64,000 nucleotides of DNA from Wocania arenilitoris (GTDB lineage Bacteria > Bacteroidota > Bacteroidia > Flavobacteriales > Flavobacteriaceae): assembly GCF_021728535.1 (NCBI RefSeq), contig NZ_JAKKDU010000019.1, positions 1-64,000 on the forward strand. The letters are read 5' to 3'. This document shows, piece after piece, positions 1-64,000 of the stretch. The translations under genes and the position numbers were made by a program. Numbering within the stretch: the stretch's first letter is position 1; each line of letters begins with the position of its first letter. Under the pieces are notes generated by a model that saw only the letters and a program-made list of their open reading frames with translations, had not been told where the DNA came from and did not search any database.

Positions 1-80
1 ATATGATCACTCATAAATCCAATATACACTTTTTCAAAGTGTTTTGAAAAACCATCCGTTTTTCAAACTTTTCCTTTGAA

Positions 81-100
81 CCCCGCAGCAAGCTGCGAGG
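81..100. repeat. REP-like palindrome
   Basis: A short GC-rich palindrome stands out from the AT-rich surroundings: CCCCGCAGC and GCTGCGAGG pair around AA with one mismatch, flanked by GAA and AATTC. From memory, elements of this form are dispersed in intergenic DNA of Flavobacteriaceae. It lies downstream of the minus-strand gene ending at 170, where it could also act as an RNA hairpin. The rest of 1-169 shows no gene. Confidence 0.5.
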
Positions 101-169
101 AATTCTTTAGATTAAATCATTATAATTTGCTTTTTCTTTGTAATGTTGCTTTAAACATGCATAATTTGA

Positions 170-1864
170 TTAGTTATTATTTGCTTTCAAAGAATCAATT
201 TTCCGTTGTAAACGTTCTATTTCTTTAGTCCTTTTATCAACTACTGGAATTACTAATGTTGAATCTGTAGTTTGTTTAACAATATCAATCTCTTTATTCT
301 CTTCCGCAAAATAATAGCCAATACCTTCGCTCAATCTCCATGCTTCATTTAATTGGTCGTAAACCATTTTATCCCATTTACTTGGGTGTTTTACATCAAT
401 CCAAATAACGTCACGGTATTCACTATCAATAAGTACCAAATCTGGAGTTGCAGAGCCATCAAATTGTCCAGCATCTTTTTCGCTAATAGCAGAAACAGTA
501 CCTAAAAAGAACATGCGCTTTCTACCTGCAATATCTTTAATATAAGGCCTAAACTCTACTGGTGTATTCGCCGTCCAATCGTATTCTTTTCTAGATTCTT
601 TAACTTTTAATGGCATTGCTGAAACTCCAGCATAACCTTGTTTTTTTGAAGCGTGATCGTAGTAATATAATGCATTCGATCCATCTGCGGGAATAAATAC
701 GCTAAAGGTTAAACTGGTACGCTCCTCGCCTACTGGCTCTAACCCAAACCAATGATACAAACCACTATAAGCATTAGAATCGGTATCTGAAAAAACAAAA
801 TCAGTAACAAAAGGTTGTTGGTTTTGATCTTTTGGTAACTCTGGTATTTTGACTGCTGTTTCCATATTCCAAGGCAATGGATCACTAAATCCGCCTAAAA
901 ACTTTAAAGATTCGGCTTGTATTTGCGAGACTTTTTCTGCCAATGTATTTTGCCCATTCAAATACGGATAATTCTTCATTTCTTCTGGACTTATATAAGT
1001 TCCTTTCCCGATTAAAATACGTTCTATATAATCACTAAAAACGTGTTCGCCATTATTTATAACCATTACGCCACCAAATGTTGGATACGGAAACAAAAAG
1101 CCTTTCCATTTAATTAAACTTACAACTTGCACCCACTGTCCAGTATCGTTTTTCATATAAAACGTATCACTAGGCTCCATGGTAAACAATTGAAAAATAT
1201 TGAAACGTTGCACCACAGCGTTATAGGTATTTCTACTAAACTTTAAAGATTCACCAATTGAAAAGATTACTGGGATTCTGTTTTCGTTTGAAAATCTAGG
1301 GAATGGCGTAGTACTAGATACTGAAAAAACTTCTTCAGTGTTATCGGTTATACCTTGCCATACATACTTCTCTGTTGGCTGAATGGCCATCGTCCATTTA
1401 TTCTCACCATCAACACGAACTAAATGTGGTAACGAAACATCTTTTGTTTCTCCAACACTTTCGTTTGCCATTGATAAAATATTTTGCAATGGTTGAATGC
1501 GCTCATTTTGCGTTAGAGGTAATTCGTTAATTTCTATACGATTCAAGTTATTAAAAACATTATAGGTTTTTATGTAATCGTACATTTTAAAATGCCAACC
1601 AATAACATATAAAATTCCGAAGAAAAGAACTAACAATCCTAAAATACCAATGCGTTTTCCTGTACTTGCAGAATTTCTAAACTTTCGTAATCCAAAAAAT
1701 AATACTGTAGCGCTTAAAAGAATAATGAAAATAAACTTTCTAACAAATAATAATGCAGGTTGATAATCGTCGCGCAAAACAAATAATGCTACTAACAAAA
1801 TTAAACCTATAACTATAGTTATGGTTTTTTGTTTTTTTCCTTTATTCCAGTAGTTTTTTAGCAT
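170..1864 (-). CDS. Membrane-anchored protein of unknown function, 564 aa
   Basis: I do not recognise this family. The N-terminus is basic and has three hydrophobic helices at about residues 14-30, 41-58 and 70-90, so the protein is anchored in the inner membrane. About 450 mostly soluble residues follow, with aromatic-rich beta-like segments and a charged, possibly coiled C-terminal end (KEIERLQRKIDSLK). The large domain could be periplasmic or cytoplasmic; the sequence does not decide. It lies 200 bp after the 174-aa membrane protein on the same strand, and is the last gene of the minus-strand run containing the AAA+ ATPase. Co-transcription with that run is uncertain because of the gap. 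No enzyme motif was found. Confidence 0.75.
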   Translation of the reverse strand: MLKNYWNKGKKQKTITIVIGLILLVALFVLRDDYQPALLFVRKFIFIILLSATVLFFGLRKFRNSASTGKRIGILGLLVLFFGILYVIGWHFKMYDYIKTYNVFNNLNRIEINELPLTQNERIQPLQNILSMANESVGETKDVSLPHLVRVDGENKWTMAIQPTEKYVWQGITDNTEEVFSVSSTTPFPRFSNENRIPVIFSIGESLKFSRNTYNAVVQRFNIFQLFTMEPSDTFYMKNDTGQWVQVVSLIKWKGFLFPYPTFGGVMVINNGEHVFSDYIERILIGKGTYISPEEMKNYPYLNGQNTLAEKVSQIQAESLKFLGGFSDPLPWNMETAVKIPELPKDQNQQPFVTDFVFSDTDSNAYSGLYHWFGLEPVGEERTSLTFSVFIPADGSNALYYYDHASKKQGYAGVSAMPLKVKESRKEYDWTANTPVEFRPYIKDIAGRKRMFFLGTVSAISEKDAGQFDGSATPDLVLIDSEYRDVIWIDVKHPSKWDKMVYDQLNEAWRLSEGIGYYFAEENKEIDIVKQTTDSTLVIPVVDKRTKEIERLQRKIDSLKANNN

Positions 1865-2065
1865 AATAAGAATTTTTAATTTTCGCCATGTTTTTTGGCA
1901 TGTCTAATAGATAGTACCATAGCAATAATCATTAAAACAGGTGTTAGCAATCTTAAACAATTTTTCTATTTAAAACTACTTTTGTAATCACATCTTAACA
2001 ATTCTATTATTAACAGAATAGCAAAGAGTACAATTTATATACCTAAATTTGTTTTTGTTCATTTT

Positions 2066-2590
2066 TCACAACAAACCTTTATCTTTTAATCGTTCACGAG
2101 CACTTTTCTCCTCAGTTTTTGGGGTTTCTTTTTTATGCTCAGGTGCTTCTTTACCTACATCTTCATCTTTGATCTTTATATCCTCAATAAAATCTTTTCC
2201 TTTCTCAATGGTCTCTTTTACAACATCTTCTAAAGAGTTACTCTTTTCATCAATAACTTCACTTGATTTAAATATAAAATTTGCTAAATATGTTCCTGCC
2301 AAAGTGCCAACAATCATTGATGCAAAAATGGAAATAGTTGCAATATCTATTGGAATTAAAAACTTAGTAATTACAATGCCTATTAAAAATAAAAACCCAA
2401 TAAACACCAACCTGATTATAAATTTTTGTTGATAAACAAAGCCTGTTTTATCTGTGGGTTTTATTTGTAAGCCTCTAGAGTACATTAATTTATTAAAGAA
2501 TCGATATAATCCGTTTCCGTGAGATTCTCGCCAGTAAATTAATGCTCCAAATAAAATGGATCCAATAAATATGATTAATTCTAGTGTCAT
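2066..2590 (-). CDS. Small membrane protein with acidic/basic tail, 174 aa
   Basis: Family not recognised. There is an N-terminal hydrophobic helix (residues 3-20), then a loop, then two more helices at about 58-80 and 84-106. From about residue 110 the protein is a highly charged tail rich in Lys and Glu, ending KSARERLKDKGLL. That layout suits a membrane anchor with a cytoplasmic tail that binds a partner. It is on the same strand as the AAA+ ATPase run, but a decayed GIY-YIG gene lies between it and the 411-aa gene upstream, so membership of the operon is only probable. The start at 2590 gives an immediate hydrophobic segment. Confidence 0.75.
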   Translation of the reverse strand: MTLELIIFIGSILFGALIYWRESHGNGLYRFFNKLMYSRGLQIKPTDKTGFVYQQKFIIRLVFIGFLFLIGIVITKFLIPIDIATISIFASMIVGTLAGTYLANFIFKSSEVIDEKSNSLEDVVKETIEKGKDFIEDIKIKDEDVGKEAPEHKKETPKTEEKSARERLKDKGLL

Positions 2591-2606
2591 TGTTTATGAG
2601 TGTTTT

Positions 2607-2630
2607 GTCATCCTGAACTTGATTCAGTAT
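2607..2630. repeat. Dispersed repeat, CTGAACTTGATTCAG type
   Basis: The sequence GTCATCCTGAACTTGATTCAG has an imperfect palindrome (CTGAAcTTGATTCAG). From memory, GTCATCCTGAACTTG-type elements are common intergenic repeats in Flavobacteriaceae. It abuts the end of the decayed GIY-YIG gene. Confidence 0.45.
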
Positions 2631-2633
2631 CTA

Positions 2634-2906
2634 TTAATATTTCCAATCGGAAGATAAATCTTTCCATTCTTTATTATCAGTTTCAATTAAATTTATTTTC
2701 CATTGTCTATTCCAATTCTTTAATTGTTTTTCTCTTTTAATAGCGTCATCAACATATTAAAATTGTTCGAAATACAGTAATTTACACAATCTGCATTTCT
2801 TTTTAAAACCTCAACTATTTTATATTTATGCTCAAAATATTCTTCTTTCTATTTTATTTGTCATTCCAATATATAAAGCTCCATTTTTTTTAGAAAATAT
2901 GTACAC
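2634..2906 (-). pseudogene. Decayed GIY-YIG endonuclease family gene
   Basis: Reading the minus strand gives two separated blocks of a small GIY-YIG protein. The first is YIFSKKNGALYIGMTNKIER, holding the Y-I and Y-I-G core, and then a stop. After a frame shift comes KLLYFEQF, a stop, and YVDDAIKREKQLKNW followed by NRQWKINLIE and a C-terminal DLSSDWKY. The order matches the roughly 85-100 aa stand-alone GIY-YIG proteins common in Bacteroidota. At least two stops and a frame change break it, and the N-terminal part is shortened. The remainder of the 2591-2999 gap shows no gene. Confidence 0.8.
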
Positions 2907-2999
2907 TTAAAATTGATAATAATTACCTTTAACTCTCTATATAAATTCCGCATCAAGTGTGGAATGAAAAATAGTCTCTATAAAATTAGTCTATAATTT

Positions 3000-4235
3000 T
3001 TAAATATTGTTACTAATCGTTTCAATTACCCAATCTTTAAAGGAATCATCCCAAGATTTAAAACTATTGTAAAACGCTTCTTTATCGTACCAATACAAGT
3101 ATAATACATCTTTAGGAGAAATGTTTACCAAAAGCATCCATATTAAATCTTGGTGTTTGGCTTCTAAAGATGAATGCGGTTGATGCAAGGCTTCAAAAAG
3201 TTTATCATCAACAATATCGGCTATTTTAAATTCGTTACTAGTTTCTAATTTTTCTAAATACCGTTCTACACTCATTACTTTTTTTCGTGCTTCAATATCT
3301 AATTTATTTAAATAGCTTTTATACAACAACGGATCTTCTAAGATATTTTTAATGGGATGCTGCACTTTTTTTAACTGCTTAAACATTTCAAACTTTTTAA
3401 TACGCTCATAGCGCTTTGTTTTTACAACAGCTTCTAAATCGTATTCAATAATAACATGATCGCGTAATTTTTCCATTAATTCGGGTTGATGAATATGATA
3501 AATAAGCACATCATAACTTACATCTTTTATAGCTTCTTTATGCCATTTTTTATCTTCAAAAACTACAATGGGTTTGATAAAATCTCGCAATACATACACC
3601 CCTCCAAAAGCTTTGGTATAAAAGGAATCTGTTGTAAATTGCAATTCGTGTAAATCTAAATCTCTGTGGCGTAAATCTCCATGTTTTTTAGCTGATTCTA
3701 ATAATTGTTGATGTATAGTTTCATCAATAAAATTATGGCCTCTATTAAAGGTTTCTATAAGTTCTAATTGTTGCGCTTTAATTTTGTCTAAATCGTTTAT
3801 TAAATGAAAGTCTATGGTAATAGTATTGTATTTTAAAACATCTAGAGGCTCGTAAAAAGCATCAATATTTTGGTCGAAATCTAAACATATTGCACAATCG
3901 CGTGTGATATCGTTTATTTTGTTTCCGTGAATTTTGAAAACAAATTTCATGATATCTCTATCAAATGTATGAAACGGCACATAAACTGGTTTACCTTTTT
4001 GTAAAGGAGAAATTATGATTCCGTGCGGATTCGCATCACCGTTATTTAAATAATGAAGGTCTTTTTTCTCGTCAGCGATTTCGGGACTCCAACCAATACC
4101 ATCAATGGAAAATGTTTTGAGTTTGGTTTTTGTAAACCCAAGCTTTACTAGGCATTTGTTATAACGCTCAACTAGTTTTCCGCTTACAGGAATAAGTTCA
4201 CTTCTATATAAATTGGCTTGTATTAGTTTTTGCAT
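3000..4235 (-). CDS. Conserved protein of unknown function, 411 aa (possibly DUF6638)
   Basis: A soluble protein without signal peptide or membrane segment. The N-terminus (MQKLIQANLYRSELIPVSGK) and the GDANPHGIIISPLQKGKP stretch remind me of the family catalogued as DUF6638; that is from memory and unchecked. The middle contains HGDLRHRDLDLHEL, rich in His and Asp, and a long charged helical region follows at about 270-330. Its ATG overlaps the Nudix gene stop in a TAATG arrangement at 4233-4237, so translation of the two is coupled. It therefore belongs to the same transcript as the Nudix hydrolase and the AAA+ ATPase. No catalytic motif could be assigned. Confidence 0.8.
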   Translation of the reverse strand: MQKLIQANLYRSELIPVSGKLVERYNKCLVKLGFTKTKLKTFSIDGIGWSPEIADEKKDLHYLNNGDANPHGIIISPLQKGKPVYVPFHTFDRDIMKFVFKIHGNKINDITRDCAICLDFDQNIDAFYEPLDVLKYNTITIDFHLINDLDKIKAQQLELIETFNRGHNFIDETIHQQLLESAKKHGDLRHRDLDLHELQFTTDSFYTKAFGGVYVLRDFIKPIVVFEDKKWHKEAIKDVSYDVLIYHIHQPELMEKLRDHVIIEYDLEAVVKTKRYERIKKFEMFKQLKKVQHPIKNILEDPLLYKSYLNKLDIEARKKVMSVERYLEKLETSNEFKIADIVDDKLFEALHQPHSSLEAKHQDLIWMLLVNISPKDVLYLYWYDKEAFYNSFKSWDDSFKDWVIETISNNI

Positions 4236-4825
4236 TACAACAATTTATTTATTCGAATATATTGTAACAACATAATCGTTCTAGCATCAATAATTTTATT
4301 TGAATCAATCATATTTAATGCTTCCTTAAAAGAAACTTCTAAAACTTCTATTTCCTCTCCTTCAATTTCTAATCCGCCACCATTATCTATTTTATCGGAA
4401 TCTCGATATTCGCTTATAAAAAGATGCACTTGCTCTCTTACTATCCCAGGTGACAAAAACACGGTGCTCACTGCTTTTATATTTGAAACGCTATACCCCA
4501 ATTCTTCTTTGGCTTCTCTTATAGCTGAGGTTTCTGGTGATTCGCCTTCGTCAATTGTACCACCACAAACTTCGATAGAAACGCCTTCTGAAACGCCAGC
4601 AACATAAACTGGTATTCTGAATTGTTTAGATAAAACAACGCTTTGTGTTTCTGGATTATACAATAATATAGCTACACCATCACTTTTTCCGTATGTTTCG
4701 TGCGATAAGCGTTTCCAATTACCATTTTTAAATTTAAAATCGAAATCTACACGCTCTAACTTACCCCAAAATTGAGATAGTACGGTTGATGTTATGTTTT
4801 TTATTCTCTTATCTTTTCCCATCAA
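4235..4825 (-). CDS. NudK-like Nudix hydrolase
   Basis: A 196-aa Nudix enzyme with a perfect Nudix box, G-x5-E-x7-REUxEExGU, seen as GTIDEGESPETSAIREAKEE then LGY at about residues 88-111; the glutamates bind catalytic Mg2+. The surrounding pattern (ILLYNPETQSVVLSKQFRIP before, LSPGIVREQVHLFI and GGGLEIEGEEIEVLE after) matches the E. coli NudK/ADP-ribose pyrophosphatase branch, which cleaves GDP-mannose or other sugar nucleotides. The real substrate is unknown. Its start overlaps the end of the AAA+ ATPase gene by 17 bp and its stop overlaps the next start. This places a nucleotide-diphosphate hydrolase firmly in the AAA+ operon. Confidence 0.88.
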   Translation of the reverse strand: MMGKDKRIKNITSTVLSQFWGKLERVDFDFKFKNGNWKRLSHETYGKSDGVAILLYNPETQSVVLSKQFRIPVYVAGVSEGVSIEVCGGTIDEGESPETSAIREAKEELGYSVSNIKAVSTVFLSPGIVREQVHLFISEYRDSDKIDNGGGLEIEGEEIEVLEVSFKEALNMIDSNKIIDARTIMLLQYIRINKLL

Positions 4826-6773
4826 ACTGCTCTCTAGCCTCAGTTTCTATATTTAATTGATTCACTCTAGCATCAACTTTTCGTTTAAAATCGGTATCAG
4901 CTATTGTAGCAACATTGTCTAAATACCTAACCACTTCTTGTTTTCTTATTTCTGAAAAATCTAACCCTTTCATATTGGCTTTCATCAATTCTTGCAGCAT
5001 ACCAAATTTAGTATCGTAATCTTTTTTGAAATAAATATCTGGGTTTTCAAACCAATCGTCTTCTAAATCAAAATCTGTTAATCGCAATGAAATTGCTGAT
5101 TGAATATTCCTCACATCACGCGATGAAAAGAATGGGAAAATCTGTTGGATTTCTTTAAATAAGCTTGCGTAAAACATATGCTCATTAGCGTCGTGCATTT
5201 TATCTACCTTTTCAAAAGTTTCTAAAACACGCTCTTCTGTTGGCTTTTCAATAGCATTTAAAATATCGCCCATACTTTTAGCTAAACCTTGATCTTCTAA
5301 ATATTTATAGCCTTGCGGATTTTGCATATTGACAAAATCAGGCATGGTTTTATCAAACTTTTTCCACCAAATATAATCTTGATCTAAAAAGTCATGCTCT
5401 GTTCTTGCACCATCTATTTTAAAGCGCCCCTGCACACGAGAAATAACAGCTTTATCAAGCATTTCGGGAAGGTTTGTAAATAATCCGATAGAACTATTAC
5501 CATAATTAACCGCATAAGCACCTTCTGTATATCTTAAAAACACACCGATAACCTCTTTCACACCAGCTGAAACACCTTGTGCAGTTCGCTCTTGCAAATT
5601 GTTTTCGGCATCATCAATAGGTGCAAAAATAAGTTTAGTAGGATCTTGTAATGGCTTCATCCACTCAACCATTTTTTCGGCAGAACCACCTTGAAATGTG
5701 CTAATCAACGTATCTGGCATGGGGTGAAACAAAAATGGAATATCGAGATTATCGCAATGCTCTTTAAGTCTTGTGGCAATAGCTGCAATCAACATAGATT
5801 TTCCAGTTCCTGGAATACCGTAGCCCATAAACACTGGCATAAAACCTCCCAATTCTTGAAACGGATTCTTTTTAGCAATAAAATCGTAACTCAACATACG
5901 CTCAGTTAACCGTCGTGCAAAATGTTTTGCATCTCGATTACCTACTATTTGCTCAAATTGGATTTTGTTGAATTCAATACTTTTGGCTGTACCTGAAAAC
6001 ACGTTAGACCAACCTGAAACGGCAAATTCAGATTTTTCAAGTTTATAGGTTCTATCTTCAATGGTTTCGGTGTATTCTAAAGCGCTTTTACGCAATTGAA
6101 TTTCATCAATCAGTGCCTCAAAATAAACAACAGTAAAGTCTATGACATCTTTATCAGATTTAATAATCTCCGGATGTCCTAAATATTTATCATAATAAAA
6201 CAAGCTACATGAAACTCCTTTTAGTGGTGATAAAAGTGATACCTCAGGAATGCCTGCAAATTTCTGTTTCATCACACTTAAATCATCTGAAGCATGTGGC
6301 TTTAAATCATGTAAAATTTTATAAGCTTTAGCAAAAAGCATAAAAGCAGTAGCAGTATGCATTTTGCTTTCAAATTCACGCTTGCCGTTATTATCTAAAG
6401 CAGATTTGTTTTCATTTAAACTCGATAGCCCTGAAGCATCATAATAACTATCTTTAATCCAAATACCTAAAGTTATGCCTTCTTGAACCGCATAAAGTGT
6501 TTGATTTAAATAAATCGGGATGGCGACTGAATCTGGTAACAATCTCTTTTTTAATGCTAATATGGTTTTAGAAACCGAAGTTATTTCAGCAGTATTCGTT
6601 CCATTATTAGCACGCGATAGATACAATAAAATAGATTCGTCTTTAGCATCTTTATCCTTGTTTTTTGCGCGTGCACCTTGCTCCCATTGTATAGATTTTA
6701 AATAGGATGCCGCTTCATCACGAAGCATATCAAGTTCGGCTAATTTTATTGGGAATGTTGAGTTGTGTTCCAT
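4809..6773 (-). CDS. AAA+ family ATPase, 654 aa
   Basis: A single AAA+ module sits in the middle of the protein. Walker A is GIPGTGKS at about residues 318-325, Walker B is LIFAPIDDAENN at about 378-389 with an unusual DDAE in place of DE, and VISRVQGRF at about 438-446 carries candidate arginine-finger/sensor residues. About 280 helical N-terminal residues and 200 C-terminal residues have no family I recognise. No signal peptide or membrane helix. AAA+ proteins of this size remodel or move other proteins. The immediate partners here are the 353-aa protein upstream and the overlapping Nudix hydrolase downstream. It may be the motor of an undescribed complex. Confidence 0.85.
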   Translation of the reverse strand: MEHNSTFPIKLAELDMLRDEAASYLKSIQWEQGARAKNKDKDAKDESILLYLSRANNGTNTAEITSVSKTILALKKRLLPDSVAIPIYLNQTLYAVQEGITLGIWIKDSYYDASGLSSLNENKSALDNNGKREFESKMHTATAFMLFAKAYKILHDLKPHASDDLSVMKQKFAGIPEVSLLSPLKGVSCSLFYYDKYLGHPEIIKSDKDVIDFTVVYFEALIDEIQLRKSALEYTETIEDRTYKLEKSEFAVSGWSNVFSGTAKSIEFNKIQFEQIVGNRDAKHFARRLTERMLSYDFIAKKNPFQELGGFMPVFMGYGIPGTGKSMLIAAIATRLKEHCDNLDIPFLFHPMPDTLISTFQGGSAEKMVEWMKPLQDPTKLIFAPIDDAENNLQERTAQGVSAGVKEVIGVFLRYTEGAYAVNYGNSSIGLFTNLPEMLDKAVISRVQGRFKIDGARTEHDFLDQDYIWWKKFDKTMPDFVNMQNPQGYKYLEDQGLAKSMGDILNAIEKPTEERVLETFEKVDKMHDANEHMFYASLFKEIQQIFPFFSSRDVRNIQSAISLRLTDFDLEDDWFENPDIYFKKDYDTKFGMLQELMKANMKGLDFSEIRKQEVVRYLDNVATIADTDFKRKVDARVNQLNIETEAREQFDGKR

Positions 6774-6780
6774 ATTTTTA

Positions 6781-6826
6781 GTCTACAGTTTTCGGTCTCA
6801 GTGTGCAGTACTGAATACTGCGTCTG
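6781..6826. repeat. CAGT-rich intergenic repeat
   Basis: A short stretch built from repeats of CAGT/ACTG-type words (ACAGTTTTCGGTCTCAGTG, GCAGTACTGAATACTGC). Similar stretches occur at 7903-7925 (CTTCAGTTGTCAGTATTCAG) and 62479-62500 (AACTGAGACTGCAAACTGC). It fills the gap between the 353-aa gene and the AAA+ ATPase start. Confidence 0.4.
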
Positions 6827-6833
6827 CGACTAT

Positions 6834-7895
6834 CTACTTTTTTAAATCAATTTTTAATTCTGAAATTTGAATCGGTGCCTTTTCAAGCGTATTCATAATC
6901 TCAGGAGTTTTGTTATATAATAATTGAATGATTCTATGCGGAGCAAAAACGTATTTCTTCTTAAATGCGTCATTCCATTTTTGTAAAATTTGCTTGTTAA
7001 AAAAACCACCATCTTTAAACTCACCACTAGAACTCACTTCATCTAATCTTAAAGAAATGGAGTAAGACTCTAATGGGATTTCCTTTTTAGAAATAGCTTG
7101 TAAAATAGCATGTGTAATATCATTTTCATCTTTTGCAAATACATTATGAATAGGTCCTAAATCAATTCGTTTTATAAGTTTTGGTGATACTTTTGGCAAT
7201 TTTCTATCAATAGTGTATGCCATAGTATCTAAATTCATGTCTCTATCTGCAACCGTTTTTAAAACCTCGTAAATGGTATCTTTATAATCATTTACTCGAT
7301 TGCCATCATAATTAAAATACATAAAGCATATAAATGGTCTGTTATGCGATACATCATAAAAACTCCAGCTTACTAACAAATCTCCAGCAGATTTTTTTGG
7401 GGCAGTCACTATTTTTCCTTGCACAAAACGATTAAAAATATATTCTTTTTTTACAGACGTATAATAAACTATTGATGCCGCTTGAAACAATCTGCTTTTT
7501 TTAACATGTTCTTTTTTTCGCATTAGCGTATTTAAAAACTCCTCTCTTAAAGTATTTATTGGGGTTAATTTCCCTAAATATTCGTCTCGCAATTCTAAAT
7601 CGTTAAATAAATACCGAAACTCTAAATAATTTGGAAACCCAGAATAGGTTAAATCTACCTTCATATTATCCTCATCATACATATACTTAACACGCATAGC
7701 CTCAATGGAATACAACAACAAATCGCAATACTGCTTAAATAATTGCACCTCAATTTCATTGCAAATTTTTTGCTGCTGCACCGCTACAATTAATTCTTTA
7801 AAAGCAAAATCAACCATTTTATGGTAAAAAATATAATGCTCTTTAGAATCGAGAATAGCTGAATCTAATGGTGTAACAATATGGTTTATGGACAT
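6834..7895 (-). CDS. Conserved protein of unknown function, 353 aa
   Basis: Family not recognised. It is a soluble protein of mixed helix and strand without signal peptide, membrane segment or obvious metal or nucleotide motif. The middle has a strand-rich core (SAGDLLVSWSFYDVSH, FICFMYFNYDGNRV), and the C-terminus ends in a Lys-rich IQISELKIDLKK. The gene lies between the coiled-coil gene (180 bp upstream) and the AAA+ ATPase gene (60 bp downstream), all on one strand. That position suggests an adaptor or substrate component working with the ATPase, which is inference only. Confidence 0.75.
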   Translation of the reverse strand: MSINHIVTPLDSAILDSKEHYIFYHKMVDFAFKELIVAVQQQKICNEIEVQLFKQYCDLLLYSIEAMRVKYMYDEDNMKVDLTYSGFPNYLEFRYLFNDLELRDEYLGKLTPINTLREEFLNTLMRKKEHVKKSRLFQAASIVYYTSVKKEYIFNRFVQGKIVTAPKKSAGDLLVSWSFYDVSHNRPFICFMYFNYDGNRVNDYKDTIYEVLKTVADRDMNLDTMAYTIDRKLPKVSPKLIKRIDLGPIHNVFAKDENDITHAILQAISKKEIPLESYSISLRLDEVSSSGEFKDGGFFNKQILQKWNDAFKKKYVFAPHRIIQLLYNKTPEIMNTLEKAPIQISELKIDLKK

Positions 7896-7902
7896 TTATT
7901 AA

Positions 7903-7925
7903 GTCTTCAGTTGTCAGTATTCAGT
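7903..7925. repeat. CAGT-rich intergenic repeat, second copy
   Basis: GTCTTCAGTTGTCAGTATTC resembles the CAGT-rich stretch at 6781-6826. It lies immediately upstream of the 353-aa gene. Confidence 0.35.
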
Positions 7926-8039
7926 TTAGCCACGAATACACTAATGTTTAAGTTAATCTTGTTGTTAACAAAAAAGCTTGCGTTAAGGATTAAAATATTT
8001 GTTGAAGCTCCTCACAGAGAGCAACTGCCGAAAGCCTGA

Positions 8040-8058
8040 CCCCGATTTTTCATCGGGG
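8040..8058. repeat. Hairpin CCCCGAT/ATCGGGG
   Basis: CCCCGAT and ATCGGGG form a perfect 7-bp stem around TTTTC, just downstream of the stop of the coiled-coil gene. It has the look of a dispersed intergenic palindrome and may also attenuate transcription between the coiled-coil gene and the 353-aa gene. There is no strong T-tract. Confidence 0.5.
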
Positions 8059-8075
8059 TAACGCACCAATTACTT

Positions 8076-9422
8076 TTAAGACAACAAATCGTCATCGTTA
8101 GCTACTGGCTTTTGGTTAGGTTTATCTCCTTCTCCATCATCACCAGATGGTTCATTAGCATCAGAGTTATAATAATCTTCAAAAATCTCTTTCATATCAA
8201 TACCATAGCGCTCTGCAAAATTCTTTTGAATATCGCTATCCTTAGCACGAATTTCTTGTAAAGCTTCAGCATAACTACTGTAAACACCTTGCATAACTTT
8301 TTCATGCACAGGGATATTATCCATCATATCTTGACGTGCTTTGGCACTAGCTGTATGCATTGAAGCCAATGTTTCACCGATATGCTCATCGGTTTTTACA
8401 CCTAAATGCTCTAAAATAGCCGCAAATTCTTGGTCGGTTCTCGCTTTTAAAGCCACCACATAACCATCGTAATATTTAAGACGTTCCTCAGTGTCACTCT
8501 TTAATTTAGCACGATGCGTTTGCAAGTTACTACGTAACGATGTTAATACTTTAATAGTTAAATTGTGCTTATGTACAAAGCTATCTTTACTTGCTGCAAG
8601 TGTTGTATAGGCGTTTTTAAGGCCTTCTAATTCTTCAACTTTTTGCTCTAAAGTGGTTACTTTACCTATGGCTTCTGCGTATTCGGCAGATTGTTTATCG
8701 GCAATATCTTCAAGCTCCTGACGTGCCTGTTTTAAAAGGGCATATTGGGCTTCTAGTTTTTCTTCAACCTCTTTCTTTTTCTCTAAAGCTTTTGTATGAT
8801 TTTTAGATGCTTCAACAATAGCATCTTTAAGTTTTTCTTCTACTTCTTTAATTTCTACTTCTCTATTTTTTAATCGGCTTACAGCTGCTTGAGATTTATA
8901 AGACAGCTCACCTAAAAGTGTTTGAACATCAGCTTTTTCAATACGCTCTTGAAACATCGCTTTTGCTTTGTTATCTGCACCCGCACGCACTTTTTCGGCT
9001 GCTTTTAAAGCATCCTGTGCTCTTTTAATTTTACTTTTTCTTCCCCAAAGGTTATTCCACCATGTATCTGGCTTAGCCTCGGCATCTTCTAATTCTATTC
9101 TGGCGCGTTCTAATGCTTTTTGAGCATCATCTATTACTTTTTGTTCAGTTGCATTTAACGATGAGAATTTTTCAAAAATAATACCAACTTCGTCTTGGTA
9201 ATCGGTTAAATCTTTAATAGCATCTAATAGTGTTGTCCTATCTTTTTCGGCCATATGCACCACATCATCTAAAGTGGCATTTAGTATTTTTTGACGCACC
9301 TCTGGATCATCTTCTTGAGATAATTTAGATTTCATGGTGTCAATGGCTTTTCCCCAATTAACATCTACTTTTTCGGTTTTTTCGTTTGAAGAGGTTTCTA
9401 ATAAATCAAAATCATCTGACAT
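8076..9422 (-). CDS. Coiled-coil protein, 448 aa, first gene of the AAA+ cluster
   Basis: A highly charged, Ala/Glu/Lys-rich protein predicted to be almost entirely helical. Long heptad-like segments run through about residues 85-310 (VEEKLKDAIVEASKNHTKAL, VTTLEQKVEELEGLK). A Trp-rich break, DTWWNNLWGRKSK, interrupts them near residue 130. The tail is acidic and ends in DDDLLS, and the N-terminus has a similar acidic MSDDFDLLE. There is no signal peptide or membrane helix. From memory, relatives in Bacteroidota are sometimes auto-named microtubule-binding protein, a label based only on coiled coils. It begins the minus-strand run that includes the AAA+ ATPase and may be its scaffold or substrate. 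Confidence 0.8.
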   Translation of the reverse strand: MSDDFDLLETSSNEKTEKVDVNWGKAIDTMKSKLSQEDDPEVRQKILNATLDDVVHMAEKDRTTLLDAIKDLTDYQDEVGIIFEKFSSLNATEQKVIDDAQKALERARIELEDAEAKPDTWWNNLWGRKSKIKRAQDALKAAEKVRAGADNKAKAMFQERIEKADVQTLLGELSYKSQAAVSRLKNREVEIKEVEEKLKDAIVEASKNHTKALEKKKEVEEKLEAQYALLKQARQELEDIADKQSAEYAEAIGKVTTLEQKVEELEGLKNAYTTLAASKDSFVHKHNLTIKVLTSLRSNLQTHRAKLKSDTEERLKYYDGYVVALKARTDQEFAAILEHLGVKTDEHIGETLASMHTASAKARQDMMDNIPVHEKVMQGVYSSYAEALQEIRAKDSDIQKNFAERYGIDMKEIFEDYYNSDANEPSGDDGEGDKPNQKPVANDDDLLS

Positions 9423-9671
9423 GTTATATATTGTATTTAAGGTTGAACAATTTTACGGACAAGCAATTTCGTTAAAAAATATCAATTTTAAAATTTATAC
9501 TGCTTAAATTATTGGTATAAGAAGTTAATAAAATGTTACATTATTATCTTGTTACTTATTAAAAAGCAATTTTCAATCAGAACAGAAGATATACTTAAGT
9601 TTATATTACAGGATAAGCATCTCAAATACAGTTATGTATAATTTTTAGATGTAATAATTAGTAAAAAACTG

Positions 9672-9679
9672 TATATTTG
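9672..9679 (+). promoter_or_regulatory. Putative -7 element TATATTTG
   Basis: TATATTTG matches the Bacteroidota -7 consensus TAnnTTTG and lies 32 bp before the ATG at 9712. I see no clear -33 TTTG at the proper distance. The rest of the 9423-9711 gap has no gene; it must also hold the promoter for the leftward AAA+ cluster. Confidence 0.4.
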
Positions 9680-9711
9680 AGCAGCTATTAACTCAAATAA
9701 TATACTACCAA

Positions 9712-9948
9712 ATGCTACTAAAAACTTTTATTTCAGGTTACATACCTCTAGCAAGCCAAACCGATATAGTAACTATATTAATTGTTGTTGTTGTATTTTT
9801 TTCTTTTTTATTGATACTTGGTGTTAGAAAATCTTATTTTCTTAAAAAAGAAAATGACCGTTTAAACAAGATGAATACGACCATTGAAGACGAAAAGGAA
9901 AAACCTTATAAAGACTTTACCGATGGGCATATGTATGGTGGGAATTAA
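9712..9948 (+). CDS. Small membrane protein, 78 aa
   Basis: A short protein with one strong membrane helix at about residues 18-40 (IVTILIVVVVFFSFLLILGV), followed by a charged segment KKENDRLNKMNTTIEDEKEK and a tail rich in Gly and aromatics. Family not recognised. A TAnnTTTG element upstream and a second small ORF starting 12 bp downstream support it as the first gene of a two-gene unit, divergent from the AAA+ cluster. Confidence 0.6.
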   Translation: MLLKTFISGYIPLASQTDIVTILIVVVVFFSFLLILGVRKSYFLKKENDRLNKMNTTIEDEKEKPYKDFTDGHMYGGN

Positions 9949-9960
9949 TACAAATTGATT

Positions 9961-10140
9961 ATGACAACTCTAGTATTAGCATTTATTGGAACTTATTATA
10001 TTGAACTCCTATACCGTAGAATTATATTAGGTAAACGGTGGGAAGTAGAATTAAACATCTTTAATAATAATTTAAAAACAATCGATTTTATAGAACAAGA
10101 AGCCGATTTTAAATTAGCGCAGAGTCACCTTTACAAATAA
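9961..10140 (+). CDS. Small hydrophobic protein, 59 aa
   Basis: Starts at ATG 9961 (a TTG two codons earlier is also possible). The N-terminal half is hydrophobic (TLVLAFIGTYYIELLYRR) and the rest is polar. It follows the 78-aa gene after 12 bp and converges on ettA. No family recognised; its size means coding status is supported only by position and a sensible membrane-like composition. Confidence 0.45.
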   Translation: MTTLVLAFIGTYYIELLYRRIILGKRWEVELNIFNNNLKTIDFIEQEADFKLAQSHLYK

Positions 10141-10160
10141 AAATCTCGACTAGTTATTAA

Positions 10161-11852
10161 TTATCTTATCAATTTCTTATACTTAATTCGTTTAGGTATT
10201 AAATCGCCACCAAGGCGTTTCTTTTTATTTTCCTCATAATCTGAAAAACTACCTTCAAAGAAATACACCTGGCTATCACCTTCAAAAGCTAAAATATGTG
10301 TACAAATACGATCTAAAAACCAACGGTCGTGACTGATTACGACAGCACAACCAGCAAAATTTTCTAAACCTTCTTCTAATGCTCGCAACGTATTGACATC
10401 AAGATCATTAGTTGGTTCATCTAAAAGTAATACATTGCCTTCTTCTTTAAGTGTCATGGCTAAATGTAAACGGTTACGCTCACCGCCAGAAAGTAAATTT
10501 ACCTTTTTATTTTGTTCACTTCCTGAGAAATTAAAACGACTTAAATAGGCTCGGGAATTTACTTGTTTTCCACCCATCATTATTAATTCTTGCTCATCGC
10601 TAAAGTTCTGCCAAATGGTTTTCTCCGGATTAATATTTGAATGGCTTTGATCGACATAGGCTATTTTAGCAGTATCGCCTACTTTAAACTCACCATTATC
10701 TGGAGTTTCTTCTCCCATAATCATTCTAAAAATGGTGGTTTTACCAGCACCGTTTGGACCAATTACACCTACAATTCCTGCCTGCGGCAAATTAAAATTT
10801 AAATCTTCATAAAGTAATTTATCATCGTAACCTTTACTAACTCCTACAGCTTCAATAACATTGGTGCCTAAACGTGGTCCGTTTGGAATATAAATTTCAA
10901 GCTTTTCGTCCAATTGCTTTTGGTCTTGACTCATAAGCTTATCGTAATTCTTTAAACGTGCTTTTTGCTTTGTTTGGCGCCCTTTGGCACCTTGACGTAC
11001 CCATTCTAACTCGCGTTCTAAAGTTTTTTGACGTTTAGATGCTGTTTTACTTTCTTGTGCTAATCGTTTTGACTTTTGGTCTAACCAAGATGAATAGTTA
11101 CCTTTCCATGGAATACCTTCACCTCTATCGAGTTCAAGAATCCAACCAGCTACATTATCTAAAAAATATCTATCGTGTGTTACGGCAATTACAGTACCTT
11201 TATATTGGGCTAAATGATGCTCTAACCAATGTACAGATTCTGCATCCAAATGGTTAGTTGGTTCATCCAATAGCAAAACATCTGGCTCTTTTAGAAGTAA
11301 TCGACATAGTGCTACTCTACGGCGCTCACCACCAGATAATACAGCAATTTGTTTATCACCGTCTGGCGTACGTAAGGCATCCATAGCAATTTCTAATTTG
11401 GTATCAAGTTCCCAAGCATTTGCTGCATCAATTTGATCTTGTAATTCTGCTTGACGGTTCATTAATTTTTCCATTTTATCTGGATTAGAATATACTTCTT
11501 CCAAAGCAAATTGGTCATTAATACTATTATACTCATCAAGAATAGCAACGGTTTCAGCAGCACCTTCACGAACAATTTCCATTACAGTTTTTGTTTCATC
11601 TAGCTTTGGTTCTTGCTCTAAATAGCCAACAGAATAGTCTTGAGAAAAAACTACATCTCCTTGATAATTTTTATCTACACCTGCAATTATTTTTAATAAC
11701 GTGGATTTACCAGAACCATTAAGTCCTAAAATCCCAATTTTAGCACCATAAAAAAAGCTTAAGTATATATTTTTTAAAACTGGTGTATTTGCACTCTGAA
11801 ATGTTTTGGTAATACCAGACATTGAAAAAATTACCTTCTTATCGTCACTCAT
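10161..11852 (-). CDS. ettA: Energy-dependent translational throttle protein EttA (ABC-F)
   Basis: A 563-aa ABC-F ATPase closely matching E. coli EttA along its length. It has two nucleotide-binding domains: Walker A LGLNGSGKST and GPNGAGKTT, signature LSGGE in each half (LSGGERRRVAL, LSGGERNRLHL), and Walker B LLLDEPTNHLD and LLLDEPTNDLD. EttA-specific stretches such as ILELDRGEGIPWKGNYSSWL (the arm) and LEWVRQGAKGRQTK (linker) are present, as is the C-terminal KRIKYK. ABC-F proteins lack membrane domains; EttA binds the ribosomal E site and gates elongation by ADP/ATP ratio. It is followed upstream by a small membrane protein 28 bp away. Confidence 0.95.
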   Translation of the reverse strand: MSDDKKVIFSMSGITKTFQSANTPVLKNIYLSFFYGAKIGILGLNGSGKSTLLKIIAGVDKNYQGDVVFSQDYSVGYLEQEPKLDETKTVMEIVREGAAETVAILDEYNSINDQFALEEVYSNPDKMEKLMNRQAELQDQIDAANAWELDTKLEIAMDALRTPDGDKQIAVLSGGERRRVALCRLLLKEPDVLLLDEPTNHLDAESVHWLEHHLAQYKGTVIAVTHDRYFLDNVAGWILELDRGEGIPWKGNYSSWLDQKSKRLAQESKTASKRQKTLERELEWVRQGAKGRQTKQKARLKNYDKLMSQDQKQLDEKLEIYIPNGPRLGTNVIEAVGVSKGYDDKLLYEDLNFNLPQAGIVGVIGPNGAGKTTIFRMIMGEETPDNGEFKVGDTAKIAYVDQSHSNINPEKTIWQNFSDEQELIMMGGKQVNSRAYLSRFNFSGSEQNKKVNLLSGGERNRLHLAMTLKEEGNVLLLDEPTNDLDVNTLRALEEGLENFAGCAVVISHDRWFLDRICTHILAFEGDSQVYFFEGSFSDYEENKKKRLGGDLIPKRIKYKKLIR

Positions 11853-11880
11853 TTTAGTTAGTTGTAAATAGTTAAGTTGA

Positions 11881-12063
11881 TTATACTCTACCTTTTAATG
11901 CGTTGAATACCCATGCAATAGCAAAAAAGCCAATTCCTACTGCTGCAAATCCCCAACCTGCAACATCATCATATCTAAATGCACCTAAAGCTATTAACGC
12001 TAATCCTACTAAAATCATAATTGTGGTAGCCCAAGCTAACACTGTATTTTTATTCATTGCCAT
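11881..12063 (-). CDS. Small two-helix membrane protein (CAL67264-type)
   Basis: About 60 aa from the ATG at 12063 (MAMNKNTVL); an upstream in-frame extension to 12105 looks non-coding. Two membrane helices are visible, WATTIMILVGLALIALGAF and WGFAAVGIGFFAIAWVF, with a short FRYDDVAG loop between them. From memory this matches a highly conserved small flavobacterial protein labelled CAL67264 family membrane protein. Its function is unknown. It lies 28 bp upstream of ettA on the same strand and may share its transcript. Confidence 0.75.
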   Translation of the reverse strand: MAMNKNTVLAWATTIMILVGLALIALGAFRYDDVAGWGFAAVGIGFFAIAWVFNALKGRV

Positions 12064-12361
12064 AATCTTAATTCTTAAATTTTTGATGGTTAGTCTAAAA
12101 AACAAATATCGTAAATTAATATGTATTTATAGCCTCACTTTTGAAGTTTATAAGTATCTGTTTTTAGTTTTTAGAGAAATTTTGTTTTACAAAATTTATT
12201 GCCTTAACCAGCTATACATACATTTAGAAAAAGATTGTCTATTTAACACGATCGTGTTATATTTAATTAAAATACAAAATAGTTAAATACAATAAACAAA
12301 CTTGTTTCTATTTTAAATTAAAGTATTCACGAATGCTTCGCATTTCCAAGAGCGACAGGTA

Positions 12362-12418
12362 AGATATGAGTTTACAGAAGCTCATAAAGGCAGTTTTCCT
12401 GTTGAATTGATGTGTAGA
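12362..12418 (+). mobile_element. Possible transposase fragment (IS3 OrfB-like N-terminus)
   Basis: The open segment RYEFTEAHKGSFPVELMCR resembles the beginning of IS3-family OrfB transposases (pattern F-x-x-H-x-x-x-F-P-V-x-x-M-C). The similarity ends abruptly at 12418. It is one of two scars in the 732-bp gap 12106-12837, which otherwise shows no gene. Confidence 0.45.
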
Positions 12419-12425
12419 TGGACTA

Positions 12426-12507
12426 CCAATAAATTTGGTTGCTTTTTGCGGAGTGAAACAAGTTCTGCTACACTTTCTTTGATTGCGAATTCTTGTGGTT
12501 TTGCCAT
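12426..12507 (-). mobile_element. Possible transposase fragment (helix-turn-helix N-terminus)
   Basis: From ATG 12507 the minus strand reads MAKPQEFAIKESVAELVSLR then KKQPNLL before the similarity stops. This resembles the N-terminus of winged-helix transposases of the IS630 type. It abuts the opposite-strand fragment at 12362-12418, so two different elements seem to have decayed side by side. Confidence 0.45.
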
Positions 12508-12810
12508 CCTTAAAGATAAAAAATATAACGACATTACATAATTAAATTGGTATTACGAATTTATCTTGAATAACTTAAATCTAAATTGTAATGGTATTGA
12601 TAGTTTTATACAAATACGAAGGTTTAAGTTAAGTAATTTAAAGCTAGCAAGTATTAATATTACTACTAAATACACATCTTAAAATTATGTATAACGGCTT
12701 TATAGCCAAAAAAAGAATCTTGTTTAAAATCTATAATCGAACAAAGTATTTCAATAAAATACGAAAAAACTATTTGATTACATAGAATCTATTAGAAAAC
12801 GTATTAGCTA

Positions 12811-12837
12811 AAAGCACCCTAATTAAGAATGCTTTTT
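12811..12837 (-). terminator. Hairpin after pirin gene
   Basis: On the minus strand, AAAGCATTC and GGGTGCTTTT pair with G-T wobbles around TTAATTA, directly after the pirin stop, followed by a short T-run. A modest intrinsic terminator. Confidence 0.45.
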
Positions 12838-13710
12838 TTAACTTACTGGAAGAAAGCCCATTTTACCCATCTGGTAATCGCGCATAGCTTCTAAAAGCTC
12901 AGTTTGTGTATTCATAACATATGGGCCGTAAGTTGCCACCTCTTCGTTAATTGGATCTCCTGAAAGAAATAATAACTTACTAGAGGCGTTTCCTTTTATT
13001 AAAAAGCCTTCTCCATCTTGATTGAATTGTATAAACTGATTTTTATTTAATACTAACGATTTGGTATTATTAACCAACACGTCTCCCTTAAGCAAGTATA
13101 AAAGCGATTGATGCTTTTTATCTATACTAATTTTAAAACTTCCTCCTTGTTCAATATCTATCATATAAGCGTTTACTGATGTTTGGGTTGTAATTTTACC
13201 ACTTTTTCCTTCTAAAACACCTGCTATTACTTGAACATTAACTTTGTTGTCTTTTGATGAAATTACACTAAAATCTTCATTTTTAATATGCTGATAGTTA
13301 GGTTCAATCATCTTCTTTTTTCCTGGTAAATTTAACCATAATTGAATACCTTCTAATGTTCCTCCTTTTTTTACAAATGCTTTCGAAGGTCCTTCGGCAT
13401 GTATAATACCTCTGCCAGCTGTAGTCCACTGTACATCTCCAGATTTAACTAAACTTTCATTTCCTAAAGAATCTCTGTGTAATTGTTCTCCTTGAATTAA
13501 AAATGTAATGGGTTCAAATCCACGATGCGGATGAGGTCCCAAATCAAAAGGATTGCTGCGTTCTGATATTTCATACGGACCATAGTGATGCAGTAGTACA
13601 AATGGGTCTACCATATTTATATTTTGTGTTGGCAATGGTTGTCGCAATTTTATTGTACCCATATTTACAAAATCACTCCTGCTAATTGTTTTTATTGTAT
13701 TTAGTTTCAT
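12838..13710 (-). CDS. Pirin family protein
   Basis: A 290-aa bicupin. The N-terminal cupin has the pirin signature with metal ligands in PHPHRGFEPITFLI (His, His, Glu) and a further His in GRGIIHAEGPS. Pirins bind Fe and include quercetin 2,3-dioxygenases (E. coli YhhW type); the physiological substrate is usually unknown. A start at ATG 13710 gives the usual length. It is the last gene after doxX-like, FMN reductase and marR on the same strand, but has its own 185-bp upstream gap. A perfect palindrome there (13818-13839) suggests direct control by the neighbouring MarR protein. Confidence 0.9.
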   Translation of the reverse strand: MKLNTIKTISRSDFVNMGTIKLRQPLPTQNINMVDPFVLLHHYGPYEISERSNPFDLGPHPHRGFEPITFLIQGEQLHRDSLGNESLVKSGDVQWTTAGRGIIHAEGPSKAFVKKGGTLEGIQLWLNLPGKKKMIEPNYQHIKNEDFSVISSKDNKVNVQVIAGVLEGKSGKITTQTSVNAYMIDIEQGGSFKISIDKKHQSLLYLLKGDVLVNNTKSLVLNKNQFIQFNQDGEGFLIKGNASSKLLFLSGDPINEEVATYGPYVMNTQTELLEAMRDYQMGKMGFLPVS

Positions 13711-13817
13711 CTGTTTATATTTAGTTGTTTGTTTTTTAATAGTGAGATGTCATTCGCCAATTAATTATCCCTTGGTATCAAGATTTGGTATGGCTCATTT
13801 CATAATTTATATTTTAC

Positions 13818-13839
13818 AATAGTTTCCATGGAAACTATT
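13818..13839. promoter_or_regulatory. Perfect 22-bp palindrome, probable MarR operator
   Basis: AATAGTTTCCA is followed immediately by its exact reverse complement TGGAAACTATT. The site is between marR and the pirin gene, 108 bp before the pirin start. MarR-family dimers bind palindromes of about this length near their own genes. The core TTTCCATG recurs upstream of the doxX-like gene at about 15319-15326. Confidence 0.65.
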
Positions 13840-13874
13840 TGGTTAAAAAAATATGCTAATATATCTTTATGAGA

Positions 13875-13892
13875 TTCCTGCTTTCGCAGAAA
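13875..13892. repeat. Hairpin TTCCTGC/GCAGAAA
   Basis: TTCCTGC pairs with GCAGAAA around TTTC with one mismatch. GATTCCTGCTTTCGCAG-type palindromes are, from memory, dispersed in flavobacterial genomes. It directly follows the marR stop and could act as a weak terminator. Confidence 0.4.
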
Positions 13893-13895
13893 ATG

Positions 13896-14333
13896 CTAAC
13901 GTATTTTATCCAGCAGATTACTTAATTGCTCTGCCTCATTTAATGTTAAATTCGCTAATAAGTCTTCTTTAAATTTTTTATCAATCTCATTTAAAAGCGC
14001 TAATCCTTGTTCTGTAATTTCAATATGCACAACACGCCTATCTTCTGGACATGGTAATCTATTTATTAAATTTTTATCGCACAGTTTATCCATTAATCGT
14101 GTTGCGTTTGGTGCTCTTTCCAACATGCGTTCCTTAATGGTTTGAACTTTAATAGCTTTACCTGCTCCTCTAAGAATTCTTAAAATATTATACTGCTGGG
14201 GCGATATTCCAAAAGGCTTAAAAAAAGTGTTTTGCTTACTACTTATCCAGTTTGCTGTATAAATAATATTTAATAAAGCCTTAACCTTGTTATTCTTAAA
14301 TGTAGAATTAATGTCTTTTGAAATATCTCCCAT
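13896..14333 (-). CDS. MarR family transcriptional regulator
   Basis: A 145-aa winged-helix regulator. The recognition region follows the MarR pattern: GISPQQYNILRILRGAGKAI, then VQTIKERMLERAPNATRLMD (helix-turn-helix at about residues 60-80), then the wing with LINRLPCPEDRRVVHIEIT, which holds the conserved D-R-R. The C-terminal helix is for dimerisation. It is the third gene after the doxX-like and FMN reductase genes. MarR regulators are commonly repressors that respond to phenolics or oxidants. The palindromes at 13818-13839 and near 15305-15332 are probable binding sites for it. Confidence 0.9.
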   Translation of the reverse strand: MGDISKDINSTFKNNKVKALLNIIYTANWISSKQNTFFKPFGISPQQYNILRILRGAGKAIKVQTIKERMLERAPNATRLMDKLCDKNLINRLPCPEDRRVVHIEITEQGLALLNEIDKKFKEDLLANLTLNEAEQLSNLLDKIR

Positions 14334-14360
14334 GCTAACAGTTTTATTGCTATTAATTAT

Positions 14361-14891
14361 TTATAGAGCACTTCTAAATTTTTCAACTTCATCAACTAAA
14401 GCTGCTTGTAATACTTCATTAACTAATTTTCCATCAGCAAAATTATCATTAAATAAAGACAACGAAAACTCAGCGACAATATTACCGCCCATATAAGGAA
14501 AACGTCCTTTAGCAATTTCTAGTACTGTTGCTCCTCCTCTACCTCCTGGAGAAGTTGCCATAAGCAACATAGGTTTGTTACTCCAAAGTTTACCATCAAT
14601 TCTCGACATCCAATCAAAAATATTCTTAAAAGCAGTGGCATATGCTCCGTTATGCTCTGCCAGCGATAAAACTATCCCGTTACTAGCTTTTATTTCATTT
14701 AAAAACTTATGGGCATTATCTGGAATTCCATAATCTATTTCATAATCTATTCCATATAATGGTAGTTCAAAATCATTAAGATCTAAAACTAACAACTCTA
14801 CATTATCAACTAAACTAGCAGCGTATAGCGCCAATTGCTTATTTATTGAATTCTTACTGTTACTACCTGCAAAAGTTATAATTTTTTTCAT
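14361..14891 (-). CDS. NAD(P)H-dependent FMN reductase
   Basis: A 176-aa flavodoxin-fold enzyme of the NADPH-dependent FMN reductase family (ArsH/YieF/AzoR-like group). The FMN phosphate loop is GSNSKNSINKQL at residues 9-20. SLAEHNGAYATAFKNIFDWM is the conserved region that contacts the isoalloxazine ring, and TSPGGRGG follows. These enzymes reduce quinones, azo dyes or metals. It starts 3 bp after the doxX-like gene and ends 27 bp before marR, so the three are one operon, probably induced by quinone-like or electrophilic stress. Confidence 0.9.
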   Translation of the reverse strand: MKKIITFAGSNSKNSINKQLALYAASLVDNVELLVLDLNDFELPLYGIDYEIDYGIPDNAHKFLNEIKASNGIVLSLAEHNGAYATAFKNIFDWMSRIDGKLWSNKPMLLMATSPGGRGGATVLEIAKGRFPYMGGNIVAEFSLSLFNDNFADGKLVNEVLQAALVDEVEKFRSAL

Positions 14892-14894
14892 CCT

Positions 14895-15254
14895 TTAGTT
14901 TTTATTAATTCTTTTATTAAATATATAAGATATTATTAACAGCACAAAAGCTATTAGCGCACCCGTTTGTTCTCCATCTCCAATCATATAATGCGCAAAA
15001 AAGGCCAAAATAAATGCAAAAAAGAAACCAGCATAAGCCCATTCCTTTAATATTTTAAAATTTGAATTCCATATTGCAAATAAACCTAAAAGCTTAGCTA
15101 TAGCATATGGATAAATAATATATGCTGGATAGCCAAAAGCTATAAACATAATTACAACATCATCTTGTTTAAAAAAATACATACTTACAGAAAACAATAT
15201 TAACAAAGTTAATAACCCTGTAACTATGTAGTAAATAATTTTATCTCGTTGCAT
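14895..15254 (-). CDS. DoxX-like small membrane protein
   Basis: A 119-aa protein with four membrane helices and short loops, of DoxX-like type (about residues 7-27, 34-55 with GYPAYIIYPYAIAKLLGLFA, 68-89, 92-112). The Y-P-x-A-K-L-L-G pattern is typical of DoxX_2-like proteins. Relatives are linked to thiosulfate:quinone oxidoreductase subunits or to redox stress, but most are uncharacterised. It is first in the operon with FMN reductase and marR, 3 bp ahead of the reductase. Confidence 0.8.
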   Translation of the reverse strand: MQRDKIIYYIVTGLLTLLILFSVSMYFFKQDDVVIMFIAFGYPAYIIYPYAIAKLLGLFAIWNSNFKILKEWAYAGFFFAFILAFFAHYMIGDGEQTGALIAFVLLIISYIFNKRINKN

Positions 15255-15304
15255 TAATTTTTACTTTTTAATTACGCTACAAATGTATAAATAAATATTT
15301 TATC

Positions 15305-15332
15305 TTCCAAGGAATATATTTCCATGTAATAT
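15305..15332. promoter_or_regulatory. Second candidate MarR site
   Basis: TTCCAAGGAA is a 10-bp palindrome, and next to it TATTTCCATGTAATA is an imperfect one sharing the TTTCCATG core with the perfect palindrome at 13818-13839. It lies 50-80 bp upstream of the doxX-like gene start, a normal operator position. The remainder of 15255-15597 has no gene that I can support. Confidence 0.45.
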
Positions 15333-15597
15333 TATTTATGATTTCGTTAATTTAGCTATATATTGATTCCTATACTTGTAATACATGGCAAAACAATAAG
15401 AAAGCGAGTGAACTCCAATACGGTGTCAATGGTAAGATTTTGTGTAATGATTTACATAAGCCATTTTAATTCTTAGAAAACCCAAATTAAAAATGAGAAT
15501 ATTTTTCAACTAAACCTGTTAGACAACTCTAACTATTCTAACACATATCTCTTGTTTGCTATTGACCAAATTCAAAAAAAATATTAATTTATTTGAA

Positions 15598-15630
15598 TTT
15601 GTTATTCCTCTTAAAAAAACTGTATTTTTA
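15598..15630 (+). promoter_or_regulatory. Putative promoter of the 258-aa secreted protein
   Basis: TTTG at 15598-15601 and TATTTTTA at 15623-15630 are 21 bp apart, close to the Bacteroidota -33/-7 arrangement (TTTG, TAnnTTTG); the -7 lacks the final G. The leader to the ATG at 15720 would be about 80 nt. Confidence 0.35.
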
Positions 15631-15719
15631 TACAATCCTAATATTCATAAAATGAAACATCCATGATTAATATTTAATCACACAACCAATGACCGTTGAA
15701 TAACAATAAATATAAACAC

Positions 15720-16496
15720 ATGAAAAAAATCAATCTTTTAACAATAATGGTATTGGCAGTATTAACTAGCATGAAAGTTTCTGCACAGGTAAAAATTGGG
15801 AGCAACCCAACCACTATAGACGATGGCTCTATATTAGAAATAGAAAGTACCACAAGAGGTTTTGTGCCTCCGCGGATGACTACCGCACAAATGAATGCTA
15901 TACCCTCACCACTTGTAGGTTCTATAGTATTTAATACCGATATAAATTGCCTGTTTCAATTCAAAGATACATTTGGATGGAGTAGCCTTTGTGAATCTGG
16001 ATCAGCAACCTCATGGACCGATGCTAGTCCAGTAACATTTACAGCTTTAACTGCTGCAAGAGTAGCAACAACAGCACCTACAGTAGATCCCAATGCTTTT
16101 ATGAATTTAAGAGAATGGAAAATTTGTGACGATGGCTATGTTGAAGAAACTATTGTTGTTGCAAGCAACGGAACTGGTGGTGCAGCAGGTGGTGGATATT
16201 ATATTATAACGCCACAGTTTAATATTGATACCTCCAGACATGTAGTGTACACTGGCAATCTTAACGTATCGATAGCTGCCTCCTCAAATACCTATGCTGC
16301 TAGTGTAGGTAGTGGGACAGTGTCTCAAGACGGCGCTAATGCCACACTTTATGCCGTACCCATTTCAACTAACCAATTAGCCTTAGCATCATTGCAAGGC
16401 AGTGCTGGAGATAGATTCATCAATAGCACCCACTACCAAATGAGTGTTAACCATTGGCAACTAAAATTAACGCTTAAATATAAACCAGCGCCATAG
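15720..16496 (+). CDS. Secreted surface protein of unknown function, 258 aa
   Basis: Translation from ATG 15720 gives a clear signal peptide, MKKINLLTIMVLAVLTSMKV ending SAQ. The upstream in-frame TTG at 15696 would only add polar residues. Next comes VKIGSNPTTIDDGSILEIES, then TTRGFVPPRMTTAQMNAI. This motif is common at the N-terminus of flavobacterial secreted proteins and resembles a phage tail-fibre or adhesin head. The rest is rich in Ala, Thr and Gly, consistent with a beta-structured extracellular domain. There is no T9SS sorting domain at the C-terminus. It is monocistronic, with a strong terminator following. A phage-derived or adhesin role is inference. Confidence 0.8.
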   Translation: MKKINLLTIMVLAVLTSMKVSAQVKIGSNPTTIDDGSILEIESTTRGFVPPRMTTAQMNAIPSPLVGSIVFNTDINCLFQFKDTFGWSSLCESGSATSWTDASPVTFTALTAARVATTAPTVDPNAFMNLREWKICDDGYVEETIVVASNGTGGAAGGGYYIITPQFNIDTSRHVVYTGNLNVSIAASSNTYAASVGSGTVSQDGANATLYAVPISTNQLALASLQGSAGDRFINSTHYQMSVNHWQLKLTLKYKPAP

Positions 16497-16510
16497 TTTA
16501 TACTCTTACA

Positions 16511-16550
16511 AGCTAAAAAAGCAAATCTTAACGGATTTGCTTTTTTAGCT
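16511..16550 (+). terminator. Strong intrinsic terminator
   Basis: A perfect 17-bp stem: AGCTAAAAAAGCAAATC at 16511-16527 pairs with 16534-16550 around a 6-nt loop. The right arm contains six T residues. It closes the secreted-protein gene. Confidence 0.85.
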
Positions 16551-16654
16551 TATTGAAATTCCCTTATATTTTTTTATTAAATTAAGTTCAAGTTAGCACA
16601 AACACAATTCTAAAATTTGAAACTTTTGTACCTTAGCATCAAACAAAAGAATTA

Positions 16655-18283
16655 ATGGACATCAACTTCAACAAAAATGAAGATTATAATAAACTTCTCC
16701 TTTCAGAATTAAACAATAAACTAGTAAAAGTTAGTTTAGGAGGCGGTAAAAAACGCATTGAAAAGCATCATGCTAAAGGTAAAATGACAGCCAGAGAGCG
16801 GATAAATTATCTTTTAGATGATAAATCGAAAAGTATTGAAATTGCCGCATTTGCTGGAGAGGACATGTATAAAGAATACGGTGGGTGCCCTTCTGGTGGC
16901 GTTGTAATTAAAATAGGTTACGTAAAAGGCAAACAATGTATTGTAGTGGCTAACGATGCTACCGTTAAAGCAGGTGCTTGGTTTCCAATAACTGGGAAAA
17001 AGAATTTAAGAGCTCAAGAAATTGCAATTAAAAACAAACTACCTATTATATATTTAGTTGATTCTGCTGGCGTGTATTTGCCAATGCAAGATGAAATTTT
17101 TCCAGATAAAGAACATTTTGGTCGTATTTTTAGAAATAATGCTGTAATGAGTAGCATGGGCATTATCCAAATTGCTGCTGTTATGGGAAGCTGTGTAGCT
17201 GGTGGTGCATATTTACCTATTATGAGCGATGAAGCTTTAATTGTTGATAAAACAGGAAGTATTTTTTTGGCCGGAAGCTATTTGGTAAAAGCGGCTATTG
17301 GAGAAACCATTGATAATGAAACTTTAGGCGGAGCTACAACGCATTGCGAAATTTCTGGAGTTACCGATTATAAAGCTAAAGATGATAAAGATGCGCTCGA
17401 TACCATTAAAAATATTATAGATAAAATTGGTGATTTTGATAAAGCTGGCTTTAACAGAAGTGAAAGTAAAAAACCAAAAGAAAACCCTAAAGACATATAT
17501 GGTATTATACCCAAAAGTCGTGCTGACCAATATGATATGTACGAAATCGTAAAACGATTGGTTGATAATTCTGAATACGATGAGTATAAAGCAGGTTATG
17601 GAAAATCTATTATTACTTGCTACGCTAGAATTGATGGTTGGGCAGTTGGTATTGTAGCCAATCAACGCAAATTAGTAAAAACCAAACAAGGTGAAATGCA
17701 ATTTGGTGGCGTTATTTACAATGATAGTGCAGATAAAGCCACACGATTTATTGCAAATTGTAATCAAAAAAAAATACCATTAGTGTTTTTGCAAGATGTT
17801 ACAGGCTTTATGGTTGGTAGCAAAAGTGAACATGGAGGCATTATTAAAGATGGCGCAAAAATGGTTAATGCTGTTAGCAATTCTGTCGTTCCTAAATTTA
17901 CGGTTATTATAGGAAATAGCTATGGTGCAGGTAATTATGCTATGTGCGGAAAAGCTTACGACCCTAGATTAATTGTTGCATGGCCTAGCGCAGAACTTGC
18001 TGTTATGAGCGGAAACTCTGCTGCTAAGGTTTTATTACAAATAGAAAAAGCTTCGCTTGAAAAACAAGGTGAAAAGATTACAAAAGAAAAAGAAGATGCA
18101 CTTTACAAAAAAATAAAGGATAGATATGATACTCAAGTTTCTCCATATTATGCAGCTGCACGCATTTGGACCGACGCCATTATAGATCCTTTAGATACTA
18201 GAAAATGGATTTCTATGGGAATTGAGGCTGCTAACCATGCTCCTATTGAAAAACCTTTTAACTTAGGTGTTTTACAGGTTTAA
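16655..18283 (+). CDS. Acyl-CoA carboxylase beta subunit (carboxyltransferase)
   Basis: A 542-aa carboxyltransferase of the propionyl-/methylcrotonyl-CoA carboxylase type. It has two crotonase-like halves. The N-half contains KHHAKGKMTARERI, the oxyanion-forming GGCPSGG and MGSCVAGGAYLPIMSDEAL; the C-half contains GIVANQ, FLQDVTGFMVG and NSYGAGNYAMCG. FPDKEHFGRIFRNNAVMSS resembles methylcrotonyl-CoA carboxylase beta (leucine breakdown), though acyl-CoA specificity cannot be read with certainty. The biotin carboxylase alpha subunit is not in this window. The gene stands alone: 158 bp after the previous stop and converging on the esterase gene with only 1 bp between stops. Confidence 0.92.
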   Translation: MDINFNKNEDYNKLLLSELNNKLVKVSLGGGKKRIEKHHAKGKMTARERINYLLDDKSKSIEIAAFAGEDMYKEYGGCPSGGVVIKIGYVKGKQCIVVANDATVKAGAWFPITGKKNLRAQEIAIKNKLPIIYLVDSAGVYLPMQDEIFPDKEHFGRIFRNNAVMSSMGIIQIAAVMGSCVAGGAYLPIMSDEALIVDKTGSIFLAGSYLVKAAIGETIDNETLGGATTHCEISGVTDYKAKDDKDALDTIKNIIDKIGDFDKAGFNRSESKKPKENPKDIYGIIPKSRADQYDMYEIVKRLVDNSEYDEYKAGYGKSIITCYARIDGWAVGIVANQRKLVKTKQGEMQFGGVIYNDSADKATRFIANCNQKKIPLVFLQDVTGFMVGSKSEHGGIIKDGAKMVNAVSNSVVPKFTVIIGNSYGAGNYAMCGKAYDPRLIVAWPSAELAVMSGNSAAKVLLQIEKASLEKQGEKITKEKEDALYKKIKDRYDTQVSPYYAAARIWTDAIIDPLDTRKWISMGIEAANHAPIEKPFNLGVLQV

Positions 18284-18284
18284 A

Positions 18285-19253
18285 CTATTCTTTGCTTTTC
18301 GGGATAGTAACTAATTCATCATAGTAAAGTAAAATTTTATCAACATTACCTGCTTCATTTTTTATAAACTTAAACTCAGTTTGTTGATTTTTATCGATAA
18401 AGAAAGTATCCTCACTTGAAGGAATAAGCGTTGTAGTTCTTTGTCCTGTTTTCATAATAAGATTACCATTTTCAATAGTAACCATACTTTTAGTTTTATA
18501 ATTTCCCATTTCAAAATCATATTCACCAACATATTGTTTAAGCGTTTTTAAAGGTAAATCAATCGCTTTGTGCGTATATTTTTTCTGCCTTAAAAACCAT
18601 TCATACAATTTTGAATCACCATAGGCTTGTATCCAGCTATCGTGGTAAGTTTCGGGATAGATTGTAAATTTTACATTTGGGTTAATTGGCTTTAATGCGT
18701 TTATCATATCTTCTGATGCAGAAACAGGTACAACTGTATCTAATCCCCCATGAAAACACCACACAGGCATATGCCTAAGTTTCCAAGCTTCTTCAACATT
18801 TCCCCATCCGCAAATAGGAGCAATTGCAGCAAACATTTCAGGGTGCTTTTGTGCTAAATTCCATGTGCCGTGGCCACCTAAACTTAAACCCGTTAAATAA
18901 ATTCTATCAGTATCAACTCTATTTTTTGCTATAAAATCAGTAATCATTTGATACAATACATCTTCATCCCAACCTGTTTTTGCTTGTGGAGATATGATAA
19001 TAAAAGGAAATTGCTTTCCTTTTTCAGCAAGCATTGGCGGACCATGAACTTTTACTTTTTCAATATCAGTTCCTCTTTCTCCAGATCCATGTAAAAAAAT
19101 TAATAAAGGCCATTTTTTTTCTAAATCATCTTCGTACTGTTCTGGCAAATATTTAAGATACTGCTCTTCAATAATAAATTTTTCGTTGGTTTGTTGCGCC
19201 ATTACAGTTTGCATTCCTAAAGCACAAAATAATAAGTAAAATATATTTTTCAT
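18285..19253 (-). CDS. Secreted alpha/beta-hydrolase (predicted peptidase/esterase)
   Basis: From ATG 19253 the protein begins with a signal peptide (MKNIFYLLFCALGMQTVMA); the in-frame extension to 19301 is unlikely. The alpha/beta-hydrolase core shows the oxyanion loop FLHGSGERG, the nucleophile elbow GLSLGG, an acid in HGGLDTVVP and the catalytic His in YHDSW. This is the dienelactone-hydrolase-like group annotated as predicted peptidase (COG4099). A C-terminal domain of about 90 aa starting KQYVGEYDF looks like the beta-rich DUF3471-type tail of some esterases. Substrate unknown. The product is probably periplasmic. Confidence 0.85.
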   Translation of the reverse strand: MKNIFYLLFCALGMQTVMAQQTNEKFIIEEQYLKYLPEQYEDDLEKKWPLLIFLHGSGERGTDIEKVKVHGPPMLAEKGKQFPFIIISPQAKTGWDEDVLYQMITDFIAKNRVDTDRIYLTGLSLGGHGTWNLAQKHPEMFAAIAPICGWGNVEEAWKLRHMPVWCFHGGLDTVVPVSASEDMINALKPINPNVKFTIYPETYHDSWIQAYGDSKLYEWFLRQKKYTHKAIDLPLKTLKQYVGEYDFEMGNYKTKSMVTIENGNLIMKTGQRTTTLIPSSEDTFFIDKNQQTEFKFIKNEAGNVDKILLYYDELVTIPKSKE

Positions 19254-19344
19254 GTATTCATTTAAATGTTTAATAAATATAAAGGTTTTTAAATAAATCA
19301 ATGTTGTTTTTAGTTTGTTTGTCCTTCTACAATTTTATAGAAAC

Positions 19345-19374
19345 AAAAAGAGCGACAAAATAGTCGCTCTTTTT
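19345..19374 (-). terminator. Intrinsic terminator of the VIT/SusC-plug gene
   Basis: AAAAAGAGCGAC at 19345-19356 pairs perfectly with GTCGCTCTTTTT at 19363-19374 around a 6-nt loop. It directly follows the minus-strand gene ending at 19380. Confidence 0.8.
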
Positions 19375-19379
19375 ACTAA

Positions 19380-22300
19380 CTAAACTTCCAATTTAGCTAC
19401 AATTTGTTTATCCTTTGTTTTAGTTAACCTTATAATTTTAATGTCTTTAGTTTCATTTGGTTTTCCAAAGTTTTTAAACATGGTAACTTTCATGAATGTT
19501 GGGTTTTCAATTTTTTGATATCTATCTCCATAATAATTTACTTTAATAAAATACTCACCGGGTTTTGCGTTTTTTATTGTAAATTCTTCTGGACCAAAAC
19601 CTTGAGTCATGTCTTGTGATAATTCTCCACCAATTTTAGTTTTTTTATTCTTATAGTAACATTCTTCTAAAAAAGGATCAATTACATGTAAATCTATATC
19701 AGTGTCATTATGATTCCAATCGATAACAATCCTTATATCAAATGATGCATTAACTTCATTTATACTTTTAAAACCGTCTTTATTAATTTTGCTATTATTT
19801 TGAAGCAATTTATTAATTTCATTTCTAGAAATTTGCTTCATACCAGCAAATTTTCTTCTATTATTGTCTTTATAAATATCCCCATTAACAATACTATTTA
19901 GTAGATTAAAAGATTTTTGAGTTAAACCAATTTCTTGATAAGCCAATGCTAAATCTCGGTACGATTGTGAATCTTCAGGACGTAATTTCAACACTTGATT
20001 GTATATATAAACTGCAATACCATAATTATTTGCTTCTTCTAATTTGTAACCTAAAACTCTTAAAAGCTCATAATTATCAAAATCTAATTCTGCTATGTTT
20101 GTTAATATTCTAAGTTTGATTTCTTTGTTATTCCATTTTTTAAAATAATCATAAACATCTATATAGTATGCAGGAACGGTTTCATACTTTTCTCTTTGAG
20201 ATAAGTATAATTTATAAGCTTCATCTAAAGATTTAGCTTTATTTAACTCGGTAATATAAGGTGTGTTTAATGTTTGTGTTTTTACTTTTAATCGTCCCTT
20301 ATATTTATTTCTTTTTTCCCTTGAATTACTAAAACTACGATTTCTGTTAATATTATTATTATTATTATTAAAATTACTGGATATAACAATAACGCCATTA
20401 GCAGCTCTACTACCATAAATGGCGGCCGCTGAAGCACCCTTCAGCACAGTGATACTTTCTATATCGTTTACATTTACAATATCATCTATATCACCACTTA
20501 CAGGTATACCATCTAAAATATATAATGGTTGATTATTACCATTAAATGAAGCAGCTCCTCGTATAACAATATTAGAGCTAGCTCCTGGCTGCCCACTTGC
20601 TGAATTTACTTGTACTCCTGCAATTCTACCTTGTAAAGCCTGTCCTACGTTAATAAACCCTCTATTACTTATATCTTCACTATTAACCACTGAAACTGCT
20701 TCTGTTAGTGATTGCTTTCTTTGTACACCGTAACCAACTACTACAACTTCCTCTAATTGTGCTGAATCTTCTTCCATAGTAATATTTACAATTGAAGAAT
20801 TACCAATAGTGGTTTCTAATGTTGTCATGCCTATAAAACTAAATACGAGGTCTGCACCAACTACGGCGTTTATAGCATAATTACCGTCAAAATCAGTTTG
20901 TGTTCCTGTAGTTGAGCCTTTTACTATAACATTTACTCCTGGTAATGGTAACCCAGAACCATCTACTACTGTTCCTGATATATTTCCTGAATTAGATATT
21001 TGAGAGGTTTCAGTTTCTTCTGGTTTCATTTCATTTTCTTGAACTGTAACAACTTTTTTTCCATTGTTTCTATTTATAATTTTATTGTATTCTTCTAATA
21101 ACTCTTCTGGTGGTGTAATTTTATACCTTACATAGTCCCAAACCGTTTCTAAAACAATTAATGATGTATGATTACTAACCAGATTATAAAACATACTATG
21201 TGTTACAATGGCATCTCTATTTGTATCACTCTCTTGTTGAAGCACATTTAATTTTTTTTGAGCCCAAATACGCTTTACTAGACTATTTGTAACATCAGGT
21301 TTAATTATTAAAGTATCTTTTTTAACAATACTATTCCCGTAACCAAACTTTAAAACAACTGTATCCTGCAGTTTAAAATTTTTACCAGAAAACGAAAAAT
21401 CAGCTGATACGGTTTGAGGTTCGTTTGGGTAAACCTCTAACTTTTTATTTGAAGACTCGTAACCTAAAAATTTAAAAGGCTGGTATATTATTTTATCAAC
21501 AGATTCTTTTATTGTGGCATTCTTTAAATTGATATAATTTCCGTTTGTAGCTTCACAAATACTATTTAATTCGCTGTGATTTGCTTTTACAATGCTATTT
21601 ACAACATAAATGGGTTGACTTGTTTTTACAACCAAATCACTTAGATTTTTCATGCCATCTGAAAACAATAAAATTTCTTGAGATGAATTGTTTGAAAACA
21701 AATTTGCATAAGATGTTCCGCCATCATAAGTAGTGTTAACTAATGCTTCTTTTAGATTACTCCAATTACCATTATTTACTTTGTGTTTTTTAGTTGATAA
21801 TATTTGATTACTAAACGTTATCAAGTTTACTTTTACATCTTTTAAATGAGCAAAATAACTTCCTAAAAATTCGAGTTCTTTTTCTAAATCTCTGGATTTC
21901 ATAGATAAAGAAGCATCCCAATACATTGTAATAACATTTGGCTTTTCCCTAAGTTTTTGTTCTGCTTTTAGTGTTTTGTAGAAATAGAAATAGTCATCAA
22001 TTATTATGGTTTTATTGCTATTATAATATTGTGGAATTTTAATTATTAATGATTCACTAGGTGTATAATTTTTCTTTTCAACTTTAGCATAAAAATTGTT
22101 ATACAATGCTTTAAACTTAAAATTTTCTATTTGACCTTCTTCTAATAAAGGTTTTATCTTTTGGTCAAACACATTCATTTCTAAAGAGAAATGATCTAAA
22201 TTCTTTTTAAACCCCAAAGGCAATTGAAAATAATGTGCTTCTTCATTTAAAATTAATTCTTGTTCGTGTGCTAAAACCACTCTTTTGTAACCTTTTGCTG

Positions 22301-22697
22301 GAATAGGATAAATTCTTGCTTTGTAATTATTACCTGTTCCTTTTTCTAATAAAACGGGGTCTACGCCTCGTCTTACAACAGCTTCAAAAGCAACTCGTCC
22401 TTGCTCTTTTTCAACCACTATGGCCTCTCTTAACTTTCCGTTTACATCTAAAGCTAACCTAGAAACACGTTGTCCTTCTCCTAGCGGAAATGCTAATTCG
22501 CCTTCTAAAATATTGCGTGTTGGATTATAAAAAAGCATGTCGTAAGTTGTTGTGGCAATATTACCAACAACTTCTACTTTAATATCTAATGATGTAATTC
22601 CCAGCTTATCTTTTCCAACTTTTATAGATGGCATACTTTGAGAAAAAACAGCTAATGGAAAAATAAAAAAAATGAATTTGTAGAGTGCAGTTTTCAT
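19380..22697 (-). CDS. VIT-vWA protein fused to SusC-type N-terminal and plug domains, TPR and DUF2135-like domain
   Basis: A 1105-aa exported protein with an unusual order of domains. A signal peptide (MKTALYKFIFFIFPLAVFSQ) is followed by a VIT domain at about 25-150 (FYNPTRNILEGELAFPLGEG, GNNYKARIYPIPAKGYKRVV). A vWA-like domain follows at about 250-400 with TMYWDASLSMKS, a DxSxS MIDAS motif. From about 570 there is a carboxypeptidase-D regulatory-like domain (ISGTVVDGSGLPLPGVNVIV), the LEEVVVVGYG segment, and a TonB-receptor plug to about 770 (LYILDGIP, ESITVLKGASAAAIYGSRA). The 22-strand barrel is missing. Instead there is an Asn-rich linker encoded by ATT repeats, a TPR-like region near 885-930 and a DUF2135/YfaP-like C-terminus (DWNHNDTDIDLHVIDP). 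It is probably a surface or periplasmic assembly protein, not a transporter. Monocistronic. Confidence 0.85.
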   Translation of the reverse strand: MKTALYKFIFFIFPLAVFSQSMPSIKVGKDKLGITSLDIKVEVVGNIATTTYDMLFYNPTRNILEGELAFPLGEGQRVSRLALDVNGKLREAIVVEKEQGRVAFEAVVRRGVDPVLLEKGTGNNYKARIYPIPAKGYKRVVLAHEQELILNEEAHYFQLPLGFKKNLDHFSLEMNVFDQKIKPLLEEGQIENFKFKALYNNFYAKVEKKNYTPSESLIIKIPQYYNSNKTIIIDDYFYFYKTLKAEQKLREKPNVITMYWDASLSMKSRDLEKELEFLGSYFAHLKDVKVNLITFSNQILSTKKHKVNNGNWSNLKEALVNTTYDGGTSYANLFSNNSSQEILLFSDGMKNLSDLVVKTSQPIYVVNSIVKANHSELNSICEATNGNYINLKNATIKESVDKIIYQPFKFLGYESSNKKLEVYPNEPQTVSADFSFSGKNFKLQDTVVLKFGYGNSIVKKDTLIIKPDVTNSLVKRIWAQKKLNVLQQESDTNRDAIVTHSMFYNLVSNHTSLIVLETVWDYVRYKITPPEELLEEYNKIINRNNGKKVVTVQENEMKPEETETSQISNSGNISGTVVDGSGLPLPGVNVIVKGSTTGTQTDFDGNYAINAVVGADLVFSFIGMTTLETTIGNSSIVNITMEEDSAQLEEVVVVGYGVQRKQSLTEAVSVVNSEDISNRGFINVGQALQGRIAGVQVNSASGQPGASSNIVIRGAASFNGNNQPLYILDGIPVSGDIDDIVNVNDIESITVLKGASAAAIYGSRAANGVIVISSNFNNNNNNINRNRSFSNSREKRNKYKGRLKVKTQTLNTPYITELNKAKSLDEAYKLYLSQREKYETVPAYYIDVYDYFKKWNNKEIKLRILTNIAELDFDNYELLRVLGYKLEEANNYGIAVYIYNQVLKLRPEDSQSYRDLALAYQEIGLTQKSFNLLNSIVNGDIYKDNNRRKFAGMKQISRNEINKLLQNNSKINKDGFKSINEVNASFDIRIVIDWNHNDTDIDLHVIDPFLEECYYKNKKTKIGGELSQDMTQGFGPEEFTIKNAKPGEYFIKVNYYGDRYQKIENPTFMKVTMFKNFGKPNETKDIKIIRLTKTKDKQIVAKLEV

Positions 22698-22802
22698 AAT
22701 AGTTAATTTTTAAGTTTAGCATAAAACTATAATCAAACTATATGTTATAAAACCGAAAATGAGTGAAGCGTACTTTTGAGTGAGGTAACCTTAAAAACAA
22801 AA

Positions 22803-22826
22803 AAGGTTAAGCTTTCGCCTAACCTT
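22803..22826 (-). terminator. Intrinsic terminator after sppA
   Basis: AAGGTTAAGC pairs with GCCTAACCTT with one mismatch around TTTC. Reading the minus strand, a T-rich run follows. It lies 25 bp beyond the sppA stop. Confidence 0.7.
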
Positions 22827-22850
22827 AATTTTATCTATTGAATTGAATAT

Positions 22851-24614
22851 TTATTTTATTTCTGTATCAAAAGGAAATAACAACTGAATACCTTTGCGTT
22901 TAGATATCGACTTAATTTCCTGCATTATTTTATAATTAGCTTCTCCTAATTCTTCTTTTAAAATATCCTCTTTAGATTTAACTAAACCAAAACCTTGCAA
23001 CAACTTGTCTAAATCTTTTTCAAAAATTGGCAACTCTTTAATTTTATAATTATCAATTTCTACTGCTTCTGCTGCATGTTTTAAGGCTACATCTAAACCA
23101 CCTAACTCGTCTACTAAACCATTGTTTAAAGCATCGTTACCTGTCCAAACTCTACCTTCTGAAATGGCTTTAACTTCGTCTTGTGTCATCCCTCTGCCTT
23201 CGGCAACTCTATTTGTAAATAGTTCGTAAATATCTAAAATACTTTCTTTTATAAATGCTTCTTGTGTTTCACTCATAGGTTCAAAAAGACTGTAGACTAC
23301 TGAGTTTTTATTTGTAGAGACCTGCTCTGCATTAATACCCCATTTATCGGCAAGACCTTTTACATTTGGCAATACACCAAAAACACCAATACTTCCGGTA
23401 ATGGTTGTTGGTTCTGCTATAATTTTATCGGCATTACAAGCAATGTAATAGCCACCAGAAGCAGCAACATCTCCCATTGAGACTATTACAGGTTTAACTT
23501 TTTTTGTTAGTTCTATTTCTCTCCAAATAAGTTCGCTAGCTAATGCGCTACCACCGGGAGAATTAACTCGTATAACTACTGCTTTAACTTTATCATCTTC
23601 CCTTGCGTCTATTAATGAGCGGCTCATTGTACCTTGACCAACAGTCTCCTCATCGCCTTCGCCATATATAATTTCACCTTCGGCATAAATAACTGCTATT
23701 TTATTAATGCTCTTTTTTGTTTTTATTTTATTGGCTGTATGTATGGCGTAATCTACTATAGATATGGTGTTAATTTTTTTTGATTCATCTAAACTTGTAG
23801 CATATCTTAAACCATTCTCATATTCATCATAATAAGCTATTTTATCTATTAATTTTGATGATTTTGCTAATGATGCCGATCTGGTTAATAAACTATCTGC
23901 TAAGGTGTTTAATCTTTCAACTGAGACTGCTCTACTTTCTGAAATTTCTTTTGTTACCTCTCCCCATATCCCATTCAAATAAACTTTTATTTGTTCGCGG
24001 TTATTTTCGCTCATTTCGTTTTCTAAAAAAGGCTCAACTGCACTTTTGTATTTTCCTAAACGAACTACTTCCATTTTAAGTCCAGATTTTTCTTGAAAAT
24101 CTTTAAAATATAAACGTTCTGTAGATAAGCCATTAAACTCTAGCATACCTGCAGGGTTTATAAAAATGGTATCTGCAACAGAGCCTAAATAGTAGTCTTT
24201 TTGAGTATAAATATCGGCGTAAGCCACAATAAATTTATCTGATTTTTTAAACTCTAAAAGTGCATCTCTAATCGCTTTGGTTTGAGAATATCCTGCTTGA
24301 ATAAAATTGTTTTCAATAGAAATACCTTTTATTTTATCATCAGTTGCAGCATATTTTATGGCATCAATTATATTAAAAAGTCCATTTTTATTATCTTCAT
24401 TTAAAAAATCATAATTCTTAAAAACTGTTTTTCCTGCATAGTCTTTTATAGGAAAGTCTAGTTTTAAATCTAATACAGAATTGTTTTTAACAATAATTTT
24501 TTCATCGGGTGAAGAGCCTACAAATATTCCGATTATAATTAGTAATGCTAAACAAATAAATAGGAACACAAAAATTCCAGTAACTGTTGAAAGTACGCGT
24601 TTAATAAAACTCAT
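22851..24614 (-). CDS. sppA: Signal peptide peptidase SppA, 67K type
   Basis: A 587-aa tandem S49 protease. An N-terminal membrane helix (about 10-32, FVFLFICLALLIIIGIFVGS) anchors it in the inner membrane. The N-terminal half carries the catalytic lysine region LGKYKSAVEPFLENEMSENN. The C-terminal half has NSPGGSALASE and the nucleophile serine region MGDVAASGGYYIACNADKI, followed by TGSIGVFG. This Lys/Ser dyad split over two homologous halves is typical of the E. coli-type enzyme, which degrades cleaved signal peptides. It follows menE by 46 bp on the same strand and may be read from the menaquinone operon as its last gene. Confidence 0.95.
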   Translation of the reverse strand: MSFIKRVLSTVTGIFVFLFICLALLIIIGIFVGSSPDEKIIVKNNSVLDLKLDFPIKDYAGKTVFKNYDFLNEDNKNGLFNIIDAIKYAATDDKIKGISIENNFIQAGYSQTKAIRDALLEFKKSDKFIVAYADIYTQKDYYLGSVADTIFINPAGMLEFNGLSTERLYFKDFQEKSGLKMEVVRLGKYKSAVEPFLENEMSENNREQIKVYLNGIWGEVTKEISESRAVSVERLNTLADSLLTRSASLAKSSKLIDKIAYYDEYENGLRYATSLDESKKINTISIVDYAIHTANKIKTKKSINKIAVIYAEGEIIYGEGDEETVGQGTMSRSLIDAREDDKVKAVVIRVNSPGGSALASELIWREIELTKKVKPVIVSMGDVAASGGYYIACNADKIIAEPTTITGSIGVFGVLPNVKGLADKWGINAEQVSTNKNSVVYSLFEPMSETQEAFIKESILDIYELFTNRVAEGRGMTQDEVKAISEGRVWTGNDALNNGLVDELGGLDVALKHAAEAVEIDNYKIKELPIFEKDLDKLLQGFGLVKSKEDILKEELGEANYKIMQEIKSISKRKGIQLLFPFDTEIK

Positions 24615-24660
24615 TTTTTAAATTTTACTGTTAGTAGTTTAAACTATGGCAATGTTACAA

Positions 24661-25737
24661 TTAATTTTGAACTTTTAATTGCTTTAAAGTTTTGTTACGA
24701 TGAATTTTCCCTGAGGTTGTTTCTTTAAATGTATTGACAAAATGAATCTCCTTTGGTACTTCATATTTTTCTAAAGTACTAAATACAGGGCTGTTTAACT
24801 CCCTTTCCTGCCCTTCAATAATCAAAATCACTTTTTCTCCTAAGGTATCGTCTTTAACTCCGCAAATAAAAAATTGTTCAGGTATTGAGTCTTGTAATTT
24901 TTCTTCAATTTCCTCAGGAAAAACTTTAATCCCTCCAGTATTTATAATATTATCGAAACGACCTAACCATTCAAACTTATTATCAGAATGTATTTTAACA
25001 ATATCATTAGTTATTATTTTTTCGTCTGATAAATTTGGAGCCTCAATTACCAGACAGCCTCTTTTATCTTGAGAAATACTAACATTGGGCAATGTTGTAA
25101 AATAGTTATCTGTTTGATTTTCTTTAAAATTATTTAATTTTTTAACTGCAATATGTGTTACAGTCTCAGTCATACCATAGGTTTCATATACTTGTGGTTT
25201 CTTATCTTTTATTAATGCTTTAATATGATTTGAAACTCGCCCACCTCCTACTATTACTGTTTTAATAGACTTTAAATATTTTGCAAAATTTTTAAGCTGC
25301 ATAGGTGTAAATGCACAAAAATCGTAATCTTTTTCATAATCGATTCTAGGAAGTGCAGAAGGCTCTACCATATCTAACTCGAGACCAAGAACAAGTGCTC
25401 TTACAATCATCATTTTTCCTGCAACAAAATTTGACGGTAAACAGTTTAAAACTTTCTTTCCAGGTGTTAGGTTAAAAAAATCGCCAGTAGTAATTGCAGA
25501 ATTAACCATAGCTTGCTTTTTTATTTTTATTTTTTTAGGACGACCCGTTGAACCCGATGTTTTTACAATTACATAATCTTTATCATCTAACCAATCTAGT
25601 AAAAAATTACCGAGTTTTTGCTGGTAAGGATAACCTTCTTTAACAAAACTGTATGCCACTTCCATAAGGTCATTAAAATTATAATGAAATCCTTCTAACT
25701 TAAATTTTCTGTGTACTTTATTATAACTCGGTATCAT
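24661..25737 (-). CDS. menE: o-Succinylbenzoate-CoA ligase MenE
   Basis: A 358-aa ANL-superfamily ligase, shorter than the usual 450-500 aa because the N-terminal part is trimmed, as is common in Bacteroidota MenE. The ATP-binding P-loop is KTSGSTGRPK (about residues 58-67). YETYGMTET is the adenine/Mg motif, and the hinge region GRFDNIINTGGIKVFPEE precedes the small C-terminal domain with the catalytic lysine area SGKIHRNKTL. It activates o-succinylbenzoate with ATP and CoA in menaquinone synthesis. It overlaps the CPBP protease gene upstream by 17 bp, in the same operon as menC, menA and menB. Confidence 0.92.
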   Translation of the reverse strand: MIPSYNKVHRKFKLEGFHYNFNDLMEVAYSFVKEGYPYQQKLGNFLLDWLDDKDYVIVKTSGSTGRPKKIKIKKQAMVNSAITTGDFFNLTPGKKVLNCLPSNFVAGKMMIVRALVLGLELDMVEPSALPRIDYEKDYDFCAFTPMQLKNFAKYLKSIKTVIVGGGRVSNHIKALIKDKKPQVYETYGMTETVTHIAVKKLNNFKENQTDNYFTTLPNVSISQDKRGCLVIEAPNLSDEKIITNDIVKIHSDNKFEWLGRFDNIINTGGIKVFPEEIEEKLQDSIPEQFFICGVKDDTLGEKVILIIEGQERELNSPVFSTLEKYEVPKEIHFVNTFKETTSGKIHRNKTLKQLKVQN

Positions 25738-26680
25738 TTTTTCCTATCTCTTCTAAAATTTTATAATTTTCTTTTGATGGTTTTACTACGTTACCTAATA
25801 ATTTATCTTTCCAGTTACTCCATTTATATTTTTTTGACAAAATGAAAAGTATTATTGGATATAAAATAAAAACAGGCATAATAATTTCTAATGCCGTATG
25901 ATTAGCCTCTTGTGCTGTATATTTAAAAATAGCATCAGTTTGTAATGCAGACCAATCCGAAGTAATTAATAATGCAGCTAGCAAATTATTTCCTAAATGA
26001 AAGCCTAAGGCTAGCTCTAATCCATCATCCATAAGCGTCATAATTCCCAAAAGCAATCCGGTTCCAATGTAAAAAACCATAGTTACAAAACCTAGTTCAG
26101 CTACCTCTGGATTTGCACTGTGAGCTATTCCAAAAAAGATTGAAGTAAACAACAAAGGAAACCATTTATTTTTAACTAAATCGCCAATATGTTGCATAAA
26201 ATAGCCCCTAAATAAATATTCCTCTAGCCCTATTTGAAAAGGAAAAAGCAACAAACTAATTATTAAAAGTATTACAAACTTTATTGCATTAAACTGTAGC
26301 TCTATTTGAGAAGGATCCAAATAATAAGAAATGCTGAATGTTAGCAACGTGACAAACACTATTAGCAAAAAAGAAAATAAAACACGTTTCCAATCAATCT
26401 TTTTTCTGGCAGTAGTAAGAGATAAAATACTTCTTTGATGAATGAATTTTACAAAAACAAATAATAAAATTAATAAAATTGCAAATGGTGCTAAATTAAT
26501 AATTAATGATAGGTTTGCTGGGATAGATTTCATTATTTCATAAGCAGCATCCATGTCTTCTGGAGATTTAAACAAGTATGCAATAAAATTCAGAACAAAA
26601 ATTCCAGATATTATGATACTTGTTAAAATAAACATCCACAGCTCTCGCTTACCTTTATAAACTTGTTGTATGTAATCCAT
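25721..26680 (-). CDS. CPBP family intramembrane glutamic endopeptidase
   Basis: A 319-aa polytopic membrane protein with about eight helices. The CPBP/Abi motifs are present: EEYLFRGYF (motif 1, catalytic Glu pair), FFGIAHSANPE (motif 2, His) and FHLGNN (motif 3). Relatives are Rce1-like intramembrane proteases; most bacterial members have no known substrate. The ATG overlaps the menC stop (TAATG at 26678-26682), and its end overlaps menE by 17 bp. This is tight coupling inside a menaquinone operon, although no role in the pathway is known. Confidence 0.9.
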   Translation of the reverse strand: MDYIQQVYKGKRELWMFILTSIIISGIFVLNFIAYLFKSPEDMDAAYEIMKSIPANLSLIINLAPFAILLILLFVFVKFIHQRSILSLTTARKKIDWKRVLFSFLLIVFVTLLTFSISYYLDPSQIELQFNAIKFVILLIISLLLFPFQIGLEEYLFRGYFMQHIGDLVKNKWFPLLFTSIFFGIAHSANPEVAELGFVTMVFYIGTGLLLGIMTLMDDGLELALGFHLGNNLLAALLITSDWSALQTDAIFKYTAQEANHTALEIIMPVFILYPIILFILSKKYKWSNWKDKLLGNVVKPSKENYKILEEIGKNDTEL

Positions 26681-27717
26681 TATAAATTAAATTTCCAATT
26701 TATACTATTATTGTATTGCAAAGTGCCATTTTTTACCTGCAGCGGGCTATCAAAATTATTAGTAAACAAAGTGCCAGTACCTAATCCTTGTGGTAAATTG
26801 TTTTGTTTTTTAAAGGTGTATTGCGCAATGGCATTAAGCCCAATATTGCTTTCTAAAGCACTGGTAATCCACCAGCCAATATTTTTGTTTTCTGCAATTT
26901 TAATCCACGCATCACTTCCTTTAAAACCACCTACCAAACTTGGTTTTAAAATAATGTATTGTGGATTTATAGTTTGTAGCAATTCTTGCTTTTTTGTTAC
27001 AGAAAACACCCCAATTAATTCTTCATCTAAAGCAATAGGTAGCGGCGTAATTTCGCATAGTTTTGCCATAGCTTCAATTTGCCCTTGTTTTATTGGCTGC
27101 TCGATAGAATGTAAATCGAAATCTGATAGTATTTTTAATTTTTCAAGAGCTTCATCTTTTAAAAAAGCACCATTAGCATCAACACGTAATTCAATATCTT
27201 TTGATGAAAACTCTTGTCGAATAGATTTTATAAGATTGATTTCTGTTTGAAAATCGATAGCTCCAATTTTCATTTTTATGCAATTAAACCCCGCAGAAAT
27301 TTTTTCCTTTATTTGTTGTTTCATAAAAGCTTTGGTACCCATCCAAATGAGTCCGTTTATAGAAATTGAAGCTTTGCCGTTAGTAAATTCAGAAGGAAAT
27401 AATTTAAATTGATTTTCGCTTTCTAAAGATTTAAAAGCCATTTCTAACCCAAATTGAATACTAGGTAGTTCGATAAGCTTACTAACCAAATTTTGTAAAC
27501 CTAAATTAATATTATTACAAACCCATTTTAAAATATCTTCGTAATCTGGTACATCATCAATACTTAAACCACGAAAAATACCACATTCTCCAATACCCTG
27601 TTTTTCGTTATCAGTTAATAAAATAAACCAAGTTTCTTTAGTATTTAACACCCCTCGCGATGTGCCGCTTGCTTGTTTAAAATTTAAAATGTATTTGTGG
27701 TAAGTAGCTTTTATCAT
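26680..27717 (-). CDS. menC: o-Succinylbenzoate synthase MenC
   Basis: A 345-aa enolase-superfamily enzyme. The muconate-lactonizing-type barrel shows the Lys pair in NCIKMKIG (about residue 147), the metal ligands LRVDANGAF (Asp), SIEQPIKQG (Glu) and ALDEELIG (Asp/Glu), then ILKPSLVGGF with the second catalytic Lys. It dehydrates SHCHC to o-succinylbenzoate. The start codon abuts the stop of the metal-dependent hydrolase gene with no gap, and its own stop overlaps the CPBP gene start. All are co-transcribed with menA and menB upstream. Confidence 0.92.
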   Translation of the reverse strand: MIKATYHKYILNFKQASGTSRGVLNTKETWFILLTDNEKQGIGECGIFRGLSIDDVPDYEDILKWVCNNINLGLQNLVSKLIELPSIQFGLEMAFKSLESENQFKLFPSEFTNGKASISINGLIWMGTKAFMKQQIKEKISAGFNCIKMKIGAIDFQTEINLIKSIRQEFSSKDIELRVDANGAFLKDEALEKLKILSDFDLHSIEQPIKQGQIEAMAKLCEITPLPIALDEELIGVFSVTKKQELLQTINPQYIILKPSLVGGFKGSDAWIKIAENKNIGWWITSALESNIGLNAIAQYTFKKQNNLPQGLGTGTLFTNNFDSPLQVKNGTLQYNNSINWKFNL

Positions 27718-28395
27718 TTATAATTCTAAACTTTCCCCTATTTCTAAAAGCATTAAATCTTTATCTTTTGCAAAAAACTTACGCTTAGCAGCCTCATGGT
27801 CAATTTCAATATAACCAAAAGTATCAAAGTGGTAGCCTAAAATTTTATCACATTTAACAAAATCGCTTGCTAAAATAGCGTCATCTATTCCCATTGTAAA
27901 ATTATCTCCAATAGGCAAAATAGCTAAATCCAATTTTGTTTGAAGCGGTATTAATTTCATATCAAAAGTTAAAGCTGTATCACCGGCTATGTAAATATTT
28001 TTATGTTCGCCTTCAATTACAAAACCTCCAGGCTGGCCGCCATAACTACCATCGGGAAACGAGGATGTATGTATGGCGTTTACGTATTTTACCGTTCCAA
28101 ATTCAAAATCCCATTGTCCACCATGATTCATTGGATGGCCTTCTAAACCTAAATTACCAAAATGTGTAACAATTTCGTAATTAGAAATAATAACTGCATC
28201 GGTTTGCTTTGCGATAGCTTCAACATCTAAAATATGATCTTGATGCGCGTGCGTAACTAAAATATAATCTGCTTTGAGATTATTAATATCAATATTTGAA
28301 GCTTTTGGATTTCCTGTTATAAAAGGGTCGACTAAAATATATGTGTCTTGAATTTGAATCCCTAAACTTGCGTGACCGTAAAATGTGATTTTCAT
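27718..28395 (-). CDS. UPF0173-type metal-dependent hydrolase (MBL fold)
   Basis: A 225-aa stand-alone metallo-beta-lactamase-fold protein of the UPF0173/YtkL type. Metal ligands are visible: H in FYGHAS, the HxHxDH motif as THAHQDH, a His in the NAIHTSS segment, and GDTALTFDM with the bridging Asp. The last ligand is the His of GYHFDTFG. Members have no firm general function. It is exactly abutted by menC downstream and lies 32 bp after menA, inside the menaquinone operon. Because MBL folds include thioesterases such as glyoxalase II, a role as the DHNA-CoA thioesterase step is conceivable, but this is inference. Confidence 0.88.
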   Translation of the reverse strand: MKITFYGHASLGIQIQDTYILVDPFITGNPKASNIDINNLKADYILVTHAHQDHILDVEAIAKQTDAVIISNYEIVTHFGNLGLEGHPMNHGGQWDFEFGTVKYVNAIHTSSFPDGSYGGQPGGFVIEGEHKNIYIAGDTALTFDMKLIPLQTKLDLAILPIGDNFTMGIDDAILASDFVKCDKILGYHFDTFGYIEIDHEAAKRKFFAKDKDLMLLEIGESLEL

Positions 28396-28427
28396 AATTA
28401 TTTTATTTAACAGAAAAGTACAAAAAA

Positions 28428-29330
28428 CTACAGTAAATGCCCAATTCCCATTAAAACAGCTAAAAGGAAGGTTGATAATGCTAGTTTTTTTAACTCTGGA
28501 TCAAATAATTTTGGATTGGTTACTTTATTAACTTTTACAAGATGAATTAATAATGGAATATAAGCCACAACATAAATTAAATTAAAAACATTTGTATAAT
28601 ACAATATACCAAATAATGCCGATAAAACTATGGCTAAAATTATAAGTGTGTTATGATACAATTTAACTTTTTCCTGACCCAATTTTACTGCTAGAGTTAT
28701 TTTATTTGATTTTTTATCAGAAACAAAATCGCGCATATTGTTTAAATTTAAAACACCCATACTAAGTAAACCAATAGTACACGCTGGTAAAAAAACTACA
28801 TGATCTATAGTTTTTGCAAATAAAACATAACAGCCTATAACGCTTATTAACCCAAAGAAAACAAACACAAAAACATCGCCTAAGCCTCTGTAACCATAGG
28901 CGTTACTTCCAATTGTATAACGAATTGCTGCAATTATACTAGTAATACCTAATGCAAAGAAAAGCATTGTAAGAAGAAAATGCTTAACCCCAAAAGAGAT
29001 GTAAATTAGAGCAAAAATTAATGTTATTGAAATTAGAATATTAATTCTAATTGCATTAAACATCTGGTCTGGTGAAATTTTACCAGTTTGTATAGCGCGT
29101 TCGGGACCAATTCTTTGGTCGTTATCAGTACCTTTAATGCCATCGCCATAATCGTTAGCAAGGTTTGATAATATTTGTAAACTAAGTGTTGTTATAATTG
29201 CCAGAACGGCTATTTCCCAATTAAAATAACCGTTGTATTCTGCAAAACAAGAGGCTAATATAATTCCAGAAACTGATAACGGTAGCGTTCTTAAACGCAT
29301 GGTTGAAATCCAAAGAATACTATTTTTCAT
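28428..29330 (-). CDS. menA: 1,4-Dihydroxy-2-naphthoate prenyltransferase MenA
   Basis: A 300-aa UbiA-superfamily prenyltransferase with eight or nine membrane helices. The first Asp-rich motif NLANDYGDGIKGTDND (about residues 56-71) binds the Mg-diphosphate of the polyprenyl donor, and RIGPERAI follows. The second motif lies in NNMRDFVSDKKSNKITLA. It attaches the isoprenoid chain to 1,4-dihydroxy-2-naphthoate to give demethylmenaquinone in the inner membrane. It begins immediately after the menB stop, with no gap. Confidence 0.93.
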   Translation of the reverse strand: MKNSILWISTMRLRTLPLSVSGIILASCFAEYNGYFNWEIAVLAIITTLSLQILSNLANDYGDGIKGTDNDQRIGPERAIQTGKISPDQMFNAIRINILISITLIFALIYISFGVKHFLLTMLFFALGITSIIAAIRYTIGSNAYGYRGLGDVFVFVFFGLISVIGCYVLFAKTIDHVVFLPACTIGLLSMGVLNLNNMRDFVSDKKSNKITLAVKLGQEKVKLYHNTLIILAIVLSALFGILYYTNVFNLIYVVAYIPLLIHLVKVNKVTNPKLFDPELKKLALSTFLLAVLMGIGHLL

Positions 29331-30170
29331 TTACGGAATCCATTTTTTATCAAAGTTAGGCTTACGTTTTTCTAGAAAAGCATTTCTGCCTTCAATAGCT
29401 TCATCAGTCATATAAGCTAAACGGGTTGCTTCACCTGCAAATACTTGCTGTCCTACCATACCATCATCAGTCAAATTCATAGCAAATTTTAACATTTTAA
29501 TTGACGTTGGAGATTTAGCCAATATTTCTTGAGCCCACTTATAAGCAGTATCTTCTAATTCATCATGCGAAATTACAGCATTTACCATCCCCATATCATA
29601 GGCTTCTTGAGCAGAATAATTACGGCCTAAAAAGAAAATTTCTCTTGCTTTTTTCTGGCCTACCATTTTTGCTAAATATGCAGATCCGTATCCACCATCA
29701 AAACTTGTAACATCAGCATCAGTTTGCTTAAAAATAGCATGCTCTTTACTGGCTAGAGTTAAATCGCAAACCACATGTAAGCTATGTCCGCCACCAACAG
29801 CCCATCCAGGAACCACCGCAATAACAGCCTTTGGCATAAACCTAATAAGTCTTTGAACTTCTAAAATATTTAAACGATGGTAGCCATCCTCTCCAACATA
29901 ACCTTGATGCCCTCTGGCTTTTTGGTCGCCGCCTGAACAAAAACTCCAAATACCATCTTTGGTTGATGGCCCTTCAGCCGATAATAAAACCACGCCTATA
30001 TTTACATCTTCATTTGCATCGTAAAAAGCATCATACAGCTCGCTTGTAGTTTTAGGTCTAAAAGCATTTCTCACATTTGGTCTATTAAATGCTATTCGCG
30101 CAACACCTTTATGTTTTTTATAGGTAATATCTTGATATTCTTTAGCTGTTACCCATTTTGCTTGCTCCAT
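29331..30170 (-). CDS. menB: 1,4-Dihydroxy-2-naphthoyl-CoA synthase MenB
   Basis: A 279-aa crotonase-fold enzyme. The ATG at 30170 (MEQAKWVTAKEY) is chosen; a TTG at 30188 would add six residues. MenB-specific features include FNRPNVRNAFRPKT, the oxyanion-hole segment FCSGGDQKARG, GWAVGGGHSLHVVCDLTLAS and TSFDGGYGSAYLAK, as in E. coli MenB. It cyclises o-succinylbenzoyl-CoA. It is the first gene of the operon menB-menA-MBL hydrolase-menC-CPBP-menE. menD and menF are not in this window. The divergent C1 peptidase gene starts 54 bp away. Confidence 0.95.
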   Translation of the reverse strand: MEQAKWVTAKEYQDITYKKHKGVARIAFNRPNVRNAFRPKTTSELYDAFYDANEDVNIGVVLLSAEGPSTKDGIWSFCSGGDQKARGHQGYVGEDGYHRLNILEVQRLIRFMPKAVIAVVPGWAVGGGHSLHVVCDLTLASKEHAIFKQTDADVTSFDGGYGSAYLAKMVGQKKAREIFFLGRNYSAQEAYDMGMVNAVISHDELEDTAYKWAQEILAKSPTSIKMLKFAMNLTDDGMVGQQVFAGEATRLAYMTDEAIEGRNAFLEKRKPNFDKKWIP

Positions 30171-30224
30171 TTTATTTATTTTAGCCAAAAATAAATTTTA
30201 TTTTATTAAAACACTTATTTCATC

Positions 30225-31337
30225 ATGAAAAATAGCATTTCAATTATTATTTTAATTTTTATTTCAATTATAAGTTATTCTCAGTCTTATGAATTTGAAA
30301 CGGTAATAGACATAGAAACTACCAATGTTATAAGTCAGGGTAAAACTGGAACATGTTGGAGTTTTTCGACATCATCATTTTTAGAAAGTGAAATTATACG
30401 AATTACAGGAAAGAAAATAGATTTATCTGAAATGTACATTGTACGAAATACATACCCAAAAAAAGCTTGGAATTATATTATGCGACAAGGGAAAGCACAA
30501 TTTAGCGAAGGCGGTTTAGCCCACGATGTTATAAATAGTGTTAAAGATTTTGGCTTGGCTCCAAATACTGCTTATTCTGGTTTAGAGGCAAATAAATCAA
30601 GACATAATCATTCTGAAATGATTGCTGTTTTGAAAGGTTTGCTTGATGTTTATATTGATAATTCTGGTAGACAATTATCACCTAAGTGGAAAGAAGTAAC
30701 CGAAAGTATACTAGACATTTATCTTGGAAAAAATATAACAACATTTAATTACGACGGTGTTAGTTATACTCCTAAATCTTTTTTAGAAATGACGAAAATA
30801 AACCCTAAAGATTACGTAAGTATAACATCGTTTTCTCATAAACCCTACAATACAACCTTTATATTAAATATTCCTGATAATTTTTCAAATGGATCTTTTA
30901 TAAATGTTAAGCTAGATGATTTAGTTGCTATTACAAATAAAGCTTTAAAATCTGGTTATACTGTTGAATTAGATTGCGATGTAAGCGAAAAAACATTTTC
31001 ATCAAAACATGGTTTAGCAGTTATTCCTAATGATGAAAACAGCAAATTAGATGCTTTAATAAAAGTATTACCAGAAAAAAGCATAACACAAGCCTTAAGA
31101 CAACAAGAATTTGAAAATTATAATACTACAGATGACCATTTGATGCACATAACAGGCATGCTAAAAGACCAAAACGGAACAACCTATTATAAAGTAAAAA
31201 ATTCGTGGGGGAAAAACTCTAATCGTATCGCAAATAATGGCTATATATACATGAGTGAATCCTATTTTAGACTAAAAACAATTTCGATAATGGTTCATAA
31301 AGATATTGTTCCTAAAAGCTTGTTGAATTTGAATTAA
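30225..31337 (+). CDS. Secreted C1 (bleomycin hydrolase-like) cysteine peptidase
   Basis: A 370-aa papain-fold peptidase of the aminopeptidase C/bleomycin hydrolase branch. A signal peptide (MKNSISIIILIFISIISYSQ) is unusual for cytosolic PepC and points to the periplasm or outside. The catalytic Cys is in GKTGTCWSFSTSSFLE (about residues 40-55), the His in DDHLMHITGM (about 305) and the Asn in KVKNSWGKN (about 325). SEGGLAHDVINSVKDFG is the typical PepC stretch. Exopeptidase or trimming activity is likely. It is divergent from menB. Confidence 0.9.
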   Translation: MKNSISIIILIFISIISYSQSYEFETVIDIETTNVISQGKTGTCWSFSTSSFLESEIIRITGKKIDLSEMYIVRNTYPKKAWNYIMRQGKAQFSEGGLAHDVINSVKDFGLAPNTAYSGLEANKSRHNHSEMIAVLKGLLDVYIDNSGRQLSPKWKEVTESILDIYLGKNITTFNYDGVSYTPKSFLEMTKINPKDYVSITSFSHKPYNTTFILNIPDNFSNGSFINVKLDDLVAITNKALKSGYTVELDCDVSEKTFSSKHGLAVIPNDENSKLDALIKVLPEKSITQALRQQEFENYNTTDDHLMHITGMLKDQNGTTYYKVKNSWGKNSNRIANNGYIYMSESYFRLKTISIMVHKDIVPKSLLNLN

Positions 31338-31391
31338 GGTAAAATGACAAAAAATTAAAGTAAAGTCTCACATTTGTAATATTTTATTTAT

Positions 31392-31399
31392 TATATTTG
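31392..31399 (+). promoter_or_regulatory. Putative -7 element TATATTTG
   Basis: TATATTTG matches TAnnTTTG. An upstream TTG at 31374-31376 is only 15 bp away, shorter than usual. It would serve the 58-aa gene at 31478. Confidence 0.35.
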
Positions 31400-31477
31400 T
31401 ATATAATTAAATTTTAATCGATAAAATTTGTATTTAAGCGTATATTTACGTATTTTACCGACAAAACCCAAACGCCT

Positions 31478-31654
31478 ATGTTATTAACAATTACTATTTC
31501 TATTTTTGCATTAGTGATCTTAAACTTATTATTATTAAAATTTAGTAGTAATAAAATTAATAGGTCAGTGAAAGAGAACAAAAAACCAATAATTTTCAAT
31601 CCAGCATTAGATTTAGAAGAAAAATCCGAAAAGTTGGCTCCTACTGGAAGTTAA
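31478..31654 (+). CDS. Small membrane protein, 58 aa
   Basis: A short ORF from ATG 31478 to TAA 31652-31654 reads as a sensible membrane micro-protein. It has one helix (LLTITISIFALVILNLLLLK), a polar segment and a C-terminus ending EKSEKLAPTGS. I recall similar 58-60 aa proteins with the same tail in other Flavobacteriaceae, but this is unchecked. It lies between the C1 peptidase gene and ung, convergent with ung with 10 bp between stops. Confidence 0.55.
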   Translation: MLLTITISIFALVILNLLLLKFSSNKINRSVKENKKPIIFNPALDLEEKSEKLAPTGS

Positions 31655-31664
31655 TCTAAGTTTT

Positions 31665-32330
31665 TTACCAAACAATAGCTTTTAGACTTTTTTGTTTTAA
31701 GAGCCAGTTGGTCATACTAAAATGTTTATTGCCAAACCAATACCCTCTGTTTGCACTTAAAGGAGAAGGGTGTCCTGACTCTAAAATATGATGCTTTTTA
31801 TTATTAATTAGTTTTACTTTTTGTTTTGCAAAACCTCCCCAAAGCAGAAAAATAACATCCTGTTTGTTGTCACTTATTAACTTTATTACAGCGTCTGTAA
31901 ATATTTCCCATCCTTTTTTTTGATGACTTCCTGCTTGATGAGCTCTAACTGTCAAAGTCGCATTTAATAGCAAAACACCTTGATCTGCCCAACGTGTTAA
32001 GTTACCACTTTTAGGATATTTAATTGCCAAATCGTTTTCAATTTCTTTAAAAATATTAATCAATGAAGGTGGATGTGCAATACCGTCGTTAACAGAAAAG
32101 CATAATCCGTTTGCTTGTCCAAAACCATGATAAGGATCCTGCCCTATCACAACAACCTTTACGTTTTTAAAATGGCAATGATTAAACGCATTAAAAATTT
32201 GATTTCTAGGAGGAAAGCAAACATAGTTTCTGTATTCAGATTTAATAAAATCGGTTAAATTTTTAAAGTAAGGTTTACCAAATTCTGCTTGTAAAAACGG
32301 TTTCCAACTGTCATGTATGTCTACATTCAT
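31665..32330 (-). CDS. ung: Uracil-DNA glycosylase
   Basis: A 221-aa family 1 uracil-DNA glycosylase. The catalytic water-activating Asp is in VIGQDPYHGFGQANGLCFSV (about residues 60-79). The Ser/Pro loop is AHPPSLINIFKE, LLLNATLTVRAHQAGSH follows, and the minor-groove loop with the catalytic His is HPSPLSANRGYWF. It removes uracil from DNA to start base-excision repair. It follows holA by 11 bp on the same strand. Confidence 0.95.
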   Translation of the reverse strand: MNVDIHDSWKPFLQAEFGKPYFKNLTDFIKSEYRNYVCFPPRNQIFNAFNHCHFKNVKVVVIGQDPYHGFGQANGLCFSVNDGIAHPPSLINIFKEIENDLAIKYPKSGNLTRWADQGVLLLNATLTVRAHQAGSHQKKGWEIFTDAVIKLISDNKQDVIFLLWGGFAKQKVKLINNKKHHILESGHPSPLSANRGYWFGNKHFSMTNWLLKQKSLKAIVW

Positions 32331-32341
32331 TATACTAATTG

Positions 32342-33346
32342 CTATGCCAAAATTTTAACTAATAATTCCTTAAGTAAATCACCCTGTGGCACAGCATTAC
32401 TACCAACACCTTTACTTTTAACATCAAATTCTCTTAATACCGAAACTATAGCACTTACTTTTCTCATGGGGTAATTTCTAGCTGCTACAATATATTCGTT
32501 AACAAAATAGGGGTTTACTTTTAAAACTGAAGCCACATTACGCGGAGATTTATCTTTTAATCCATGAAAATGAAGTAGCTGAGAGAAGAAGTTAAACAAT
32601 AATGAAACCGTTACAACCATAGGATTATCTTTAGGATTATTAGCAAAATAATTAACTATTCGATATGCTTTAACGGTATTCTTTTCTCCAATAGCTTTGC
32701 GCAACTCAAAATTATTAAAGTCTTTGCTAATACCTATATTTTTTTCAATATTTTCGGGAGAAATTTGAGTGCCTTCAGGTAAAATAATTTGAAGCTTTTC
32801 AAGCTCATTATTAATTTTACTCAAATCGGTTCCTAAAAACTCAACCAACATTTGAGCAGCTTTTGGAGAAATGGTATATTTTTTTGACGATAACACACGA
32901 CGAATCCAATCTGCTACTTGGTTTTCGTAAAGCTGTTTGCTTTCATAAACTACACCAACCTTATTTATTGCCTTATATAAAGCTTTACGTTTATCAAGTT
33001 TTTTGTATTTATAGTTTATAACTAAAACCGTTGTAGGTTGCGGGTTATTGGCATAATCAATCAGTTTTTCAACAGTACGTGATAAATCTTGAGCTTCTTT
33101 AACAATTACAACTTGTCGTTCTGCCATCATAGGGTAACGTTTAGCATTACTAACAATATCATCAATAGTAACATCTCGACCATATAATACCATTTGATTA
33201 AATTCTTTTTCGTCCTCTAAAAGCACATGGCTTTCAATAAAATCTGAAATTTTATCAATATAATATGGCTCTTCGCCCATTAAAAAATAAATGGGTTTTA
33301 AGTTTTTGTTTTTTATATCAGTTACTAATTGTTTTACTTCGTCCAC
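32342..33346 (-). CDS. holA: DNA polymerase III delta subunit HolA
   Basis: A 334-aa clamp-loader delta subunit. The N-terminus IYFLMGEEPYYIDKI carries the degenerate P-loop region of delta proteins, lacking a functional Walker A. The three-domain layout and the segment VADWIRRVLSSKKYTISPKA, then AAQMLVEFLGTDLSKINNEL, are typical. It opens the beta clamp during loading. ung follows 11 bp downstream. The divergent HsdR_N-like gene begins 115 bp upstream. Confidence 0.92.
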   Translation of the reverse strand: MDEVKQLVTDIKNKNLKPIYFLMGEEPYYIDKISDFIESHVLLEDEKEFNQMVLYGRDVTIDDIVSNAKRYPMMAERQVVIVKEAQDLSRTVEKLIDYANNPQPTTVLVINYKYKKLDKRKALYKAINKVGVVYESKQLYENQVADWIRRVLSSKKYTISPKAAQMLVEFLGTDLSKINNELEKLQIILPEGTQISPENIEKNIGISKDFNNFELRKAIGEKNTVKAYRIVNYFANNPKDNPMVVTVSLLFNFFSQLLHFHGLKDKSPRNVASVLKVNPYFVNEYIVAARNYPMRKVSAIVSVLREFDVKSKGVGSNAVPQGDLLKELLVKILA

Positions 33347-33461
33347 ACCTTGTAAATTTTCAAATTCAAAAACTAAATTCCATAATAAAGGAATTTGGGA
33401 TTTATAAATTGGGATTTTATAATTGCTAAGCTTAACTTTGAAAAAACATAAAACCTAAGTA

Positions 33462-33908
33462 TTGCAAGAACTTAATTTTCCAAAGTTTTCGTTTCGTTTC
33501 AAAAATAGCGAAAATAAAGTTTCTATTTTTGATAGTATTCGCAAAAAATTTGTAATTCTACAACCCGAAGAATGGGTTCGTCAACACTGTATTCAATATT
33601 TAATAAATGTTAAACATTATCCGAAATTTTTAATAAATGTTGAAAAAGAATTGATTGTTAATACTTTAAAAAAACGTTATGATATTGTGGTTTTTAATTC
33701 TGATGGCACTATACATTTAATTGTCGAGTGTAAGTCGCCAACTATTACCATTAATCAAAATACTTTTGATCAAATTGCGCAGTATAATTTAGTGCTTAAT
33801 GCTAATTATTTAATGGTAACAAATGGATTAAATCATTATTATTGCCAAATGGATTTTAAAAATGAGCGATATCATTTTTTAAAAGATATCCCAGAACATT
33901 CTAAATGA
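33462..33908 (+). CDS. HsdR N-terminal domain-like nuclease-fold protein
   Basis: A 148-aa protein matching the stand-alone type I restriction enzyme R N-terminal domain family (HSDR_N_2). The PD-(D/E)xK-like core is visible as KRYDIVVFNSDGTIHLIVEC then KSP, with candidate catalytic Asp, Glu and Lys. A stop codon at 33456-33458 lies in frame just before TTG 33462 and there is no upstream ATG, so TTG is the only start giving the conserved N-terminus. There are no methylase or specificity genes nearby, so it is not a restriction system here. Its stop overlaps the GT2 start by 4 bp, and it is divergent from holA. Confidence 0.85.
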   Translation: MQELNFPKFSFRFKNSENKVSIFDSIRKKFVILQPEEWVRQHCIQYLINVKHYPKFLINVEKELIVNTLKKRYDIVVFNSDGTIHLIVECKSPTITINQNTFDQIAQYNLVLNANYLMVTNGLNHYYCQMDFKNERYHFLKDIPEHSK

Positions 33909-34894
33909 AAGTAGCCATTGTCATATTAAACTGGAACGGACAAAAATTGCTAAAACAGTTTTTGCCATCGGTAATGAAACACTCTAAAAAAGCCGAAATT
34001 TATATTGCTGATAATGCCTCAACAGACGGTTCTGTCAATTTTATAAAAACTACTTTTCCTTCAATAAAAATTATTCAAAACAAAGAAAATGGTGGCTATG
34101 CTAAAGGTTACAACGATGCGTTAAAAAAAATTGATGCTGATGTGTTTTGTCTATTGAACAGTGATGTAGAAGTTACTAAAAACTGGCTTACCCCTATTAT
34201 AGAAACTTTTAAAATAGAAGAAAACACGGCTATTATTCAACCCAAATTATTAGATTTTAATCATAAAGACACCTTTGAATATGCAGGAGCTGGTGGTGGT
34301 TTTATAGATAAATTTGGTTACCCTTATTGTCGCGGTAGAATTTTTAATACTATTGAAAAAGATAACAGACAATACAACGATATAGCAGAAATATTTTGGG
34401 CATCGGGAGCTTGCTTATTTATTAAAAGTCAGGTTTTTAAAACATTAAACGGATTTGATGAAGCCTTTTTTGCGCATATGGAAGAAATAGATTTATGTTG
34501 GCGTGCAAAAAATTTAGGGTATAGTATAAAATATGTTGGATACTCAACAATTTACCACGTTGGTGGAGCAACTTTAAGTAACATAAACCCTAAAAAAACC
34601 TTTCTAAACTTTAGAAATAGCCTGTTTGCTTTAACAAAAAACGCAAAAGGAAGCATTATTTTTTTAATATTAATTCGATTAATTTTAGATGGTATAGCTG
34701 GTATTAAGTTTTTATTGGAATTAAAATTTAAACACGCTTTTGCCATTATTAAAGCACACATAAGTTTTTATTCATATCTAAGCTATTTATTAAAGCAACG
34801 AGAAAAATTAACTCAATCCATAAAACACTACCATAAAACATCCATATTGTTTGAATATTTCGTAAATAGAAAAAATAATTATAAAAGTTTATAA
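33905..34894 (+). CDS. Family 2 glycosyltransferase
   Basis: A 329-aa GT-A enzyme. VAIVILNWNGQKLLKQFLPS opens the nucleotide-binding fold, ADNASTDGS follows, and LLNSDVEVTKNW contains the DxD-equivalent. GGAGGGFIDKFGYPYCRGR and FFAHMEEIDLCWR resemble rhamnosyltransferase-like GT2 proteins that act on surface polysaccharide. A single hydrophobic segment near residues 255-277 (IIFLILIRLILDGIAGI) suggests membrane association. Its ATG overlaps the upstream stop (ATGA), so the two genes are coupled. Donor and acceptor are unknown. Confidence 0.9.
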   Translation: MKVAIVILNWNGQKLLKQFLPSVMKHSKKAEIYIADNASTDGSVNFIKTTFPSIKIIQNKENGGYAKGYNDALKKIDADVFCLLNSDVEVTKNWLTPIIETFKIEENTAIIQPKLLDFNHKDTFEYAGAGGGFIDKFGYPYCRGRIFNTIEKDNRQYNDIAEIFWASGACLFIKSQVFKTLNGFDEAFFAHMEEIDLCWRAKNLGYSIKYVGYSTIYHVGGATLSNINPKKTFLNFRNSLFALTKNAKGSIIFLILIRLILDGIAGIKFLLELKFKHAFAIIKAHISFYSYLSYLLKQREKLTQSIKHYHKTSILFEYFVNRKNNYKSL

Positions 34895-34944
34895 ATAGTT
34901 AGCAAAAGTTTTGTTAACAATGCCACAATAATAGGTTTTTTATA

Positions 34945-34952
34945 TACTTTTG
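34945..34952 (+). promoter_or_regulatory. Putative -7 element TACTTTTG
   Basis: TACTTTTG matches TAnnTTTG and lies 39 bp before the OmpA-family start. No well-spaced -33 element was found. Confidence 0.4.
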
Positions 34953-34991
34953 CATAATCAACAAAAACAGGAAATTTAATCCATTTTAATT

Positions 34992-35831
34992 ATGAAAAAA
35001 GTTTTATTACTTAGCTTATCTACCGTTTTTCTATTAAGTTCATGTGTGTCAAAAAAACAATTCACAGACTTACAAGCAAAACAAAAAGAAACTCAAGATT
35101 TACTTAACTCAGCAACTGTAAAGCTAAACACTTGTTTAGAAGATAAAGCCTCAGTTACTGCTAGAGCAACAGCTTTAGAAGAGCGTATTGCAGATTTAAA
35201 AGACACAAATGACAATCTACAAATCCTATCGGCTAAAGGGGCTAGCAATGTTGAAAAAACGCTTGAAAGCTTAAAAGAAAAAGATCTTAAAATTACACGT
35301 TTACAAGATGCTATTACAAAAAAAGACAGTGTAACATTAGCATTGGTAACAAGTTTAAAGCGTGAGGTTGGAATAAATGATCCAGATATTGAAGTAAATG
35401 TTGAAAAAGGTGTTGTATTTATTTCTATTGCCGATAAGTTATTATTTAAAAGCGGTAGTTATAACGTAACTAACAAGGCTAAAGATGTTTTAGCTAAAGT
35501 TGCTAAAGTAATCAATAGCAAACCAGATTTTGAAGCTATGATTGAAGGTCATACTGATAACGTATCTTACAGAAAAGAACCTTTATTAGATAACTGGGAT
35601 TTAAGTGTTAAGCGTTCTACATCAATAATTAGAGTATTACAAGAACTTGGTGTAAATCCAGGACAACTAATTGCTGCGGGTCGTAGCTCATATGTCCCAT
35701 TGGTAGATAATGATACTGCTGAAAACAGAGCAAGAAACAGACGTACTCGTGTGGTTATTTTACCTAAAATCGATCAGTTTTACGACATGATTGAAAAAGA
35801 AATGAAAAACTTAGAAGCTGGTGGACAATAA
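34992..35831 (+). CDS. OmpA family lipoprotein
   Basis: A 279-aa outer-membrane lipoprotein. The signal peptide ends in a lipobox, LLSSC, at residues 14-18. A coiled coil of about 110 residues follows (LQAKQKETQDLLNSATVKLN, LKEKDLKITRLQDAI). The C-terminal OmpA domain begins near 150 and binds peptidoglycan, with IEGHTDN, NWDLSVKRS and NRRTRVVI. It tethers the outer membrane to the cell wall. It is monocistronic with its own promoter element and a terminator that also serves the convergent gene. Confidence 0.93.
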   Translation: MKKVLLLSLSTVFLLSSCVSKKQFTDLQAKQKETQDLLNSATVKLNTCLEDKASVTARATALEERIADLKDTNDNLQILSAKGASNVEKTLESLKEKDLKITRLQDAITKKDSVTLALVTSLKREVGINDPDIEVNVEKGVVFISIADKLLFKSGSYNVTNKAKDVLAKVAKVINSKPDFEAMIEGHTDNVSYRKEPLLDNWDLSVKRSTSIIRVLQELGVNPGQLIAAGRSSYVPLVDNDTAENRARNRRTRVVILPKIDQFYDMIEKEMKNLEAGGQ

Positions 35832-35852
35832 TTAGCTTTCAATTATAATTTT

Positions 35853-35880
35853 AAAAGCTCAACTGAAAAGTTGGGCTTTT
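35853..35880. terminator. Intrinsic terminator between convergent genes
   Basis: AAAAGCTCAACT pairs with AGTTGGGCTTTT around GAAA with one G-T pair, then a T-run on the plus strand. It closes the OmpA-family gene and overlaps the end of the convergent 155-aa gene. Confidence 0.8.
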
Positions 35881-36348
35881 TTAATTTAACACTTCCCACT
35901 CTTTTTGAATTTTATTTAATTTAATTAAAAAAGGAATTAATAATGCTAATTCTAATCTAATTGTAATACTAAATCCTTCTTTTAGAAAAGGTAAAACTAA
36001 CATTGAGATTATAGATAGAACAATCCCAACTATTGCATCTATTTTTCCGATTTTAATAGCAAAATCTTTTTCAAACCAAAGAGCAAAAGCAGTAATCCCT
36101 TTTAAAATTCCAATCGAAATAACAAGTAATCCAATCAAAGAAAAAGGCTCATTTGATTCAAATCCATAAAATGATAATGAAGGTTTTATATTTGTGAAGC
36201 CAAGAATTAAACAAATAAAAGCCATAATTCCAAAAAACATAAAAATCCAGCAGAATATTTTAATCCACCAAGGAAGTAGTTTTCTTCTTCTTTTCTTGAT
36301 TCTTTCAAACTCTTCAAATGAGTTTTCGGTTAAATTAGTTTCTTCCAT
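35881..36348 (-). CDS. Hypothetical membrane protein, 155 aa
   Basis: Family not recognised. A polar N-terminus with a basic cluster (RIKKRRRKLLPWW) precedes four hydrophobic segments, at about residues 28-50, 68-90, 97-118 and 126-142. The protein ends in a short charged tail. No motif suggests function. It lies between the OmpA lipoprotein (convergent) and the DUF819 gene upstream on the same strand, 89 bp away. Confidence 0.65.
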   Translation of the reverse strand: MEETNLTENSFEEFERIKKRRRKLLPWWIKIFCWIFMFFGIMAFICLILGFTNIKPSLSFYGFESNEPFSLIGLLVISIGILKGITAFALWFEKDFAIKIGKIDAIVGIVLSIISMLVLPFLKEGFSITIRLELALLIPFLIKLNKIQKEWEVLN

Positions 36349-36437
36349 ATTTATTTCCTATCATTTAATATATAATTGAATCAAAGCTTGATTGCTATTA
36401 ATTAATGTTATTATTCTTTTACAAAATCATAATAACT

Positions 36438-37832
36438 CTAACTCACCCACTTCATCATTAAAGCACAAGCAAAAGCAGCATAAGTACCTAAAGCGTAACC
36501 TAAAACCGCCAGCAACACACCAACAGGCGCTAAAGATGGGTGAAAAGCACCAGCAACCACAGGCGCAGATGCAGCACCACCAATATTAGCTTTAGAACCT
36601 ACTGCTAAAAAGAAATATGGCGCTTTAATAATTTTTGCAACGATAAATAGTAACCCAACATGAATAATCATCCAAACAAAACCAATGGCAAATAAACTTA
36701 TGTTTTCTACAATGGCGTTCAAATTCATTTTCATTCCAATTGCAGCAACTAATATGTAAATAAAAACAGTTCCTATTTTACTAGCTCCTGCTCCTTCGTA
36801 ACTTTTAATTTTTGTAAAGGACATAATAACACCAATGGTTGTTGCCATAATAATGAGCCAGAAAAACGAGCTTCCTAATCCAAAATCAACTAAAACAGGA
36901 GCATTTTCTTTTATCCAAACACTTAAATTATCGCCTACAATATGCCCTATTGCAGTCACACCAAAGCCAATACCTAATAGTATCATAAAATCGTTAAAAG
37001 ATGGTACTCTAGCTGTTTCTAAACTAAACTTTTCCATCTTATTTTTTAATGTGGTAATAGATGAATTATCTGCTTTAAAATACTTGTCAATCTTATCAGA
37101 CTTAGCAACACCAAGTAATAAAAATATCATCCACACTTCGGCAACTAAAACGTCAACCACAGCCATAATACTAAATAAACTATCGCTAACTTCCCACTGC
37201 TCTTTCATAGCTAATTGGTTGGCGCCACCACCAATCCAACTTCCAGCAACGGTAGATAATCCTTTCCAAAGCTCTGTACCTTCAACAGCTACTAAAATTT
37301 CTGGTGCTACAAATTTAAAAAAGATAATAGCTATCGGGCCACCAATCATCACCCCAACAGTTGCTGTTAAAAACATAATTAATGCTTTTGAACCGAGTTT
37401 AAAAACACCTTTTAAATCGATACTCAACGTTAATAGTACTAAGGATGCTGGCAGTAAAAAACGCGAAGACACATAATACAATTTACTGCCTCCAATAAAT
37501 TGTGAATATTCTGATGGATTTATGTTGTTTGATTTGGCGTAACTCTTTAAGGCCTCTAAAGTAGCTACACCATCTAAATTTCCATAAACCGATTGTAAAT
37601 GTTTAATAGTTGCCGAAACATCAATCCATTTATCGGCAATCAATCCAATAGAGCTTAATATAGATGGAATAAAATAGCACAATAATAATGCTGGAACAAT
37701 ACTATAAAATTTTTGAAAACGTGGTAAACTAGATGTATAAAATATTAATGCTAGTGTTACAGCTAAAACGCCAAAAATAATGGTATCGTTAGCAAATAAA
37801 GGAATATCGTTACTAATTTCTGCTAAATTCAT
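36438..37832 (-). CDS. DUF819 family membrane protein (YjcL-like)
   Basis: A 464-aa protein with about ten or eleven membrane helices and few soluble residues. The Gly-rich stretches GSWIGGGANQLAMKEQWEVS and GSKANIGGAASAPVVAGAFH are characteristic of the DUF819 family, whose fold resembles sodium-coupled transporters. No substrate is established. The protein is probably an inner-membrane carrier. The gene stands alone. Confidence 0.88.
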   Translation of the reverse strand: MNLAEISNDIPLFANDTIIFGVLAVTLALIFYTSSLPRFQKFYSIVPALLLCYFIPSILSSIGLIADKWIDVSATIKHLQSVYGNLDGVATLEALKSYAKSNNINPSEYSQFIGGSKLYYVSSRFLLPASLVLLTLSIDLKGVFKLGSKALIMFLTATVGVMIGGPIAIIFFKFVAPEILVAVEGTELWKGLSTVAGSWIGGGANQLAMKEQWEVSDSLFSIMAVVDVLVAEVWMIFLLLGVAKSDKIDKYFKADNSSITTLKNKMEKFSLETARVPSFNDFMILLGIGFGVTAIGHIVGDNLSVWIKENAPVLVDFGLGSSFFWLIIMATTIGVIMSFTKIKSYEGAGASKIGTVFIYILVAAIGMKMNLNAIVENISLFAIGFVWMIIHVGLLFIVAKIIKAPYFFLAVGSKANIGGAASAPVVAGAFHPSLAPVGVLLAVLGYALGTYAAFACALMMKWVS

Positions 37833-37870
37833 AAAATATAGCTATATTAAAAGGTGCTAAAAAAAATCAT

Positions 37871-38659
37871 TTATTTTACATTTAATATACCATCTCTTTT
37901 GGTATCAATTGTTCCTCCCCCATAACAACAAACACCCATACGAGGAGAATTAACAATGTGCATGGAAGCATAATCGTTAAAATCTTCACATGTTTTAGAA
38001 TGCTTAGTAGCACAAGTGGTGCAAAAAAGTGAAGCTTGCTCATAACATGCACTACATAATACTACCGAGGGTTTATTACTGCACATTTCGCAAGGTATGT
38101 TTAAAAATTCATTCCTAGATAAAAGCATTATATTTTTATCTGCTTTATTTGTGTATTCATTTAAAACGGTAATTAAAAGTGATGTTGTGCTTCCAAAATC
38201 ATAATCATATTCTAATTTTAAACCTTTACACAATGTATTTTTTGCTTTTCTGGACATAGGCACCTCTCCTTTAATATGTTCCATTATTTGTTCATATTCT
38301 TTTATTTTTCCCTTTTCTAGTAATTCTTCAGCTTCAAAATAGTCGAACATCCCAAAATCTTGTTTTTTGTTTTTTGGATTTGTAAAAGAGCTTAAATGCC
38401 CACAACACTCTAACCATATATCTCTTAAAAAGGTATCTAAATTTTTCATTTTAGCTTCTCCATCAATCCAAAGTGACAAAAAATATGGTGTACTGCCCCA
38501 ATACGGATTGGTTTCTACTTTAATATGAAATGATTTACCTGGTGCATTTTTAATAACTTTCTTTGCCAAATGCGTTTGCAAATGCCTATTAATACCCGAT
38601 TTTTTAAATTTTTTTTCACAAAAAACACATTCTCCTTCTGACTTAATTTTTTCTGTCAT
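37871..38659 (-). CDS. Putative zinc-binding protein with C2H2-like N-terminus, 262 aa
   Basis: The N-terminus CVFCEKKFKKSGINRHLQTH has the CxxC...HxxxH spacing of a C2H2 zinc finger at about residues 11-30. The middle contains LDTFLRDIWLECCGHLSSF, which reminds me of proteins with a plasmid pRiA4b ORF-3-like domain. The C-terminus is Cys-rich: CEMCSNKPSVVLCSACYEQA, then FCTTCATKHSKTCEDF and VCCYGGG, suggesting a second zinc site of B-box-like type. No signal peptide. It is probably a cytoplasmic nucleic-acid or protein-binding factor; the function is unknown. Confidence 0.75.
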   Translation of the reverse strand: MTEKIKSEGECVFCEKKFKKSGINRHLQTHLAKKVIKNAPGKSFHIKVETNPYWGSTPYFLSLWIDGEAKMKNLDTFLRDIWLECCGHLSSFTNPKNKKQDFGMFDYFEAEELLEKGKIKEYEQIMEHIKGEVPMSRKAKNTLCKGLKLEYDYDFGSTTSLLITVLNEYTNKADKNIMLLSRNEFLNIPCEMCSNKPSVVLCSACYEQASLFCTTCATKHSKTCEDFNDYASMHIVNSPRMGVCCYGGGTIDTKRDGILNVK

Positions 38660-38698
38660 TCTTTAAATTTTAATATCTTGTTTATCTATTGAATTCTT

Positions 38699-39319
38699 TT
38701 AAAAAATCTCCAAACTCCCTTTTCCTTCTCTAATGATAATAGGCTCATTTTCAGATAAATCTATAACCGTAGAAGGCTCATTATCACCGTAACCACCATC
38801 AATCACTAAATCCACTAAATTACTCCATTTTTCTAAAATCAATTCGGGATCTGTAGTATATTCAATAATGTCGTCTTCATCGTGTATAGATGTTGATATA
38901 ATGGGGTTTCCTAATTGCTCAACAATTTCTAAAGCAATCTTATTATCGGGTACACGTATACCAACGGTTTTACGTTTTTTAAAAGGATTTGGTAATGATT
39001 TTCCACTAGGAAGAACAAACGTATAAGGACCAGGAAGCGCACGTTTTAAAATTTTAAATGTTGACGTGTCTATCTGTTTTACATAATCGCTTAAGTTACT
39101 TAAATCGTGGCACACAAACGAAAAGTTTGCCTTTTCAAGTTTTATTTGCTTAATTTTTGCAACGCGCTCTAAGGCTTTTAGGTTTGTAATATCACAGCCT
39201 AAGCCATAAACAGTATCGGTTGGATAAATAATGAGTCCACCACGTTTTAAAATAGCAATTACCTTTTCAATCGCTTTTGGATTGGGATTTTCTTCATATA
39301 TCCTTAAAAACTCCGCCAT
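38699..39319 (-). CDS. Sua5/YciO/YrdC family protein
   Basis: A 206-aa YrdC-fold protein. The nucleotide/threonine-binding groove is formed by YPTDTVYGLGCDI (about residues 32-44), the KIKQ lysine region and SFVCHDLSNLSDY. LPGPYTFVLPSG, KTVGIRVPDN and GGYGDNEPSTVIDL complete the fold. Length and the FSFVCHDLSNLSDY type of sequence are closer to E. coli YciO than to TsaC/Sua5, so its annotation as threonylcarbamoyl-AMP synthase for tRNA t6A is likely but not certain. No C-terminal Sua5 domain. The neighbours give no functional hint. Confidence 0.88.
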   Translation of the reverse strand: MAEFLRIYEENPNPKAIEKVIAILKRGGLIIYPTDTVYGLGCDITNLKALERVAKIKQIKLEKANFSFVCHDLSNLSDYVKQIDTSTFKILKRALPGPYTFVLPSGKSLPNPFKKRKTVGIRVPDNKIALEIVEQLGNPIISTSIHDEDDIIEYTTDPELILEKWSNLVDLVIDGGYGDNEPSTVIDLSENEPIIIREGKGSLEIF

Positions 39320-39366
39320 AATAACTATCTTGTAATTGCGTTTACAAAGTAAATATTATTTTTAAA

Positions 39367-40230
39367 ATGAAACTGAAAAAATCAAATTTCTTATTTTTAG
39401 TCATTGCTATTGTATTTTTTAATTGTTCAAATGAAAAAGCACATGAAGAGCTAGTTACTAATTTAGACCCATCAAAATATTATGAAGAATTAAATATTTC
39501 TTATGGTGAAGATTCCAATCAAAAATTCGATTTATATTTACCTGCTAATAGAACTGCTAATACTAAAGTAATGATTTTAGTACATGGTGGAGGTTGGAAA
39601 TCTGGCGACAAAGCAGATATGGACGCTATAAAAGATTTATTACAACAAGATTTTTTAGAGATTGCCATAGTAAATATTAATTACAGATTGGCTAATAAAA
39701 ATAACAATCCGTATCCTATGCAAATTGACGATATTACTACTATTGTTAATTATTTGAATGATAACAAAGCAAAATATACTATTTCTGAAGCCATTGGATT
39801 TATTGGTACAAGTGCCGGCGCACATTTATCACTACTTTGGAGTTATGCTTTTGATACAGCTAACAAAGTAAATATGGTTTGCAGTATTGTTGGTCCAACA
39901 AATTTTACAGATCCTGCGTATTTAAACAATACAAATCCAGATGTACAAGAGCTAATAAATTTATTTGGAATAGATGCAACAATCTCTTTTTTAGAAGAAG
40001 TAAGCCCATACCATCAAGCTACAACTACATCTCCACCAACTATTCTGTTTTATGGCGGACAAGATCCATTAATACCAACTACGCAAGGAACTGATATGCG
40101 CGACAAACTTCAATCTTTAGGCGTTACGCACAAATTTACATTATACCCAGATGCTGGACATGGTTGGGTTGGCTTAGAGCTAATTGATACTTGGGTTAAA
40201 TTAAAGGCTTTTATTGAGGCTTCTCTTTAG
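39367..40230 (+). CDS. Alpha/beta-hydrolase lipoprotein (HSL-like esterase)
   Basis: A 287-aa lipoprotein with a signal peptide ending FFNCSNE (lipidated Cys near residue 20). The hormone-sensitive-lipase oxyanion motif HGGGW is at about residue 75. The nucleophile elbow is GTSAGAH at about 141-147, the acid is in GGQDPLIP and the His in DAGHGWVG. BD-FAE-type carboxylesterases have this pattern. It is likely outer-membrane-anchored, and acts on an acetylated carbohydrate or small ester; the substrate is inference. Confidence 0.88.
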   Translation: MKLKKSNFLFLVIAIVFFNCSNEKAHEELVTNLDPSKYYEELNISYGEDSNQKFDLYLPANRTANTKVMILVHGGGWKSGDKADMDAIKDLLQQDFLEIAIVNINYRLANKNNNPYPMQIDDITTIVNYLNDNKAKYTISEAIGFIGTSAGAHLSLLWSYAFDTANKVNMVCSIVGPTNFTDPAYLNNTNPDVQELINLFGIDATISFLEEVSPYHQATTTSPPTILFYGGQDPLIPTTQGTDMRDKLQSLGVTHKFTLYPDAGHGWVGLELIDTWVKLKAFIEASL

Positions 40231-40247
40231 GTCTCTTAACACTAAAT

Positions 40248-42593
40248 TTAACCAACAACCTCCAGTTTAGCAAAACGCAACAACAGTTTTTTAACGCCAC
40301 CATGCTGAAAATTAATTTCTGCTTTAATATCAGCACCTTTACCTTCAATTTTAATTACTTCTCCTGTGCCAAACCTAATATGCTTTACAATATTACCAAC
40401 AACCAACTTACTATCAAATAAATTAGTATTACTATTGGTATTAACAACAGGTTTTAAGTTTTTAGGTGTTGTAACTCGAAATTTTTCTTGAGGTTTCTTT
40501 GTGCCACCTTTTTTAAGCATCGCTTTTTTTGCAGGCTTAAATCTTATTTTATTCGGATTGATTTTAGAATCCTCAACATCACCAAAAATATCGGCATCAA
40601 GCATGGGGTTAAATCGGCGCTCTTCAATAGGTGTTACAATATCTAAATACTGTTCATCAATTTCTTCAATAAACCGACTCGGTTCAGAATCAATCAATTT
40701 ACCCCAACGGTATCGTGATAAGGCATAGGTTAAATATGCTTGTTTTTCAGCTCGTGTTAAGGCAACATAAAACAAGCGTCGTTCCTCCTCTAGTTCGCTA
40801 CGTGTATTCATACTCATAGCGCTCGGAAACAAATCTTCTTCTAAACCAACTATAAAAACATACGGAAACTCCAACCCTTTTGCTAAATGAATGGTCATTA
40901 AAGCCACATGGTCTACGTCACTTTTATCAGCATCTAAATCTGTTGCTAAGGCGACATCCTCTAAAAACTCAGCTAGATTCCCTGTGGTATCAGCTATTTC
41001 TTTTTGACCTTCAACAAAATCTTTCATTCCGTTTAAGAGCTCCTCGATATTTTCCATTCTGGTAACACCTTCAGGCGTACCATCTTTATTAAATTCACGA
41101 ATTAAACCACTGGTTCTGGTAATGTGTTCTGCTAATTCAAAAACATCAGCTGTTTGATTTAAAACCTGATAACTTTCAATAAGCGTTACAAAATTTTGAA
41201 GCTTGGTTTTAGTACCAGAGTTTACTTTAACATTTGTCTTTTCGATATTTTTCATCACTTCAAAAATAGTGCGGTTATATCCATTTGCTGAAACAATTAA
41301 CTTATCAACTGTAGTTTGCCCAATTCCCCGTGGTGGGAAATTAATAACACGTTTTAACGCTTCCTCATCAGCAGGATTAATAACGAGGCGCAAATATGAG
41401 AGTATATCTTTTATTTCTTTGCGCTGATAAAACGATAATCCACCATAAATTCTATACTTAATATCACGTTTTCTTAAAGCATCCTCTATAGCTCGCGATT
41501 GTGCATTGGTTCTATATAAAATAGCAAAATCACTATTTTTTAATTGGTTATTCATTTTGGTTTCAAAAATCGTACTGGCCACATAGCGTCCTTCATCACC
41601 ATCGGTTAACGAGCGATTAACTTTTATTTTTTCGCCTTCATCATTGGCGGTCCAAACTATTTTATCAAGCTTAGTTTGGTTTTTATCAATAATAGAATTT
41701 GCAGCATTTACAATGTTTTTTGTAGAACGGTAATTCTGCTCTAACCGAAATACTTTTACATCATCATAATCCTTCTGAAAATTTAAAATATTATTAATAT
41801 TGGCCCCACGGAAAGCGTAAATACTTTGTGCATCATCACCAACAACACATATATTTTGAAACTTATCTGATAAGGCTCTTACAATTAAATATTGCGAATG
41901 GTTTGTGTCTTGATACTCATCAACTAAAATATACTTAAATCGGTTTTGATATTTTGCTAAAACCTCTGGAAAACGCGTTAATAACTCATTGGTTTTAAGC
42001 AATAAATCATCAAAATCCATGGCACCCGCTTTAAAACAACGCTCCACATATTCTTTATAAATATCACCCATTCGTGGTCTTCGAGCCATAGTGTCTGCCT
42101 CGATAAGTTCTGGATTTTGATAATAGGCACGAACCGTTATCAAACTGTTTTTGTATGATGAAATTCTAGAACGAACTTGCTTGTATTTGTAAATATCTTT
42201 ATCAAGACTCATTTCCTTAATAATTGAGGCAATCAATCTATCAGAATCTTGAGTGTCATAAATGGTAAAGTTACTTGGGTAGCCTAATTTATCTGCTTCA
42301 GAGCGTAAAATTCTAGCAAAAACAGAGTGAAATGTCCCCATCCACAAATTTTTTGCTTCACTATCTCCAACAATCGTTGCGATACGCTCTTTCATTTCTC
42401 GAGCGGCTTTATTGGTAAAAGTTAATGCTAAAATATTAAAAGGATCAATCCCTTTACTCATCATAAAAGCTATGCGATAAGTTAGCACACGCGTTTTACC
42501 AGAACCTGCACCAGCAATAACAATCATTGGCCCATCGATTTGGATGGTTGACTCTAATTGTGCATCGTTTAACTGATTTAAATATTTCTCCAA
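40248..42593 (-). CDS. UvrD/PcrA-type 3'-5' DNA helicase
   Basis: A 781-aa superfamily 1A helicase. Motif I is GAGSGKTRVLTYR at about residue 29, then ALTFTNKAAREMKERI (Ia), ILVDEYQDTNHSQY (II), VVGDDAQSIYAFRGA (III), FRLEQNYRST (IV), ALMTIHLAKGLEFPYVFIVG (V) and FYVALTRAEK (VI). The C-terminus ends in the PcrA-like tudor domain GNIVKHIRFGTGEVIKIEG, which can bind RNA polymerase. It functions in nucleotide-excision repair and removal of roadblocks. The gene stands alone, divergent from the M20 peptidase gene. Confidence 0.95.
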   Translation of the reverse strand: MEKYLNQLNDAQLESTIQIDGPMIVIAGAGSGKTRVLTYRIAFMMSKGIDPFNILALTFTNKAAREMKERIATIVGDSEAKNLWMGTFHSVFARILRSEADKLGYPSNFTIYDTQDSDRLIASIIKEMSLDKDIYKYKQVRSRISSYKNSLITVRAYYQNPELIEADTMARRPRMGDIYKEYVERCFKAGAMDFDDLLLKTNELLTRFPEVLAKYQNRFKYILVDEYQDTNHSQYLIVRALSDKFQNICVVGDDAQSIYAFRGANINNILNFQKDYDDVKVFRLEQNYRSTKNIVNAANSIIDKNQTKLDKIVWTANDEGEKIKVNRSLTDGDEGRYVASTIFETKMNNQLKNSDFAILYRTNAQSRAIEDALRKRDIKYRIYGGLSFYQRKEIKDILSYLRLVINPADEEALKRVINFPPRGIGQTTVDKLIVSANGYNRTIFEVMKNIEKTNVKVNSGTKTKLQNFVTLIESYQVLNQTADVFELAEHITRTSGLIREFNKDGTPEGVTRMENIEELLNGMKDFVEGQKEIADTTGNLAEFLEDVALATDLDADKSDVDHVALMTIHLAKGLEFPYVFIVGLEEDLFPSAMSMNTRSELEEERRLFYVALTRAEKQAYLTYALSRYRWGKLIDSEPSRFIEEIDEQYLDIVTPIEERRFNPMLDADIFGDVEDSKINPNKIRFKPAKKAMLKKGGTKKPQEKFRVTTPKNLKPVVNTNSNTNLFDSKLVVGNIVKHIRFGTGEVIKIEGKGADIKAEINFQHGGVKKLLLRFAKLEVVG

Positions 42594-42746
42594 TTCATTT
42601 TATTTTAATGATGTGAAAATAACTATTGTTATGGTTTTAATTAGGTGGAATTAATAATAATTATAAACAATTAATACATACACATACTTTTGTTAATTTT
42701 TGAATATCTTTAGGCTTGAAATTTTTTAAACTTCTACCCGTCTTAT

Positions 42747-44024
42747 ATGAAATATATTTTATTAGTATTTATTTTCTTTGGAACTTTTACAACCAATTCT
42801 CAGAATAATTTAAACCAGCAGTTTATTGATATTGAAAAAAAAGTAATCGAATGGCGACGACATTTTCATCAAAATCCAGAACTGTCTAATCAAGAATTTA
42901 AAACAGCTGAAAAAATTGCAGAACATTTACGCTTATTAGGGATAGAAGTACAAACTGGAGTTGCTATTACTGGAGTTGTTGGGCTTTTAAAGGGTGAAAA
43001 GCCTGGGAAAGTAATTGCTTTAAGGGCTGATATTGATGCTTTGCCAGTAACAGAACGAAATGATTTACCTTTTAAATCTACAGTAAAGACTACCTTTTTA
43101 AATACCGAAACTGGTGTAATGCATGCCTGTGGGCACGATACACATATAGCTATTTTAATGGGAGTTGCAGAGATACTTTCAAAAAATAAAGACAAAATAA
43201 AAGGTACTGTTAAGTTTATCTTTCAACCAGCAGAAGAAGGTCCTCCTCCAGGTGAAGAAGGTGGTGCTAAACTCATGATTAAGGAAGGGGTTTTAGAAAA
43301 CCCAAAAGTAGATGCTATTTTTGGTTTACACATCAACGCAGGCACACCTGTAGGAATTCTAAAATATAAAAAAGGAGGTATTATGGCTTCCGTTGAGCGT
43401 TTTGTAATAGATGTAAAAGGAAAACAGACACATGGTTCGCAACCTTGGTCTGGTGTCGATCCTATTTTAATTTCAGCAAAAATTATTGATGGATTGCAAA
43501 CCATTATAAGCAGAGAGGCGAAATTAACTAATGAAGCTGCTGTGATTACTGTTGGAAAAATAACTGCAGGCACGCGTTTTAATATAATACCTGAAGCTGC
43601 ACAATTAATAGGGACTGTAAGAACTTTAGATATTGAAATGCGCTCTATGATTGAAAGACGTATGAAAGAAATGACAGAAACCATTGCTAAAGCCTATGGC
43701 GGAGAAGCTACTATTTCATTTAGAAACCAAACATCTATCACTTATAACGATCCTGATTTATCGGATAAAATATTGCCAACTTTAAAAAGAGTAGCTGGGG
43801 AAGAAAATGTTAAAACCATGAAAGCTACTACTGGCGGTGAAGATTTCTCGTATTTTCAAGAAGTCGTTCCAGGTCTTTACTTTTTTTTAGGAGGTATGTC
43901 ACCAAACCAAGAATCAAAAGGTGCTTTTCCTCACCATACACCAGATTTTATGATTGATGAAAGCGGAATGCTTTTAGGTGTAAAAACATTAACAAATATT
44001 ACTTTTGACTACTTAAACAATTAA
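42747..44024 (+). CDS. Secreted M20D amidohydrolase
   Basis: A 425-aa M20 peptidase/amidohydrolase with a signal peptide (MKYILLVFIFFGTFTTNSQN). Metal ligands are in MHACGHDTHIAILMG (Cys/His/Asp) and FQPAEEGPPPGEEGGAKLMI (Glu pair), with further His residues in GLHINAGTP and FPHHTPDF. Relatives hydrolyse N-acyl amino acids (hippurate hydrolase, IAA-amino acid hydrolase). The secretion signal places it in the periplasm. It is 22 bp upstream of the 173-aa gene and probably co-transcribed. Confidence 0.92.
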   Translation: MKYILLVFIFFGTFTTNSQNNLNQQFIDIEKKVIEWRRHFHQNPELSNQEFKTAEKIAEHLRLLGIEVQTGVAITGVVGLLKGEKPGKVIALRADIDALPVTERNDLPFKSTVKTTFLNTETGVMHACGHDTHIAILMGVAEILSKNKDKIKGTVKFIFQPAEEGPPPGEEGGAKLMIKEGVLENPKVDAIFGLHINAGTPVGILKYKKGGIMASVERFVIDVKGKQTHGSQPWSGVDPILISAKIIDGLQTIISREAKLTNEAAVITVGKITAGTRFNIIPEAAQLIGTVRTLDIEMRSMIERRMKEMTETIAKAYGGEATISFRNQTSITYNDPDLSDKILPTLKRVAGEENVKTMKATTGGEDFSYFQEVVPGLYFFLGGMSPNQESKGAFPHHTPDFMIDESGMLLGVKTLTNITFDYLNN

Positions 44025-44046
44025 AATAATAAAATGACTTTTTTTT

Positions 44047-44568
44047 ATGGACGCAGAACGTATTATAGATTTATTTTTATTCGCAATTCCCTCATTAATT
44101 GTAGGACTTATAGCTTACTACTTTTTTAAAGAGCATACAAAAAACGAAGATGGAAGAAGGCGTTTTTTATTAAAAAAAGATTTGCAAGTTTCGGCAATGC
44201 CTTTGAGATTGCAAGCATATGAACGCTTAGCACTATTTTTAGAAAGAATATCTCCTAATAAATTAATAGTTAGAGTATCTCCAATATCTTCAAATAAAGA
44301 GGATTATGAGAACTTATTAATACAAACCATTGAACAGGAAATGGAACACAATTTAGCACAGCAAATTTATGTTAGCGAGAAATGTTGGAGCATTATATGG
44401 GCTGCTAAAAATGCCACAATACAATTGATTAGAAAAGCTAGCATGCTAGAAAAAACAGATACCGCAGACAAGCTTAGAGAAGTTGTTTTAACCGAAATGA
44501 TGGAACGACGTGCACCAAGCGATGCTGCTTTATCCTTTATAAAAGATGAGGTTTCGGATTTATGGTAA
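44047..44568 (+). CDS. Conserved protein with N-terminal membrane helix, 173 aa
   Basis: An N-terminal membrane helix (LFLFAIPSLIVGLIAYYFF, about residues 8-26) precedes a mainly helical cytoplasmic domain. Recognisable stretches are PLRLQAYERLALFLERISPN and EQEMEHNLAQQIYVS. I recall this as a widely conserved uncharacterised Bacteroidota protein, but I cannot give a function. It is downstream of the M20 peptidase gene and convergent with the patatin gene, with 1 bp between stops. Confidence 0.8.
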   Translation: MDAERIIDLFLFAIPSLIVGLIAYYFFKEHTKNEDGRRRFLLKKDLQVSAMPLRLQAYERLALFLERISPNKLIVRVSPISSNKEDYENLLIQTIEQEMEHNLAQQIYVSEKCWSIIWAAKNATIQLIRKASMLEKTDTADKLREVVLTEMMERRAPSDAALSFIKDEVSDLW

Positions 44569-44569
44569 A

Positions 44570-45481
44570 CTATTCCATTTTCAACTCATTTGATCGTGCT
44601 TCTTGACACTTTTGCTTAGCATAACAATACCCTTGTTGCCACCATGTAGTCATTAATTCTTTATTAAAAATCAATGAGTTTTCTGTAAGTTTTGATGGCG
44701 TATAATATAAATTCAATTTAACATCTTTATTTTTAGCAGCCAGCTTCCCAATAGTAATATCATTACGTTCTACTTGGTCTAATAAATGTCCGAATAAATT
44801 TATCATCAACGAAAAAGGGTTTTTACCAAGCACCTTATTATACTCCATACTTTCAGACTCTAATACAATAGCATCAACTTCTGTAGCTCCTCTTAAAATA
44901 GCCTCCCTTATAGGCACTACACAACCCAACCCCCCATCGGCATACTCAAAATTGTTTTTTTTAACTAATGACATAAAAGGAATGTAATTACAAGAAATCC
45001 ATATCCAATCGCAAAACTCATCATAATTAAAGTCCTTTATGGATTTATACTCTACTCTGTTTTTAGAAAGATTGGAAACTGTTACTACAACATCATCTTT
45101 GGTTTCTTTAATCAAATTATATTCTTCAAAAGTAAAATGTTTTTTTATATGCCGCCTAAGCGCTTTACTTTCACCAAAAGTGCGTTTCATTTTAACAAAT
45201 TGCCAAAGGGTGTTTATAAAATCAATAGACACAAATTCTCTATTACCTTTTTTACGAATAACAAATGGATTTACACTAAATATATTACTCTGATCAACAT
45301 TTGTAAAGACCTGATGGATTTTATCTATTTTACCAGCAGCTAAATGCGGTACTAATAAACTGCCTGTTGAAGTACCTAAAAACATATCATAATCGACACC
45401 CTCTTCATTCATAAGGTACTGCGCAACACCACCAGCGTATGCACCTTTACTACCACCTCCAGAAATTACTAATGCTCTCAT
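44570..45481 (-). CDS. Patatin-like phospholipase
   Basis: A 303-aa patatin-fold lipase. The oxyanion loop is ISGGGSKGAYAGG at residues 6-18, the nucleophile elbow GTSTGS at about 37-42, and the catalytic Asp in YADGGLG near residue 180. There is no signal peptide, so it is probably cytoplasmic. Its ATG overlaps the end of the M1 aminopeptidase gene by 4 bp, so they are translated from one mRNA. The substrate is likely a membrane phospholipid or acyl ester. Confidence 0.9.
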   Translation of the reverse strand: MRALVISGGGSKGAYAGGVAQYLMNEEGVDYDMFLGTSTGSLLVPHLAAGKIDKIHQVFTNVDQSNIFSVNPFVIRKKGNREFVSIDFINTLWQFVKMKRTFGESKALRRHIKKHFTFEEYNLIKETKDDVVVTVSNLSKNRVEYKSIKDFNYDEFCDWIWISCNYIPFMSLVKKNNFEYADGGLGCVVPIREAILRGATEVDAIVLESESMEYNKVLGKNPFSLMINLFGHLLDQVERNDITIGKLAAKNKDVKLNLYYTPSKLTENSLIFNKELMTTWWQQGYCYAKQKCQEARSNELKME

Positions 45482-47502
45482 TGGCTTATATCTTTTAATA
45501 ATTTTTTAGCAAATTTTGAAAATCGCCAGTTATGATGCTTAGTTGCTTGTTTTAAATTGTCTTGACATTTTTCATCACACGAACTTATCCATGCTAAATA
45601 ACTAAAAGCATTCATTCTAACTTCAAAACCGTATTTATTACTTGTGTAATCAAGTAATTCATTAAAATAGCGCTCATTATTTTCTGACTCAAAATCATCA
45701 CTAATTAAAGCCAAAGTTAACCAAAGTATTCTTATATTTTTATCATTAAAGCCAACAACTTCTTTTGTTTTAGATAGATATTTATTTTGGTCGTTCGGAA
45801 AATTATTCCACAAATTAAATAAAGCAGCTTCGATGGTAATGTATGATTTATCATTTAAAAGCGATTCATAATCTTCTTTTAATTCTAAAGGTATTTTTGA
45901 CAAATTTTTAGCTATGGCTTGGCGGACTTTCAAACTTTTATTAAAAAATGTAGATTTAGAAATATTTGATCCTAATTGTTCTACTATTTTTTCATTTAAA
46001 AACTCATCTTTAGAAACCAACAATAGCGTCTTGCATACTTCTGGATGTCCATTACAATCAATTGGGTAGTATCTATAAGTAAAATCTACATTACTTGCAT
46101 GTCCTAAACTGCTCAAAACACTCTTCGGAAAAAAATATTTTTCTATCTCATCATAATTAAGACTTTCGCTTTTTAGCCAAAAATCAACAAACTCACCTAA
46201 GTTCTCTCCACTAGCCTTTTCAACTTCAACTATAAAATCATTGGTTTCAACATTCTTAAATTGATGCTTCTTTAGATAGTTTTTAATTGCCTTTTTAAAA
46301 GCTTTGTCACCAACGCGCGCTCTTAAAATATGCAACACCCAAGCACCCTTTTTATAAAACGTTGTGCTACTCGATTTAGGGTTTAAAAGCGAAGTGCTTC
46401 CCCCTGCTTTATCTTGCTCTAACAGCTCTTGTGCATACTCATATAATCGCCAGTAGTAATAATCGTCTCCAAAAATATCGCGTTCTGCTAACAATGCATA
46501 ATAGGTTGCAAAACCTTCTTGTAGCCAATGGTGTGTTCCAGAGGTTTCTGTAACCAAATTTCCAAACCATTGGTGTGCTAGTTCGTGCGCGTTTACGTTT
46601 ACGTAGTTTTTATCAACAAATCCAATAGAGTCAGTTAAAAAAGAGTCAGCAAAAATAGTTGTTCCTGTATTTTCCATTCCGGCATACAAAAAATCTTTTA
46701 CAGGGACTTGTTTGTAGTTTTGCCACGGATATGGCACACCTATTTCTTCCTCTAAAAAATCGAACATGTGTTTCGTGTAGCGATAAGTAGGTTCTACTTT
46801 TAACGAATCCTCTAGGTAATAATACATTTCTAAAGGAATACCACTTTTTGAGTATTCTACTTTTTTATTGTATTTACCAATAGCTAATGCGACTAAATAG
46901 CTAGACATGGGTTTTTGCATGTCATAGCGCCACATCGTTGTCGATTCGCCGATTAACTTATCTGTTAACTTCCCGTTGGCGATAACTTTATAATCAGAAT
47001 CAAAAGTAATTGATAAATCGAATTCAATTTTATCATTCATATCGTCAATACTTGGCAACCAATTGCTTGTGTACTTGCCTTGACCTTGGGTCCAGACCTG
47101 CTCTTTTAGGTGATCGAGGTTCTCGAAATCACCACTTTCATTTTTCCAATCTATAAAATACATGGCTTTTTGAGGGGTGGCTATCCAAACTACATCAAGT
47201 TTATGTGTAGTATTCGCTTTAAAAGGATATTTTATAATTAGCTGCTTACCATTGTAAGTTTTTCCAGTTATATTTCCATCAAGAATATATTCAATTTCAT
47301 TAAAGTTATTTGCGTCAATAAAAATAGAATCTACATTTTTTAAAATTTTAAATTGATAAATAATAAGCCCCTTAATTTCTTTTTTTACTAAATTACTAAA
47401 AATAATATCCGCTTCAGCTGTTTTAAAATCAACATATTCCGTTTGTTGAGAAAACCCAAAAAAGCTAAGAAATAATAAAAAAAGAAGCACTAAAATTTTC
47501 AT
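45478..47502 (-). CDS. Secreted M1 family metallopeptidase
   Basis: Translation from ATG 47502 gives a signal peptide (MKILVLLFLLFLSFFGFSQQ); the 30-residue upstream extension to 47592 is implausible. The gluzincin motif is NVNAHELAHQWFGNLVTETS (HExxH), with the third ligand Glu in LQEGFATYYALLAERD. The exopeptidase motif appears as AGMENTGTTIFADS. A HEAT-like C-terminal region follows from about residue 520. It is a periplasmic or secreted aminopeptidase. The gene is followed by patatin with a 4-bp overlap and is divergent from recG. Confidence 0.92.
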   Translation of the reverse strand: MKILVLLFLLFLSFFGFSQQTEYVDFKTAEADIIFSNLVKKEIKGLIIYQFKILKNVDSIFIDANNFNEIEYILDGNITGKTYNGKQLIIKYPFKANTTHKLDVVWIATPQKAMYFIDWKNESGDFENLDHLKEQVWTQGQGKYTSNWLPSIDDMNDKIEFDLSITFDSDYKVIANGKLTDKLIGESTTMWRYDMQKPMSSYLVALAIGKYNKKVEYSKSGIPLEMYYYLEDSLKVEPTYRYTKHMFDFLEEEIGVPYPWQNYKQVPVKDFLYAGMENTGTTIFADSFLTDSIGFVDKNYVNVNAHELAHQWFGNLVTETSGTHHWLQEGFATYYALLAERDIFGDDYYYWRLYEYAQELLEQDKAGGSTSLLNPKSSSTTFYKKGAWVLHILRARVGDKAFKKAIKNYLKKHQFKNVETNDFIVEVEKASGENLGEFVDFWLKSESLNYDEIEKYFFPKSVLSSLGHASNVDFTYRYYPIDCNGHPEVCKTLLLVSKDEFLNEKIVEQLGSNISKSTFFNKSLKVRQAIAKNLSKIPLELKEDYESLLNDKSYITIEAALFNLWNNFPNDQNKYLSKTKEVVGFNDKNIRILWLTLALISDDFESENNERYFNELLDYTSNKYGFEVRMNAFSYLAWISSCDEKCQDNLKQATKHHNWRFSKFAKKLLKDISQ

Positions 47503-47574
47503 ATTTAAACCACAACAAGTATTAGACCAAAATAGCACTTTTAATCTTAATTGAAATACACTAAATTCGCTTTT

Positions 47575-50112
47575 ATGTCTGTTAACCTTCAAACTCCAAT
47601 AGATTATTTAAAAGGCGTTGGCCCTAATCGTGGTGATTTGCTACGCAAGGAGTTGGGTATTTATACGTATCAGGATTTAATCAACCTATTTCCAAATAGA
47701 TATATAGACAGAACACAGTATTACAAAATCAATCAATTACAACGTAATAATGCCGATGTACAAGTTATTGGTAAAATAATAGGTTTTAAAGAGGTTACAC
47801 AAAAACGAGGAAAGCGATTGGTGGCAAATTTTCAAGACGAAACTGGTACCATGGAACTCGTTTGGTTTAGAGGACAAAAATGGATTAGAGAAAATCTAAA
47901 ACTTAACAAACCTTACGTTGCTTTTGGAAAAACCAATTGGTTTAATGGTAAATTTAACATGGCTCATCCAGATTTAGAACTTCTGGAAGAACATAAAAAA
48001 AATCTACGTTCTGGTATGCAAGCCATTTACCCTTCTACAGAAAAATTATCAAATAAAGGTATTAATAACCGTGTGATAAGCAAAATCATGCAACAATTGT
48101 TTATAGAAACTAAAGGGATATTTGTAGAAACTTTATCAGATAATTTGCTTTCAGAATTAAAATTAATCTCAAAAAGAGAAGCTCTTTTTAATGTGCATTT
48201 TCCTAAAAATCAAGTGTTACTTTCTAAGGCACAATATCGATTAAAATTTGAAGAATTATTCTACATTCAATTACAGCTCATTATAAAAAACCTTATTCAT
48301 AAATCTAAAATCAAAGGATTTCCTTTTGAAAAAGTTGGCAATTATTTTAACAGCTTTTTTAAAAACCATTTGCCATTCGAATTAACCAATGCACAGAAAC
48401 GTGTGTTAAAAGAAATTCGTGCAGATTTAGGCAGTAATGCACAAATGAATCGACTTTTACAAGGCGATGTTGGCTCTGGGAAGACCATAGTAGCGTTTAT
48501 GTCAATGTTAATAGCACTTGACAACGGTTTTCAATCCTGTTTAATGGCGCCGACTGAAATTTTGTCAGTCCAGCACTATAATGGATTATATGATTTATGT
48601 AACTTATTAAATATCAGAATAAAACTACTAACTGGTTCAACTAAAACTTCAGAAAGAAAAAAAATTCACGAATCTTTAGAAAATGGCGATTTACAAATAC
48701 TAATTGGCACACACGCACTACTTGAAGATAAGGTTAAATTTAAAAATTTAGGGCTTGCCATTATTGATGAGCAACATCGTTTTGGAGTAGCTCAGCGCTC
48801 AAAATTATGGAAGAAAGGCCCTCCTCAATCCTCCCATAAGAAGGACGCAAAAGCGATACGCAAAAAATATATGACTGCTCGCCCATCAACCTATAAATTA
48901 TTAATAGAACTTCAGGTTGAAAATAAAAAAAATAGCACGCAAGTAGAATCTATTTTATGGGAATGTCTGAGAAATAAAAAGCTAGATTTCAAATTTAGAA
49001 GACAATATATTATTGATGAATTGATAGTTGACTTTGTTTGCTTAGAAAAAAATTTAATTATTGAAGTTGATGGCGACTACCATAATACAATTGAACAAAA
49101 AGAGGCTGATGATTTAAGAACCCAAATATTAAATGAAATTGGTTTTAAAGTCATTCGATTTACCAATGAACAAGTAATCGGTGATATTGATAACGTTCTT
49201 AATTATATTGTAAAAACTTTAAAAAGCCTCCCCTCTGGGGAGATTGGTGGGGCTTCTACCCCTCCACACATTTTAGTCATGACCGCCACCCCTATCCCGC
49301 GTACCTTAGCCATGTCTGTTTATGGCGATTTAGATATCTCCATTATTGATGAATTACCACCAGGACGCAAGCCTGTAAAAACGGTTCATAGATACGACAA
49401 AAACCGATTGAATGTTTTTCGATTTATTAGAGATGAAATTGATAAAGGCAGGCAAATTTACATTGTATATCCGCTAATCAAAGAAAGTTCCGCAATGGAT
49501 TACAAAGATTTGATGGATGGTTACGAAAGTATTTCGAGGGATTTCCCGATGCCCAAATATCAAATATCTATTGTTCATGGTAAAATGAAACCAGCAGATA
49601 AAGATTTTGAAATGCAGCGTTTTATAAAAGGTGAAACCCAAATTATGGTCGCAACAACAGTTATTGAAGTTGGTGTTAATGTACCCAATGCCTCGATTAT
49701 GATTATTGAAAGCGCAGAACGTTTTGGCTTGTCGCAACTCCACCAACTACGCGGTCGTGTTGGTCGTGGCGTAGAACAAAGCTATTGTATCTTAATGACG
49801 AGTCATAAACTTACCAATGATAGTAAAACCCGCTTAGAAACTATGGTTAAAACCAATGATGGTTTTGAAATTGCTGAAGTTGATTTACGTTTACGTGGTC
49901 CTGGAGATATTATGGGCACGCAACAAAGCGGTGTCTTAAGTTTAAAAATTGCAGATATTATTAAGGATAACAATATTTTGCAAAGTGCCAGATTTTATGC
50001 TAAAAAGACTCTTCTCAATGACCCTGCCCTTTCTAAACCAGAACACAGTGTATTACTTGAAACATACAAACAACTAGGGAAATACAAGAATATTTGGAAT
50101 TATATTAGTTAA
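47575..50112 (+). CDS. recG: ATP-dependent DNA helicase RecG with inserted DUF559 nuclease domain
   Basis: From ATG 47575 the product is 845 aa, against about 700 for relatives. The N-terminal wedge domain includes PIDYLKGVGPNRGDLL and an OB-fold. Helicase motifs are GDVGSGKT (I, about residue 296), APTEILSVQHY, DEQHRFGVAQRSKLW (II, about 397), TATPIPRTLAMS (III, about 569), VIEVGVNVPNAS and QLRGRVGRG (VI). Between motifs II and III, residues 416-562 are a complete DUF559 endonuclease-like domain inserted without changing frame. RecG remodels stalled forks and Holliday junctions. Whether the motor still works with the insertion is unknown. The reading frame is intact and all motifs are kept, so it does not look like a pseudogene. 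Confidence 0.93.
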   Translation: MSVNLQTPIDYLKGVGPNRGDLLRKELGIYTYQDLINLFPNRYIDRTQYYKINQLQRNNADVQVIGKIIGFKEVTQKRGKRLVANFQDETGTMELVWFRGQKWIRENLKLNKPYVAFGKTNWFNGKFNMAHPDLELLEEHKKNLRSGMQAIYPSTEKLSNKGINNRVISKIMQQLFIETKGIFVETLSDNLLSELKLISKREALFNVHFPKNQVLLSKAQYRLKFEELFYIQLQLIIKNLIHKSKIKGFPFEKVGNYFNSFFKNHLPFELTNAQKRVLKEIRADLGSNAQMNRLLQGDVGSGKTIVAFMSMLIALDNGFQSCLMAPTEILSVQHYNGLYDLCNLLNIRIKLLTGSTKTSERKKIHESLENGDLQILIGTHALLEDKVKFKNLGLAIIDEQHRFGVAQRSKLWKKGPPQSSHKKDAKAIRKKYMTARPSTYKLLIELQVENKKNSTQVESILWECLRNKKLDFKFRRQYIIDELIVDFVCLEKNLIIEVDGDYHNTIEQKEADDLRTQILNEIGFKVIRFTNEQVIGDIDNVLNYIVKTLKSLPSGEIGGASTPPHILVMTATPIPRTLAMSVYGDLDISIIDELPPGRKPVKTVHRYDKNRLNVFRFIRDEIDKGRQIYIVYPLIKESSAMDYKDLMDGYESISRDFPMPKYQISIVHGKMKPADKDFEMQRFIKGETQIMVATTVIEVGVNVPNASIMIIESAERFGLSQLHQLRGRVGRGVEQSYCILMTSHKLTNDSKTRLETMVKTNDGFEIAEVDLRLRGPGDIMGTQQSGVLSLKIADIIKDNNILQSARFYAKKTLLNDPALSKPEHSVLLETYKQLGKYKNIWNYIS
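48820..49260 (+). mobile_element. In-frame DUF559-encoding insertion element in recG
   Basis: A 441-bp (147-codon) insertion. CCTCC at 48820-48824 and 49261-49265 may mark a target duplication. The ends are imperfect inverted repeats: GGCCCTCCTCAATCCTCCC at 48817-48835 against the complement of GGGGAGATTGGTGGGGC at 49237-49253. Inside is an intact Vsr-like PD-(D/E)xK domain of DUF559 type: FKFRRQYIIDELIVDFVCL, NLIIEVDGDYH, and GFKVIRFTNEQV. An internal ATG at 48871, in frame, could also make a free nuclease. From memory, similar DUF559 segments sit in other genes of Bacteroidota. How they move is not known to me. Confidence 0.82.
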
Positions 50113-50141
50113 AAGGTTCAACCGTAATCGATTGAACCTTT
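50112..50141. terminator. Bidirectional terminator recG / DUF2911 gene
   Basis: AAAGGTTCAA at 50112-50121 pairs perfectly with TTGAACCTTT at 50132-50141, with A- and T-runs on both sides. It starts at the recG stop and lies between convergent genes. Confidence 0.7.
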
Positions 50142-50173
50142 AAAAACTGATTGTAGTTTGATTGATGATTTTT

Positions 50174-51265
50174 TTATATAACGCCTAATTCTTTCAAATG
50201 TTTTTCAGAATTAGCTTTTACATTAGCAGGCGGATTAAGTGCTAATGATTTTTTAAAGTTTTTTATAGCATTCTTTTTATCTCCCATGTTTTTATAACAC
50301 TCACCCAAACTATCATAAACATTAGCATTTTTTGGATTATTGTAAACATTTAATTTAAAATATTTTAGGGCTCTGTTAAAATCCTTTATGGCCATCATTT
50401 GGTAGCCCAATGTGTTTAATTGATTTGTGTTAGCCATAGCTGAAGCTTCGTCCATTAATGCAGCATACTCATCTGTTCTTCCTAATTTATTAAGTATCTG
50501 TCCTTTAATCGCTAGATTATTAAACGTTTTTTGACTGTAAAAATTACCGGCTATAGCACCGTCAATCCATTTTAAAGCTTCGTTTAAATCACCACCATTG
50601 CCTAAAGAAAAACGTGCCATATTCTCCCAGTTTTGTCTTTGAAAGCCTAATCTACCATTAGATTTACTCTTAAACTCATCAACAACAATACTGGTAACAT
50701 CAAAAGACACATTAAAAGGAAATCCTTTTTTCTCCCAAGCTAACATAGCTATTGTAGAGTTTTTATCAACACTATTAAATTCAAAAGTCAATAATTCATG
50801 GTGAGGAACAGAAGTCGTTTTAATATCTGCTCTTAGAGCATCATTTTTAGCATCATAATAATAACTCCCCCAAGCATTATAATCGTGAGATAAAATAATA
50901 GTTGCATTATTTTCGTCTTTAACTTCTACAAAAAAGCCGTATGTTCCTGCCTTAATTGGCTTCCCTTCAACTTTGGCATCATGAGAAAAAGTAATTGTTG
51001 TATTTTCGTTTGCACCTGCACGCCATGGAGCTTGTTGAGACGTTCCAAATCCTAGATAATTTAAGCCATATGGCACCAGTTTACCCCAGACCTCTCGATT
51101 ATTAACGCTTGGTCTAGCATAAGTTATTGTAATATCAGAAATACCGACACGTTGAGACACTGTAGCCTGTTGACTACCACGTGGTGTATTTAATTGGGCA
51201 AAAGCACTAAGACTAAAAATGAGTACTAGTAGAATGCTAAAGGTGATTAGTTTACTGTTTTTCAT
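50174..51265 (-). CDS. DUF2911 domain protein with TPR repeats
   Basis: From ATG 51265 the product is 363 aa with a signal peptide (MKNSKLITFSILLVLIFSLS, AFAQ). The DUF2911 domain covers about 22-190, with the typical PRGSQQATVSQRVG, ITITYARPSVNNREVWG and PWRAGANENTTI. TPR-like helices follow from about 220 to the end (ALKYFKLNVYNNPKNANVYD, YKNMGDKKNAIKNFKKSL). DUF2911 proteins are frequent exported proteins in Bacteroidota with no known activity; the TPRs suggest a binding role. The gene stands alone between recG (convergent) and the MutS2-like gene (divergent). Confidence 0.9.
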   Translation of the reverse strand: MKNSKLITFSILLVLIFSLSAFAQLNTPRGSQQATVSQRVGISDITITYARPSVNNREVWGKLVPYGLNYLGFGTSQQAPWRAGANENTTITFSHDAKVEGKPIKAGTYGFFVEVKDENNATIILSHDYNAWGSYYYDAKNDALRADIKTTSVPHHELLTFEFNSVDKNSTIAMLAWEKKGFPFNVSFDVTSIVVDEFKSKSNGRLGFQRQNWENMARFSLGNGGDLNEALKWIDGAIAGNFYSQKTFNNLAIKGQILNKLGRTDEYAALMDEASAMANTNQLNTLGYQMMAIKDFNRALKYFKLNVYNNPKNANVYDSLGECYKNMGDKKNAIKNFKKSLALNPPANVKANSEKHLKELGVI

Positions 51266-51411
51266 TTTTTTGATTGTATTTAGTTTTGACATGAAGGTAT
51301 ACACAAATCACAATCAGAGTTGTTAGCATTTTGTTAAAGAATAACACACAACTGTTAATTAACATTTGTTAAGAGGAATTTAACAGTATAAAACATCTCA
51401 AATAGATTACT

Positions 51412-51419
51412 TAAATTTG
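51412..51419 (+). promoter_or_regulatory. Putative -7 element TAAATTTG
   Basis: TAAATTTG matches TAnnTTTG and lies 21 bp before the ATG at 51441, implying a very short leader. Confidence 0.4.
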
Positions 51420-51440
51420 CTAGCCTTTTATAAAACAAGA

Positions 51441-53603
51441 ATGATACACATTCATAAAAAAACATTACAAGATTTAGAATTCCATACGGTTTTACAGCAA
51501 GTTAGCGAACATTGTGTAACACCGTTAGGAAGCGATAGCATTCTTGAAATTTTACCATTTAATAAAAAAGAAGAATTACTAACAAGTTTGCAATTAACAA
51601 ATGAATATGTATCTTCTTTTTACAACGATAATCGTATTCCTAACCATGGTTTTGACACTATTTCTAAAGAAATAAAACTACTAAACATTGAAAACACTTA
51701 CCTAGAAGTGCATAGCCTAAAGAAAATTGTTTCAATATCACTAACCACAAACGAAATTGTTAATTACTTAAAAAAGTTTGAAGAATACTACCCTTCACTA
51801 AACGAATTTGCGTCGCATATTGAAGTAACAAAAGTTATTATAGAAAAAGTAGATGCTATTGTAGATCGTTTTGGTGATATAAAAGACAATGCTTCAACAT
51901 TACTTTTTGATTTACGACAAAGCATAAACAAAATAAAAGGTAAAATAAATGCGAGTTTCTCGTCTGCTTTAAACACCTACCACAATCTTGAGTATTTAGA
52001 TGATATCCGAGAATCTGTAGTCGAGAACAAACGTGTGTTAGCCGTAAAAGCGATGTACCGGCGTAAAGTTAAAGGCGCCATTATGGGCGGCAGCAAAACA
52101 GGCAGCATTGTTTATATCGAGCCCGAAACCACTTTACAACATTCGCGCGAACTCAATAATTTAGAATACGAAGAACACGAAGAAGTTATTAGAATTTTAA
52201 AAGAAGTTACTAATTATATTCGTCCGTTTTTACCATTGCTAGAACAATATCAAAACTTTTTAATTGATATGGATGTAATTTCCGCGAAAGCGAAATACGC
52301 CAAATCTATGAATGGAATTCTTCCTGAAATTTCTGAGGACCGAAGTATGTTTTTGAGAGATGCGTATCACCCACTGCTCTATTTAACCAATTTAGAAAAG
52401 AAAGAAACCACATTTCCGCAAACCATAAAACTAAAACAAGACAGCAGAATTATTGTCATTTCTGGTCCCAATGCCGGCGGTAAAAGTATTACGTTAAAAA
52501 CTGTTGGACTATTGCAAGTTATGCTACAAAGTGGCTTATTAATTCCTGTGCACGAGCGTAGTAAAGTATGTTTATTTGATAGAATTTTAAGTGATATTGG
52601 CGATAACCAATCTATTGAAAACCATTTAAGCACATATAGTTACCGCTTAAAGCAAATGAATTATTTTTTAAAAAAATGCAACAAAAACACGCTTTTTTTA
52701 ATTGACGAATTTGGAACAGGAAGCGATCCCGAACTTGGTGGTGCTCTAGCTGAAACCTTTTTAGAAGAATTTTACCATCGTGAAGCGTTTGGCATTATAA
52801 CAACCCATTATTCCAACTTAAAAATATTAGCAAACGAATTACCACATATGCTTAACGCCAACATGTTGTTTGACGAACGCACTTTAGACCCCCTTTTTAA
52901 ATTGGTTATAGGTCAAGCTGGAAGTAGTTTTACGTTTGAAGTGGCACAAAAAAATGGCATTCCATACAGCCTAATTAATCGTGCTAAAAAGAAAATTGAA
53001 CGCAGCAAAGTGCGTTTTGATGCAACCATAGCAAAACTTCAAAAAGAACGTTCAAAATTAGAAAAAACAGGACAATCGTTAAGACAAAACGAAAAGAAAA
53101 AGATTGAAGAAGCCGATAAACTAGAAGAAATTAATGCTAAAATTCAAAAAAAACTAGAAAACTATCAGGAGCTGTACGATAACAATCAACGGTTGATTTA
53201 TTTAGGACAAAAATTAAACGATTTAGCCGAAAAGTATTTTGAAAAAAAACAAAAGAGAGTGCTAATGGACGAACTCTTTAAACTTGTTCAAATAGAAAAT
53301 TCAAAACGTAAAAAAGTTTCCGCGAAAGCAAAAAAAATAATTAAAGCCAAAGAAATACAAGTAAAAAAAGAAGTCGAAAAAAAAGTAGCGGTAATAAGAA
53401 AAAAGAAAAAAGTAGCTAAACAAAAAGCTATAGAAGCACCTAAGCCAAAACCTGTTTTAAAAGTTGGTGATCGGGTAAGGATGGAAGATGGGCGTGCCAT
53501 TGGTAGTATTGACAAAATAGAAAAAAACAAAGCGGTTGTAAACTACGGTATATTTACTACTAGTATAAGCTTAGAGCAATTAGAATTGGTTGAAACTAAA
53601 TAA
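51441..53603 (+). CDS. MutS2-like ATPase lacking an Smr domain
   Basis: From ATG 51441 (MIHIHKKTLQDLEF) the product is 720 aa; a TTG at 51417 is the alternative. The lever and clamp helices precede the MutS ATPase, with Walker A SGPNAGGKS at about residue 340, DIGDNQSIENHLSTYSYRL, Walker B TLFLIDEFGTGSDP and the His switch ITTHYSNL. A long basic coiled coil follows, then a KOW-like end, KVGDRVRMEDGRAIGSIDKI. The usual C-terminal Smr nuclease domain of MutS2 is absent. MutS2 proteins suppress recombination or rescue collided ribosomes. Activity without Smr must rely on the ATPase and the KOW-like part. Confidence 0.9.
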   Translation: MIHIHKKTLQDLEFHTVLQQVSEHCVTPLGSDSILEILPFNKKEELLTSLQLTNEYVSSFYNDNRIPNHGFDTISKEIKLLNIENTYLEVHSLKKIVSISLTTNEIVNYLKKFEEYYPSLNEFASHIEVTKVIIEKVDAIVDRFGDIKDNASTLLFDLRQSINKIKGKINASFSSALNTYHNLEYLDDIRESVVENKRVLAVKAMYRRKVKGAIMGGSKTGSIVYIEPETTLQHSRELNNLEYEEHEEVIRILKEVTNYIRPFLPLLEQYQNFLIDMDVISAKAKYAKSMNGILPEISEDRSMFLRDAYHPLLYLTNLEKKETTFPQTIKLKQDSRIIVISGPNAGGKSITLKTVGLLQVMLQSGLLIPVHERSKVCLFDRILSDIGDNQSIENHLSTYSYRLKQMNYFLKKCNKNTLFLIDEFGTGSDPELGGALAETFLEEFYHREAFGIITTHYSNLKILANELPHMLNANMLFDERTLDPLFKLVIGQAGSSFTFEVAQKNGIPYSLINRAKKKIERSKVRFDATIAKLQKERSKLEKTGQSLRQNEKKKIEEADKLEEINAKIQKKLENYQELYDNNQRLIYLGQKLNDLAEKYFEKKQKRVLMDELFKLVQIENSKRKKVSAKAKKIIKAKEIQVKKEVEKKVAVIRKKKKVAKQKAIEAPKPKPVLKVGDRVRMEDGRAIGSIDKIEKNKAVVNYGIFTTSISLEQLELVETK

Positions 53604-53644
53604 AATGCAGACTTAAATTAGTTCTTAAATAACCTGTAAAGTGG

Positions 53645-53652
53645 TATCTTTG
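53645..53652 (+). promoter_or_regulatory. Putative -7 element TATCTTTG, possibly leaderless
   Basis: TATCTTTG is a perfect TAnnTTTG match, and the ATG at 53657 begins only 4 bp later. If this is the promoter, transcription starts at or near the start codon. Confidence 0.45.
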
Positions 53653-53656
53653 CAGT

Positions 53657-54076
53657 ATGAATTTTGCTATTCCTAGAGATAAAAAAGTAATCCTTTTTGA
53701 TGGTGTTTGCAACTTATGCAACTCAAGCGTGCAATATGTTATTAAACACGACAAACAAAATCAATTTATGTTCACTGCCTTGCAGAGTAATGCTGGGAAA
53801 GAGATCGTTGAAACTTATAATATTGATACAAAAAAAATAGATTCCATTTTACTTTATACTCCAGATAAAGGTATTGATTACAAAAGTACAGCGGCTTTAA
53901 AAATTGCTTCACAACTAGGTTTTCCTCAAAACTTAATGGGTATGTTTTTTGTTATTCCACCATTTATACGTAATTGGGTTTACGATTATATTGCCAAAAA
54001 CCGATACAAATGGTATGGTAAAAAAGATGCTTGTATGATTCCTACACCAGAATTGAAGAATAGGTTTTTAAGGTGA
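53657..54076 (+). CDS. DCC family thiol-disulfide oxidoreductase-like protein
   Basis: A 139-aa DUF393/DCC protein. The family's name-giving motif is seen as LFDGVCNLCNSSVQYVI (Asp-Cys-Cys, CxxC-like) at about residues 14-30. FTALQSNAGKEI, and YKSTAALKIASQLGFP, are also typical. The fold is predicted thioredoxin-like; function is not established. No signal peptide. It has its own -7 element and is downstream of the MutS2-like gene. Confidence 0.9.
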   Translation: MNFAIPRDKKVILFDGVCNLCNSSVQYVIKHDKQNQFMFTALQSNAGKEIVETYNIDTKKIDSILLYTPDKGIDYKSTAALKIASQLGFPQNLMGMFFVIPPFIRNWVYDYIAKNRYKWYGKKDACMIPTPELKNRFLR

Positions 54077-54325
54077 GCATATTTATAAATACAACTTTGT
54101 AAAAAGTTATTTACAAATTTGTTTAACGTCATGATATAAATCCTTAAAACAATGCATATTTGAGAGTAATTAGCATGATAAATTCAGAATATTAATACTA
54201 GCTGAGTAAGATATTAAAGTGTTTATAACACTTTAATAACTTATATAACAGGACAAGAAAAGCATTATTGATTATATAATTATTTTTCATAGTTTTGCTT
54301 GAACTTAACTTAAATAATTAAATTT

Positions 54326-55459
54326 ATGAAAAAAAAATACCTTTATTTAACTGCATTATTATTTTCTACAGTCACATTTTCTCAAAGTATTATTCTTATA
54401 GATGAGTTTGATGGTACTCAGGAATATTCAACTTCTGGAGAGTATATAACGAGTTCTACACAATATTTTGGAATGACAACTGAAACTTACGCTGATGTGG
54501 AGTTGATGGCTACAGACTTTCCTTTTTTTGGAGCAAGACAACTTTCTGCTTCACCTGCAACGATTACATACAATGATTTAGATATAACAGGAAAAACGAA
54601 TTTAACTTTTGCTATTGGAATTGCAGAAGACAAGGGTCCTGGTGCAACCGAAGATTGGGACGCTGATGATTCTATAGTAATTGAATATCGCCTGGACAAT
54701 GGTGCATGGACGACCTTGTTTTCTATAGCTGGGACTGGTACAGATACTGCTCCACAAATTAGTTCAAGTGACAGTAATAATGGAGTTCAGATCACCAACA
54801 ATGTTAATGAATTTGATTTCGGAATAACAACTACAACAGAAACAGAAATTGATATACGGTTTACTTTTACTGGATTATCTGATGCAGAAGAAGACATTGT
54901 ATTTGAATATCTTGCACTTGTTGATAATATAGATCTATTACCAGAGATTACAATTTCAGCTCCTACTACAAACTTCTCAAATGGTGTAGGCACCGTAGAT
55001 GTTACGTATACTGTAGCAGGTAATGCAGATAGTATTGATATAATTGTAAATGGAGGAACCCCTATTACAGGGAATAATGTTAACGGAGATACTGTATCAA
55101 TTCCAGTTTCAGATGACACAGCCTATGAAGTGGTCATTCTAGCCTATATAAATGGTCAAGAAGTTGGAGATAATGATGTTTATTTTGAAGTGGGCACGCC
55201 ACAATTGTCTGTCGCTAAGGATGAAATTGAAGGTTTTAGTGTTTATCCGAACCCTGTAAGCAACGGAGAATTCTTTATATCTACTAGAGAAAACTCAGTA
55301 AAAAATATAGGGCTATATGATGTAATGGGAAAAATGGTTTTAAGCAAGTCTATTAGAAATAAAGAATCAGTAGATATTTCTAATTTGAACTCTGGTCTAT
55401 ATATCTTAAAAGCAGAGGAGAATGGTAAAAAAGCTATAAGTAAACTTATAGTTAATTAG
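54326..55459 (+). CDS. Secreted protein with T9SS type A sorting domain, 377 aa
   Basis: A signal peptide (MKKKYLYLTALLFSTVTFSQ) sends it through Sec. The C-terminal 70 residues are a type A T9SS sorting domain: FSVYPNPVSNGEFFIS, then IGLYDVMGKMVLSKSI and ISNLNSGLYILKAEENGKKA ending in KLIVN. The middle is acidic and beta-rich, with an N-terminal half like a carbohydrate-binding or jelly-roll fold (LAFAIG-like segments, DNIDLLPEITISAP), then an Ig-like stretch from about residue 215. No catalytic motif is visible. It is probably a surface or secreted adhesin or binding protein. The 249 bp upstream (54077-54325) show no gene. Confidence 0.9.
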   Translation: MKKKYLYLTALLFSTVTFSQSIILIDEFDGTQEYSTSGEYITSSTQYFGMTTETYADVELMATDFPFFGARQLSASPATITYNDLDITGKTNLTFAIGIAEDKGPGATEDWDADDSIVIEYRLDNGAWTTLFSIAGTGTDTAPQISSSDSNNGVQITNNVNEFDFGITTTTETEIDIRFTFTGLSDAEEDIVFEYLALVDNIDLLPEITISAPTTNFSNGVGTVDVTYTVAGNADSIDIIVNGGTPITGNNVNGDTVSIPVSDDTAYEVVILAYINGQEVGDNDVYFEVGTPQLSVAKDEIEGFSVYPNPVSNGEFFISTRENSVKNIGLYDVMGKMVLSKSIRNKESVDISNLNSGLYILKAEENGKKAISKLIVN

Positions 55460-55476
55460 ATTTACACATTCAAATA

Positions 55477-55521
55477 AATTAAAAGAGGCTGTCTAAAAAG
55501 TAAATACAGCCTCTTTTAATT
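55477..55521. terminator. Strong terminator between convergent genes
   Basis: AATTAAAAGAGGCTGT at 55477-55492 pairs perfectly over 16 bp with its complement at 55506-55521 around a 13-nt loop. Flanking A/T runs let it work in both directions, for the T9SS cargo gene and the QEGLA gene. Confidence 0.85.
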
Positions 55522-55567
55522 TAATATTTAAATAAAATGGGGTATCGACAACAAACCTGAAAAAAAC

Positions 55568-56728
55568 CTACTTCAAACTCCTCAAAATAAAATCTACCGT
55601 TTTATTGGTGTTACTATTTTCAGCATAAGCATCAGTAATATGTTTTGAAGGAACAGCTAATTCTTTTTGTATTAAAGATTCTATCTCATTTACGTATTCT
55701 AGTGATACTTTACCTGTTAATAGCAGACTCATGTCTTTACCAGAATGGTAATAATCATAAACTTTTTTAAGTCCTGTTAAGTACAAATAATCTTTCGTAA
55801 ACCCGCCACCTCGATGCGCTCTAAGTGTAATATAAAAAGCTGTTTCTCTATCTAAATCATACTGATTATGCAACAGCCTAAAGGTTCTAGAAAACGGATA
55901 GCCTTTTGCTAAACTATCTACTGCAATTACACGATAAGCTAATTCTTTAAGTCGCGTTACCGTTAAATTATTACTCATATATTCTGAAAACACAGCTAAT
56001 CCTTCTTGGGTTTCTTCATTATTAGGAAACCCATGCGAAAATATCTTTAGCGGATGCAATAAACCATTCATGGTAGTAACCATATGCACCCCAATTTCAT
56101 GATTGGTTAAAATTGCAATTTCGTTTTCAGAGTAAATATGATTTGTATTTAAAACCAAAGTTTTAATATTATTTAAAACCATGGCAATGGCCGAAATCTT
56201 ATCGGAATAATCTATGTTATAACTAAAGTCGTATTTCTTTGAAAAATCTTTGAAAAATACTTCAGACGCTTTAGCGCTATATTTTGGTTGAAACTTCTCT
56301 AAAGTTCTGTTTTCGTCTTCAAAATGAAGAATGAATTTAGCATTTTCCACATCATTTTCTGTTGGCGTACCAAAACAATGCAGACTATTAAAGTAAAACT
56401 GTTTACCATTACCAATATTCTCGATACATTGAATTAAGCCCGAATAGGCATAAATAATATCTTCGTAAAGGTTTCTTATGGCTTCATCCTCAATACGCTC
56501 TAAAGGTTGTGTAAACAGCTCCCTATGAAGTTTAAATTTATCAAAATTGATATTAGGGTATTTAAAAATGGGGTCAGTAAGGTATTTAGAAGCAAAAAAA
56601 CGTGCTTTCTCCTCTTCAATATTTGTAGGATTTACATAGCTTAGCAATTCAATTTGCTTTACAAGTGCATCGATATTATTATCGATCTCTAAAAGTGCTT
56701 TTGAAGCCACAGAATCTTCAATCTTCAT
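55568..56728 (-). CDS. QEGLA-motif metallopeptidase-like protein (DUF1704)
   Basis: A 386-aa member of the family annotated as flavohemoglobin expression-modulating QEGLA motif protein (TIGR02421, DUF1704; tyrosine/MATCAP-like carboxypeptidase fold). The zinc motif is NHEIGVHMVTTMNG (HExxH) at about residues 210-223, and the name motif is TQEGLAVFSEYMS. Vertebrate relatives are tubulin carboxypeptidases, so peptidase action on a C-terminal aromatic or glutamate is plausible; the bacterial substrate is unknown. It lies 3 bp after the N-formylglutamate amidohydrolase-like gene and is the last gene of a five-gene unit. Confidence 0.9.
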   Translation of the reverse strand: MKIEDSVASKALLEIDNNIDALVKQIELLSYVNPTNIEEEKARFFASKYLTDPIFKYPNINFDKFKLHRELFTQPLERIEDEAIRNLYEDIIYAYSGLIQCIENIGNGKQFYFNSLHCFGTPTENDVENAKFILHFEDENRTLEKFQPKYSAKASEVFFKDFSKKYDFSYNIDYSDKISAIAMVLNNIKTLVLNTNHIYSENEIAILTNHEIGVHMVTTMNGLLHPLKIFSHGFPNNEETQEGLAVFSEYMSNNLTVTRLKELAYRVIAVDSLAKGYPFSRTFRLLHNQYDLDRETAFYITLRAHRGGGFTKDYLYLTGLKKVYDYYHSGKDMSLLLTGKVSLEYVNEIESLIQKELAVPSKHITDAYAENSNTNKTVDFILRSLK

Positions 56729-56731
56729 AAA

Positions 56732-57562
56732 CTATCTTTTAAATCTATTGTAAACAGCTTGCGCATGCTTTGGTATCCTAGTTTTTAGTTCTTCCTCAAC
56801 AGTTTTTACAACTTCTGGAAAGACAATCTGTTTGTATTCATCGCAATACACTTTTGCAATTTCGGTTGCCAAAACTAAGGTATTTTTAAAGTTCTGCGTA
56901 ATATATTTTAAAAAATATCCATTCCCTTGAAAAGTATCATTTATTAAAGCCGTTGATTCTATGCTATTAGGAAATTGAATTTCTGAAAGACTTTGTCTCC
57001 AATCTTCAATAACATCTCCAAATCGGTTATTATCCACATTGCTTGTGCCTAAATTCCATGTTGGCACTTCCCTATCCCAACGCTTCCAATTGTAACTATG
57101 CATATCGTAAACGGTGCAAAATCCGAATTTAGATTCTAAAACCGAAATCAAAGTATGCACCACTTTATAAAAATTGTTGTGCTTTCTAAGGCTTTTATCT
57201 GTCAAGGCTTCCGAAAGCGGTTGGCGCCATAATTGTTTTCCCCAAGCAGTAACAAAAACAGCATCTTCAGGTGATCGGTTTAAGTCGTACTCAAAACGCG
57301 AGTCGCATCCAGCAATAACAATAGGGTGTAATTGTATCATGTTTTTAGTTTCAGGGTCTTCTTCGTACCAACGATCGTATTCGGTATGCATACAATTCTC
57401 CCAAAGCTCTTTTCTAAATTGATGCCCGTTATGAATAGCAGCACAAGCATAAGGCACATACGCCTCTATTTTTATAGTAAATGAATAATCTGAAGATACC
57501 GCTTCAAAAGTTTCTTCTTTATTAATTTTACTAATTATGGCTTTTATTGAAAGTTTTTCCAT
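56732..57562 (-). CDS. N-formylglutamate amidohydrolase-like protein
   Basis: A 276-aa FGase-family zinc hydrolase. HNGHQFR and CDSRFEYDLNRSPEDAV provide the conserved His/Asp/Glu and the D-x-N-R region, and VYDMHSYNWKR holds the later metal-binding His. The typical enzyme frees glutamate from N-formylglutamate in histidine breakdown. No hut genes are nearby, so here another N-acyl or gamma-linked glutamate substrate is more likely. It is 3 bp from both neighbours (sulfurtransferase upstream, QEGLA gene downstream). Confidence 0.85.
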   Translation of the reverse strand: MEKLSIKAIISKINKEETFEAVSSDYSFTIKIEAYVPYACAAIHNGHQFRKELWENCMHTEYDRWYEEDPETKNMIQLHPIVIAGCDSRFEYDLNRSPEDAVFVTAWGKQLWRQPLSEALTDKSLRKHNNFYKVVHTLISVLESKFGFCTVYDMHSYNWKRWDREVPTWNLGTSNVDNNRFGDVIEDWRQSLSEIQFPNSIESTALINDTFQGNGYFLKYITQNFKNTLVLATEIAKVYCDEYKQIVFPEVVKTVEEELKTRIPKHAQAVYNRFKR

Positions 57563-57565
57563 GAC

Positions 57566-58390
57566 TTAAGCTTTAACTAAACTACCCCATTCTGTCCACG
57601 AACCATCATAAACGGCTATATTTTTATATCCAGAAATTTCTGCCCCTAAAGCTAAAACACAAGCTGTAATTCCAGAACCACAAGAAAAAATAACAGCATC
57701 ATCTTCACTAATCAGTTCTGAAAAAATGGTTTTTAATTTTTCTTTAGATTTTAATAAACCGGCGTTATTTAAAAGCGTTTTAAACGGGATATTCTTTGAA
57801 TTTGGAATTGTTCCACTTCGTAATCCTGCTCTAGGTTCTGGCTCTAAACAATTAAATCGAGCTGAGGAACGTGCATAAATAATACAATGTGTTTTGTTTT
57901 TTGATGCCTCAACCACATCTTTAAAAAACTGCATAAATTTTGGCTGAAGCTTTGCAACAAAATCACCTGCTTTACCTGAATAATTCTGCATGGGCTCAGT
58001 AGGATATTCTGCTTTTATCCAAGCTGGAAACCCTCCATTTAAAACCGCTACATTATTATACCCAAAAGCTTTAAATAGCCACCAAACACGAGGACTGGAA
58101 TAGATACCTTTATCGTCGTAAACCACAATAACACTATTGCTATTAATACCTAAATTTCTAGCTTCTTTTTGAAATTGTTGTGCTGAAGGAAATGCACTTG
58201 GAAACGGATTAGAAACATCGCTAAACTTCTGCTTTGTATCAAAAAATCTAGTATTCGGAATTTGCGAATAATTCACATCAAAAGTTTTTGCAATTGTTCC
58301 ATCTAAAATCACAAGATTTTTGGCATTCAAATTTTTATGAAGCCACTCAACGGAAACAATGGGTTGTGAAATTAAAATTTCAGAATTCAT
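57566..58390 (-). CDS. Tandem-rhodanese sulfurtransferase (TST/3-MST type)
   Basis: A 274-aa protein with two rhodanese domains. The N-terminal inactive domain includes VIVVYDDKGIYSSPRVWWLF. The C-terminal domain has the active-site Cys in SCGSGITACVLALG, the CGSG(V/I)TA loop typical of 3-mercaptopyruvate sulfurtransferase. ARSSARFNCLEPEPRAGLRS is the usual segment before it. It transfers sulfane sulfur to thiols or cyanide. The gene lies between the GshB-like ATP-grasp gene (26 bp) and the FGase-like gene (3 bp), which hints at thiol chemistry in this operon. Confidence 0.92.
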   Translation of the reverse strand: MNSEILISQPIVSVEWLHKNLNAKNLVILDGTIAKTFDVNYSQIPNTRFFDTKQKFSDVSNPFPSAFPSAQQFQKEARNLGINSNSVIVVYDDKGIYSSPRVWWLFKAFGYNNVAVLNGGFPAWIKAEYPTEPMQNYSGKAGDFVAKLQPKFMQFFKDVVEASKNKTHCIIYARSSARFNCLEPEPRAGLRSGTIPNSKNIPFKTLLNNAGLLKSKEKLKTIFSELISEDDAVIFSCGSGITACVLALGAEISGYKNIAVYDGSWTEWGSLVKA

Positions 58391-58416
58391 TAAAAAGAAT
58401 TAACGAGTTACCCAAA

Positions 58417-59454
58417 TTAAGCATCTTGTACAGCTTTACGCAATCTTGTACGCCTATCAAAAGCTTGAAGTTTATCAACAACCTTCATCTCTAAAAAGTC
58501 TACCACCTTTTCTTCAACTTTAGTTTTTAACTTATAAACTTTATTAATGTATGTAATTCCTCCAGGAGACATCACATTTACCTCAACTAATTTACCACCA
58601 ATAACATCAATACCCACAAAATACAATCCATCGTTCACTAGTTTAGGACCTATTTGCTTACATAATGCTTTTTCTGCTTTTGTTAGAGTATGTCTTTGTA
58701 CACTTCCGCCAGCAGAAACATTAGAGCGATGATCTTCTTTTCCTGGAACACGTTTCATGGCTCCAACAGGTTCACCATTTAGCAATAAAATACGAACATC
58801 ACCTTCATCTGCACCTTCAATATAATCTTGAAGAATTACATAATTTGATGATCCGTCGCCACTTGTTATATAAAAATCTAACAAAGAATTAATATTACTC
58901 ATCGCAGATTTTTCAATAAGAATAACTCCAGAACCACCATACCCATTAAGTGGTTTTAAAATCATTTTATCTGCTTTAGATTCTTTAATTTGTTTAATTA
59001 AATAATTTTTGCTTTTTGATACGTGAGTTGCTGGTATAATGTTACTATGCGCATCACCAAAAGCGGCGGTGTATAATTTATTATTAGCTTCTCGCATACC
59101 TTGAAGCGAATTCATTATAAAAACATCGTCTTTAACCGAATCTAAAAAATTTAGCATAATAGGATCTAACGGCGGATTTGCTCTAAAAAAAATAACATCA
59201 AATCCAGCAAGTGGTAACATTTCCTCTCGTAAATCGGCTTTATTATAAAACGATTTTAATGAAGAAGGTGTTTTCTCCATTCTATTTATAACAGTGCAAT
59301 TAGCAGTTGTTACGCTATTTCTAATAGTTAAATTAGCTGGTGTACACATGGCAACACCATGTTTACGTTTTACACATTCTTTAATCAATGCTAATGAAGT
59401 ATCATTATCTGCATCAATTTTATCCCAAGGATACATTATAAAACATATATTCAT
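58417..59454 (-). CDS. Glutathione synthetase (GshB)-like ATP-grasp ligase
   Basis: A 345-aa ATP-grasp enzyme aligned by eye with E. coli GshB: FFRANPPLDPIMLNFLDSV near residue 90, NSLQGMREANNKLYTAAF, the ATP loop LKPLNGYGGSGVILIEKS at about 162-179, GDVRILLLNGEPVGAMKRVP, and the Mg ligands GIDVIGGKLVEVNVMSPGGI. GshB joins gamma-glutamylcysteine and glycine. No gshA gene lies in this window, so the substrate may be a different gamma-glutamyl or peptide compound. It begins 36 bp after the symporter gene and leads into the sulfurtransferase. Confidence 0.88.
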   Translation of the reverse strand: MNICFIMYPWDKIDADNDTSLALIKECVKRKHGVAMCTPANLTIRNSVTTANCTVINRMEKTPSSLKSFYNKADLREEMLPLAGFDVIFFRANPPLDPIMLNFLDSVKDDVFIMNSLQGMREANNKLYTAAFGDAHSNIIPATHVSKSKNYLIKQIKESKADKMILKPLNGYGGSGVILIEKSAMSNINSLLDFYITSGDGSSNYVILQDYIEGADEGDVRILLLNGEPVGAMKRVPGKEDHRSNVSAGGSVQRHTLTKAEKALCKQIGPKLVNDGLYFVGIDVIGGKLVEVNVMSPGGITYINKVYKLKTKVEEKVVDFLEMKVVDKLQAFDRRTRLRKAVQDA

Positions 59455-59490
59455 TTTAACTTTTTTTAATTGTAGTTAAATTTAAAAATT

Positions 59491-60816
59491 TTATTTCACT
59501 TCATCGTAATGATCGTCCCATTCTTTAGGCTGCGGATCATGCAATTTACCTAAAGATTTAGCAACTATCATTGAAACCGTGGCATCACCCGTAACATTTA
59601 CAACGGTTCTACACATGTCTAAAGGTCTGTCTACAGCAAAAATAAGGGCTATGCCTATAGGCAATAACTCTGCCGGAAAGCCAATAGATTCTAATACAAT
59701 AACAAGCATTACAATACCTGCGCTTGGTACAGCTGCGCTTCCTATAGAGGCTAAAACTGCTGTAAAAATAATAACTAGTTGATTGGTAAATGTTAGTCCT
59801 TCTGGCCAAATAACCTGCATAATAAATACTGCAGCAATGCCTTGATACAAACTAGTACCATCCATATTTACCGTAGCACCAACAGGCAATACAAAACCAG
59901 AAACTTCTTTATCTACACCTATGTGCTCTTCAACACGTTCCATAGTAACCGGCAATGTTGCAGCACTACTACTAGTTGAAAATGCTAATAGTTGTGCTGG
60001 ACTAATTTGCTTTAAAAACCACATTGGCGATTTTTTTGTATAAACAGTTACTAACATAAGATAGAAGCCAATTAGTAAAATTAAACCACCAACAACACAA
60101 AATGCATATAATAATAGTTTTACTAATATTTCGGTATCATCAAAAGCTATAATAACATTAGCTAATAAAGCAAATACAGCATAAGGCGCAAACAGCATTA
60201 TTAAATCTACCATTTTCATGACGACTTCGTTTAGTGAATCGAAAAACTTAACCAAAGGTTTTGCCTTTTTTTTGCCAATTAATAATAAACAAATACCAAC
60301 AAGTATAGAAAAGAAAATAATCTGTAACATTGATGCTTCGGCAAAGGCCTTAAAAATATTACTTGGAAATATATCAACTAATGCTTGTAATGGTCCAGTA
60401 TCTTTTTGTGCCGCTGCCTTAGCTAACTTATCGGTAACACCTATATCATTTGCATATTTTATCTTAATTTTTTCAATAGTATCTTGAGGCATACCCTTAC
60501 CTGGTTTAACCAGATTTACAATACCTAATCCAATAATTACAGCAACCAATGTTGTACCTAAATAAATTAAAATGGTACGTAAACCCATTGATTTTATTTT
60601 AGAAATATCTTTTAAGTCTGAAATTCCTTTAATTAAAGATGCCAATATTAATGGTACAGCAATAAGCTTTAAAAGATTAATAAATATGGTACCAAAAGGG
60701 GCAATCCAATCGGTAACAAAGCCTTTACCTCCATTAATAGTATTCATGATGAAACCAAAAATGATTCCCAAAACCATTCCTATTATAATTTTCCAGTGTA
60801 GTGCTAGTTTTTTCAT
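59491..60816 (-). CDS. Dicarboxylate/amino acid:cation symporter (DAACS)
   Basis: A 441-aa elevator-type transporter related to GltP/GltT/GltPh with eight membrane helices and two re-entrant loops. The HP1 serine-rich tip is SSSAATLPVTMERVEEHIGV, TM7 has the sodium site NMDGTSLYQG (NMDGT), and the HP2/TM8 region follows with DRPLDMCRTVVNVTGDATVS, including the substrate-binding Asp/Arg/Asn. It imports glutamate, aspartate or C4-dicarboxylates with Na+ or H+. It lies 36 bp upstream of the GshB-like gene on the same strand and probably feeds that operon with glutamate. Confidence 0.95.
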   Translation of the reverse strand: MKKLALHWKIIIGMVLGIIFGFIMNTINGGKGFVTDWIAPFGTIFINLLKLIAVPLILASLIKGISDLKDISKIKSMGLRTILIYLGTTLVAVIIGLGIVNLVKPGKGMPQDTIEKIKIKYANDIGVTDKLAKAAAQKDTGPLQALVDIFPSNIFKAFAEASMLQIIFFSILVGICLLLIGKKKAKPLVKFFDSLNEVVMKMVDLIMLFAPYAVFALLANVIIAFDDTEILVKLLLYAFCVVGGLILLIGFYLMLVTVYTKKSPMWFLKQISPAQLLAFSTSSSAATLPVTMERVEEHIGVDKEVSGFVLPVGATVNMDGTSLYQGIAAVFIMQVIWPEGLTFTNQLVIIFTAVLASIGSAAVPSAGIVMLVIVLESIGFPAELLPIGIALIFAVDRPLDMCRTVVNVTGDATVSMIVAKSLGKLHDPQPKEWDDHYDEVK

Positions 60817-61060
60817 AAAATATTTTTAGTTCTAAATTGTGAATTACAATATAAGTAATTTAAACTTTTTATTTATTGAATTACATAAATAGGTTTTGCA
60901 TTGGTAAAGAAACAAATTCTTGCAGATAATCTAGCCACGATTGATACAGCACTCTTTTTTGTGTCAAACAATTGTTTACTTAATGAAAAAAATAAATTAA
61001 TAATATTTATAACTTGTTTTAGTAAGATACTGAAACAAGTTTAGCACAAAAAAGATATAA

Positions 61061-61084
61061 CCCTTCGACTTCGCTCAGGATAAA
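61061..61084. repeat. CCTTCGACTTCGCTCAGGATAA-type repeat
   Basis: CCCTTCGACTTCGCTCAGGA is, from memory, a frequent intergenic repeat in Flavobacteriaceae. It lies upstream of the symporter and downstream of aroC. The rest of 60817-61114 shows no gene. Confidence 0.5.
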
Positions 61085-61114
61085 TTTCAAGTGGGAAATA
61101 GCTTTTAAAAAAAT

Positions 61115-62176
61115 CTAACTATAAATTTTATTCAGCAAATGAAAATCGGCCAAGACTAAAGCAGCCATAGCTTCTACAATAGGAACTGCTCTAGGCACAA
61201 CACAAGGATCGTGTCTGCCTTTGCCTTGCATTTCTAGGATGTTTCCAGATTTATCTATGGTTTTGTATTTCTGAATTAAGGTAGCAACAGGTTTAAATGC
61301 AACACTAAAATAAATATCCATGCCATTACTAATACCGCCCTGAATGCCGCCTGAATAATTGGTTTTTGTTGTACCATCGCTATTAAAAGCATCGTTGTGA
61401 TCGCTTCCATACATGGTGCTACCATGGAATCCACTACCATATTCAAAACCTTTTACTGCGTTTATTGAAAGCATAGCTTTACCTAATTCTGCATGTAATT
61501 TATCGAAAACCGGTTCACCTAAACCAACTGGTACATTTTTTATAACGCAACTTACAACGCCACCAACAGTATCGCCTTTACTACGCACTTCTTTAATGTA
61601 AGTTTCCATCTTTGAAGCCATTGTTTCATCTGGACAACGTACAATATTTAATTCTGCTTTTGTTAAGTCTAATTCGGTATAAGGCTTATTAAGTTTCATC
61701 GTACCAACGGAAGAAACGTAAGCGGTAATTTCTATACTCTTTAGCATTTGCTTTGCTATGGCTCCTGCAACTACTCTACAAGCTGTCTCGCGTGCAGAAC
61801 TACGGCCACCACCACGATAATCTCTAAAACCATATTTTTTATCGTACACATAATCTGCATGACTTGGTCTGTAACTATCTTTTATATGAGTATAATCGTG
61901 CGATTTTTGATTGGTGTTTTCTATTACAAAACCTATAGAAGTCCCTGTTGTTTTACCTTCGAAAATGCCTGAATGAAATTTAACAGTGTCTGGTTCTTTA
62001 CGTTGTGTAACTATGGCTGACTGCCCTGGTTTTCTTCTATTCAATTCGTTTTGAATAGCTTCTAAATCTAACTCAATTCCTGGGGGACATCCGTCTATTA
62101 TACCACCTAAAGCTGGTCCATGGGATTCTCCATAAGTTGTTAAATTGAATAGTTTTCCAAATGAGTTACCTGCCAT
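61115..62176 (-). CDS. aroC: Chorismate synthase
   Basis: A 353-aa enzyme with all family signatures: [20 protein letters not shown] at about residues 11-30, [10 protein letters not shown], and the FMN-binding [20 protein letters not shown] near 120. [19 protein letters not shown] ends the core. It turns EPSP into chorismate with reduced FMN, the last step of the shikimate pathway, and so supplies both aromatic amino acids and the menaquinone genes at 24.6-30.2 kb. ATG 62176 (MAGNSFGKL) is the standard start. The gene stands alone. Confidence 0.97.
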
Positions 62177-62361
62177 AATTAAAATTTGATGCTAAAATAA
62201 ATCTATTCTAAGACATATGGAAATTGAAATTGTGTTTTGTTAAAAAAGGGTTTGATGACGGGAGGCTGACGGCCGATGATAAGCCATCAAAACATGTAAA
62301 CTTTTAATCACTCAAAGGCGCTAAGACTCAAAGTTTTATATTATTAAAAACAATTTTGAAG

Positions 62362-62500
62362 CAAGTTGTCATTTCGAACGTAGAGAGAAATTGCATAATT
62401 ATCGAGATAGGTTTGATAAATAATGTGATGTCTCTATCGTACCTCATATCGGCATGACTAAAAAGTAACTTAATTGTAAACTGAGACTGCAAACTGCATA
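62362..62500. repeat. Cluster of dispersed intergenic repeats
   Basis: The gap 62177-62512 holds no gene but several repeat-like pieces. A GTCATTTCGAACG...GCATGAC element spans about 62369-62459, with imperfect inverted ends and an internal GAGATAGG/CTCTATCG. A CAGT-type piece (AACTGAGACTGCAAACTGC) is at 62479-62500. CAAAGGCGCTAAGACTCAAAG at about 62315-62335 is another flavobacterial repeat word. Confidence 0.5.
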
Positions 62501-62512
62501 CTAAAAGCTCTA

Positions 62513-64000
62513 CTAAATAAGTGCTTCTTTTAAAATAGTTATAGGATGCTTAGCTTCTCTTTGTGTTCCGTCTTTAATTTGATGCCTACAGCTCGTTCCG
62601 TTTGCTGATATAATTGTGTTTTCTAGAGCTTTTCTAACCGCTGGAAACAAGGTTTGCTCACCCACTTGCATACTTAGTTGGTAATGTTCTTTTTCGTAAC
62701 CAAAACTTCCTGCCATTCCACAACACCCACTTGGAATAATTGTTACTTTGTAGTTTTTGGGCATATTTAAAACCATAAAACTAGACAATTGATTACTCAT
62801 GGCCTTTTGGTGACAATGCCCATGGAATTTAATCGTTTTTTCTTCTAAAGTGAATTGATCTGGAGTTATATTTCCCAATTCTATTTCTTTTTGAATGAAT
62901 TCTTCAATTAAAAACGTGTTTTTTGCTATCGCTTCTGCAGAAGCTTTATCGTCTGCTAATTTTAAATATTCATCTTTAAAGGTGAAAATTGCTGAAGGCT
63001 CAATTCCTATTAAAGGAGTTTCTGCTGATATTCTATCTTTAAAAATCTCAACATTTTTATTAGCAAAATTTTTAGCTTGTTCAAGTAGTCCTTTTGATAA
63101 AAAGGCACGACCAGATTCTTCGCTATCAATAATTTCAACAAAATAATTTAAACTTTTTAAAAGTTCTAAAGTATCAATTCCTATAGGCGTGTCTAAATAA
63201 TTAGTAAACTCATCATTAAAGAAATAAACCTTTTTAATATAATTACCCTTATTTCTAATCAGTTTAAAATCCTGATAATATCTACTTAAACTTTTGTTTG
63301 AAATTAAAGGCAAGCTTCTTTCCTTAGCGATTCCAAAAGATATTTTTAAAACAGACGATGTAAAACCATTTGAAAACACAAAATTTAAAAGTTTAGGAAA
63401 GTTACTTCCAAAATTATTTAGTCTATTATTATAAGCAAATAATTTAGTCCTTAAAGACACCGCATTTGCCTTTTGATATTGATACTGAAACTCTGCTTTT
63501 AAACTAGCCACATCAACACTACTTGGGCATTCGCTTGCGCAAGCTTTACAGCTTAAACAGAGGTCAAAAACCTCTTTAAGCTCTTTATGGTTAAACTTAT
63601 TTTTCTTGGTCGAGTTTGTTAAAAACTCACGCAGCGCATTAGCACGCGCCCGTGTTGTATCTTTTTCGTTTCTTGTGGCTCTATAACTTGGACACATGGT
63701 ACCACCAAATTCTGGTAATTTTCGGCAATCGCCAGAGCCATTACATTTTTCGGCTTCACGCAGAATACCTTGAGATTTAGAAAAATCTAAAAGTGTTTCA
63801 ATCTTAGGTTCTTCTCTACCAGGAATGTATCTTAAGCATTCATCCATCGGAAAAGCATCAACAATCTTCCCTGGGTTAAATATGCTATCAGCATCAAAAG
63901 CGGTTTTTATACGTTTAATAATTTTGTAATTCTTATCACCAATCATTAACGGAATAAACTCAGCTCTCACAATACCATCACCATGTTCGCCACTCATCGA
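62513..64000 (-). CDS. FAD-binding and Fe-S oxidoreductase (D-lactate dehydrogenase/GlpC-like), 5' part missing
   Basis: The gene is cut by the right window edge; the visible 495 residues are the C-terminal half. First comes the end of the FAD-linked oxidase C domain, with SGEHGDGIVRAEFIP and DSIFNPGKIVDAFP. Then comes a two-cluster ferredoxin region: CNGSGDCRKLPEFGGTMCPS and CLSCKACASECPSSVDV. A GlpC-like Cys-rich region follows with FHGHCHQKAMS and SGCCGMAGSFGYEKEH. Large single-chain fusions of this type oxidise D-lactate or 2-hydroxyacids and pass electrons to quinone at the membrane. The frame is open to the edge, so no start can be given. Confidence 0.9.
   Translation of the reverse strand, partial: SMSGEHGDGIVRAEFIPLMIGDKNYKIIKRIKTAFDADSIFNPGKIVDAFPMDECLRYIPGREEPKIETLLDFSKSQGILREAEKCNGSGDCRKLPEFGGTMCPSYRATRNEKDTTRARANALREFLTNSTKKNKFNHKELKEVFDLCLSCKACASECPSSVDVASLKAEFQYQYQKANAVSLRTKLFAYNNRLNNFGSNFPKLLNFVFSNGFTSSVLKISFGIAKERSLPLISNKSLSRYYQDFKLIRNKGNYIKKVYFFNDEFTNYLDTPIGIDTLELLKSLNYFVEIIDSEESGRAFLSKGLLEQAKNFANKNVEIFKDRISAETPLIGIEPSAIFTFKDEYLKLADDKASAEAIAKNTFLIEEFIQKEIELGNITPDQFTLEEKTIKFHGHCHQKAMSNQLSSFMVLNMPKNYKVTIIPSGCCGMAGSFGYEKEHYQLSMQVGEQTLFPAVRKALENTIISANGTSCRHQIKDGTQREAKHPITILKEALI

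Follow-up and report, generated by a model that had tools for sequence, protein, structure and literature searches.

An in-frame DUF559 nuclease element in recG of Wocania arenilitoris and its relatives in unrelated conserved proteins of Bacteroidota

Described systems closest to the element

The nearest precedent for the element described here is that of the Rickettsia palindromic elements (RPEs). According to the sections of PMC10969869 and PMC4224334 that deal with them, RPEs and their Wolbachia counterparts (WPEs) are palindromic DNA inserted in frame into genes of metabolism and repair that are unrelated to each other. Most of these genes are apparently not inactivated, and RPEs are about 150 bp long with a conserved peptide. 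Our element shares with RPEs and WPEs the palindromic ends and the in-frame insertion in unrelated protein genes, but it is 444 bp long, nuclease domain included, carries this domain complete, has copies sorted by insertion site and belongs to a different phylum.

Inteins with homing endonucleases offer a second comparison, for which the features used are partly general knowledge and partly those given in sections of PMC3943268. Like such inteins, the element is an in-frame nuclease unit of conserved proteins, located at fixed sites, with site-sorted copies and a scattered distribution that includes empty sites; unlike them, it showed no splicing domain or splice-junction residues and possesses DNA hairpin inverted repeats. 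Two features of homing endonuclease elements are seen here, namely the coexistence of filled and empty alleles for one site, and horizontal spread at a fixed site, with an insert whose history differs from that of its host.

In REP/RAYT and IS200/IS605 systems, hairpin ends surround one small nuclease gene. Hairpin ends also flank one small nuclease in our element, but this nuclease is Vsr-like, no HUH (Y1) transposase lies between the hairpins, and the copies are located inside proteins. We found no description of DUF559 in-frame elements in full-text searches of open-access PMC papers.

The recG insertion and its nuclease domain

The window, i.e., the whole stretch of 64,000 nucleotides of W. 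arenilitoris DNA that was analysed, contains a recG gene (ATP-dependent DNA helicase; 47575..50112, + strand) identified by NCBIfam RecG and by the Pfam domains RecG_wedge, DEAD, Helicase_C and RecG_dom3_C. Starting at the TTG given in the ORF list, its frame is open over 853 codons, with an ATG at 47575 and a stop codon ending at 50112. An earlier note on this DNA had described the ORF as uninterrupted despite an insert between helicase motifs II and III, and indeed a single frame crosses the insert, with the DUF559 match falling between DEAD and Helicase_C. The conserved host motifs DEQH (48766..48777, + strand) upstream and TATPIPRT (49282..49305, + strand) downstream correspond to helicase motifs II and III, as named in that note. 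Comparison of the empty alleles of congeners (WKK-NTS-PPH) with the filled one (WKK-G...-PPH) places the inserted element at 48817..49260 (+ strand), where 148 codons replace 3 host codons; the net gain is 145 codons (174 versus 29 in empty alleles), and not the 147 counted previously. RecG relatives of known structure are available (1gm5, 9wm0); an AlphaFold2 model of RecG with its insert, built with 15 sequences, reached a mean pLDDT of 59.7 and a pTM of 0.30 and was set aside.

The nuclease domain (DUF559, PF04480; 48925..49221, + strand) was detected with an E-value of 1.2e-29 and 102.8-108.6 bits, for a gathering score of 20.6; DUF559 and the overlapping MTES_1575 are the only Pfam matches of the insert. 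The conserved D (in VDF), ExDG and H are present, and these D, E, D and H residues are kept in all 61 aligned copies (61 of the 80 at hand), in agreement with the previous description of a full DUF559/Vsr-like domain with candidate catalytic residues. The best match by both sequence and fold is the protein NGO0050 (3hrl; Z 15.2), with lower fold scores for the homing endonuclease I-Bth0305I (3r3p; Z 11.9), also recognised by profile (E 2.3e-7), and for Vsr (1cw0; Z 10.6), a mismatch-repair nicking enzyme. By these comparisons, the inserted nuclease, of Vsr/EDxHD-like fold, resembles Vsr and I-Bth0305I. The latter is described in sections of PMC3943268 as a long multi-domain enzyme with a target of nearly 60 bp, whereas the element corresponds to the catalytic domain only. 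In PMC12907096, the Caulobacter protein VsrA is assigned to DUF559; VsrA and 3hrl share the family of the insert, but are free-standing, and the free-standing genes of our survey fall outside the clade of embedded domains (see below). Mitoribosomal proteins were also present in the Foldseek list obtained for the nuclease.

An in-frame position in conserved proteins combined with a Vsr-like nuclease is found in some introns and inteins, and could point to a sequence that is spliced out with restoration of the host protein. However, the DUF559 match leaves about 36 residues on its left and 13-15 on its right within the insert, too few for an intein splicing domain, which needs more than this, and no such domain (Hint) was detected in the insert by Pfam. 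Inserts in recG begin with Gly (12 copies) or Ser (2 copies), and no conserved Cys, Ser or Thr follows their right end. The element is open throughout, with no stop codon. A self-splicing RNA was considered and dropped, as a Rfam search over 47500-50200 gave no match up to an E-value of 1. Splicing of either kind is therefore very improbable in our opinion; nothing indicates it, and the insert is predicted from its sequence to stay in the protein. All 16 of the filled-leuS genomes searched (among 24 of them) have one leuS gene only.

Filled, empty and reduced sites in recG and other genes

The element occupies the same recG site, with diverged sequences, in 14 of 397 independent assemblies, and is also present in recG of the named genomes of Tamlana nanhaiensis, Flavobacterium difficile and Maribacter luteus. 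These occurrences refute an assembly artefact or chimera, for which no supporting evidence was found and which we consider close to inconceivable. Among 30 other genomes searched, recG was found in 29, and the DUF559 block between DEQH and TATPIPRT is absent from all 29; the corresponding stretch measures 35 aa in 27 of them, 45 aa in L039 and 42 aa in L052. Three congeners exhibit a clean empty site, with 91-93% amino acid identity and host residues contiguous over the site, which provides the empty close relatives and the exact junction that the earlier note had proposed to look for. In a tree of 70 recG genes, 12 changes are required to account for the 14 filled copies, compared to a mean of 13.0 after shuffling (124 of 500 shuffles as low). 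Filled/empty pairs of congeners are present, and the filled state is scattered over the tree. Short in-frame linkers occur at the site in seven recG genes, and we read six of them as remnants of the element. The residue following WKK is Asn in all 49 empty genes and Gly or Ser in all 21 filled and reduced ones, and an Ile precedes Pro-Pro in 17 of these 21 versus 6 of the 49 (Fisher p 4.8e-8).

Relatives of the element are present in frame in 21 protein families, internally in about 16 of them (LeuRS, IleRS, ValRS, MetH, UvrA, RecJ, MazG and others), and all those found are from Bacteroidota. The hosts, named by NCBIfam or Pfam, also include HutU. The window genome itself carries a single DUF559 copy, that of recG. 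The 53 best-scoring matches in the 397 genomes of the family, distributed over 44 genomes, are all located inside frames of 573-1287 aa. One MetH carries two copies, each of which has the other as its closest relative among the copies compared. With a phage vector in mind, viral contigs were searched, and 82 stretches were found to encode a relative, 80 of which were kept; the one whose frame was read (L267) corresponds to valS, with 52% identity, and the next by E-value has 43% identity. The free-standing DUF559 genes of the survey have frames of about 110-200 aa. Several of them adjoin similar GC-rich palindromes, an observation made by eye on the flanks of 19 loci and without statistics.

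A tree was built from 77 DUF559 domains. Leaving aside two hemD fusions, the remaining 56 sequences located in genes group into one clade (support 97/88), and 8 changes suffice to place the 8 labels, for a minimum of 7 and a mean of 43.8 after shuffling. The hemD fusions apart, the inserted nucleases sort by insertion site, as intein alleles do. Support inside the insert tree is modest, and the site clades could partly reflect rare founding followed by whole-gene transfer. The recG inserts do not follow the history of recG itself: in the AU test, the insert is incompatible with the host topology (p 2.6e-5 for the protein, 0.0045 for the DNA), and the host with the topologies of the insert (p 1.6e-7 and 1.05e-4). 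Identities of insert and host are nevertheless correlated (Spearman 0.72, 91 pairs), which is what partial vertical descent would give. Silent sites of the core have diverged nearly as much as those of the host (42 versus 40% identity), indicating that the recG copies are old, and old insertions would lose a signal of co-conversion. No such signal was detected within 60 codons of the recG site, where silent identity among filled genes is 0.422 for a null mean of 0.420 (137 of 300 draws as high); one flanking residue, the Ile before Pro-Pro, is shared by 17 of the 21 filled and reduced genes. Silent identity is higher in filled genes 100-300 codons upstream of the site (0.425 versus 0.389 for the null, 15 of 300), a pattern that is not predicted by homing.

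Alternatively, the segment could be a functional domain of long standing in RecG and the other hosts, such as a nuclease for repair or defence whose fusion benefited the host, maintained by selection and lost in many lineages. The correlation of insert and host identities would fit this scenario, as would the DNA-repair role of RecG, RecJ and UvrA and the purifying selection on the domain indicated by 79% amino acid identity with silent sites near host level. Against it, LeuRS, IleRS, ValRS, MetH and HutU are hosts too, leaving no common DNA function; the invariant Asn of the empty genes is unlike the product of sloppy losses; the topologies of insert and host conflict; and the silent sites under constraint are those of the ends, not of the core (see below). 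The earlier note had reserved this interpretation for a segment found at one recG site in all related genera, with neither copies elsewhere nor empty relatives; copies elsewhere and empty relatives were both found, and we regard an old domain as improbable. The element is a real insertion with empty sites, present in many unrelated proteins and sorted by site.

Hairpin ends and the proposed movement of the element

The ends of the recG copies are imperfect inverted repeats forming GC-rich hairpins, with the pattern CCTCCC....GGGAGG on the left and CTCCC....GGGGAGGTTGG.GGGGCT on the right. In the window, the left end is a GC-rich terminal inverted repeat with a decayed inner hairpin (48818..48846, + strand), and the right end, in inverted orientation to the left one, is made up of the hairpin CTCCCCTCTGGGGAG and then ATTGGTGGGGCT (49228..49254, + strand). 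The CCTCCC/GGGAGG inverted repeats reported earlier for this copy are recognised because its relatives show them and not from the copy alone: its fold z-score is 0.04 for the left hairpin and -1.48 for the right end, and the local score of its ends as an inverted repeat (14) does not stand out from the shuffled mean over all elements (14.4). Among 124 distinct elements (after merging four pairs of loci, each representing one element of one genome), the inverted-repeat score exceeds all 30 shuffles in 63, compared to 3 of 123 control flanks. In the window genome, other end-like repeats are few: the search gave 5 matches, two of them inside the recG element, versus 1 in the reversed control.

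Silent-site identity among recG copies reaches 91% in the left end (230/252 at 4-fold sites, 11 close copies) and 77% in the right end (257/334), for 42% in the core and 40% in the host; from their composition alone, the ends would be expected to reach 33% and 31%. Corresponding values for left end, right end, core and host are 78, 78, 38 and 34% in leuS group B (n=15) and 71, 76, 36 and 30% in metH (n=9). This conservation at silent sites implies that the ends matter as DNA.

The pentamer CCTCC does occur at both junctions (48820 and 49261), with the spacing of exactly 441 bp given in the earlier note. However, the right one belongs to the host Pro-Pro codons (Pro-Pro-His, 49261..49269, + strand), the left one is part of the element end, and the right-junction CCTCC is present in only 5 of the 14 filled recG genes; the pair is therefore not a target-site duplication. 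Flanking direct repeats of at least 14 bp are absent from the 300-bp flanks of 115 of the 124 distinct elements, a threshold below which shorter duplications could escape; those of the other nine are, by eye, mostly further end-like repeats. For the almost perfect inverted repeats of the mazG locus L207, the nearest empty site is 70% identical (247 genomes, 241 with a match) and the junction is unreadable.

The ends may alternatively be the mobile unit itself (REP/MITE-like), moved in trans by, e.g., an IS200/IS605-type Y1 transposase, with DUF559 as a passenger or accessory nuclease. Their conservation as DNA would fit, as would the end-like pieces that stand alone in frame at metH site B of L126 and L101 and at metH site A of L231, or are repeated in L119. 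A Y1_Tnp match is present in 10 of the 14 recG-filled genomes, with 14 matches in the window genome, but none in the other four (G348, G204, G378 and G354, which are 99-100% complete), although a past donor is possible. Moreover, DUF559 sorts by insertion site and retains its D, E, D and H residues in every aligned copy, which would be needless for a passenger. Movement of the ends in trans appears unlikely to us, though less so than an old domain.

The element looks mobile from these comparisons, and we consider it likely to be a mobile, in-frame, non-splicing nuclease element. The initial proposal of a small selfish or domesticated element, inserted in frame in protein loops like an intein that does not splice, gains support from the empty sites, the 21 families, the site clades, the scatter, the DNA-conserved ends and the remnants; that it is selfish, and that homing is driven by its own nuclease, is what we infer. 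Its DUF559 (Vsr/EDxHD-like) nuclease domain lies between GC-rich hairpin inverted repeats that are translated as Pro/Ser/Gly-rich linkers, so that a loop of a conserved protein can accommodate the whole unit as an additional domain. The nuclease, whether produced within the host protein or freed from it, would cut element-free alleles, and repair of the cut allele would copy the element in, with the result that the element homes to a fixed site. The hairpin ends, also found alone, probably aid rarer jumps to new sites, e.g., the second metH site. On balance, we lean towards a distinct Bacteroidota-wide selfish class in which the homing nuclease itself is a tolerated protein domain, with no need for an intron or intein, and hairpin DNA ends double as linkers. 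Such elements would cut empty alleles and so colonise fixed positions in about 20 conserved proteins, occasionally jump to new sites, and decay to short in-frame scars that become permanent inserts in core proteins.

The element seemingly persists in frame without splicing, and about 148 residues are tolerated in RecG, as is an element in the sole LeuRS gene of the genomes checked. These elements may explain the DUF559 annotations found inside tRNA ligases and methionine synthase, and they offer a directly testable example in which a nuclease would target the gene of the very protein that contains it. Their positions map, as found in nature, the loops of essential enzymes that tolerate insertions, and their in-frame scars are a source of new protein segments.

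The recG insertion and its empty, filled and reduced alleles

The recG gene of the window is a single open frame in which a DUF559 domain (PF04480, E 1.2e-29 in Pfam) is located between both helicase lobes. The element (48817-49260) accounts for 148 codons, versus three in empty alleles, i.e., those with neither the full element nor a short in-frame linker. With the window RecG as query, recG was found in 30 of 31 genomes, including that of the window, and none of the 29 other genes contains a DUF559 block between motifs II and III. This stretch is 35 aa long in 27 of these 29 genomes, with 10 additional residues in locus L039 and seven in locus L052. Three congeners (91-93% amino acid identity) read KLWKKNTSPPHVLVMTATPIPRT at the recG site, query residues 413 and 559 being immediately adjoining on their DNA, which corresponds to an empty site. 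The CCTCC repeat described in an earlier note does occur at 48820 and 49261. Its right copy corresponds to host Pro-Pro codons and is present in just five of the 14 filled recG genes, so that it does not represent a target duplication.

Seven recG genes carry 9-20 extra codons at the insertion site. Six of these reduced alleles, e.g., KGPPQSSN-GGASIPPH (L168) and KGSSSGEVGGAFIPPH (L148), look like remnants that lost the nuclease and kept the frame; the L039 linker is not counted among them. After WKK (or its equivalent), all 49 empty alleles have Asn and all 21 filled or reduced ones have Gly or Ser, and an Ile precedes Pro-Pro in 17 of these 21 versus six of the 49 empty alleles (Fisher p 4.8e-8, a guide only, the genes being related). 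Filled and reduced alleles thus have a common history absent from the empty ones, which seem never to have been occupied, or to have been restored by recombination, rather than loosely excised.

In a tree of 70 recG genes with the insert removed (14 filled, 7 with a short linker and 49 empty), the filled state required 12 changes versus a shuffled mean of 13.0 (124 of 500 shuffles were as low), without clear clustering by descent. Filled and empty recG genes coexist within the window's genus and within the genera of five other genome pairs (G348/G151, G288/G021, G173/G361, G405/G238 and G378/G198); one further pair (G418/G260) is filled/reduced. In AU tests, the host topology was rejected by the insert data (p 2.6e-5 for protein, 0.0045 for DNA) and the insert topologies by the host data (p 1.6e-7 and 1.05e-4). 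Pairwise identities of host and insert are nevertheless correlated (Spearman 0.72), so part of their descent is shared, which counts against mobility.

Distribution among genomes and host proteins

No second DUF559 domain was found in the window genome. A match at E 0.001 was detected in 28 of 99 genomes (the window's included), the best ones in very long frames, and 142 of the 397 genomes of the Flavobacteriaceae family set have a match at E 1e-10. The 53 best matches, from 44 of these 397 genomes, are without exception located within frames of 573-1287 aa, whose hosts (assigned by frame, NCBIfam and Pfam on nine representatives, and reading of translations) are recG (14), leuS (24), metH (11), ileS (2) and hisD (2). 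Below these 53, most of the matches listed have frames of 113-202 aa, and nine have frames of 346-416 aa. Further down the ranking, genome G005 harbours a highly divergent copy within a leuS of 1138 aa (L130, the same as L023); its conserved EVDG..H stretch is altered, and it looks like a decaying copy whose frame is still kept.

In a separate scan of named genomes, the best 80 of 574 confirmed stretches, a biased top slice, all come from Bacteroidota according to record titles; 73 lie in frames of at least 320 aa and the other seven are short, broken or frameless. Hosts of the 73 include recG (15), leuS (18), ileS (13), valS (5) and metH (6), these 57 being mostly assigned by BLASTP against our own references, with 11 checked by NCBIfam, which reassigned five from ileS to valS. 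Sixteen further proteins were identified by NCBIfam or Pfam: urocanate hydratase, an ABC-F protein, MazG (2), a LegC-type aminotransferase, RdgB, PaaZ, RecJ (2), CinA, UvrA, a CoA-transferase, a WbcJ-like reductase, WecB, RNase H and a type ISP restriction-modification protein. With HisD and HemD, this makes 21 host protein families, of which 16 are read as internal insertions, one host model matching in at least two stretches around the insert. In HisD and HemD the domain is fused terminally, and the aminotransferase, reductase and RNase H also fall outside the 16. Four locus pairs between both surveys are the same element in the same genome. The valS of a viral contig (L267) also contains the element. 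In an uncultured Prevotella (L217), the frame of an RdgB with an internal element continues into the type IX secretion protein PorZ. Genome G435 (one contig) has seven DUF559 matches at E 1e-10, of which three lie within leuS, metH and ileS, and is well suited to experiments.

A tree of 77 DUF559 domains groups the 56 in-gene sequences (two hemD fusions aside) into one clade (97/88). Eight host/site labels required 8 changes on this tree (minimum 7; shuffled mean 43.8): recG, ileS, hisD and hemD each occupy one side of a branch, leuS and the first metH site require 3 changes each, and the second metH site (2 rows) falls among the first. DUF559 is found at the N-terminus of uroporphyrinogen-III synthase (hemD) in L111, L131 and L016, the last by reading only. 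Since L111 and L131 cluster with free-standing DUF559 domains, the hemD fusions are probably a separate capture. The metH of L098 (genome G256) harbours two elements at different sites with 85% protein and 82% DNA identity, closer than every other pair listed, corresponding either to copying to a second site or to later conversion. Two elements at two sites in the metH of L255 (a Flavobacterium sp. MAG) are just 50% identical.

Conservation of the ends

The copies that we read, which include part of the leuS and metH sets, exhibit GC-rich hairpins at both termini, inverted relative to each other. The two ends of 124 distinct in-gene elements score 25.4 on average as inverted repeats; the average is 14.4 after shuffling and 14.0 for host flanks taken 300 bp away. 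All 30 of the respective shuffles were exceeded by 63 of the 124 elements and by 3 of 123 control flanks. Silent sites provide the strongest result on the ends. Fourfold sites of 11 close recG copies show 91% (230/252) and 77% (257/334) identity at the two ends (33 and 31% predicted from base composition alone). The corresponding values are 42% (521/1227) for the nuclease core and 40% (4344/10787) for the host. Protein identity shows the opposite trend, with 66 and 70% at the ends, 79% in the core and 85% in the host. Silent identity of the two ends, then of core and host, is 78 and 78% versus 38 and 34% in leuS group B (15 distinct copies), 71 and 76% versus 36 and 30% in metH (9), 76 and 56% versus 37 and 33% in leuS group A (6) and, with a weaker contrast, 48 and 56% versus 35 and 35% in ileS (9). 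The ends are therefore conserved as DNA, in the manner of mobile-element ends.

Palindrome-like, end-like pieces without DUF559 are present in frame in metH of L126, L101 and L231, at sites where other genomes have the complete element. End-like sequence is also repeated in frame beside the nuclease in L119 (leuS), L236 (uvrA), L206 and L208 (valS) and L245, with flanking direct repeats of 38, 52, 46 and 37 bp in the first four; that of L245 was seen in its translation. Solitary end-like sequences occur outside recG in the window genome (G000:C10:56212, C12:154240 and C37:73565), the second just upstream of an apparent metF gene.

The nuclease and a probable homing mechanism

Of the 80 copies available, 61 were aligned, and in these residues D73, E84, D86 and H90 and eight more columns are invariant. 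The predicted structure of the insert (pLDDT 81, pTM 0.75) resembles 3hrl (Z 15.2, 1.3 A), the homing endonuclease I-Bth0305I (Z 11.9) and Vsr (Z 10.6), and a sequence profile matches 3hrl (1.8e-29) and I-Bth0305I (2.3e-7). The DUF559 protein VsrA of Caulobacter is reported to cause an SOS response in a subset of methyltransferase-lacking cells (PMC12907096), so that members of this family can damage DNA in vivo.

The observed pattern consists of fixed sites, empty alleles, site clades and conflicting histories; classical homing without splicing is its most likely explanation, the cutting and copying being what we infer. The host protein would carry the nuclease domain, which would cut the element-free allele, and homologous repair would then copy the element into it. 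The hairpin ends may be required for entry into new sites or, alternatively, be recognised by a partner enzyme. A Y1 transposase is present in 10 of the 14 filled recG genomes and now absent in four. The window genome has 14 Y1 matches; in four the frame measures exactly 163 aa, pointing to a possibly active IS200-type element. Co-conversion was looked for near the recG insertion site and is missing, and filled recG genes show higher silent identity farther upstream; this does not help the homing model. For ancient events, the co-conversion signal would no longer be visible.

Nuclease elements within genes are already known, namely inteins and introns. Palindromic elements inserted in frame have been described in Rickettsia and Wolbachia (PMC10969869, PMC4224334); the element described here combines both kinds. 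We found no description of such elements in the open-access literature, our coverage being limited to open papers. As far as can be judged from sequence, this nuclease element remains in the host protein. The leuS gene is essential. In the 16 genomes searched of the 24 with a filled leuS, both leuS model matches share one frame and the filled gene is the sole leuS found (16/16), so the interrupted LeuRS must work, and the host presumably stays functional.
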